Assembly (NCBI GenBank): GCA_009787355.1
Contig: WRGD01000138.1
Location: 1-32,940, forward strand
Direction of reading: 5' to 3'
DNA: 32,940 nucleotides
Source of the DNA: Defluviitaleaceae bacterium
Lineage (GTDB): Bacteria > Bacillota > Clostridia > Lachnospirales > UBA5962
Of this stretch, positions 1 to 32,940 are shown one piece after another. The notes below the pieces were generated by a model. It was not told where the DNA came from. It saw only the letters and a list, made by a program, of their open reading frames with translations, and searched no databases. Both the position numbers and the translations under genes were made by a program. How positions within the stretch are numbered: position 1 is the first letter of the stretch; every line of letters begins with the position of its first letter.

Positions 1-81
1 ACTTATCGTAATCGTCTTAAACGTTTTAATCTAAGAATTTCTCTTATTTGTGCCATTATTAATTTTGAACATGGTTTTTAG
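1..81 (+). mobile_element. C-terminal end of an IS transposase (cut by window edge)
   Basis: An open frame enters from the left edge and stops at TAG 79-81. It encodes 26 residues, including YRNRLKRFNLRISL and then NFEHGF. This Arg-rich tail ending in a short aromatic motif resembles the C-terminus of IS5-type DDE transposases. Only the tail is visible, so the family, the intactness of the element and its terminal inverted repeat cannot be settled. The insertion end should lie within the next few tens of bases, close to the promoter at 117. Its position beside a compact accessory gene cluster suggests mobile or recently rearranged DNA. Confidence 0.55.
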
Positions 82-116
82 TTTCCGAGGAGGTCTAATG
101 TTTTAAAACAAAATAG

Positions 117-145
117 TTGACATAGTGTAAAAAATATGTTATATT
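117..145 (+). promoter_or_regulatory. Consensus sigma-A promoter of the RiPP-like cluster
   Basis: TTGACA (117-122) and TATATT (140-145) are separated by exactly 17 bp. Transcription should start near 152, giving a leader of about 170 nt before the peptide gene at 323. The -35 box lies only 36 bp past the transposase stop codon, so part of the promoter may come from the end of the insertion sequence. The same two hexamers with the same spacing occur at 26319-26347 in front of oppD. Confidence 0.75.
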
Positions 146-216
146 ATGAAAGTAGACATCGAACAAGAAATGATTTTAGGTGGACAGCCTTTTTGAATTT
201 GTAGGTAGATTTCAAA

Positions 217-280
217 CCAAAGGGGTTACCCCTTTGGGGCTTGCTATAGCAAGCCCCAAATAAAAAACAATTATTGTTTT
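217..280 (+). promoter_or_regulatory. Structured 5' leader with chained hairpins
   Basis: Three inverted repeats lie in the predicted transcript leader. CCAAAGGGG (217-225) pairs with CCCCTTTGG (229-237). GGGGCTTGC (236-244) pairs with GCAAGCCCC (249-257) across a TATA loop. AAAACAA (264-270) pairs with TTGTTTT (274-280). The first two share G236-G237, and the CCCC/GGGG tracts could pair in alternative ways, so a switch or attenuator is possible. None has a long U tract directly after a strong stem, so a plain terminator is unlikely. No known riboswitch class was recognised. Confidence 0.45.
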
Positions 281-322
281 GTTTACATACAATCAAAAAT
301 AAAATAGAGGGGAGAACATATC

Positions 323-394
323 ATGAAACTAACACCTGTTAAAAAAGCTGTTGTTAAAAAAATGGATTTTTCTATGAGAAGCCACGACCATTAA
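323..394 (+). CDS. Candidate RiPP precursor peptide (23 aa)
   Basis: This short frame starts at ATG 323 and ends in TAA followed at once by a second TAA. A strong Shine-Dalgarno GAGGGGAG (about 307-314) sits at good spacing, which is the main reason to believe it is translated. The peptide has a basic first half, MKLTPVKKAVVKK, and a different second half, MDFSMRSHDH. It has no Cys, which argues against lanthipeptides and sactipeptides. It lies first in a unit with an adenylating enzyme, an M16-like protein and an exporter, the position of mccA in microcin C operons. Unlike MccA it ends in His, not Asn. The dibasic KK at residues 12-13 is a possible cleavage site. Function is inferred from context only; no homologous peptide is recognised. 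Confidence 0.6.
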   Translation: MKLTPVKKAVVKKMDFSMRSHDH

Positions 395-415
395 TAACTA
401 GTTATTAAATCTGAA

Positions 416-446
416 ATAACTGTCCAATATAGCATTGGACAGTTAT
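416..446 (+). terminator. Perfect 13-bp hairpin between peptide gene and modifying enzyme
   Basis: ATAACTGTCCAAT (416-428) and ATTGGACAGTTAT (434-446) form a perfect stem with a 5-nt loop, 21 nt after the peptide stop codon and 27 nt before the next start. The following sequence lacks a clean U tract. It is therefore more likely a partial terminator, processing site or 3' stabiliser that keeps the short peptide mRNA in excess over the downstream enzyme mRNA. Microcin C operons use the same arrangement between mccA and mccB. Confidence 0.6.
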
Positions 447-473
447 AAATGTTAGTTTAGTTATAATTTATTT

Positions 474-1556
474 ATGAAATTTAATTTTCCTATGACAAAA
501 CCTATGCTAATTCCTTATATTAATGAAAAAGGAAATGCTATATCTATAGGCGGTTTTCAACAAAATATTGCAAGAGATTTAGAAGTTGATAATCCTGAGT
601 TCTTTTTAGAATTTTTGAAATATTTAAACGGAAAAAATTCTTTTGAAGACATAAAAAACAAATTCGATTTAGATAATGAATTGTGTGAAGAAATTTTAGA
701 AAGTTTACTTGAAAATGGTGTAATACAAGAAAATGAAAAAATATTTGATTTTTCAAAAGAGGAATACGAATATTATTCACGAAATATAAACTTTTTTTCA
801 TGGATAGATATAAAAGGTATTTATTATAATTACTGGGAAGTACAGAATATTTTAAAAAATTCTAAAGTATTACTTTTAGGTGCTGGTGGTACTGGTTCTA
901 TAAATGCGATAAACCTAGTTAGATTAGGTATAGGTAGTGTAACAATTGTAGATTATGATGTAGTAGATACAAGTAATTTAAATAGACAAAACTTTTTTTA
1001 CGAAGATATCGGAAAACTAAAAGTAGAAGCCTTGAAAAATCATCTAAACAGAATAAATCCTTTTATATCTATTAACATAATAAACAAAAAAATAGAAACA
1101 TTAAGTGATATTTTAGAAATAAAAGTTGATTTCGACATTGTTATTTGTTGTATAGACAAACCAGATAATGTGCTTGAAATCATGGAAGAATATACAAGTA
1201 TAACAAAAATTCCAAGAATATTAGGAGGTTATGCAAGTACAATAATTAGCCATTCCATTTTTAAAGATAATACACATAGCTATACTAATACTAAAGATAA
1301 TATAATAAATAATCATTTTGATAGTAAAAATGTAGATAAAAATGATTTTTGGAAATGGGATAATGCAGTAATACCTATGGTAGCAAATATAGCCGGTAGC
1401 TTTGCAACTCTAAATGCTTTTTATTATCTTACAAAACTGAATATTTTAAGAGATGGAATAATTCATCATATAGATTTGTATAATTTACAAAGCAATGCTT
1501 TTTCTTATTATATTGGAGAAAATGGAGTTCTAAATATGGAGGATAAAACTATATGA
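474..1556 (+). CDS. ThiF/E1/MccB-like adenylating enzyme with RRE-like N-terminus
   Basis: This 360-residue protein would activate a C-terminal carboxylate with ATP, most likely that of the short peptide encoded just upstream. Residues about 1-90 resemble a winged-helix peptide-recognition (RRE/PqqD-like) domain, with a short beta region and then helices typified by EEILESLLENGVIQ. Residues about 128-340 form the Rossmann-type E1 fold: GAGGTGS at 136-142, Asp160 after the second strand, SNLNRQ at 167-172, GKLK near 180-183 and a CID motif at 226-228. The CxxC zinc pairs of MoeB/ThiF are absent; only three Cys are present, at 71, 225 and 226. No ThiS or MoaD partner is nearby, so a thiamine or molybdopterin role is unlikely. 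The start ATG at 474 lacks a clear Shine-Dalgarno. Its stop overlaps the next start (ATGA), implying translational coupling. The exact chemistry (adenylation, nucleotidyl transfer, cyclisation) is unknown. Confidence 0.75.
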   Translation: MKFNFPMTKPMLIPYINEKGNAISIGGFQQNIARDLEVDNPEFFLEFLKYLNGKNSFEDIKNKFDLDNELCEEILESLLENGVIQENEKIFDFSKEEYEYYSRNINFFSWIDIKGIYYNYWEVQNILKNSKVLLLGAGGTGSINAINLVRLGIGSVTIVDYDVVDTSNLNRQNFFYEDIGKLKVEALKNHLNRINPFISINIINKKIETLSDILEIKVDFDIVICCIDKPDNVLEIMEEYTSITKIPRILGGYASTIISHSIFKDNTHSYTNTKDNIINNHFDSKNVDKNDFWKWDNAVIPMVANIAGSFATLNAFYYLTKLNILRDGIIHHIDLYNLQSNAFSYYIGENGVLNMEDKTI

Positions 1557-1987
1557 TAAATTATATATATTGTAATTTTTTAAAGCCAAAAGATTTTACA
1601 ACAACAGAAATGCACCTTTTTGAACATTGCTATTATAACAAATTATTAAAAATTATAAATAAAAATTTCAAAAATGAAGGATTTGTATACGATGCATCTA
1701 CATCTCTTAGCAATGTTCTTATAGAAACAAATGAAGAAAGTCGTAAATATTTTGAAAAAGAAAGTATAAAATATAAAGCTATAGACACAGAAACAATAGA
1801 AAAGCAAAAACAAGGTTTTATATTATTTTTATATTTAAACGACCCGTATTTAAGAGAATTTAACAAATTTTATGTATCCTCTACATTTATAAAAGAAAAT
1901 TTGAGTATTGAAGAAATTGTGAATATAATAAAACAAATAAAAAGTGATTGTATTTTAGATATTATTAAAAGTGGTGTACTATGCTAA
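1553..1987 (+). CDS. Minimal M16-peptidase-like protein with HxxEH motif
   Basis: This is a 144-residue protein of unusual size. HLFEH at residues 21-25 matches the inverted zinc motif HxxEH of M16 peptidases. It is followed by GFVYDASTSLSNVLIET, which resembles the conserved 'G..NAxT....Y' strand pair of that family. The stretch IDTETIEKQKQG (77-88) aligns in my reading with the helix that normally carries the third zinc ligand, a Glu about 76 residues after the second His. Here that position is hydrophobic (about F92), although E102 lies 77 residues after His25. The protein is roughly one third of a normal M16 subunit, with no second domain visible. It overlaps the gene before it by 4 bp and the exporter after it by 7 bp, so it belongs to the peptide pathway, perhaps as leader protease or substrate chaperone. 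The M16 call rests on motifs read by eye. Confidence 0.5.
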   Translation: MINYIYCNFLKPKDFTTTEMHLFEHCYYNKLLKIINKNFKNEGFVYDASTSLSNVLIETNEESRKYFEKESIKYKAIDTETIEKQKQGFILFLYLNDPYLREFNKFYVSSTFIKENLSIEEIVNIIKQIKSDCILDIIKSGVLC

Positions 1988-3192
1988 TAAATAAAAATTT
2001 TACAAAATTGCTTTTTGGAGATTCTATTAGTAATTTAAGTGGTGCTTTATCTTCTTTAGTAGTAGTATGGGCTATTACACAGCATGAAAACGGTATATTT
2101 TGGGTTGGAGTTTACTATGCAGCAATGCGAGCTTCCGATTTGTTTGCTTTTTTATTTGGTAATTTAGTAGATAGGGTTTCTAACAAAAAAATTCTTGTTT
2201 TTACCGAATTAGGAGCAATGATAATAAAAATAATGTTTACATTAGCTCTATTATTTAATATGTATCTTGGTTTTAATTTACCTCTTGTTTTATCTATTAT
2301 CGTATTTTTTCTAGGAATTATAGAAAATCCTACATATTCAGTTAAACATGCATATACTCAAAAAGCAGTAGAAAAAAAAGATTTAGAAAAAGTCAGTTCT
2401 TATAATTATATGGCAAGAAATATAGGCTCTAATTTATTTAATCCAGTTATAGGTTTTTTAATGAACCATATACTTCATATATACATACTAATATCTAGTA
2501 TTATAACTCATTTTATAGCTACTTTATTTTATAAAAATTTGGAAGACTTAAAAATTGAAAAAGATGTTAAAATAGATAGAACAAATAAGAAAAAGGAAAG
2601 CATTTTTATTGGTTTTAAATATTTGTTCAAAGACAATTTACTAACTTTAATACTTATAGAAGGCTCTTTATTAAATATATTCTTTGCAGGAGTACCTATA
2701 TATTTTGCTATTATAGCAAGTTATCATAACAGCCCATTTATACTTGGTCTTTTAGGTTCTATTATGTCTTTTGGTGGTCTTGTAGGTGCAGTATTTGTTA
2801 CAAGAGTTTTATTTAAAAATATACCTTTAGGTAAAAAAAATATATTATTAAGATTTTTATTAGGTTTATCACTTGCTTTGACATTTTTATTTGTAGAAGA
2901 CTTTTCTATATTAATAATATTGGCTATAGCTGGTGTTTTTTGGGGTTCTACTCATATAACTGGTACACCAGTAGACCAAGCTATAATACCAAAAGAACAT
3001 TTTGGTAAAATAAGACAAGCTATGTATACAATTTCTGTAGGTATAATGCCTCTAGGTTCTTTATTTTTCGGTATTATGTCAGAACATATAAGTTTATCTT
3101 TGTTTTTTATATTATTTGGCTCTACTTATATATTTTTTAGTATTTTGATGTTTTTTAATAAAAGAATGAGAGAGCTTTCTTTAGAAAATTAA
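1981..3192 (+). CDS. MFS transporter, probable peptide exporter/immunity
   Basis: This 403-residue, highly hydrophobic protein has the length and repeated membrane segments of a 12-helix major facilitator. The N-terminal half includes the loop FGNLVDRVSNKKILVF, a variant of the MFS 2-3 loop motif (G-x-x-x-D-R-x-x-x-K). A hydrophilic central loop near residues 190-210 (LKIEKDVKIDRTNKKK) separates the two six-helix halves. Its start overlaps the preceding gene by 7 bp, and a terminator follows 54 bp after the stop. In microcin C operons mccC is an MFS exporter that secretes the product and protects the producer. By position this gene should do the same, but the substrate cannot be read from sequence. 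Confidence 0.8.
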   Translation: MLINKNFTKLLFGDSISNLSGALSSLVVVWAITQHENGIFWVGVYYAAMRASDLFAFLFGNLVDRVSNKKILVFTELGAMIIKIMFTLALLFNMYLGFNLPLVLSIIVFFLGIIENPTYSVKHAYTQKAVEKKDLEKVSSYNYMARNIGSNLFNPVIGFLMNHILHIYILISSIITHFIATLFYKNLEDLKIEKDVKIDRTNKKKESIFIGFKYLFKDNLLTLILIEGSLLNIFFAGVPIYFAIIASYHNSPFILGLLGSIMSFGGLVGAVFVTRVLFKNIPLGKKNILLRFLLGLSLALTFLFVEDFSILIILAIAGVFWGSTHITGTPVDQAIIPKEHFGKIRQAMYTISVGIMPLGSLFFGIMSEHISLSLFFILFGSTYIFFSILMFFNKRMRELSLEN

Positions 3193-3245
3193 AAAATAAT
3201 TAAATCAGTAGTTTTACTTAGTAAAGCTAGATAAAGATGCTCAAC

Positions 3246-3306
3246 TTCTTTTGGGTACATACCCAAAAGAATCATCAAATCTTTTAAAACATTTGATGAT
3301 TTTTTT
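3246..3306 (+). terminator. Terminator closing the RiPP-like unit (two stems)
   Basis: TTCTTTTGGGT (3246-3256) pairs with ACCCAAAAGAA (3261-3271). Directly after it, ATCATCAAAT (3271-3280) pairs with ATTTGATGAT (3291-3300) and is followed by six T. The second stem plus T tract is a standard + strand intrinsic terminator. It also separates the MFS gene from the converging selA gene. Confidence 0.75.
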
Positions 3307-3318
3307 GCGGTAAATACT

Positions 3319-4692
3319 TCAAATCTCCAAAAAAGACTTTTGTAAATAATCAAAATATTTTTCTTCTACCGTTCGTAAATCTAAAACAATATGGTCATTT
3401 TTTGTTACACAAATAACAGGAATTTGTAAATTTCTAAGATATATTTCAAGGCTTGCAACACTAATGTATAAAGGTTTTATAAAAACTGCATAGCTTTTTA
3501 TAAATTCATCAGGCAATGCTCCACCACCAAACATGGCTTCATTTTCATCTATATAACATAGAATTTTTTCATTGTTTTTTAATAATGAATATAGTTTTTC
3601 TGCTTTTTCCAAAATATTTTCTTTTGGTGTAATCATATTTCTTATAACAGGAATATCCATATATTCGCCTTTTATATATTGAATAAGAGTAGCTTCAAGT
3701 GCAATAAGACACAATTTATCTAGTCTCATTGTTCTATACATTTGGTTTTCTTTTATTTTAGAGATATATTCTTTTTTACCTACTATAATTCCAGCTTGAG
3801 GACCACCTAAAACTTTATCTCCAGAAAATGTTACTATATCTACACCATCTTGTATTACTTTTTTTACAGTTTTTTCTCCTTTTATACCATATTTAGATAA
3901 ATCTATTAAAATACCAGAACCTACATCTTCTATTACTATAATATTATCATTTTTTATTTTTACCATTTCTTCAGAAGATACTTCAGCAGTAAATCCTATT
4001 ATTTTAAAGTTAGATTTGTGTACTTTTAAAAAAGCTGAAGTATTTTCGGTTATATTGTTCTTATAGTCGGATATTTTTGTTTTATTTGTTGTTCCAACTT
4101 CTTTTAAAATACAGCCACTCTCTTCTATTATATTTGAGACTCTAAAAGAACCACCAATTTCGACAAGCTCTCCCCTAGATATTATAACTTCTTTATTTTT
4201 ACAAAGACTATTTAATACAATGTATATAGCAGCTGCATTATTATTTACTACAACTGCACTCTCTGCTCCTGTTAATTCTTTTAAAATATTTTCTATATAC
4301 GATAAACGACTCCCACGAATTCCTGTATCTATATTGTATTCTAAATTGTTATAGTCGCTCCCTACTTCGTTTATTCGGTCTATAGCAAATTTTGATAATG
4401 GAGACCTACCTAAATTTGTATGAACTATTATACCTGTAGCGTTTATAACAGGTTTTAGCCTATTATTTTTTTGTTCTTGTAATCTTGCAAAAACAGCCGT
4501 TTTCAAAAAGTCTATAGCACTTTGCTTTGTATTTATCTGAATTTCATTATTTTTTATAAGAGTTCTTAAATACTCCGTTTCAAGCCTCAAAATATTTGTT
4601 ACTACCTTTTTAGAGTAGTTTTCTTTTGCAATTACTATATCCTTGTCATTAAGAAGCTCATCTATTTTAGGAATAATTCTAAAACTGTTCAT
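3319..4692 (-). CDS. selA: L-seryl-tRNA(Sec) selenium transferase SelA
   Basis: SelA is a PLP enzyme that converts Ser-tRNA(Sec) to Sec-tRNA(Sec) with selenophosphate. The 457-residue length fits the family. The PLP motif SGDKVLGGPQAG carries the expected lysine at residue 293. Upstream are INATGIIVHTNLGRSPLS and the N-terminal helical tRNA-binding region (residues 1-75). A Shine-Dalgarno AAAGGA precedes ATG 4692. It follows a cysteine desulfurase gene by 26 bp, so the two are probably co-transcribed, and the desulfurase may supply reduced selenium or sulfur. selD, selB and selC, often linked, are not in this window. The intact N-terminal domain separates it from the SelA-like DgaE at 19371-20537. 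Confidence 0.9.
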   Translation of the reverse strand: MNSFRIIPKIDELLNDKDIVIAKENYSKKVVTNILRLETEYLRTLIKNNEIQINTKQSAIDFLKTAVFARLQEQKNNRLKPVINATGIIVHTNLGRSPLSKFAIDRINEVGSDYNNLEYNIDTGIRGSRLSYIENILKELTGAESAVVVNNNAAAIYIVLNSLCKNKEVIISRGELVEIGGSFRVSNIIEESGCILKEVGTTNKTKISDYKNNITENTSAFLKVHKSNFKIIGFTAEVSSEEMVKIKNDNIIVIEDVGSGILIDLSKYGIKGEKTVKKVIQDGVDIVTFSGDKVLGGPQAGIIVGKKEYISKIKENQMYRTMRLDKLCLIALEATLIQYIKGEYMDIPVIRNMITPKENILEKAEKLYSLLKNNEKILCYIDENEAMFGGGALPDEFIKSYAVFIKPLYISVASLEIYLRNLQIPVICVTKNDHIVLDLRTVEEKYFDYLQKSFLEI

Positions 4693-4718
4693 ATTTTCCT
4701 TTTTAATTTTTTCTTATA

Positions 4719-5906
4719 TTAGCTATTTTCATTAAGATATTTTTTGTATGCAGGAGATAGTTTTCTTAACTGACTTACAACTGTTGGTAACTCCTTAATT
4801 ATAATATCTACATCTTCTTCTGTATTGTATCTTCCTAGCGATATTCTAAGAGAGCCGTGGCTTTCATGTGTGCTAACACCCATTGCAGTAAGCACATGGC
4901 TTGGTTCGAAACTACCAGAAGAACAAGCAGAGCCACCGGATGCAGTTATACCCCTGTTGTCCAAAAACATAAGTAATCCTTCACTTTCTATAAAGCTAAA
5001 AGTTATATTTACAATATGTGGCATACGATTTGTTTCATCACCATTTATTTTAGTAGCTGGTATATTTTCTGTAATTCCTTTTATTAGCTTTTTTGTAAGT
5101 TTTTTTAGCCTTTCTACTTCGTTTAACTGTGTTTCTTTTGCTAACCTTACAGCTTCTCCAAAGCCAACAATAGCAGGTACATTTTGGGTTCCAGCACGCC
5201 TATGACGTTCTTGACCACCTCCATGTAAAATAGGTATTATTTTTACATTGTTAGATACATACAAAGCTCCTATTCCCTTTGGTCCATACAATTTATGTGC
5301 AGAAAGTGAAAGTAAATCTATTCCCATACTTTCTACATTTATCGGTATGTAAGCAAGAGCTTGTACAGCATCTGTATGAAAGTATACATTGTTTTGTTTT
5401 GCAATAGCACCTATTTCATTAATTGGCTGTATTGCACCTGTTTCATTGTTGCAAAACATTACAGATATTAATATTGTTGTAGGTTTTATAGCATTTTTTA
5501 AATTCTCTATATCAATAATTCCATTTTCTTTAACTTTTAAATATGTTATTTCAAAACCATAGTTTTTTTCTAAATCTTCACACGGATGCAAAATAGCATG
5601 ATGTTCTATACTTGTTGTTATTATATGATTTCCCTTATTTTTATTTGCAAAAGCAATACCTTTTATAGCCCAATTGTCTGCCTCTGTTCCTGTTCCTGTA
5701 AAATATATTTCATTAGGATTACTAGCTCCTATAGCTTCGGATATTATATTTCTTACATTGTCTATTGATTTTCTTGTAAAACTACCCATTTTATGAGTGC
5801 TAGCAGCATTTCCATAATTCTCTGTAAAAAAAGGCAACATAGTAGACAATACTTCATCCGACATTTTTGTTGTCGCAGCATTATCTACATATATATCGTA
5901 TTTCAT
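4719..5906 (-). CDS. Cysteine desulfurase (NifS/IscS family)
   Basis: This PLP enzyme releases sulfur (or selenium) from cysteine or selenocysteine as an enzyme-bound persulfide. Features seen are YVDNAATTKMS at the N-terminus, HTDAVQA, SAHKLYGPKG with the PLP lysine at about residue 205, and GGSACSSGSF with the catalytic Cys at about 328, in a loop of IscS/NifS type. I start it at ATG 5906 (395 aa), because AAAAGGAGT lies 6-7 nt upstream. A longer frame from 5927 would place that site inside the gene. It sits directly upstream of selA, which suggests selenium delivery, and no iscU or nifU homologue is adjacent. A general Fe-S or tRNA thiolation role remains equally possible. Confidence 0.88.
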   Translation of the reverse strand: MKYDIYVDNAATTKMSDEVLSTMLPFFTENYGNAASTHKMGSFTRKSIDNVRNIISEAIGASNPNEIYFTGTGTEADNWAIKGIAFANKNKGNHIITTSIEHHAILHPCEDLEKNYGFEITYLKVKENGIIDIENLKNAIKPTTILISVMFCNNETGAIQPINEIGAIAKQNNVYFHTDAVQALAYIPINVESMGIDLLSLSAHKLYGPKGIGALYVSNNVKIIPILHGGGQERHRRAGTQNVPAIVGFGEAVRLAKETQLNEVERLKKLTKKLIKGITENIPATKINGDETNRMPHIVNITFSFIESEGLLMFLDNRGITASGGSACSSGSFEPSHVLTAMGVSTHESHGSLRISLGRYNTEEDVDIIIKELPTVVSQLRKLSPAYKKYLNENS

Positions 5907-6031
5907 TTTTTTACTCCTTTTATTCATTTATTTACTTAATTTAATCTATGCATCTATTTCATTGTCTTAATAAAAGTTAATATAAAGCAAAATTAAACTT
6001 ATTATTTTGCTTTATATTTATAAACTAGCTT

Positions 6032-8488
6032 CTATTTAACAGGTTTTATATTCCATATATCTCTTGCATATTCTTTAATTGTTCTATCACTAGAAAATTT
6101 ACCGCTCTTTGCAACATTTATAATAGCACTTTTTGTCCAAGCTTCTTTATCTAAAAACTTATCATTTGCCAATTTTTGTGCTTTATAATAGCTATCATAA
6201 TCTTTTAAAATAAAGTAAGCATCTGGTCTTGAACCGCCGTATCCATTTAGCAAAGAATCATATATAGGTCTAAAAAGTTCTCTTTCGTTGAAGTCTAGAG
6301 TGCCATTTATAAGTTGTGTTAATATAAGTTTTATATTTTCATTTGCATTATAAATATCTAATGGGTTGTATGTCCCTCTATTATATTCATCTATAACTTC
6401 TTTTGCACTCATACCAAATATAAATATATTTTCATCTCCAACTTCTTCGAAAATTTCTACGTTTGCACCATCCATTGTACCTATTGTTAAAGCTCCATTT
6501 AACATGAATTTCATATTACCTGTTCCACTTGCTTCTTTACTTGCTGTAGATATTTGTTCACTCAAATCTGCAGCTGGTATTAATTTTTCTGCTATAGAAA
6601 CAGAGTAGTTTTTTACAAAAATAACTTTTATCTTCCCTTTTATAGAAATATCATTATTTATCAAATATGCTATTTGATTTATAAGTTTTATAACAAGTTT
6701 AGCCTTGTGGTAACTTGCAGCAGCTTTTGCAGAAAATATAAATGTACGTGGCACTATATCTAAATTTGGATTTGATTTTAATTTATTGTACAAATCTAAA
6801 ATATATAGTGCAAGCATAAGCTGGCGTTTGTATTCATGTAAACGCTTTATTTGGATATCGAAAATAGAATCTGGGTCTACAGATATGTTCATCTCTTTTT
6901 TTATATAGTTTGATAACTCTATTTTATTGTTTTGCTTTATTTTTCTAAATTCATCTGTAAAAGATTTGTTATTTGTATATTTTAATAAGCCTTCTAACTT
7001 AGATAAATCTTTTATATAATCTTTGCCTATTGTTTTTGTTATAAAACTTGCAAGATGTGGATTAGATTTTAAAAGCCATCTTCTTTGTGTTATACCATTT
7101 GTTTTATTATTAAATTTTTCTGGTGTCATATTGTAAAAATCTTTTAGGGCATCTGTTTTCAAAATTTCTGTATGAAGAGCAGCAACACCATTTATAGAAA
7201 AACTACCCACTATGGCAAGTCTAGCCATATGTATTTCACCATTTAAAATAATTGCCATATTGTTTATTTTTTTACTAGTATCTTGTGGATACTTTATATA
7301 TATTTCTGTACAAAATCTTTTATTTATTTCTTCTATTATCATGTAAACTCTTGGCAACAAATTTTCAAACAAATCTACAGGCCATTTTTCCAATGCCTCG
7401 GACATTAAAGTATGGTTTGTATATGCACAAGTTTTAATAGTTATATCCCATGCTTTGTTCCAAGAAAGTTCGTAATCATCTATCAAAATACGCATAAGTT
7501 CTGGCACAGCCATGCTTGGATGGGTATCATTTAGTTGAAAACAAACTTTTGATGGTAAAAGATTAAAATCTTTATTTTTTTTATAAAATCTTTCGAGAAC
7601 AGTTTGTAGTGTAGCACTAACAAAAAAATACTGTTGTTTTAATCTTAATTCTTTTCCTTCATAAAATTCATCGGCTGGATATAATACATTTGATATTTTT
7701 TTGGCAAAAGTTTCTTCTTCTACAGATTTAAAATAATTTCCTTGATTAAATGCCTGTAAGTCAAAATCATTTTTTATTTCTGCTTCCCAAAGTCTAAGTG
7801 TATTTATAGTTTCAGAATCGTATCCAACAACAGGATAATCGTAAGGTACAGCAGATACAGATTGATACCCCTCATGAATATATTTAATTTCTTTGTTAGG
7901 TTTTTGTACTGATTTTATATGTCCAAAAAATTTAATTTCTGTTGTGTATTCGTTTCTTTTAATACCCCATAAATCTCTATTCTTTAGCCAACTATCTGGA
8001 AGTTCCACTTGATAGCCATTTATTATATCTTGTTTAAAGATTCCATAATTATAACGAATACCGCAGCCATAGGCAGGATAATTAAGTGTAGAAATACTAT
8101 CCATAAAACAAGCCGCTAAACGTCCAAGACCACCATTTCCGAGACCAGGCTCCCCTTCTTGTTCTTCTATTAGGTTATAATCTATACCTATTTCGTCTAA
8201 AATTTCTTTTATTTCATCGTACAAAGAAAGATTTAGAATAGAATTTCCTAAAAATCTTCCAACTAAAAATTCCATAGAAAGATAATATACAATTTTTACA
8301 TCATCTTTATAATATTTATCACTAGTGTTTATCCATCTATCTGTTAAAAATTCCGAAACAGCACTTGCAACACCTTGATAAATTTCTAATGGAGTTGCAT
8401 CTTCTACGTGTTTTTTAGATAAAACTTTTATATTTTGTAAAATTCTCTTTTTTATTTCTTCTTTTGTATAATTTTCAAAAATTTTCAT
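6032..8488 (-). CDS. glgP: Glycogen/maltodextrin phosphorylase
   Basis: The product is an 818-residue GT35 phosphorylase that releases glucose 1-phosphate from alpha-1,4-glucans in the cytoplasm. The sequence shows the family landmarks YYLSMEFLVGR, GNGGLGRLAACFMDS, the phosphate/glucan-site region IKRLHEYKRQ, and the PLP motif EASGTGNMKFMLNGALTIG with its lysine at residue 660. The length is typical. AGGAGA lies before ATG 8488. No other glg gene flanks it, so it is a single-gene unit with its own promoter at 8604-8633 and a structured leader. Whether glycogen or maltodextrin is preferred cannot be read from the sequence. Confidence 0.93.
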   Translation of the reverse strand: MKIFENYTKEEIKKRILQNIKVLSKKHVEDATPLEIYQGVASAVSEFLTDRWINTSDKYYKDDVKIVYYLSMEFLVGRFLGNSILNLSLYDEIKEILDEIGIDYNLIEEQEGEPGLGNGGLGRLAACFMDSISTLNYPAYGCGIRYNYGIFKQDIINGYQVELPDSWLKNRDLWGIKRNEYTTEIKFFGHIKSVQKPNKEIKYIHEGYQSVSAVPYDYPVVGYDSETINTLRLWEAEIKNDFDLQAFNQGNYFKSVEEETFAKKISNVLYPADEFYEGKELRLKQQYFFVSATLQTVLERFYKKNKDFNLLPSKVCFQLNDTHPSMAVPELMRILIDDYELSWNKAWDITIKTCAYTNHTLMSEALEKWPVDLFENLLPRVYMIIEEINKRFCTEIYIKYPQDTSKKINNMAIILNGEIHMARLAIVGSFSINGVAALHTEILKTDALKDFYNMTPEKFNNKTNGITQRRWLLKSNPHLASFITKTIGKDYIKDLSKLEGLLKYTNNKSFTDEFRKIKQNNKIELSNYIKKEMNISVDPDSIFDIQIKRLHEYKRQLMLALYILDLYNKLKSNPNLDIVPRTFIFSAKAAASYHKAKLVIKLINQIAYLINNDISIKGKIKVIFVKNYSVSIAEKLIPAADLSEQISTASKEASGTGNMKFMLNGALTIGTMDGANVEIFEEVGDENIFIFGMSAKEVIDEYNRGTYNPLDIYNANENIKLILTQLINGTLDFNERELFRPIYDSLLNGYGGSRPDAYFILKDYDSYYKAQKLANDKFLDKEAWTKSAIINVAKSGKFSSDRTIKEYARDIWNIKPVK

Positions 8489-8546
8489 TAACAGATTCTC
8501 CTATAAATTAAGTAAATTATAATTTTATTAAAGATTAAGCAAATCG

Positions 8547-8633
8547 TACCGAAAAGAAATTCGGTAGATTCAGTTACTTTTACGAAATAAAAGCACTGAA
8601 TTTAGTATACCATATTACAATTAGTATTTTCAA
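8547..8633 (-). promoter_or_regulatory. glgP promoter and hairpin-rich leader
   Basis: On the minus strand TTGAAA (8633-8628) and TATACT (8609-8604) are 18 bp apart, a good sigma-A promoter. Transcription would begin near 8597. The leader then folds into TTCAGT/ACTGAA enclosing CTTTTA/TAAAAG elements (about 8569-8600), followed by TACCGAA (8547-8553) pairing with TTCGGTA (8560-8566). The hairpins lie about 60 nt before the glgP start. They could stabilise or attenuate the mRNA; no known class is recognised. Confidence 0.5.
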
Positions 8634-8825
8634 TAAAATGAAAATTTTATATTGATTTGAAATTTGAAAAATTTAATGTTTCTTAAAATTAATAATACTT
8701 GAATAAGTTTACCAAAAAATGACTATATTTAATTTATAACTTAATTAAATCGTAAAATATACCAACATACCGTTATAGCAAAAGTGAATTTCTTTTTGCT
8801 AATTAATATAATTGTGGAGGAAAAA

Positions 8826-9119
8826 ATGCATGCTATAGATACGAGTAGGATAATAGAAGAAAAAAGAAGACCTATAAAAAGTGGTCGAAAACTTAGAAAA
8901 ATAAACAGTCATATATTACAAGAAGATTTAGAAATATTGGAAATACTAGAAACATTAAAGGAAGATTTAACATATATCCATGCTTGTTTAGATGAAATAA
9001 CAGAACCACTTTTGATAGATAGTTATATTTTCGAAGTACAAGCTATAAATAAGAAATACCAATTTTATTTACAGCTTTGTAAAGCTAGAGGACTTGCAGC
9101 AGATATAGCAATTTATTAA
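8826..9119 (+). CDS. DUF2508 (YaaL-like) small protein
   Basis: This 97-residue protein begins at ATG 8826, because TGGAGG lies 5 nt upstream. An upstream in-frame ATG at 8784 lacks a ribosome site. The N-terminal third is basic (EEKRRPIKSGRKLRK). The rest is helical and matches the DUF2508 pattern: a 'LxxxLDExxxPxLIDxxIxExxAxxxxYxxxLxxAKxRG'-like run, seen here as ACLDEITEPLLIDSYIFEVQA and LCKARGL. In Clostridia this family commonly sits just before a bofA-like gene, as here. The molecular role is unknown. The palindrome at 9141-9180 follows it. Confidence 0.7.
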   Translation: MHAIDTSRIIEEKRRPIKSGRKLRKINSHILQEDLEILEILETLKEDLTYIHACLDEITEPLLIDSYIFEVQAINKKYQFYLQLCKARGLAADIAIY

Positions 9120-9140
9120 TTTACAAAATTGTAATACAAA

Positions 9141-9180
9141 ATTTACTCACAAACTAAAATATTTTAGTTTGTGAGTAAAT
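9141..9180. repeat. Perfect 40-bp palindrome between DUF2508 gene and bofA
   Basis: ATTTACTCACAAACTAAAAT (9141-9160) is followed without a loop by its exact reverse complement (9161-9180). As RNA it makes a long stem. It lacks a T tract, so termination would be inefficient. It may stabilise the upstream mRNA or partly insulate bofA. Confidence 0.65.
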
Positions 9181-9278
9181 ATAATGTTACATATATATTT
9201 AAAATCAAAAATTTAGTTTAAATTTTTTAATAATTTTACTTTGAGCATAATAAAAATGTTTTGAAAAAAGGAGGATAT

Positions 9279-9536
9279 ATGCCTACATGGTTTAGTATAG
9301 AAATAGTACTTACTATACTTGGTATAGCTATAATTTTATTTATACCGAAATTAACAATATTTCTTTTAAAATTGCTAATACAATCAGTCTTAGGTACTGG
9401 TGTTATATTTGCTTTAAATTTTTTTCTTGCTCCATTTGGACTTTTTGTTGGGATTAATATTATAACAATGTTTATTGTTGGGCTTTTGGGAATACCGGGC
9501 ATACTATCTTTATATATATTATCTTTTATAATTTGA
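9279..9536 (+). CDS. bofA: BofA-family pro-sigma-K processing inhibitor
   Basis: BofA is a small forespore-membrane protein that holds the SpoIVFB protease inactive until SpoIVB signals from the forespore. This 85-residue product has three hydrophobic segments and the typical C-terminal pattern NIITMFIVGLLGIPGILSLY, where G-LGIPG is the family hallmark. I start it at ATG 9279, because AAAGGAGG ends 4 nt upstream. A TTG at 9261 would overlap that site. It follows a DUF2508 gene, the usual neighbourhood in Clostridia. Its antagonist spoIVB lies 15.6 kb away at 25177. Some Clostridia with BofA-like proteins lack SpoIVFB, so the partner here is not proven. Confidence 0.78.
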   Translation: MPTWFSIEIVLTILGIAIILFIPKLTIFLLKLLIQSVLGTGVIFALNFFLAPFGLFVGINIITMFIVGLLGIPGILSLYILSFII

Positions 9537-9575
9537 ATTGAATTTTTTAGATATTTTGTAAATTTAAAAATAAAC

Positions 9576-9637
9576 TTGACATAAAAAATAATATATGTTA
9601 CTTTTAAAGCAATTAGCAATCACTAAAGCTAATTGCT
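9576..9637 (+). promoter_or_regulatory. Possible clpC promoter and leader hairpin
   Basis: TTGACA (9576-9581) is followed 17 bp later by TACTTT (9599-9604), a weak -10. Downstream AGCAATTAGC (9608-9617) pairs with GCTAATTGCT (9628-9637). The 10-bp stem lies in the 5' leader about 70 nt before clpC. No CtsR heptad repeat (GGTCAAA type) was found here, so classical CtsR control is not supported. Confidence 0.45.
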
Positions 9638-9709
9638 AACAATAATTTGTTTTATAATTTGCATTTTTCAGTAAAAAAACTCTACAAATTTGGAGGTTAG
9701 AAAAGTTTT

Positions 9710-12178
9710 ATGCAAGGAAAGTTTACACAAAAATCGAAAGAAGTAATTGAAACAGCAAAATCTGCTAGTATGGAATATGGACATACTTATGTAGGTACAG
9801 AACATATACTTATAGCACTAATAAAAGTTAAAGATTCTGTAGCTTTTAAGGCATTGGAAGAACAAGGTTTGTCAGAAGAAACTATAGAAAATAAAATAGA
9901 TGAACTTGTAGGTATTTCACCATCTATTAATACCCCACAAGATTTTACACCAAGAACAAAAAGAATACTTGAAACCAGTATGCAAGAAGCAATAAATATG
10001 GGTACTGGATATATTGGTACAGAACATTTGCTTTTAGCACTTTTACGAGATAGAGAAAGTCTTGCTATGAAGATACTCTCTAGTTTAAAAATAAACACTC
10101 AAAGAATATACGATGAGGTAATGTTTTTACTTGGGGAAGGTGGTTTAAATGCAAATCAAAATATGCACCACGGTATGCATGGTGGACATTCTTCAAATTA
10201 CAATCCCAAAAAATCGCAAGCAAGAACAAACACGCCTACACTAGACCAATTTAGCCGTGATTTTACAGCCCATGCAAAAGAAAACCAGTTTGATCCCATT
10301 ATAGGTCGTGAAAAAGAAATAGAAAGAATAATACAAATTTTATCTAGAAGAACAAAAAATAATCCTGTTTTAGTAGGAGACCCAGGTGTTGGTAAAACAG
10401 CAATTGCTGAAGGTTTAGCACAAAAAATAATACAGGGTAATATACCAGAGCTTTTGAAAGATAAAAGAGTTGTAAGTTTAGACCTTAGTGCCATGGTTGC
10501 AGGTAGTAAATACCGTGGAGAATTTGAAGAGAGAATAAAAAAAGTTATAAATGAGCTAAAAACAGCAGGGAACATAATACTTTTCATAGATGAATTACAC
10601 ACAATAGTAGGTGCTGGAGCTGCCGAAGGTTCTATTGATGCATCTAATATTTTAAAACCATCTCTTGCACGTGGTGAAATACAAGTTGTGGGAGCAACTA
10701 CACTTGATGAATATCGTAAGTATATCGAAAAAAATGCAGCATTAGAAAGACGTTTCCAACCGGTAAGAGTCGAAGAACCAAGTGAAGAAGAAGCAATTTT
10801 AATGTTAAAAGGTTTGCGTGATAAATATGAAGCACACCACAACGTAAAAATCACAGATGAAGCATTAACAGCTTCTGTACTTCTTTCTTCTAGATATATA
10901 ACAGACAGATTTTTACCAGACAAAGCAATAGATTTATTAGATGAGAGTGCATCAAAAGTTAGACTAAGGACATACACAGCACCACCAAATATAAAAATTT
11001 TAGAAGATAAAATAGAAGAATTAGAAAAAGAAAAAGAAGAAGCAGTAAAAACGGAAGCATATGAATATGCAGGTGTAATAAGACAAAAACAAAAAGAAAT
11101 AAGACAAAAACTAGAACAAGAAAAAAATGAATGGGCACAAAAAAGTAGTGGTAGTGCATCCGTAGTAGATGAAGAAGAAATAGCAAATATAGTAACAGAG
11201 TGGACTGGAATCCCAGTGAAAAAACTACAAGAAGAAGAATCAGGAAAACTAATAAATTTAGAAGATACTCTTCATAATCGTATTATAGGACAAGAAGAAG
11301 CTGTAAAAAGTGTATCAAGAGCAATAAGGCGTGGTAGAGTAGGTCTAAAAGACCCAAAGCGTCCTGTTGGTTCTTTCTTGTTCCTTGGACCTACTGGTGT
11401 TGGTAAAACAGAATTATCTAAAGCTTTGGCAAATTCCTTATTTGGCTCGGACGATTCTATTATAAGGCTAGATATGAGTGAATATATGGAAAAGCATACA
11501 GTAAGTAAGCTAATAGGTTCACCTCCGGGGTATGTTGGATATGATGATGGTGGGCATTTTACAGAAAAAGTAAGACGTAAGCCATATTCTGTAATTCTTT
11601 TCGATGAAATAGAAAAAGCTCATCCAGATGTTTTTAATGCACTATTACAAATACTTGAAGATGGTCATATAACAGATAGCCAAGGTAGAAAAGTTAATTT
11701 TAAAAATACTGTTATAATAATGACAAGTAATGCTGGTGCAAAAAATATTATAAATCCTAAAAAATTAGGTTTTACATCTAATTCAGATTCTGAGAAAACA
11801 TATCAAGATATGAAAAAGAGTGTAATGAGTGAAATAAAAAATATCTTTAGACCAGAATTTTTAAATAGAATAGACGATATTATAGTTTTCCATCCTTTAA
11901 CGGAGGAAGAAATAGAAAAAGTTGCAAAAGGAATGCTTTCTGAAGTAATAAAAAGAGTTAATGAAAATATGGGAATATCTTTAAATTTAACTACAAATGC
12001 AATAAAAGAGCTTGTAAAAGAGGGGTACGATGTAACATATGGAGCAAGACCTCTAAGACGTGCAATACAAAACAAAATAGAAGATAGGATTGCAGAAGCT
12101 GTATTAAAAGGAAATATAGTAGAAAATGATACATTAGAAATAGATTTTGATAGCGATTTTGTTTTAAATAAAAAATAG
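9710..12178 (+). CDS. clpC: ATP-dependent Clp protease ATPase subunit ClpC
   Basis: ClpC is a hexameric AAA+ unfoldase that feeds proteins to ClpP in the cytoplasm. The 822-residue protein has two Clp-N repeats (1-145), a His/Gly-rich linker (NMHHGMHGGHSS, near 151-162), D1 with Walker A GDPGVGKT at 223-230, a UVR-like middle region near 428-470, and D2 with GPTGVGKT at 560-567 plus LDMSEYMEKHTVSKLIGSPP. The C-terminal ClpB-small domain is intact. The UVR region marks it as ClpC rather than ClpB or ClpA. The usual ctsR-mcsA-mcsB genes are not upstream. TGGAGG lies a rather long 13 nt before the ATG. A bidirectional terminator ends the gene. Confidence 0.93.
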   Translation: MQGKFTQKSKEVIETAKSASMEYGHTYVGTEHILIALIKVKDSVAFKALEEQGLSEETIENKIDELVGISPSINTPQDFTPRTKRILETSMQEAINMGTGYIGTEHLLLALLRDRESLAMKILSSLKINTQRIYDEVMFLLGEGGLNANQNMHHGMHGGHSSNYNPKKSQARTNTPTLDQFSRDFTAHAKENQFDPIIGREKEIERIIQILSRRTKNNPVLVGDPGVGKTAIAEGLAQKIIQGNIPELLKDKRVVSLDLSAMVAGSKYRGEFEERIKKVINELKTAGNIILFIDELHTIVGAGAAEGSIDASNILKPSLARGEIQVVGATTLDEYRKYIEKNAALERRFQPVRVEEPSEEEAILMLKGLRDKYEAHHNVKITDEALTASVLLSSRYITDRFLPDKAIDLLDESASKVRLRTYTAPPNIKILEDKIEELEKEKEEAVKTEAYEYAGVIRQKQKEIRQKLEQEKNEWAQKSSGSASVVDEEEIANIVTEWTGIPVKKLQEEESGKLINLEDTLHNRIIGQEEAVKSVSRAIRRGRVGLKDPKRPVGSFLFLGPTGVGKTELSKALANSLFGSDDSIIRLDMSEYMEKHTVSKLIGSPPGYVGYDDGGHFTEKVRRKPYSVILFDEIEKAHPDVFNALLQILEDGHITDSQGRKVNFKNTVIIMTSNAGAKNIINPKKLGFTSNSDSEKTYQDMKKSVMSEIKNIFRPEFLNRIDDIIVFHPLTEEEIEKVAKGMLSEVIKRVNENMGISLNLTTNAIKELVKEGYDVTYGARPLRRAIQNKIEDRIAEAVLKGNIVENDTLEIDFDSDFVLNKK

Positions 12179-12184
12179 AATATA

Positions 12185-12227
12185 AAAACCCCCAAAAATC
12201 TAAACAATATAGATTTTTGGGGGTTTT
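12185..12227. terminator. Bidirectional terminator between clpC and tsf
   Basis: AAAACCCCCAAAAATCTA (12185-12202) pairs with TAGATTTTTGGGGGTTTT (12210-12227), giving 18 bp with a 7-nt loop. A-rich and T-rich flanks lie on both sides. It serves clpC on the + strand and tsf, which ends 3 bp further on, on the minus strand. Confidence 0.9.
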
Positions 12228-12229
12228 AT

Positions 12230-13138
12230 TTAATTACCTTCCATAGCTTTCTTTACTTCTTCTGCAAAATCTTCTTCTTTTTTCTCCATACCTTCACCTG
12301 TTTCAAAACGTATGAATTTTTTTATAGATACTTCGATACCCAATTCTTTGGAAACACTTTTTAAATATGTTTCTATTGTAAAGTTACTATCTTTTACATA
12401 TTCTTGGTCTAGTAAGCATAACTCTTTTAAGTTTTTACTTAAACGACCCTCTATCATTTTTTCTACTATATTTGCAGGCTTGCCTTCTGCTAATGCTTGT
12501 TCTGTTAATATTTTTCTTTCTTTTTCTATAAACTCTGGGGAAACGGCACTTCTGTCTAAAAATTGTGGGTTCATTGCAGCTATTTGCATAGCGACATTTT
12601 TACCTGCTTCTATTAGTTTTTCGGAATTATTGCCCGCTAACTCTACCAAAACAGCAACTTTTCCACCGGCGTGTATATAATTAACTATTGTGTTGTTTGA
12701 TTCTATTTTTTCAAATCTTCTAATATTTAATTTTTCACCTATTATTGCAGTTTTCCCAGAAAGTTCTTGTTCTACAGTAATAGATTTATCCAATATCCAA
12801 GGTTCTTGTAATAATTGTTCTGTAGTAGTCGCACTACTATTTGCTATTTGCTTAATAACACCTTCTACAAAATTTATAAACATTTCGTTTTTTGCAACAA
12901 AATCTGTTTGACTATTTACTTCTACAATAATACCTTTGCCGTTCTCTACACGTGCGTAGCTTAGACCTTCTGTAGCTATTTTTCCCGATTTTTTTGCAAG
13001 AGCAGAAAGACCTTTTTCACGCAAAATTTCTGTAGCTCTTTCAATATCGCCATTTGCTTCTGTAAGAGCATTTTTACAGTCAATCATTCCTGCTCCAGAA
13101 AGCTCTCTTAGCTGTTTAATAGCTGCACTAGTTACCAT
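12230..13138 (-). CDS. tsf: Translation elongation factor Ts
   Basis: EF-Ts exchanges GDP for GTP on EF-Tu. The 302-residue protein starts MVTSAAIKQLRE and continues with GAGMIDCKNALTE, a UBA-like N-terminal domain of about 55 residues. SQTDFVAKNEMF, the family signature that contacts EF-Tu, follows, then two core subdomains. I start at ATG 13138, because AAAGGA lies 9 nt upstream; an earlier ATG at 13159 has no such site. It follows rpsB by 49 bp in the conserved rpsB-tsf order. The operon ends at the shared terminator; pyrH and frr, often next, are absent here. Confidence 0.95.
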   Translation of the reverse strand: MVTSAAIKQLRELSGAGMIDCKNALTEANGDIERATEILREKGLSALAKKSGKIATEGLSYARVENGKGIIVEVNSQTDFVAKNEMFINFVEGVIKQIANSSATTTEQLLQEPWILDKSITVEQELSGKTAIIGEKLNIRRFEKIESNNTIVNYIHAGGKVAVLVELAGNNSEKLIEAGKNVAMQIAAMNPQFLDRSAVSPEFIEKERKILTEQALAEGKPANIVEKMIEGRLSKNLKELCLLDQEYVKDSNFTIETYLKSVSKELGIEVSIKKFIRFETGEGMEKKEEDFAEEVKKAMEGN

Positions 13139-13187
13139 TTTTAGTATTCCTTTCAACAAAATTAATTTGTTTTAATATTCTAAATTT

Positions 13188-13973
13188 TTAAAATTCTTGT
13201 TCGTTTACTTCTTCTTTATTTTCTGTAAACTCAAAGACTTCATCTTCAAAACTTACATTTTCACTATTTTCACCAGTATCGAAAGCTTCGCCCTGTCTTG
13301 ATTCAAGTATCGCATCTGCCATTTTGGACGCTACAAGTTTAACTGCACGTATTGCATCGTCATTTCCCGGTATTACATAATCTACTTCTTCTGGGTCGCA
13401 ATTTGTATCTACTATAGCTATTATAGGTATACCAAGACTTCTAGCTTCTTTTATTGCTATAGCTTCTTTTTTTGTATCTACTATAAACAAAGCACTTGGC
13501 AGTCTTTTCATTTCTTTTATACCACCAATATTTTTTTCTAACTTATTTTTTTCGTTTAGTAGACCTAACACTTCTTTTTTTGGTAAAGAGTCAAATGTTC
13601 CATCTTCCTCCATTTTTTCCAGCTCTTTAAGTCTAGCTATACGACCTTTTATTGTTTTAAAATTGGTAAGCATACCACCAAGCCAACGCTCTGTAACATG
13701 GTACATACCGCATCTTACAGCTTCTTCTCTTATGGAATCTTGTGCTTGTTTTTTTGTACCAACAAAAAGTATATCTCCGCCTTCGCTTGCTATTTCAGAC
13801 ATTGCATGATATGCTTCTTCAAACTTTTTTACTGTTTTTTGCAAATCTATAATATATATACCATTACGTTCTGCAAAAATATATTTGCTCATTTTTGGAT
13901 TCCATCTTCTTGTTTGATGACCAAAGTGAACACCTGCTTCTAATAATTGTTTCATTGAAATGAGATTTCCCAT
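13188..13973 (-). CDS. rpsB: 30S ribosomal protein S2
   Basis: S2 is a small-subunit protein. The 261-residue product has the canonical [45 protein letters not shown] and the C-terminal [21 protein letters not shown]. The last 35 residues form an acidic tail ([19 protein letters not shown]) that varies between species. ATG 13973 is preceded by CTAGGAGG, a very strong ribosome site. It is the first gene of rpsB-tsf and is transcribed from the promoter at 14088-14116. The leader of about 110 nt may carry autoregulation by S2, as known in other bacteria, but I could not assign a known leader motif. Confidence 0.97.
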
Positions 13974-14087
13974 TGTTTCCTCCTAGGTTTTACCTCCATA
14001 ATATCTTTGCTTAAAAAATACCAATATTTAATTGGCACCTATTTTTTAACGATAGTTATGTGTGGGTTCTAAATAAAATGTCGTGTA

Positions 14088-14116
14088 ATAATAGCATAAA
14101 ATACTTATTTTTGCAA
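14088..14116 (-). promoter_or_regulatory. rpsB-tsf promoter
   Basis: On the minus strand TTGCAA (14116-14111) and TATTAT (14093-14088) are separated by exactly 17 bp. Transcription would start near 14081 and give a leader of about 110 nt before rpsB. Confidence 0.65.
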
Positions 14117-14396
14117 ACTTTCTTTTTTATAAGGTACTTCAAAGCATGAAAGTAAATAATTCAGGTAATAGAATATAAGTCAAGAGAAGATTACAAAGTA
14201 AGAAGAAGAGGAATATGAGTTACTAAAGCAAAAGATAAAGCATGTCTTTTCTTTTTTATACTTAACTTATAAGTATACCAATATTAATAAATATTTTTTG
14301 AATTTTTCAATAATATTGGTTAGAAATATGGTATTATACTAGTATAAAAGATATATTAATAATTACACATAATCTTAGAATAGGAGAAATCACACC
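14117..14396 (+). promoter_or_regulatory. Gap upstream of acetylesterase gene with a 10-bp inverted repeat
   Basis: This 280-bp stretch holds no convincing gene. ACCAATATTA (14277-14286) and TAATATTGGT (14311-14320) are exact reverse complements 24 bp apart. They lie just before a possible -10 TATACT (14335-14340) for the acetylesterase gene; no clear -35 was found. The pair could be a repressor operator or a stem. AGGAG at 14382-14386 is the ribosome site of the next gene. Confidence 0.35.
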
Positions 14397-16385
14397 TTGA
14401 GTACAAAATATTTAAAATTGCCAAGTATTTTTAGTGATGGTATGGTAATAGAACCTTTAGCTAAAATTTGGGGAAATACAAAAAAACACACAAATGTAAG
14501 TATTAAATTATTAGATAAAAAAAATAATAGCATTCTTTCAGATAGATCACCAGATGAGGTAATGTCTAATGAACATGGAGATTTTGAAATACACCTAGAA
14601 ATATGGCCAGCTAAAGAAGGAGGCCCTTATACATTAAATATAAAAAGTGAAGATGAAGAAATAAATATTGATACATATGTGGGATTGGTATTTCTATGTG
14701 CTGGTCAGTCAAATATGGAACAACCTTTAAGCCGTACAAAACCACTGCTTGACAAATTTATAAACGAAGATATTAGAATACATGCATTTCATATAGAGAA
14801 AAAATACGGTTTTCATAAAGAGCCTTATGCAAAAGGCGAATGGACAAAAGCAATGGGTGATGATTTACTTAATATGTTTGCTGTACCGTATTTTTTTGCA
14901 AAGAAATATTTAGAACTTAATCTTTTAAAAGATACCCCTATTGGATTAATAAATATAGCTGCTGGTGGTACACCTGTTGAAGCATGGCTACCAAAAGAAA
15001 TAATTAAAAATTATCCAGATTTATATGAAAAATTTCTACCATATGAAGATAATAATCTTGTAGCAAAAATAGAAGAAGAAAATCAAAAAAGAGTAACAAA
15101 ATGGCATGAAGAATTAGAGAAAAATGACAAAGGTATTTTAAATGATTGGCATGAGATTACTTATTTTAAAGTTTCTGATGAGCTTGATGATGATGAATTT
15201 GATGATGATGAATTTGATGATGATGAATTTGAAGAATATACTACTAAAACTACTACATTACTTGATAATTCTAAAATAATTAAATTTGGTTCTGTTTGGT
15301 ATAAAAAATTTATTACCATAGCTCATCCAAATATAAGAAATGTAAAAGAATGTTATATAGATTTTGGTAGAGTAACAGATTCTATAAAAATTTGGATAAA
15401 TGATGTATACATTGGACAAATATCTTATCAATATCCACCAGCTAGACTTAAAATACCTAATGGTATATTAACTAATGGTCAAGCTACTATATTAATCAGG
15501 GTGGTAGGAGAGTCAAACCCTATAAAATTTGCATACGGCCATAAACATTTTATAGAACTTGACGGCAAAAAAATAGAAATATCGGGTAAATGGGAATATG
15601 AAAAAGGTCATGAAATGGAAATGCTAGAACCATCTACATGGTTTTATAATATGCCTACCTGCGTGTATAATACTATGCTATACCCTATACTCGGATATAG
15701 TATAAGCGCCATGCTTTGGTATCAAGGAGAGTCAAATACTAACAGTCCTAACATTTATCCAGAACTTTTTAAAGATTTAATAAATCACATACGTGAAGAA
15801 TCTTACAATCAATATAAGTATTATACTGATGAGATTGAACAACTTCCTGTATACTATACACAACTTGCCAATTACGTAGACCCTCATGGAAATGGTGAAA
15901 ACTGGGCTAAGTTTAGAGAAATGCAAAGAAACTTAGTTGAAATAATACCAAATTCAAAAATGGCAGTAATAATAGATTCTGGAGAGTACAATGACTTACA
16001 TCCAAAGAATAAAAAAACTGTAGGTGAGCGTCTAGCTTTACTAGTTCAATCCGATAAAAGATATTCGGACAAATATAATGAATTAGAAACAGGTCCTCAA
16101 GTACAGTCGGCTATATATAATGAAAATAATAGAACAATAACTATAAGTTTTAAATACGCTATGGGGTTATGGATAAATGGTAGACCTTTTGTTATTTTAT
16201 CAAACAAAAATGATAGTAAAAAAATTTTTGAATTTGCAAAAATAGAAAACAATTGTCTTTTAGTGGAAAATATAGATAAATACGATACAGTAGAGTTTGG
16301 ATATTTCGATTCCCCTTATATAACATTGTACAATGGGTATAATATGCCTGCTAGTCCTTTTAAAATAGATATTCAAAATTTGTAG
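14397..16385 (+). CDS. Sialate O-acetylesterase-like carbohydrate esterase
   Basis: This 662-residue protein resembles SGNH-fold sialate/xylan O-acetylesterases (SASA domain). The nucleophile motif is LCAGQSNMEQPL, with Ser at residue 105. AAGGTPVEAWLP and MLWYQGESNTNSP are the second and third blocks, and the catalytic-His region NDLHPKNKKTVGERLA is near 542-557. A beta-rich insertion (about 295-385) separates blocks and resembles the carbohydrate-binding jelly roll seen in this family. No signal peptide is seen, so it probably acts inside the cell on imported sugars. The start is TTG 14397, with AGGAG 10 nt upstream. It is a single gene ended by a strong terminator. A three-copy DDDEF repeat interrupts it near residue 264-278. 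Confidence 0.8.
   Translation: MSTKYLKLPSIFSDGMVIEPLAKIWGNTKKHTNVSIKLLDKKNNSILSDRSPDEVMSNEHGDFEIHLEIWPAKEGGPYTLNIKSEDEEINIDTYVGLVFLCAGQSNMEQPLSRTKPLLDKFINEDIRIHAFHIEKKYGFHKEPYAKGEWTKAMGDDLLNMFAVPYFFAKKYLELNLLKDTPIGLINIAAGGTPVEAWLPKEIIKNYPDLYEKFLPYEDNNLVAKIEEENQKRVTKWHEELEKNDKGILNDWHEITYFKVSDELDDDEFDDDEFDDDEFEEYTTKTTTLLDNSKIIKFGSVWYKKFITIAHPNIRNVKECYIDFGRVTDSIKIWINDVYIGQISYQYPPARLKIPNGILTNGQATILIRVVGESNPIKFAYGHKHFIELDGKKIEISGKWEYEKGHEMEMLEPSTWFYNMPTCVYNTMLYPILGYSISAMLWYQGESNTNSPNIYPELFKDLINHIREESYNQYKYYTDEIEQLPVYYTQLANYVDPHGNGENWAKFREMQRNLVEIIPNSKMAVIIDSGEYNDLHPKNKKTVGERLALLVQSDKRYSDKYNELETGPQVQSAIYNENNRTITISFKYAMGLWINGRPFVILSNKNDSKKIFEFAKIENNCLLVENIDKYDTVEFGYFDSPYITLYNGYNMPASPFKIDIQNL
15186..15230 (+). 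repeat. Three perfect 15-bp tandem repeats inside the esterase gene
   Basis: GATGATGATGAATTT occurs three times without a mismatch (15186-15200, 15201-15215, 15216-15230) and adds an acidic DDDEF x3 loop. The unit is a multiple of three, so copy-number change keeps the frame. It lies in a linker between the catalytic blocks and the inserted beta domain. Confidence 0.9.
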
Positions 16386-16483
16386 AAATGCATGTATTGT
16401 TATTATTGTTATTGGTTTAATTAGAGGGAAGGAGTATTATTGCAATAATCTTTTTATGTATTATATTTATTTTCTATATATCC

Positions 16484-16516
16484 AAGCAACCTTTTGATAT
16501 CAAAAGGTTGCTTTTT
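16484..16516 (+). terminator. Terminator of the esterase gene
   Basis: AAGCAACCTTTTGAT (16484-16498) and ATCAAAAGGTTGCTT (16499-16513) form a 30-bp perfect palindrome followed by further T. It lies about 100 bp after the esterase stop. The intervening 16386-16483 holds a GGGAAGGAG ribosome-site-like string (near 16425) but no frame worth calling. Confidence 0.8.
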
Positions 16517-16525
16517 AAAAATTTG

Positions 16526-16548
16526 GGTCAAAGCATATAGCTTTGACC
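16526..16548 (-). terminator. Terminator of rpsU
   Basis: GGTCAAAGC (16526-16534) pairs with GCTTTGACC (16540-16548) across a 5-nt loop. Read on the minus strand the stem is followed by CCAAATTTTT. It lies 9 bp after the rpsU stop codon. Confidence 0.7.
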
Positions 16549-16557
16549 TTTATATAA

Positions 16558-16734
16558 TTAATTTGATTTTCTTTTTCTTGCAGCTTCGCTCTTTTTCTTA
16601 CGTTTAACACTAGGTTTATCGTAATGCTCTCTTTTACGTACCTCTCCCATTATTCCAGCTTTTGCAATATTTCTTTTAAACCTACGAAGGGCACTTTCTA
16701 AAGTTTCATTTTCTTTTACCCTAACTTCCGACAT
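16558..16734 (-). CDS. rpsU: 30S ribosomal protein S21
   Basis: S21 is a small basic protein of the 30S subunit involved in initiation. The 58-residue frame begins [20 protein letters not shown] and continues with [21 protein letters not shown]. It ends in a Lys/Arg-rich tail ([17 protein letters not shown]), all typical of S21 in length and pattern. GGAGGGAG lies 4-5 nt before ATG 16734. The gene has its own promoter (16809-16837) and terminator. The commonly linked yqeY or dnaJ genes are not adjacent. It is too short for many gene finders. Confidence 0.95.
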
Positions 16735-16763
16735 TTTTCTCCCTCCCTTCGCTCATGGTAATT

Positions 16764-16795
16764 ATTTTGTAAATGTATAAATTTATTTACAAAAT
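16764..16795 (-). promoter_or_regulatory. Inverted repeat in the rpsU 5' leader
   Basis: ATTTTGTAAAT (16764-16774) and ATTTACAAAAT (16785-16795) are exact reverse complements with a 10-nt loop. They lie between the predicted start of transcription (about 16802) and the rpsU ribosome site. The element could be an operator just downstream of the promoter or an RNA hairpin for feedback control. Confidence 0.45.
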
Positions 16796-16808
16796 ACCGT
16801 TCCCACTT

Positions 16809-16837
16809 AGTATATCTTTTTTGAAAAAATTAGTCAA
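16809..16837 (-). promoter_or_regulatory. rpsU promoter
   Basis: On the minus strand TTGACT (16837-16832) and TATACT (16814-16809) are spaced 17 bp apart, a strong sigma-A promoter. The -35 box also forms one arm of an AGTCAAA/TTTGACT inverted repeat reaching about 16858. Confidence 0.75.
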
Positions 16838-16896
16838 ATTTTTTTATAAATTTTGACTATGTATCAAAGTATTTAAGACATAAAATTAAATATTAT

Positions 16897-17493
16897 TTAT
16901 AATTTACCATATCTCAAGAGATTTTCAAGCCTGCCTTTTATACCTACTACTGTAGAACCTTCTTCTACATCTTCTAAAACTACAGACAAAGCACCTATTT
17001 TTGCATTATCTTTTATGTTTATAGGCCCTAGTATCATGGAACCAGCTCCTATCATTACATTGTTTCCTACAGTTGGATGTCTTTTTCCTGTATCTTTTCC
17101 TGTTCCCCCTAGTGTAACTCCCTGATAAACAATTACATTTTCACCTATTACACTCGTTTCACCAAATACAACTCCTGAACCATGGTCTATAAATACAGTT
17201 TCAGATAAAACAGCGCCAGGATGTATTTCTATACCTGTTAAAAACCTAGAAGCCTGAGAAATTACACGAGCTAAAAAAAACAAATTTTTCTTGTATAAAA
17301 AATGTGCAGGGTAATGAAAAAATCTAGCCCACAAACCTTGATATAAAAAGCATTCTGCTGTAGAATTTATAGCTGGATCTTGTTTTTTTATAAATACTAT
17401 TAATTTTTCCATTTTACGCATAATGTAAAAAATTAAAATAAACAAGAAAATTATTTTAAAAATTAATAATTTCAAAAATACAATCTTTTTCAT
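16897..17493 (-). CDS. cysE: Serine O-acetyltransferase, short form with N-terminal membrane helix
   Basis: The enzyme acetylates L-serine with acetyl-CoA, the first step of cysteine synthesis. The C-terminal left-handed beta helix is clear: [25 protein letters not shown] with the catalytic His, [18 protein letters not shown], then [12 protein letters not shown]. The usual large N-terminal helical domain is shortened to roughly residues 25-75, as in short EpsC-like forms. I choose ATG 17493 (198 aa), because TGAGG lies about 6 nt upstream. This adds an N-terminal hydrophobic stretch ([19 protein letters not shown]) that looks like a membrane anchor. A shorter start near MRKMEK lacks a ribosome site. 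No cysK is nearby. The gene follows kdgK by 118 bp. Confidence 0.85.
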
Positions 17494-17611
17494 AAATACC
17501 TCAAAATTTAAAGATTTCATAAGATTAAAAAATAAAATATATTTTAACATACATATTTTTATTATCATAGGTTTATTTAAAAAACTTATGCTTTAAATCA
17601 TAAAATTCTTT

Positions 17612-18628
17612 CTATCTTATCAAATTTAATTTAGGATTAGCCATATAAGATAAAATTTGTTCTTCTTCAAACATTCCAACATCACCAACAGTAGTATGTG
17701 CTAATTTAAAATTTGCCATTGCAAAATCTAAAGTTAATTCATCATTCCAATTTTTAGCTATACCGTTTAATACACCTGTGGCAAAAGCATCACCTGCCCC
17801 AATTCTATCAAGTGTTTCAATTTTAACAGGTTTTGAAATAGTAACATTTTCACCTTTTACTATAATACCTACTGTTCCCGTACCATTTTCATATGAAATA
17901 TCAATTTTACTGCAAAATATTTTTTCGCCACCATCTTTTGTATAATGTTTTGCAGACATCTTTGCGGTTTGAATAAAAAGTTCAACTTCATTAAGTGTTG
18001 TAGCAACATCAAATTCGCTAATAAGGTCTGCACTGCTACAAAAAATAATATCAGAGACATTCAATATTTCTGAATATGCAGATTTTAATTCAGACATATC
18101 AAAATTTTCATTTAATTTTGGTCTAAAATTAAAGTCAAAACAAATAGTTTTGCCCTTTTTTTTTGTAAAATTTGCTAATGTAGTAGCTATTTTTCTTACA
18201 TTAGAAGTAAGGCTCAATGTTATACCGCATATGTGTACTATATCTGCCCATTTTACAATTTCATCAAGATTATAATATTCTAAATTACTTTCACAAAAAC
18301 TGCTGTTTAGCCTGTTTTGATAAGTTACTATTGAAGGTCGTTCTCCGTAACCAATTTCAACTAAGTAACTACCTATATGGTTACCCTCTTGTTTTATAAA
18401 TTTATCATCAATCCCCATTTTTCTTAATTCACTTTTAGCAACTCTACCAATAGTATTTTTAGGTAAAGTTGTAATAATCTTTGTTTCATGTCCAAACCTA
18501 GACATACCACTTAATATATTAACTCCTGTGCCAACAAAAGAATATGTAAGATGGTTAGATTGCTCAAACATCATATAAATTGGTGGGGTAAGACGCATCA
18601 TAACTTCTCCAAATGCTGCTATTTTCAT
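17612..18628 (-). CDS. kdgK: 2-keto-3-deoxygluconate kinase (PfkB family)
   Basis: This 338-residue PfkB/ribokinase-family sugar kinase begins KIAAFGEVMMRLTPP, the usual start of KDG kinases. It ends its catalytic core with TLDRIGAGDAFATG, where Asp280 is the catalytic base and GAG forms the anion hole. In the operon it would phosphorylate 2-keto-3-deoxygluconate to KDPG for the upstream-encoded aldolase. AGGAGGG lies just before ATG 18628. It is 21 bp after dgaF and is the last gene of the four-gene unit. Sugar specificity is inferred from neighbours; a related ketodeoxy sugar or fructose-like substrate is possible. Confidence 0.8.
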   Translation of the reverse strand: MKIAAFGEVMMRLTPPIYMMFEQSNHLTYSFVGTGVNILSGMSRFGHETKIITTLPKNTIGRVAKSELRKMGIDDKFIKQEGNHIGSYLVEIGYGERPSIVTYQNRLNSSFCESNLEYYNLDEIVKWADIVHICGITLSLTSNVRKIATTLANFTKKKGKTICFDFNFRPKLNENFDMSELKSAYSEILNVSDIIFCSSADLISEFDVATTLNEVELFIQTAKMSAKHYTKDGGEKIFCSKIDISYENGTGTVGIIVKGENVTISKPVKIETLDRIGAGDAFATGVLNGIAKNWNDELTLDFAMANFKLAHTTVGDVGMFEEEQILSYMANPKLNLIR

Positions 18629-18649
18629 AGTCCCTCCTGTACAAGTTTT

Positions 18650-19378
18650 CTATAACAATGCTTTAACTATTTCAAATAATTTGACTACATCTTCAACTCT
18701 TGTATTACCTGTCTCTTTATCTATTATAGAAGAATAAATATGTGGTATTATTTTAGGTACACCTGCATCTAGTGCTATTTTCAGTATTTCTTCAAAATTT
18801 TCTAAATCTATACCCCCAGTAGGTTCTAATCCAAAATTAGATTTAGAACATGCATTAGCAACACTAATATATTCTTCTTTATATTGTAATCCATTAATCG
18901 GAAAATATTTCAGGGAATTTCCACCCATATCTTTAGCCATGGAAATAGCAGTTTCTATACTTACTATTGCTGGTTCTTCCTTACTACTAAGAGGACCGGT
19001 TGCAATATTAACATACCCAGCCTTTCCAGTTGGAGATACTAAGCAATTTATAAATACAGAAGAACATCCTCCTCTTGTTATACCAACACCAGTAAAAACT
19101 TGATTGGAATGTTGTGGTTTCAATACTTTTGTAAGTCTTGATACCATATGACTTTGTTCTGGGTCTCCTCCTCCTAATCCTATAGAAATTGCACTATTTA
19201 CTTCTGTAGAATATTTTTCCATTTCGTTTAATGCAGAAATATCATCTTTATATTTTTTTGATAAAAGTCCTAGAACTATATAGCCATCAGCTGCATTATA
19301 GCAATCTACAGCGTTTTTTAAGTTACCAACTAGTACATTTAACGTTACTCTATTTTTATAAAATTTTATATTATTCAT
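18650..19378 (-). CDS. dgaF: DgaF-type 2-dehydro-3-deoxy-phosphogluconate aldolase
   Basis: This 242-residue protein matches the DgaF/KDGP aldolase group that accompanies SelA-like DgaE enzymes. It would split KDPG into pyruvate and glyceraldehyde 3-phosphate. Recognisable blocks are FYKNRVTLNVLVGNL, SIGLGGGDPEQ, GVGITRGGCSS, VSPTGKAGYVNIATGP and LEPTGGIDLENF, a TIM-barrel phosphate-binding end. I choose ATG 19378, because GAGGAG lies 4 nt upstream; an ATG four codons earlier overlaps that site. The start lies inside the end of dgaE (8-bp overlap), so translation is coupled. The name rests on family pattern and neighbours. Confidence 0.78.
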   Translation of the reverse strand: MNNIKFYKNRVTLNVLVGNLKNAVDCYNAADGYIVLGLLSKKYKDDISALNEMEKYSTEVNSAISIGLGGGDPEQSHMVSRLTKVLKPQHSNQVFTGVGITRGGCSSVFINCLVSPTGKAGYVNIATGPLSSKEEPAIVSIETAISMAKDMGGNSLKYFPINGLQYKEEYISVANACSKSNFGLEPTGGIDLENFEEILKIALDAGVPKIIPHIYSSIIDKETGNTRVEDVVKLFEIVKALL

Positions 19379-20537
19379 CATGCTCCTCAATATTTTTCAT
19401 AATATTTTTTAAACTTTGGATTATAATCTCTATTTCTTCTTCCGATATAGCTCTTACATCATACTCTATTATACCTATATTTGCTTGATATTCTCGAACA
19501 TATATTGATGGGCTTTGTTCTTTTTGCATTTTAATTATTTTAGCTGCAATTTTTGGTTTTTCACATTGGATACTTGCTCTATAAATTTCTCTTACACTAT
19601 CTTTAACAATACTAGCATTTATATTTTGTATTTTATTTAATTTATCTACAAATTTTGTTGCTATAGTATAAGTATCTATTTTATTTGTTTCATTACTAGA
19701 AATATCATATATATAGTCTTCTATTGCCCTTATTGTTCCAAAAATTGTGCTTTTATCTACTTTCATTGCACGACCTATACCCTTGTTTTGTATCCTTAAT
19801 CCATTTATAAATTTTTTCTTTCCTAAAACAATAGCAGAAGAAGGTCCATTTAACCCTTTTGAAGTGCTAAATATTACTACATCCGCTCCTAATTTAGAAT
19901 ATGCTAGTATATCTTCTTCAGCTGCAGCATCTACTATTAAAGGTACATTTTTGCTTTTACTGAATTTAACCATATCTTCTAATGATAACATGTTTTTTTG
20001 TACTGTATGATGACTTTTTACATATAAAATAGCTGTTGTATTTTCTGTAAGTTTATTATTAAAATCATCAAGATTACACATATTTGCATAACCTGCTTCT
20101 ACAACTATTCCTCCTCCTAGCTTTATCATAATTTCTATAGGTGTACCATAATTTATATTATGACCTTTTGCAATAATTACTTCTCTTTTTTTGAAATTTA
20201 TAAAATCAAAAGGAGCATTAAGTTTTTCATTTTGTATTTTTGTAATATTTTCTGCTATAGTTGTTGCAACCATTTGTGCAATACCAGCCGAGGTACAAGA
20301 TACTATTTGTGCATCTTCAAAATATGAATTAGATTTTACTTTTTCGTTAATTAAATTTGTTATATATTTTCCAGATTTTATGTATAAGTCATCCATTTCA
20401 AAAAAATTTGTTGCTCCATAATTTTGAGCATCAATCACTTTTTTATTTACCTTGGATACACCTAAGATTGTCATCTTTCCAGAAGCATTTATTACTTTTT
20501 TTAAATCTAATTTATTCTCATAATAGTTGGCATTCAT
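19371..20537 (-). CDS. dgaE: DgaE-type PLP-dependent ammonia lyase (SelA-like)
   Basis: This 388-residue PLP protein shares the SelA fold but lacks the SelA N-terminal tRNA domain. It starts near VINASGKMTILG, and IVDAAAEEDIL is the cofactor-binding Asp block. IFSTSKGLNGPSSAIVLGK carries the PLP lysine at about residue 227. Characterised DgaE in Salmonella converts D-glucosaminate 6-phosphate to 2-keto-3-deoxygluconate 6-phosphate plus ammonia. Here no PTS is present and a KDG kinase is, so the unphosphorylated acid may be the substrate. It overlaps the amidohydrolase gene by 20 bp and dgaF by 8 bp. TAGGGG precedes ATG 20537. It is not a selenium transferase. Confidence 0.8.
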   Translation of the reverse strand: MNANYYENKLDLKKVINASGKMTILGVSKVNKKVIDAQNYGATNFFEMDDLYIKSGKYITNLINEKVKSNSYFEDAQIVSCTSAGIAQMVATTIAENITKIQNEKLNAPFDFINFKKREVIIAKGHNINYGTPIEIMIKLGGGIVVEAGYANMCNLDDFNNKLTENTTAILYVKSHHTVQKNMLSLEDMVKFSKSKNVPLIVDAAAEEDILAYSKLGADVVIFSTSKGLNGPSSAIVLGKKKFINGLRIQNKGIGRAMKVDKSTIFGTIRAIEDYIYDISSNETNKIDTYTIATKFVDKLNKIQNINASIVKDSVREIYRASIQCEKPKIAAKIIKMQKEQSPSIYVREYQANIGIIEYDVRAISEEEIEIIIQSLKNIMKNIEEHDE

Positions 20538-21702
20538 AATAATTACCCCTAACTACCGTCATAATAGGTTTTATTAATTTTGTCGTTTTCACTTTATTAC
20601 CATTGGAATCTATTAAAATTTTGGCACAATTTTCTGATACATTTTCTATATTAAATATAGTCAAATCAGCATCAAACCCTTCTTTAATTAATCCTTTATT
20701 TTTCAATTTTAATGCTAAAGCTGGTTTTATTGTAACACTACTTATAACTTCTTCTAGAGAATATCCTAAATACAAAAATTTTTCCATAGTAGTTGCTAAA
20801 TTATAAACAGGACCATTTACTCTATTTTTATTGTAAATATCTGTGCTTATTGTAAAATTAATTATACCATTATTTTTAGCGACTTTTGAAACATTAAAAT
20901 TAAAACTATCCTTTCCATGACCAACATCAAATAAAACTCCCTTTTCATATGCTCTTGTTGCACAACTTTTTATCATCATAGTTTTATTATCTAAAATTCC
21001 GTTTTGTTTCCCATTAAAACAATGAGTAATTATATCATCTTTTTCAAGAATTTCTGTAATTTCTTCTAAACTAGGAGGAAAAGAACCAATATGACACATT
21101 ATAGGTAAGTATTTATTTTTTTGAATTTCTTTTGCCATTAATAATGGTATTATTCCATTTTCACCAACTACAGTTTTACTCATTCTTGCTTTATAACCTA
21201 TTATAAAATTACTATATTTGTTGGCGGTTTCTACAGCAATATCAATATTTATGTTATTTAAGTTAGAAAGCTCATTTTGTGCTATTATACCAGTTTTCGA
21301 GATATTGAGTAAAGAATATACATTTGTTTTTATATTTTTAATTTTTTCATAAAATATCCCTATATTATCTGCTCCTGTAGAGCCAGCATCGACAATTGTA
21401 GTAACACCACTATTAACTCCTATAATATCTGGTATTTCAAAATATAATTCGATTTCTTCAAAGCAATGAACATGTGCATCAATCCAACCCGAACTAATGT
21501 ATGATGTGCCCTTTAAATCGAGTGATGGTAATGTTCTATAAATAATTTTATAATTTTCTGTATCAAATATATTTTCATTACTTGGATATATTTTACTAAT
21601 TATCCCGTTCAAAATTAAAATATTTACTAATTTTTCTTTTAAAGACTGATTTCCTACTACCTTTGCATTTTTTATTATAAGAGATTTATCATTTTTTCTC
21701 AA
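20518..21702 (-). CDS. Amidohydrolase/deacetylase-family metallohydrolase
   Basis: This 394-residue TIM-barrel amidohydrolase has the binuclear metal set. HVH lies in SGWIDAHVHCFEE, a likely carboxylated lysine in IGYKARMSK, and single His residues in PIMCHIGS and ITHCFNGKQNG. VGHGKDSFNF is followed by the catalytic Asp in TISTDIYN. Close relatives occur next to dgaE/dgaF-like genes in enterococci and enterobacteria. In this operon it could deacylate an N-acyl amino-sugar acid or amino acid to make the DgaE substrate. The start is TTG 21702, preceded by GAGGT at about 9 nt; the frame has no closer ATG with a site. It is the first gene of the unit. Confidence 0.78.
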   Translation of the reverse strand: MRKNDKSLIIKNAKVVGNQSLKEKLVNILILNGIISKIYPSNENIFDTENYKIIYRTLPSLDLKGTSYISSGWIDAHVHCFEEIELYFEIPDIIGVNSGVTTIVDAGSTGADNIGIFYEKIKNIKTNVYSLLNISKTGIIAQNELSNLNNINIDIAVETANKYSNFIIGYKARMSKTVVGENGIIPLLMAKEIQKNKYLPIMCHIGSFPPSLEEITEILEKDDIITHCFNGKQNGILDNKTMMIKSCATRAYEKGVLFDVGHGKDSFNFNVSKVAKNNGIINFTISTDIYNKNRVNGPVYNLATTMEKFLYLGYSLEEVISSVTIKPALALKLKNKGLIKEGFDADLTIFNIENVSENCAKILIDSNGNKVKTTKLIKPIMTVVRGNYYECQLL

Positions 21703-21732
21703 TTTTTTTCTACCTCATAAACTAATAAATTT

Positions 21733-21769
21733 TAATTCGTATTTATCAATATTAAAATATAACTCGTAT
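21733..21769 (-). promoter_or_regulatory. Direct repeat upstream of the dga operon
   Basis: TAATTCGTAT (21733-21742) and TAACTCGTAT (21760-21769) repeat with a 27-bp period, just upstream of the amidohydrolase start and opposite pyrK. The spacing is close to multiples of a helical turn (about 2.6), and the position fits an operator for a missing regulator. No regulator gene is adjacent. Confidence 0.35.
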
Positions 21770-21803
21770 CTATAAATTAAACCCTATCATACATACAAAA
21801 AAT

Positions 21804-21832
21804 TTGCAATATAGTAATAAAAATGTTAATAT
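21804..21832 (+). promoter_or_regulatory. Probable pyrK-pyrD promoter
   Basis: TTGCAA (21804-21809) and TAATAT (21827-21832) are 17 bp apart. A start near 21838 gives a leader of about 90 nt. No PyrR-type anti-terminator structure was recognised. Confidence 0.5.
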
Positions 21833-21885
21833 AATACCTGATTTTTATGTACATTTATATATGTTTTGTGATAATATAAATTACA

Positions 21886-21926
21886 AAACTAAAAAATATA
21901 CAATTTTTTAGAAAGGAATTAGTTTT
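21886..21926 (+). promoter_or_regulatory. Competing stems around the pyrK ribosome site
   Basis: CTAAAAAAT (21889-21897) can pair with ATTTTTTAG (21903-21911), leaving AAAGGAA exposed. Alternatively AAAACTAA (21886-21893) can pair with TTAGTTTT (21919-21926), which abuts the ATG and encloses the ribosome site. The two folds exclude each other. Both are AT-only stems, so the functional weight is uncertain. Confidence 0.3.
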
Positions 21927-22712
21927 ATGAAAGATGTTTTTGAAGCAGAAATAATAAGCAATGACCAAATTGCCTTAGATATTTATGATTTATATATAAA
22001 ATCTCCTGAAGAGGTGTCTAAGGCAAAAGCAGGACAATTTGTTTCTCTTTTTACAGATAATCCTGCTATGGTTTTACCAAGACCACTTTCTTTGTGTGAT
22101 ATAGATAAAGAAAGTGGAATTTTTAGAATAGTATATAGAGCTGGTGGAAGTGGTACAAGACAAATCTCTAAATACGAAAAAGGACAAATAATAAAGGGTA
22201 TAGGTCCAGTTGGTAATTCTTTTAGAATATTACCAAATACTAAAAAATTTGCAGTTGTAGGAGGCGGTATTGGTACTCCTCCATTACTTGAGCTTTGTAA
22301 AAAAATAAAAAATGAAGTACCTGATTCAGAAATTTTCGTTTATCTTGGATTTAGAAGTGTTAGTCAAGTAATACTTGAAGAAGATTTTAAAAAATATTCG
22401 GATAATGTGTATATAACAACAGATGATGGTAGTTATGGACATCATGGAAATGTTATTTCTGTAATGAAAACAGAACCATACTATGATGTTATTTACAGTT
22501 GTGGTCCTACGATAATGCTAAAATTTGTTGCAAAATATGCAGATAGCAACGATACAAAATGCTTTGTTTCTTTAGAGGAACATATGGCTTGTTCTATCGG
22601 TGCTTGCCTTGCTTGTGTAACGAAAGTTCATACAAAAGATGGAGAATGGGCATATAGAAGAGTATGTTGTACAGGTCCTGTATTTAATGCAAAGGAGATG
22701 GTTTGGACATGA
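21927..22712 (+). CDS. pyrK: Dihydroorotate dehydrogenase B, electron-transfer subunit
   Basis: PyrK carries FAD and a [2Fe-2S] cluster and passes electrons from dihydroorotate oxidation to NAD. The 261-residue protein has the FAD-binding PRPLSLCDID and GSGTRQIS, an NAD-binding region AVVGGGIGTPPLLEL, and the cluster ligands Cys222, Cys227, Cys230 and Cys247 or 248 in a C-x4-C-x2-C...C pattern. AGAAAGGAA precedes ATG 21927. Its stop overlaps the pyrD start (ATGA), as expected for subunits made in equal amounts. Other pyr genes are not in the window. Confidence 0.94.
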   Translation: MKDVFEAEIISNDQIALDIYDLYIKSPEEVSKAKAGQFVSLFTDNPAMVLPRPLSLCDIDKESGIFRIVYRAGGSGTRQISKYEKGQIIKGIGPVGNSFRILPNTKKFAVVGGGIGTPPLLELCKKIKNEVPDSEIFVYLGFRSVSQVILEEDFKKYSDNVYITTDDGSYGHHGNVISVMKTEPYYDVIYSCGPTIMLKFVAKYADSNDTKCFVSLEEHMACSIGACLACVTKVHTKDGEWAYRRVCCTGPVFNAKEMVWT

Positions 22713-23632
22713 TATTATCGGTAAATATTGCAGGAGTAGAATGGAAATCACCAATAACAACGGCAGCAGGTATAGTAAATAGTGGTAAAGAGTATGGTAC
22801 ATACACAGATTTAAGCATACTTGGTGCACTTACAACAAAGGGAGTTTCGTTAGATGAATGGATGGGAGATACAGTACCTAGAATAACAGAAACATATGGA
22901 GGTATGTTAAATTCTATTGGTGTTCAAAATCCTGGAGTTGAAAATTTTATAAAAAATGATATTACATTTTTGAAAAATTTAAATGCAAATGTAATAGTAA
23001 ACGTATGTGGGCATGAAATAAAAGAATATGTATCCGTAGTAGAAAGATTAAATTCTGTAGACGGAATCGATATGATAGAGTTAAATCTTAGTCCTTTAAA
23101 TCCAGATACAGAAAATAAATGGGCAAACTTTGGAAGAGATATAGAAACTACAACAAAAATAGTAAGTGAAGTGCGAAAAGTTACAAAAATCCCATTAATA
23201 GTAAAACTAAGCCCAAATAATTTATCGGACATTGTAGAAATATCAAAAGCAGCAGAGGCTGCAGGTGCAGATGCTCTAAGTATGATTAATACACTAATAG
23301 GTGTACGAATAGATATATTTAGAAAAAAACCATCTTTAGGAAACAAAATAGGGGGTTTATCAGGACCATCGGTAAAACCAGTAGCTGTAGGTGCAGTATA
23401 TAGAGTAGCAAAAAGTGATGTTAAAATACCAATAATAGGTATGGGTGGTATAACAAATGCAGAAGATGCATTAGAGTTTATACTTGCAGGAGCAACAGCG
23501 ATAGGTGTTGGTACTGCTAATTTTGGTAATCCACGTGTTACAATGAATATTTTAGATGGAATAAAGCAATATATGAGCGACAACAACATAGACGACATAA
23601 ATAAACTTGTTGGAGCTGCTTTAAATTCTTAA
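22709..23632 (+). CDS. pyrD: Dihydroorotate dehydrogenase B, catalytic subunit (NAD type)
   Basis: This 307-residue FMN flavoprotein oxidises dihydroorotate to orotate in pyrimidine synthesis, working with PyrK. Seen are NIAGVEWKSPITTAAGIVNSG, GGMLNSIGVQNPG, IELNLSPLNP, VKLSPN, MINTLIGVRID, GGLSGPSVKPVAVG and the C-terminal phosphate-binding IGMGGI and GATAIGVGTANF. The canonical Cys of class 1B in the 'NxSCPN' loop appears altered here (LNLSPLNP). I start at ATG 22709 with AAAGGAGAT upstream; the TTG at 22703 is in frame but less likely. It overlaps pyrK by 4 bp. Confidence 0.93.
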   Translation: MILSVNIAGVEWKSPITTAAGIVNSGKEYGTYTDLSILGALTTKGVSLDEWMGDTVPRITETYGGMLNSIGVQNPGVENFIKNDITFLKNLNANVIVNVCGHEIKEYVSVVERLNSVDGIDMIELNLSPLNPDTENKWANFGRDIETTTKIVSEVRKVTKIPLIVKLSPNNLSDIVEISKAAEAAGADALSMINTLIGVRIDIFRKKPSLGNKIGGLSGPSVKPVAVGAVYRVAKSDVKIPIIGMGGITNAEDALEFILAGATAIGVGTANFGNPRVTMNILDGIKQYMSDNNIDDINKLVGAALNS

Positions 23633-23679
23633 TTTTGTAATTATTTAATATTAATTTTTTTTGAAAGTGTAATTTAACG

Positions 23680-24348
23680 ATGAAATTTATTTTAACTATT
23701 TTTGCTATATTTTTTATATCTTCTTTCAGTCAAAAAATATATGCAAATAACGGTACTTCTTATATATATCAAAACCGTTTTCCAGAGCAATACAATAGAC
23801 TGATAGAAAAAGTGGAATCGGCAAGAGATTTTGCAACTTATATTGGGAATGTTAATTTATTAGATACATTTAATGATTTAATTGAAGAGATTATTGAATA
23901 TGCTATATCTAATTATCCTCCAAATCAAATATCATTTAGAGAATTTGAATGGCTAATTTTCGATTTAACTAATGAGTATAGAGAAAATAATGGTCTACCT
24001 CCTTTTATATGGAGAGAAGATATAGCTATAGTATCAAGAAATTTTAGCCGTGATTTAGTTGAAAATAATCTTATGGGGCATATCGGTTCAAATAATTCTA
24101 CACCAGCTGATAGACTAGCAGCAGCAGGTATTGCGTGGTCTTCTTTGGCAGAAAATGTAGACCAACTTCACAATTCTACTCCAAATCAAATTGTACAAAG
24201 ATGGATAGATAGTGAAGGACATAGAAATAATTTGTTGGGAAATGAATTATATATTGGTATAGGTTTTTACACAGATGGTTACAGAACAAGAATAGTGCAA
24301 AAATTTTTTACACCACAATTTGGACCGGATCCTACTGATATATATTAA
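23680..24348 (+). CDS. Secreted CAP/SCP-domain protein (YkwD-like)
   Basis: This 222-residue protein has an N-terminal signal peptide (MKFILTIFAIFFISSFSQ, likely cut after IYA near residue 23) and a CAP domain from about residue 85 to the end. Conserved features are LTNEYRENNGLPPFIW, the His in LMGHIGSN, the Glu in AENVDQ and the second His in SEGHRNNLLG, together the usual CAP cavity residues. The C-terminal block GIGFYTDG...IVQKFF completes the fold. Related proteins in spore formers are often made late in sporulation. Ribosome site is poor. The gene is 47 bp after pyrD and ends at a strong shared terminator; whether it is co-transcribed with pyrD is unclear. Confidence 0.85.
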   Translation: MKFILTIFAIFFISSFSQKIYANNGTSYIYQNRFPEQYNRLIEKVESARDFATYIGNVNLLDTFNDLIEEIIEYAISNYPPNQISFREFEWLIFDLTNEYRENNGLPPFIWREDIAIVSRNFSRDLVENNLMGHIGSNNSTPADRLAAAGIAWSSLAENVDQLHNSTPNQIVQRWIDSEGHRNNLLGNELYIGIGFYTDGYRTRIVQKFFTPQFGPDPTDIY

Positions 24349-24368
24349 CTATATATTAACAAAATTAT

Positions 24369-24409
24369 CATAAAGAAAAATCCGAACTTATGTCGGATTT
24401 TTCTTTATG
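24369..24409. terminator. Bidirectional terminator between CAP gene and CotF-like genes
   Basis: A 17-bp perfect stem (24369-24385 with 24393-24409, 7-nt loop) has an A-rich left arm and a T-rich right arm. It lies between the converging CAP gene (+) and CotF-like gene (minus) and can serve both strands. Confidence 0.85.
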
Positions 24410-24415
24410 TCTTAT

Positions 24416-24670
24416 TTAATGAGCACCTTGCATCAGAAAATTCTTTACATCAGTTTTTTCTTGCTCGTTTGCTTGGCAAGATGGTTTATAATAACCTTTT
24501 TGCTCTGCTATTTTGTATAAATCGTATTGAAACTTTTCATCTCCATCTCTCATTTGTTGAAAAGTTTGTCTCAAATTTTGGTCTGAACATTCTGTTATAC
24601 ATTTTGCATAACTACCAATACTAGATTTGATACCTGTTAATACGTCTAAAACCATTTCTTTTTCATTCAT
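24416..24670 (-). CDS. CotF-family spore coat protein
   Basis: This 84-residue helical protein has the coat-F pattern. MNEKEMVLDVLTGIKSSI starts a first helix, QNLRQTFQQMRDGDEKFQ a second, then the diagnostic KGYYKPSCQANEQE and a final helix. Such proteins are ferritin-like small helical bundles found in or around the spore coat. It lies 27 bp downstream of a shorter protein of related type, so the two form a small operon. GGAGAT lies upstream of ATG 24670. Its exact coat location cannot be predicted. Confidence 0.78.
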   Translation of the reverse strand: MNEKEMVLDVLTGIKSSIGSYAKCITECSDQNLRQTFQQMRDGDEKFQYDLYKIAEQKGYYKPSCQANEQEKTDVKNFLMQGAH

Positions 24671-24697
24671 GTTTTATATCTCCTATATTTTAAAAAA

Positions 24698-24880
24698 TTA
24701 AAGCATATTTGTTAATTTACTAGCACTCTGCCTAGCGGATTGTGCACTTTGTGAAAACATTTGCTTTATTTGTGGGTCTGTACATTTATTTGCATAATCA
24801 TCAAGTTTACAGGCACTTGTCATATGGCAAGAAACAATCTCCCTTATAGAGTTTAATTCAGCTTGATTTCTGTTGGACAT
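24698..24880 (-). CDS. Small CotF-like coat protein (60 aa)
   Basis: This 60-residue protein (MSNRNQAELNSIREIVSCHM, then ACKLDDYANKCTDPQIKQMF) forms two predicted helices. They match the N-terminal half of coat-F proteins, where 'KLxxYAxxCxDPxxKxMF' is typical. It lacks the YYxP motif of its partner. It is the first gene of the pair. AGGAGT sits before ATG 24880. It probably works with the 84-residue protein in the spore coat; a role in sporulation is inferred from family only. Confidence 0.7.
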   Translation of the reverse strand: MSNRNQAELNSIREIVSCHMTSACKLDDYANKCTDPQIKQMFSQSAQSARQSASKLTNML

Positions 24881-25176
24881 ATTTACTCCTATATGTTTAT
24901 TATTTATCTATATTTTGTCTGTATTAATTTTAAAATTTTTCAAATAATTTTAAAGCTAACACATACAGCTATATTTTTTGTTTTTAAATATTTTTTAATA
25001 CTGGTAAATTTTGATAATGTTTAAAAAATATTTTTAATTGTTTTACAACTAATTTGTAACATATCCAAAACTTAAAAAGTATAGCAATATAGAAAAAAGG
25101 TTAACTTAACTATATTAAAAAACATAGTAAAAAAGCAGTTCGGAAACAAAAGCAATAAAAAGGGGATATATTAAAA
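24881..25176 (+). other. Intergenic gap before spoIVB
   Basis: This 296-bp AT-rich gap lies between the divergent CotF-like pair and spoIVB. I see no gene, strong inverted repeat or sigma-A promoter. It should contain compartment-specific sporulation promoters in both directions. GGGGAT (near 25161) is the ribosome site of spoIVB. Confidence 0.4.
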
Positions 25177-26253
25177 ATGCTACAATTAAAATCAAAAATT
25201 TTGAAATTTAAAAAAATAAACTTTTGGTCATCACTAATAGCTACTTCAAATATTCTTATGTTATGTACTTTAATTTACTACATTTCTTTAAATAATATTT
25301 TTAAAGAAGAGTCTATTTTTGCATCTATAGAAGATACATTTTTAACACCGGTTGGCATAACAGTAGGTATAAAAGTAAATACAGATGGTCTTATGGTGCT
25401 TGGTATAGGAGATGTAATAGATGGTTTTGGTAATAATCAAACTCCTGCAAAAAACCTTCAAATAGGCGACCATATAATATTTGCAAATAATATAAGATTA
25501 GAAAAAAAAGAAGATTTAGTAGATATAGTAAATGAGCATGAAAAAATAGATTTGGTTATAAAAAGAAATGAAAATATGATAACAACAACAATAATTCCAA
25601 TAGATGATAGCCTAGGAGATAGAAAAATAGGTGTTTGGGTAAGAGATATGATACAAGGAATAGGAACCATAACATACTATAATCCGTTTTCGGGCAAGTT
25701 TGGAGCTTTAGGTCATGGAATAATGGATACAAACACTAAAGAATTAATGAATATAAAAGATGGTAAAATTAGCTTAACAGAAATAGAATCTATAAAAAAA
25801 GGTAAAAAGGGAAGCCCCGGAGAATTAGTAGGCTATTTAAATGAAAATAAAATAATAGGAGAGATAAAAATAAATACTAAACATGGTATCTTTGGAAATT
25901 TAGATGAAAGTAAAATAAACACATCAATGACCATGATGGCAGCTAAAACAGAAGAAATACAAACAGGAGACGCATTTATTATTTCAAATATAGAAAAAGA
26001 ACCAAAATTATACAAAGTAAACATTGAAGCTATAAATAAAAATGTATCCGATAATTCTAAAGGTATGGTAATAAAAATAACAGATGATGAATTATTAGAA
26101 AAAACAAATGGAATAGTTCAAGGAATGAGTGGTAGTCCTATTATACAAAACAATAAAATAATAGGTGCTATAACCCATGTTTTTGTTCAAGACCCTACTA
26201 AGGGTTATGGAATTTTTATTGAGAATATGCTTAAACAAGAAATTTCTGTGTAG
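25177..26253 (+). CDS. spoIVB: SpoIVB peptidase (S55 family)
   Basis: SpoIVB is a forespore serine protease secreted across the inner forespore membrane, where it triggers sigma-K activation by relieving BofA/SpoIVFA inhibition. The 358-residue protein has one N-terminal membrane segment (about 17-39). A PDZ-like domain spans about 70-140 (QIGDHIIFANN), and the S55 core follows with GALGHGIMD (catalytic His) and VQGMSGSPIIQN (catalytic Ser), ending in THVFVQDPTKGYGIFIENML. Length and ending are typical. It is monocistronic here; spo0A, its common neighbour, is not in the window before oppD. bofA at 9279 encodes its likely antagonist. Confidence 0.93.
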   Translation: MLQLKSKILKFKKINFWSSLIATSNILMLCTLIYYISLNNIFKEESIFASIEDTFLTPVGITVGIKVNTDGLMVLGIGDVIDGFGNNQTPAKNLQIGDHIIFANNIRLEKKEDLVDIVNEHEKIDLVIKRNENMITTTIIPIDDSLGDRKIGVWVRDMIQGIGTITYYNPFSGKFGALGHGIMDTNTKELMNIKDGKISLTEIESIKKGKKGSPGELVGYLNENKIIGEIKINTKHGIFGNLDESKINTSMTMMAAKTEEIQTGDAFIISNIEKEPKLYKVNIEAINKNVSDNSKGMVIKITDDELLEKTNGIVQGMSGSPIIQNNKIIGAITHVFVQDPTKGYGIFIENMLKQEISV

Positions 26254-26318
26254 TAGACTTTATTCATCTGTTTATTTTAATAAAACCTAAAATAAATCAA
26301 AAAAATCACAAAATTTCA

Positions 26319-26347
26319 TTGACAAATGGATTTTTATCACATATATT
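26319..26347 (+). promoter_or_regulatory. opp operon promoter
   Basis: TTGACA (26319-26324) and TATATT (26342-26347) are spaced 17 bp apart. The leader to oppD is about 110 nt and contains a weak CTCGTTT/AAGCGAG stem (26422-26440) close to the ribosome site. No known riboswitch was recognised. Confidence 0.75.
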
Positions 26348-26464
26348 AATTAAAACATAAATATTTATGAAAAATGATTTTTTTAAAAAACATTTTTTAG
26401 TAGACAAGTCAAATTTATCTTCTCGTTTCTTGTAAGCGAGTTAATTAAAATATGCGAGGAAATT

Positions 26465-27481
26465 ATGAAAAATAGAGCTTTGTCTATAAAGAAACTTAGT
26501 GTTTCTTTTAAAATGAATGGTCAATATTATAAAGCTGTAGATAATATTGACCTAGATATTATGGAAAATGAGGTATTTGCTATAGTTGGAGAGTCTGGCT
26601 GTGGAAAAAGTGCTACAGCCATGTCTATACTTCGTCTTCACAATGAAAATTATACTAAAATAGAAGGTGAGATAAATTTTGGTGGTAAAGACTTAGTTTC
26701 TATAAGCGAACATGGTCTTAACAAAATAAAAGGAAAAGAAATAGGGATGATTTTTCAAGACCCCCTCTCTGCTCTTAACCCTCTCCATAGGATAGGTAAA
26801 CAGATAGAAGAAATGTTTGTAATACACACAAACTTAAATAGCCTAGATAGAAAAAATAGAGCATTAGAACTTTTAGAAGATGTAGGAATACCAAATCCAG
26901 AAATTGCTTATAATTCTTTTCCTCACGAACTTTCTGGTGGTATGAGGCAGCGTATTATTATTGCTATTGCACTATCTCTTTCTCCATCTTTACTTATAGC
27001 AGATGAACCTACAACAGCACTAGATGTTACCATACAAGCACAAATTTTAGATTTGATGCGAGATTTAAAAGAAAAGTCGAAAGCAAGTGTAATATTAATA
27101 ACGCACGATTTGGGTGTAGTTGCAGAAATGGCAGATAGAGTAGCTGTAATGTATGCAGGTCAGATAGTAGAGCTTGCAAATGTAGATGAAATATTTGAAA
27201 ATCCAAAACATCCATATACAAAATCTCTGCTTAGTAGTATACCTAGAAAATCGAAATCTACGAATAGATTAAATACTATTTTCGGCTCTGTACCAGATTT
27301 GATGAATATGCCTAGAGATGGATGTAGATTTTCTTCAAGAATACCATGGATAAATGAAAAAGAACATGAAGAAAACCCAAAATTGCAAGAAATAGAACCA
27401 AATCACTTTGTACGTTGTAGCTGTTATAAAAACTTTCATTTTCAAGATTCTAGTATAGAAAAAGTAAAAGAAAAGGAATAG
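26465..27481 (+). CDS. oppD: Oligopeptide ABC transporter ATPase OppD
   Basis: This is a cytoplasmic ATPase of an Opp/Dpp-type peptide importer, 338 residues. Walker A is GESGCGKSAT, the Q-loop IFQDPLSALNP, the signature LSGGMRQR and Walker B LLIADEPTTALD, followed by the H-loop ITHDLGVV. The C-terminal extension has the Opp-specific cluster HPYTKSLL and a Cys pair (CRFSSRI...CSC) that in some relatives binds Fe-S. GCGAGG precedes ATG 26465. It is the first gene of oppDFBC-A, and the next gene starts 2 bp after its stop. Dipeptide or nickel transport cannot be excluded on sequence alone. Confidence 0.92.
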   Translation: MKNRALSIKKLSVSFKMNGQYYKAVDNIDLDIMENEVFAIVGESGCGKSATAMSILRLHNENYTKIEGEINFGGKDLVSISEHGLNKIKGKEIGMIFQDPLSALNPLHRIGKQIEEMFVIHTNLNSLDRKNRALELLEDVGIPNPEIAYNSFPHELSGGMRQRIIIAIALSLSPSLLIADEPTTALDVTIQAQILDLMRDLKEKSKASVILITHDLGVVAEMADRVAVMYAGQIVELANVDEIFENPKHPYTKSLLSSIPRKSKSTNRLNTIFGSVPDLMNMPRDGCRFSSRIPWINEKEHEENPKLQEIEPNHFVRCSCYKNFHFQDSSIEKVKEKE

Positions 27482-27483
27482 TT

Positions 27484-28413
27484 ATGGCAAATATATTAGA
27501 GGTTAAAAATTTAAAAGTTTACTATCCCATAAAAGGTGGTTTAATGGGTCGTACAATAGGTCATGTAAAAGCTGTAGACGACATAAGTTTTGCCATAGGA
27601 GAGGGAGAAACAGTAGGTCTTGTTGGAGAGTCTGGCTGTGGAAAAAGTACAACAGGTAAAGCTATACTTGGGCTTGTCAAGATACATAGCGGACAAATCG
27701 TTTTTAATGGGGAAGATATAACAAAATATATAGGAAAAAATCGTTCTCCCTATAGAAAAAATGTACAAATGATTTTTCAAGATGTGTATTCATCTATGAA
27801 TCCAAAAGAAAGAGTTTTAGATATTATAGCTGAACCACTTAGAAATTTCGAAAAACTTACAAAGGTAGAGGAGAGAAAAAAAGTAGAAGAGCTTTTGTCT
27901 ATAGTTGGTCTTTCTTCTTCAAATATTCTAAAGTATCCTCACCAATTTTCGGGGGGACAAAGACAGCGTATAGGTATAGCACGTGCATTGGCACTAAAAC
28001 CAAAGCTAATAGTTTGCGATGAGCCAGTATCTGCATTAGATTTATCTGTACAAGCACAAGTCTTAAATTATTTAAAAGATATACAAGAGGAATTTGGCAT
28101 AGCATACTTATTTATTAGCCACGACCTAGGTGTTGTTGAATATATGTGCAAAAATTTAATGGTAATGCACAAATCTAGGTTTGTAGAAAAAGGTACAGAA
28201 GATACAATATACAAAAATCCTGTTCATATATACACAAAAAGACTTATGGCTGCGACTCCAGATTTGGACACAAAAAATAGGCAAAAAAATGCTGAAATAA
28301 GAAAAAAGATAGCAGAGGAATACGAAAATTCTAAAAGTAGATATTATAAAGAAGATGGTACAGTTTACGATTTAAAAAAACTAAGCGAAGAACATTATGT
28401 TGCTATGCCATAG
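27484..28413 (+). CDS. oppF: Oligopeptide ABC transporter ATPase OppF
   Basis: The second ATPase of the peptide importer has 309 residues. Walker A is GESGCGKSTTGK, the Q-loop MIFQDVYSSMNPKERV, the signature FSGGQRQRIGIARAL, Walker B LIVCDEPVSALD and the H-loop ISHDLGVVEYM. The ending HIYTKRLMAATPD is the usual OppF tail, followed by a charged extension. It pairs with OppD as a heterodimer at the membrane subunits. The start is 2 bp after oppD, with the ribosome site inside the end of oppD, so translation is probably coupled. Confidence 0.92.
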   Translation: MANILEVKNLKVYYPIKGGLMGRTIGHVKAVDDISFAIGEGETVGLVGESGCGKSTTGKAILGLVKIHSGQIVFNGEDITKYIGKNRSPYRKNVQMIFQDVYSSMNPKERVLDIIAEPLRNFEKLTKVEERKKVEELLSIVGLSSSNILKYPHQFSGGQRQRIGIARALALKPKLIVCDEPVSALDLSVQAQVLNYLKDIQEEFGIAYLFISHDLGVVEYMCKNLMVMHKSRFVEKGTEDTIYKNPVHIYTKRLMAATPDLDTKNRQKNAEIRKKIAEEYENSKSRYYKEDGTVYDLKKLSEEHYVAMP

Positions 28414-28430
28414 AAAGTAGGTGATTTTTT

Positions 28431-29402
28431 ATGTGGAAAACTACATTTAGACGTATTATTATGCTAATACCACAACTGATTGGTGTAACACTTTTAATAT
28501 TTATTTTGGCAGAATTTATGCCCGGAGATGCTTTTTCTGGTAGGTTTGTAGAAGACCCAACCATAGGTTCGGAACGTGAAGAAGAGTTGCGTGAATTACA
28601 CGGACTAAACGACCCATGGCATATACGATATACAAGATGGGTAGGAGATATGCTAAGTGGTGATTTTGGGTTATCCCTTGTGCATAGAAGACCTGTTTTA
28701 GAAATGGTTGCAGAAAGAATAGGTAATACGCTTCTTTTATCTATTGTTTCTATTGTTATAATATATTCATTTGCTTTACCTCTTGGAATTATTGCAGGTA
28801 AAAATTGGGATAAGCCAAGTGAAAAAATAATATCTTTTTATAATTTTGTTCAAATGTCTATACCAACTGTAGTTTTTGCTATTGTGTTGCAGTGGTTTTT
28901 TGGTATAATACTTGGAATATTGCCACTAAGGGGTTCTATAGATGTAAGAGTAGTAAATGGAACATTTTTTGAGATATGGGGAAGTAGATTACAGCACGTT
29001 ATTTTACCTGCTTTATCTATTAGTCTTTTATCAGGTGTTAGTGTAATAAGATTTTTATCCAACGAGATAAACGAACAAAGACATTTAGACTATACTGTAA
29101 CAGCTAGAGCAAAAGGTCTTTCTATGGACAAAGTTTATAGAAATCATATTTTTAGAAATTCCATGTTACCAATAGCTGCTACTTCTGGTAGTCTTATAGC
29201 TGGTCTTTTTAGTGGTGTTTTAATAATAGAAAATATATTTACTTTTCAAGGTATGGGTCAATTATTTTTTACTTCTGTAAGTCAAAGAGATTGGCCAATT
29301 GTTAATTTTCTAGTAGTTTTTTATTCCATATTAACTATGGCTGGATTTTTAATATCTGACATTATGCTTACAATTTTCGACCCTAGAATACGTATAAAAT
29401 AG
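28431..29402 (+). CDS. oppB: Peptide ABC transporter permease OppB
   Basis: This inner-membrane permease of 323 residues has six predicted transmembrane segments. It begins with the typical IIMLIPQLIGVTLLIFILAEFMPGD, followed by the LRELHGLNDPWHIRYTRW block. The conserved cytoplasmic EAA loop (TVTARAKGLSMDKVYRNHIF) docks on the ATPases. It ends with the usual DPRIRI motif. GTAGGTGAT lies before ATG 28431. It forms the channel with OppC. Confidence 0.92.
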   Translation: MWKTTFRRIIMLIPQLIGVTLLIFILAEFMPGDAFSGRFVEDPTIGSEREEELRELHGLNDPWHIRYTRWVGDMLSGDFGLSLVHRRPVLEMVAERIGNTLLLSIVSIVIIYSFALPLGIIAGKNWDKPSEKIISFYNFVQMSIPTVVFAIVLQWFFGIILGILPLRGSIDVRVVNGTFFEIWGSRLQHVILPALSISLLSGVSVIRFLSNEINEQRHLDYTVTARAKGLSMDKVYRNHIFRNSMLPIAATSGSLIAGLFSGVLIIENIFTFQGMGQLFFTSVSQRDWPIVNFLVVFYSILTMAGFLISDIMLTIFDPRIRIK

Positions 29403-29414
29403 GAGGTGATTTTA

Positions 29415-30284
29415 ATGAAAATTGAAAGAATACCTAATTTTTGGGATTTGTCTTGGGCAGAAATAAAAAAAGATAAATTTGCATTTGTATCTTTTTTTAT
29501 GCTTATAGCTGTACTTATTTTTTCCTTTGTAATACCTATGTTTATAGATGAGGGTTATACAACTCGTATTATATTAGGACAGTTAAACCAATCTCCACAA
29601 CAATTTGGACGTTTGGGTACAGATGAAGGTGGTAGAGATATGATAAATATGTTGTTTCTTGGTGCAAGAAATACATTTACTATTGCCTTTGCTGTTACAA
29701 TACTTTCTCTTTTTATAGGATATACTATTGGTCTTTTTTCTAGCTATTATGGTAGTTATTACGATTTTATCGCTGTTCGTGTAGCAGATTTCTTTATTAT
29801 GGTGCCTACTCTTATGGTAATAGTAGTTTTAATTACACTATCTCCGAACTATGGAATGTGGCAGTTTATTGTAATAATGACATCTTTTATTTGGACAGGT
29901 GGGCTACTTAGTATTAGACCTAGAGTATTACAAGAGTCTGCAAAAGATTATGTACAAGCATCAAAAACATTGGGTACTCCAAATTATAAAATAATATTTA
30001 AAAAGATATTTCCAAATATTTTATCTTATATGATGGTTGGTACAATAATTTCTCTTGCTGGGAATATAGGGCTTGAAACTGCACTTACAGTAATTGGTTT
30101 TGGGCTTCCTATTGGAACACCTAGCTTGGGACAGCTTATATCTCGTGCTATGAATCCTGTTGTACTTGCAAATAGACTTTGGCAATGGGTACCCGCTGCT
30201 TTTCTTGTTTTTCTAATGACTATTTGTATATACGGTGTAGGTCAAGCAGTAAGTAGAGCTGCAAATCCAAAGCAACGGAGATAA
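29415..30284 (+). CDS. oppC: Peptide ABC transporter permease OppC
   Basis: This 289-residue permease has an N-terminal membrane segment (FVSFFMLIAVLIFSFVIPM) and the family block LGTDEGGRDMINMLFLGARN. The EAA loop is YVQASKTLGTPNYKIIFKKI, and it ends in ISRAANPKQRR. I start at ATG 29415, because AGGAGGTGAT lies immediately upstream; a GTG at 29406 falls inside that site. It pairs with OppB. The long palindromic block at 30290-30457 follows 6 bp after the stop, before oppA. Confidence 0.9.
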   Translation: MKIERIPNFWDLSWAEIKKDKFAFVSFFMLIAVLIFSFVIPMFIDEGYTTRIILGQLNQSPQQFGRLGTDEGGRDMINMLFLGARNTFTIAFAVTILSLFIGYTIGLFSSYYGSYYDFIAVRVADFFIMVPTLMVIVVLITLSPNYGMWQFIVIMTSFIWTGGLLSIRPRVLQESAKDYVQASKTLGTPNYKIIFKKIFPNILSYMMVGTIISLAGNIGLETALTVIGFGLPIGTPSLGQLISRAMNPVVLANRLWQWVPAAFLVFLMTICIYGVGQAVSRAANPKQRR

Positions 30285-30289
30285 TGAGC

Positions 30290-30457
30290 GGTTTTTTTTC
30301 GAGAAAACCACTCGAAAAAAACCACTCGAAAAAAACCAGCAAAAATAAATGAAAGAAAAACGTTTTCATTTATTTTTGCTGGTTTTTTTTCGAGAAAACC
30401 ACTCGAAAAAAACCAGCAAAAATAAATGAAAGAAAAACGTTTTCATTTATTTTTGCT
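30290..30457. repeat. Duplicated palindromic block between oppC and oppA
   Basis: A 77-bp unit (30381-30457) is preceded by a near copy (30290-30380) that is identical except for one extra 14-bp element, ACTCGAAAAAAACC. Each unit holds two palindromes. GGTTTTTTTTCGAG faces CTCGAAAAAAACC, and AGCAAAAATAAATGAAA faces TTTCATTTATTTTTGCT (17 bp, 9-nt loop). In the middle they fuse into one stem of about 30 bp (about 30325-30394). The block can act as a strong stem or partial terminator setting the OppA to OppDFBC ratio, or as a recombination-prone repeat. No spacers exist, so it is not a CRISPR. Confidence 0.85.
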
Positions 30458-30461
30458 GACT

Positions 30462-30483
30462 AAACAATTAAAAATTGTTTTTT
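30462..30483 (+). terminator. Terminator-like hairpin before oppA
   Basis: AAACAATT (30462-30469) pairs with AATTGTTT (30473-30480), and the T run extends to 30483. The stem is short and AT-only, so it is likely weak. It follows the palindromic block directly. Confidence 0.4.
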
Positions 30484-30538
30484 GCATTTCAAATAATTTT
30501 ATGATAGAGTGAATAAATTTATTTCACTAATTAGTCTA

Positions 30539-30568
30539 ATATGATTTTTTATACACGAAAAATCATAT
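30539..30568 (+). promoter_or_regulatory. Stem just upstream of the oppA ribosome site
   Basis: ATATGATTTTT (30539-30549) pairs with AAAAATCATAT (30558-30568), ending about 10 nt before AAAGGAGG. It may be a 5' stabilising stem on a processed or separately started oppA transcript. A weak TTGCAT...TAGAGT pair (30482-30510) could be an oppA promoter, but I do not trust it. Confidence 0.35.
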
Positions 30569-30593
30569 AATATATATAAAGGAGGTTTTTTAA

Positions 30594-32495
30594 ATGAGCA
30601 AAAAATATTTAGTTTCATCTATATTAGCAGCTACAACATTTTTGGTAGCGTGTGGAGGTGGTGGAAACGTTACTACCCCAAGTCAAGTCGGTAATGGTAA
30701 CCAAACAACTATAACACCTCCACCTCAAGAAACTGTTACAGTAGACGAAATATTAAACAATCCGTTTGAAGTTCTAGAGCAAGTGTCTTCTCAATTTGCT
30801 ACTGCCTATAACAATCCAAATCCTATTATACCAGGTGGAGAGCTAAGAGTAGCAATGCCACAAACTGCACCAATACCGGGTATGTTCGATTCTCTTTTTC
30901 AGATAAGTGTAATAGATACTCAAATAAGAGAATTTACACATGAACCTCTTTTTGTTGTAGGTATGGATTTAAATATAAGCAATACAGGAACTATTGCAAC
31001 TGTAGAATTTGATAGAGAAACAAGAACAGCAACAATTACAAAAAACCATGTTAGTTACTGGCATGATGGTGTACCTGTAACTTTGGATGATTTAGTATTT
31101 GCACACGAGGTTATAGCTCACCCAGACTATACTGGTCCAAGATGGGGTAACCAAATTTCAAACGTAGTTGGTGCTGTAGAATACAGAAACGGAGAGGCAG
31201 ACTACATATCTGGTCTAGTTCTTTCGGAAGATAAAATGCAGCTTACAATACACTTTATAGACTTTCCTCCAACAATGCCTGCATTGGGTTTTTGGTCATC
31301 GCCATCACCTAGGCACCATTGGGCTGGTATAGCAGTTGCAGATATGGAGGAGCATCCTAATGCAAGACATGAAGCTCTTGGAAATGGTCCTTTTATATTA
31401 AATGCTATGGTACCTGGAGAATCTGTAAGTCTTGTAAGGAATGAAAATTATTGGCGTGGGGTGCCTAATTTAGAATCTGTAACGATAGAAGTAATAGACC
31501 CATTAATGACCCCTATGGCAATGCAAGAAGGTATGTATGATATTGCTCTTGCTTTTCCACAATCACAATTTACGGAACAATTTAGATATATGACAAATGT
31601 ACAATTTTTATCCAATCCTTTTACAAATAATAATAACTTTTGGTTAGGTTTTAGAATGGGTAGTTGGGACGCAGAACAAGGTAGAGTTGTAACAGACGAA
31701 ACACCAAGGATATCTGAGCCAGTACGTCGTGCAATAGCCTTAGCTATAGACCATGTTGGAGCTGGTAGAGAACTTTTTAATGGGCTAACTGTTCCAACTG
31801 GTAGTATATACTTTGGGCTTCGTCGTATGGACTGGATAGACCGTAGTATACCTACAAGTAATAATTTTGACCCAGGTTTAGCAAGACAAATATTAGACGA
31901 AGCAGGATATGCAGATATAGATGGCGATGGATATAGAGAACGTCCAGATGGTAGTCCTCTTACTATAGTATATGCAGCTCAAACTGGTAGCCCTGCAAAT
32001 GAATTAAATAGACAGCTAGAAATACAAAATTGGAGAGATGTAGGACTAAGAGTAGTATTCTGGCAAAACCGTTTAGTAGAAACTCCTTTATTTAACGATA
32101 TGCGTACAAATGAAATAGACAATGGAGAAGTAGACTTTTTTATGATTGGCTGGAATTTTGGAGCTAATCCTAGTCCTGTAAATTTATTTGGTCCAGAAAC
32201 TCAAAATAATCATACACGTTATACAAGTCCAGAGTGGCAGGCAATATTTGACCGATTTGAATCCGACGAGATGTGGGACGAAGATTTTCTACTGGAAACA
32301 GTAAAAATGTGGCAAAGAGCTGTTTATGATGCAGCTGTTATTTTCCCTACTAATGCTGCAATAACTCTTATGGCAGTAAATAACCGTGTTGCAAACTTTT
32401 CTATGGAATTAACAGGAGACCCATCTGTTCCATCTTTTTGGACAACACATTTGTGGGGTCTTACTTCTGAAACTCCTTATATAGATGGTCAGTAA
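30594..32495 (+). CDS. oppA: Oligopeptide-binding lipoprotein OppA
   Basis: This 633-residue extracellular solute-binding protein (family 5) is anchored by lipid. The signal peptide MSKKYLVSSILAATTFLVAC ends in a lipobox with Cys20, followed by a Gly/Pro/Thr-rich linker (to about residue 50). The mature part shows ELRVAMPQ, FTHEPLFVVG, VSYWHDGVPVTLDDLVFAHEVI, the family ligand-binding block NGPFILNAMVPGESVSLVRNE and the C-terminal SPEWQAIFDRFE. It captures peptides and delivers them to OppBC. AAAGGAGG precedes ATG 30594. Its position after the palindromic block suggests expression different from oppDFBC. Base use is slightly less AT-rich than in the neighbours. Confidence 0.92.
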   Translation: MSKKYLVSSILAATTFLVACGGGGNVTTPSQVGNGNQTTITPPPQETVTVDEILNNPFEVLEQVSSQFATAYNNPNPIIPGGELRVAMPQTAPIPGMFDSLFQISVIDTQIREFTHEPLFVVGMDLNISNTGTIATVEFDRETRTATITKNHVSYWHDGVPVTLDDLVFAHEVIAHPDYTGPRWGNQISNVVGAVEYRNGEADYISGLVLSEDKMQLTIHFIDFPPTMPALGFWSSPSPRHHWAGIAVADMEEHPNARHEALGNGPFILNAMVPGESVSLVRNENYWRGVPNLESVTIEVIDPLMTPMAMQEGMYDIALAFPQSQFTEQFRYMTNVQFLSNPFTNNNNFWLGFRMGSWDAEQGRVVTDETPRISEPVRRAIALAIDHVGAGRELFNGLTVPTGSIYFGLRRMDWIDRSIPTSNNFDPGLARQILDEAGYADIDGDGYRERPDGSPLTIVYAAQTGSPANELNRQLEIQNWRDVGLRVVFWQNRLVETPLFNDMRTNEIDNGEVDFFMIGWNFGANPSPVNLFGPETQNNHTRYTSPEWQAIFDRFESDEMWDEDFLLETVKMWQRAVYDAAVIFPTNAAITLMAVNNRVANFSMELTGDPSVPSFWTTHLWGLTSETPYIDGQ

Positions 32496-32521
32496 AAAAA
32501 TTTTATAATTAAATAAACGAC

Positions 32522-32552
32522 AAAAGCCTAGTCAATCGACTAGGCTTTTTTT
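32522..32552. terminator. Terminator after oppA, shared with the XRE gene
   Basis: AAAAGCCTAGTC (32522-32533) pairs with GACTAGGCTTTT (32538-32549) and is followed by T to 32552. The reverse-strand regulator ends inside the right arm (stop at 32540-32542), so one hairpin serves both genes. Confidence 0.88.
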
Positions 32553-32940
32553 AACTTATTTTTAAGATTTAAAAATTGTCTAACAACAACTGTCAAATCT
32601 TCTAATTCTTCAGGGTCGAACTGTACTATCATTGTATTAAGTTCATTTATTAATATTGGGCTCTTGTCTCTTGGAAGAACTTCTTTACCTGCATCGTGGA
32701 AAAGAGTATCTATAGAAATTCTCAAAAATCCAGATAATTTAAATAAAACACTTAGGCTAATATTCTTATTTCCTCTTTCTATATGCCTTAAAGTAGAACT
32801 CTCAATACCCAACATATCTGCTAGTTCTTCAGATCTAATTCTGCTTGCTTTTCTGTGTATTTTAATATTTTTACCAATTATAGATTTTAATTGTGGTACT
32901 GTTACAGGAAATCTAATAAATGCTTTATATTCATTTATTT
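32540..32940 (-). CDS. XRE-family HTH regulator (5' end beyond window)
   Basis: The frame is open from the right edge to a TAG at 32542-32540, at least 133 codons. An internal Met at 32815 is not a plausible start, because the helix-turn-helix begins upstream of it. The HTH_3 domain reads IGKNIKIHRKASRIRSEELA, then DMLGIESSTLRHIERGNKN, then ISLSVLFKLSGFLRISIDTLF, about residues 20-80 of the visible part. The rest is a short acidic, possibly dimerising C-terminal helix (FDPEELEDLTVVVRQFLN). It faces oppA tail to tail, so control of opp is not implied. Target unknown. Confidence 0.8.
   Translation of the reverse strand, partial: INEYKAFIRFPVTVPQLKSIIGKNIKIHRKASRIRSEELADMLGIESSTLRHIERGNKNISLSVLFKLSGFLRISIDTLFHDAGKEVLPRDKSPILINELNTMIVQFDPEELEDLTVVVRQFLNLKNKLKKA

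What the first reader, a model, noticed from the sequence alone, without database searches (positions are those of the whole stretch)
117..3306. Compact RiPP-like cluster: short peptide, ThiF/MccB-like enzyme, M16-like protein, MFS exporter
Seen: strong promoter, 23-codon ORF with excellent ribosome site, hairpin, then three overlapping genes and a terminator. Established: microcin C uses a tiny mccA, an E1-like MccB and an MFS exporter MccC. Inference: this is a microcin-C-like or related peptide antibiotic or signal system in a spore-forming Clostridium, with an extra M16-like component. I do not recognise this exact gene set from a described product.
Basis: partly seen in the sequence, partly recalled or inferred. 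Interest (0 to 1): 0.88.

Follow-up and report, generated by a model that had tools for sequence, protein, structure and literature searches.

The report
Unusual ThiF-made modified-peptide gene cluster
A four-gene unit in a Clostridia genome very probably makes a small modified peptide: a 23-residue precursor is chemically activated at its tail by a ThiF-type enzyme, trimmed by a miniature M16-type protease and exported; such clusters are a known kind, but this precursor's tail lacks the residues used by the relatives whose chemistry has been worked out, so the bond it forms may be new.

Summary
In detail: a promoter-like site, a 23-codon ORF (323-394) with a ribosome site, a 13-bp hairpin, three overlapping genes (474-1556, 1553-1987, 1981-3192) and a terminator-like hairpin. 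The enzyme is an RRE-ThiF adenylyltransferase; a profile containing it aligns with PaaA over positions 4-353 (E 2e-43). I found 20-odd clusters in Streptococcus, plasmids and the window's own genome; in most, a 15-30-aa ribosome-site-led ORF precedes such a ThiF, usually with a hairpin between, as here. So this is a ThiF-like-adenylyltransferase (TLAT) RiPP cluster. The microcin C reading is not supported: the peptide ends in His, not Asn, and the enzyme is nearer to other TLATs than to MccB. The closest published layout is the S. pneumoniae 'ind' cluster (precursor, ThiF, M16 protease, transporter; 2025). Yet the enzyme lies outside the well-supported IndF and WWII/enterofaecin-type clades, and the tail (SMRSHDH) has no Trp, Cys or Asn. 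The 144-aa protein misses Pfam M16, but carries HxxEH-x17-GxxxxAxTS, found otherwise only in true M16 proteins here and in none of a million shuffles. Most likely product: a C-terminally activated, cyclised (-18 Da) peptide. Linkage and bioactivity are untested.

The parts
1..99 (+). 3' end of an insertion-sequence-like repeat (end of a probable transposase frame) at the contig edge, directly upstream of the cluster
   Evidence: 1-116 matches 9 other places in the same genome at 87-100%, many at contig ends; most copies stop near 97-100. Transposase identity is inference
117..145 (+). promoter-like site TTGACA-17-TATATT, TG before the -10
   Evidence: 11 of 12 matches; sequence alone
307..314 (+). 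ribosome-binding site GAGGGGAG, 8 nt before the ATG
323..394 (+). precursor peptide gene, 23 aa: MKLTPVKKAVVKKMDFSMRSHDH
   Evidence: same geometry as precursors of homologous clusters; leader motif V6-K7-K8-A9
338..349 (+). leader motif VKKA, in register with V6-[RK]-K8-[AL] of WWII-type precursors; presumed RRE contact
   Evidence: motif (V/I)RKA from PMC12250964
371..391 (+). presumed C-terminal core SMRSHDH (no Cys, Trp or Asn)
   Evidence: sequence; core boundary is inference
416..446 (+). hairpin between precursor and ThiF genes, 13 bp, loop 5
   Evidence: hairpins at the same place in many homologous clusters
474..1556 (+). RRE-ThiF adenylyltransferase, 360 aa (RRE about residues 1-95, E1/ThiF domain about 101-320); no Shine-Dalgarno before its ATG; no CxxC zinc pairs
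   Evidence: PF00899 5.7e-33; MccB/PaaA; GAGGTG136, R171, Q172, K183, D228 kept
1553..1987 (+). 144-aa M16-like miniature protein (HLFEH at residues 21-25, GFVYDASTS at 43-51), likely leader peptidase
   Evidence: composite motif unique to M16 proteins in 1050 ORFs and 0 of 1,000,000 shuffles; no Pfam hit; position as IndP
1981..3192 (+). MFS transporter, 403 aa, presumed exporter/immunity
   Evidence: PF07690 1.8e-24, PF05977 8.6e-12
3265..3306 (+). terminator-like A/T-rich hairpin with T-run

Best explanation
It is a TLAT-type RiPP cluster (ribosomal peptide modified by a ThiF-like adenylyltransferase). The 23-mer is translated in excess over the enzyme (good ribosome site on the precursor, hairpin after it, no ribosome site before ThiF). 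The enzyme's N-terminal RRE holds the Lys-rich leader (VKKA). The ThiF domain uses ATP and Mg to adenylate the C-terminal carboxylate (His23), and a nucleophile inside the peptide attacks it, giving a macrocycle and a loss of 18 Da. With no Trp or Cys in the peptide, the likeliest nucleophiles are Ser20 or Ser17 (ester), a backbone amide (imide, as in enterofaecin) or Lys12/Lys13 (amide). The 144-aa M16-like protein then removes the leader and the MFS protein exports the product, which is a small antibiotic or a signal. Shown by sequence: gene order, adenylation motifs, precursor geometry, M16 motif, MFS. Inferred: every chemical step, the core boundary and the biological role.
For: ThiF domain and adenylation residues kept. 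A profile including it aligns with PaaA over 4-353 (E 1.8e-43) and with MccB (E 9e-54). Homologous clusters in 20 of 197 Streptococcus species genomes, on plasmids and at two other loci of the same genome; most that I could read have an SD-led short ORF before ThiF, often with a hairpin between. An M16 protein directly follows ThiF in the characterised ind cluster, where an M16 protein cuts off the leader (L112, L115, L116, L119). Composite M16 motif in the 144-aa protein. The TLATs characterised in the papers read activate a carboxylate, and four (PaaA, GrcB, EnfB, IndF) then form an intramolecular bond.
Against: No relative with the same precursor tail was found, so precursor conservation could not be tested for this subtype. 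The 144-aa protein has no Pfam M16 hit, profile scores like those of shuffles, and its third zinc ligand is unclear (E102 sits 77 after the second His, 71-76 in true M16s, in a different context). The enzyme is a lone long branch. Structure models were poor (pLDDT 49.5 and 40.2).
Confidence: 0.7

Rival explanations
1. Microcin-C-type Trojan horse: the enzyme links a nucleotide to the peptide's C-terminus through a phosphoramidate, and the product poisons an aminoacyl-tRNA synthetase.
For: MccB and PaaA are the best PDB matches; short precursor plus ThiF plus MFS is the mccA-B-C plan.
Against: The C-terminal residue is His, not the Asn that MccB converts through a succinimide (PMC12250964). MccB is more distant (74.7 bits for the fragment tested) than other TLATs (117 bits). 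No MccE/MccF-type immunity gene in the operon. A protease in the operon fits leader removal rather than the leaderless heptapeptide scheme.
Confidence: 0.12
2. An ind-type cluster proper: a divergent IndA/IndF/IndP making an ind-like macrocycle.
For: Same gene order with an M16 protein overlapping the 3' end of ThiF, as in L112 and L115; single-domain M16 as in SpIndP.
Against: Enzyme outside the IndF clade (branch support 100/100); no NWYFI/NWNFI tail and no Trp; basic rather than acidic leader; MFS instead of the ABC-like transporter.
Confidence: 0.06
3. The 23-mer is not a substrate: it is an upstream regulatory ORF or chance, and the ThiF enzyme activates some other carboxylate or protein.
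For: No relative of the 23-mer was found; the 5' leader has strong palindromes (206-262) that could regulate.
Against: Same ORF geometry in most homologous clusters, including the characterised IndA (recovered by the same screen); leader-motif register; RRE-like N-terminus on the enzyme.
Confidence: 0.08

Closest known systems
ind cluster of Streptococcus pneumoniae (IndA, IndF, IndP, transporter; indolylamide RiPP; PMC12150305)
   Same: Short precursor, RRE-ThiF enzyme, M16 protein (single-domain in S. pneumoniae) overlapping the end of ThiF, transporter.
   Different: IndF clade excludes the window enzyme; IndA ends in NWYFI/NWNFI and cyclises through Trp; acidic leader; ABC-like transporter; CxxC zinc pairs kept in IndF of L112/L115 but lost here.
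Enterofaecin (EnfA/EnfB; WWIVI tail; PMC12250964)
   Same: RRE-ThiF enzyme; precursor of about 20 aa with a (V/I)(R/K)KA leader motif in the same register as WWII-type precursors.
   Different: WW tail and ABC transporters; WWII-type enzymes form a separate clade (100/99). Its likely counterpart in this genome is on contig C81.
Microcin C (MccA/MccB/MccC)
   Same: Tiny precursor, ThiF-like adenylyltransferase, MFS exporter.
   Different: Seven-residue precursor ending in Asn, nucleotide attachment; here a leader-bearing 23-mer ending in His, and an M16-like protein.
Pantocin A (PaaP/PaaA)
   Same: RRE-ThiF enzyme aligns over almost its whole length.
   Different: PaaA's bicyclic Glu-derived core has no counterpart in this peptide (no Glu in the 23-mer).
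MFS-linked ThiF clusters found here (tails GSC, AVEG, GGVPG, LGGR; Streptococcus L101, L106, L107, L109, plasmids L058, L060, Pantoea L155)
   Same: Short precursor, RRE-ThiF, MFS exporter.
   Different: None has the M16-like gene in the stretch read; tails differ; local identity to the window enzyme 31-39%.

Membership tests
TLAT (ThiF-like adenylyltransferase) RiPP clusters | RRE fused to a ThiF/E1 adenylation domain with intact ATP/Mg residues | tested here: met
   PF00899 5.7e-33; profile aligns with PaaA 4-353; GAGGTG136, R171, K183, D228 kept. The RRE itself rests on this alignment and weak wHTH hits, not on a good model
TLAT (ThiF-like adenylyltransferase) RiPP clusters | short SD-led precursor gene just upstream | tested here: met
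   IndA of L115/L116 is recovered by the same screen
TLAT (ThiF-like adenylyltransferase) RiPP clusters | enzyme modifies the precursor's carboxylate with ATP | not testable with these tools
   needs enzyme assay
Microcin C | precursor ends in Asn | tested here: not met
   ends in ...SHDH
Microcin C | enzyme closest to MccB | tested here: not met
   MccB fragment 74.7 bits against 117 for L101 and L155
ind (indolylamide) cluster | IndF-clade enzyme | tested here: not met
   IndF clade 100/100 excludes the window enzyme; its own place is not resolved
ind (indolylamide) cluster | precursor with core Trp and NWxFI tail | tested here: not met
   no Trp in the 23-mer
ind (indolylamide) cluster | M16 protein after ThiF | tested here: inconclusive
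   position and composite motif match; no Pfam hit
Enterofaecin/WWII-type | WWII-type tail and clade | tested here: not met
Peptidase family M16 | HxxEH followed by the G-x4-[GA]-x-T(S) strand | tested here: met
   only M16 proteins and this one among 1050 ORFs; 0 of 1,000,000 shuffles
Peptidase family M16 | significant profile match | tested here: not met
   no PF00675 hit at E<=10; M16 and IndP profiles score shuffles as well or better, or match outside the motif
Peptidase family M16 | third zinc ligand Glu about 71-76 after the second His | tested here: inconclusive
   E102 at +77, unmatched context

The most novel reading that the evidence does not exclude
The enzyme makes a C-terminal linkage not yet described for ThiF-like RiPP enzymes, such as a Ser-to-C-terminus macrolactone, a Lys macrolactam or a His-based bond, in a leader-bearing peptide ending in SHDH, with a half-size M16 domain as dedicated leader peptidase: a separate TLAT subfamily in Clostridia.
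Probability: 0.4. Interest if true: 0.7.

Novelty: new variant of a known kind. Interest (0 to 1): 0.52.

Why it matters
Each characterised ThiF-like RiPP enzyme has turned out to use a different partner (nucleotide on Asn, Glu chemistry, Cys, backbone amide, Trp). A cluster whose precursor has none of the special side chains is a direct, small (four genes, one 23-mer) test of how far this chemistry reaches. The 144-aa M16-like protein would be an exceptionally small leader peptidase of its family. The genome also carries two further ThiF clusters, so ThiF-made peptides are not confined to lactic acid bacteria, bacilli and enterobacteria; in the 391 sampled Clostridia genomes I saw no other clear RRE-spanning match at the threshold used.

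Tried and rejected
AlphaFold models of the 144-aa protein and of the enzyme were too poor to use (pLDDT 49.5, 40.2), so no fold search was run. Relatives of the 144-aa protein: none convincing in 392 genomes of the order, 398 of the phylum, plasmids or viral contigs. Single-protein scans of genome contigs and viral contigs for the enzyme found nothing; a three-sequence profile found one Streptococcus gallolyticus locus, which opened the Streptococcus survey. HMM and hhalign comparison of the 144-aa protein with IndP gave no significant match; the composite motif test did, though the motif was chosen after seeing the sequence. Rejected: housekeeping ThiF/MoeB (the enzyme misses every NCBIfam equivalog cut-off, and has an extra N-terminal domain) and defence E1-E2 systems (PADLOC matches only the shared adenylation core; no E2 or Ubl-like gene nearby). 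The 5'-leader palindromes (206-262) are not a repeat family in this genome.
Full report
What is there. Bases 1-116 match nine other places in that genome at 87-100%, many of them at contig ends, so they look like the end of an insertion sequence. The operon starts right after it: promoter-like TTGACA-17-TATATT at 117-145, a long 5' leader with two overlapping palindromes (206-262), ribosome site GAGGGGAG, and the 23-codon ORF 323-394. A 13-bp hairpin (416-446) follows, then ThiF 474-1556, a 144-aa gene 1553-1987, an MFS gene 1981-3192 and a terminator-like hairpin at about 3265-3306. The ThiF start codon has no Shine-Dalgarno sequence although its place fits the alignment of homologues. I read this as many precursors per enzyme (inference).

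The enzyme. ThiF domain PF00899, E 5.7e-33. The best solved relatives are MccB and PaaA. A profile of seven such enzymes, the window's among them, aligns with PaaA over profile positions 4-353 (E 1.8e-43) and with MccB from position 64, so the N-terminal 95 residues fit a fused RRE; my structure model was too poor to show this directly. GxGGxG, R171, Q172, K183 and D228 are kept. These would correspond to the ATP-binding Arg167 and Lys180 and the Mg-binding Asp225 of EnfB described in PMC12250964; that correspondence is my inference from spacing. The two CxxC zinc pairs of most relatives are missing here, as in L101, L102 and L062.

Neighbours of homologues. tblastn on plasmids, 197 Streptococcus species genomes (20 with a match at E<=1e-12) and the window's own genome gave about 25 readable clusters. 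In most of them a 15-30 aa SD-led ORF precedes ThiF by 109-433 nt, usually with a hairpin between (in about half of them stronger than all 40 shuffles). The tails sort into types: VEGR/VEPR, WWII(V), SWGVF/SWGII/LWVVF, NWYFI/NWNFI, GSC, AVEG, GGVPG, LGGR. The screen recovers the published IndA (L115, L116), which validates it; a few loci (arginase-linked, Exiguobacterium, Niallia) gave no clear ORF. The window's tail, SMRSHDH, matches none. Its leader has VKKA at residues 6-9, in register with VRKL/VRKA/VRKV of WWII- and SWG-type precursors and close to the (V/I)RKA motif that EnfB needs (PMC12250964); 0.17% of shuffles of the 23-mer do this.

Placement. A maximum-likelihood tree leaves the window enzyme as a lone long branch (1.61 changes per site; best identity 31% over 303 columns), outside the IndF clade (100/100) and outside the WWII/SWG clade (100/99). 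BLAST ranks Streptococcus L101 and Pantoea L155, both MFS-linked, first (117 bits), IndF at 81 and the MccB part at 74.7. Among 391 genomes sampled from the class, the window's own was the only one with clear matches at E<=1e-19 spanning the RRE region.

The 144-aa protein. It has no hit in Pfam, NCBIfam or PADLOC, no significant solved relative, and profile comparisons with IndP and general M16 domains are no better than shuffles or align elsewhere. Yet it carries HLFEH, a 17-residue gap and GFVYDASTS; the pattern HxxEH-x(16,22)-G-x4-[GA]-x-T fits IndPs and ordinary M16s of related genomes (for example HFMEH...GGQLNAFTS), fits no other of 1050 ORFs read here, and occurs in 0 of 1,000,000 shuffles; HxxEH alone occurs in 0.13%. 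The pattern was framed after seeing the protein. The third zinc ligand is not settled (E102 at +77). I hold M16 descent at about 80% and peptidase activity at about 65%. Position supports it: IndP also overlaps the end of its ThiF gene, and SpIndP is itself single-domain.

Mechanism. In the characterised cases covered by the papers read, the ThiF-like enzyme adenylates a carboxylate and a nucleophile attacks: nucleotide transfer in microcin C, and intramolecular bonds in pantocin, GrcA, EnfA and IndA. By analogy, His23's carboxylate is activated and the peptide cyclises with loss of water; Ser20/Ser17, a backbone amide or Lys12/13 are the candidate partners. The M16-like protein would cut off the leader, the MFS protein export the product. 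None of these chemical steps is shown here.

Verdict. The layout has been published for the ind cluster; what is new is the separate enzyme lineage, the tail without the usual nucleophiles, the very small M16-like protein and a host genome with three ThiF clusters.

Noticed in passing
L032 (G000:C81:6500-11307), precursor 4477-4539 minus, ThiF 3264-4394 minus: The same genome has an enterofaecin-type cluster: precursor MTNVKVRKLENLEATWWIIV, hairpin, RRE-ThiF, a membrane protein with HELMH (M50-like) and an ABC exporter; near relatives in Streptococcus (L104) and Niallia (L056).
   Followed up: partly
L031 (G000:C104:9500-15855), 3984-5108 minus: A third RRE-ThiF cluster (with HEFMH membrane protein and ABC exporter) has no clear precursor; the only strongly SD-led short ORF before ThiF is a 7-codon TTG ORF, MNKYKTF, 34 nt upstream.
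   Followed up: partly
window 1-116: End of a repeated element found at 9 other places, many at contig ends, so it probably broke the assembly there; the RiPP operon lies right beside it.
   Followed up: partly
window 206-262: Two overlapping palindromes in the 5' leader (CCAAAGGGGTTACCCCTTTGG and GGGGCTTGCTATAGCAAGCCCC), not repeated elsewhere in the genome; possible RNA regulator or protein-binding site.
   Followed up: partly
L058 (Lactiplantibacillus plantarum plasmid NZ_CP028335.1), about 3575-3930: Two near-identical tandem precursors (MEKVSEVKVLAHEEKNGSC, MKKVSEVKVLAHEEKNGSC) before a ThiF gene and an MFS gene, with a hairpin of about 22 bp.
   Followed up: no
L112 (Streptococcus genome G799), 2484-4764 minus: An ind-like cluster with an IndA variant ending in NWNFI instead of NWYFI.
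   Followed up: no
L101/L102 (Streptococcus G869, G944): ThiF of 320 aa without zinc Cys pairs plus MFS, with a probable precursor MSAVPYSFQGHRLGGR 433 nt upstream: a compact type without the leader motif.
   Followed up: no
L031 6230-6356 and L032 4622-4808: Both sibling ThiF contigs end in short tandem repeats (SETTSETTS-type in one frame, and CATATC hexamers).
   Followed up: no
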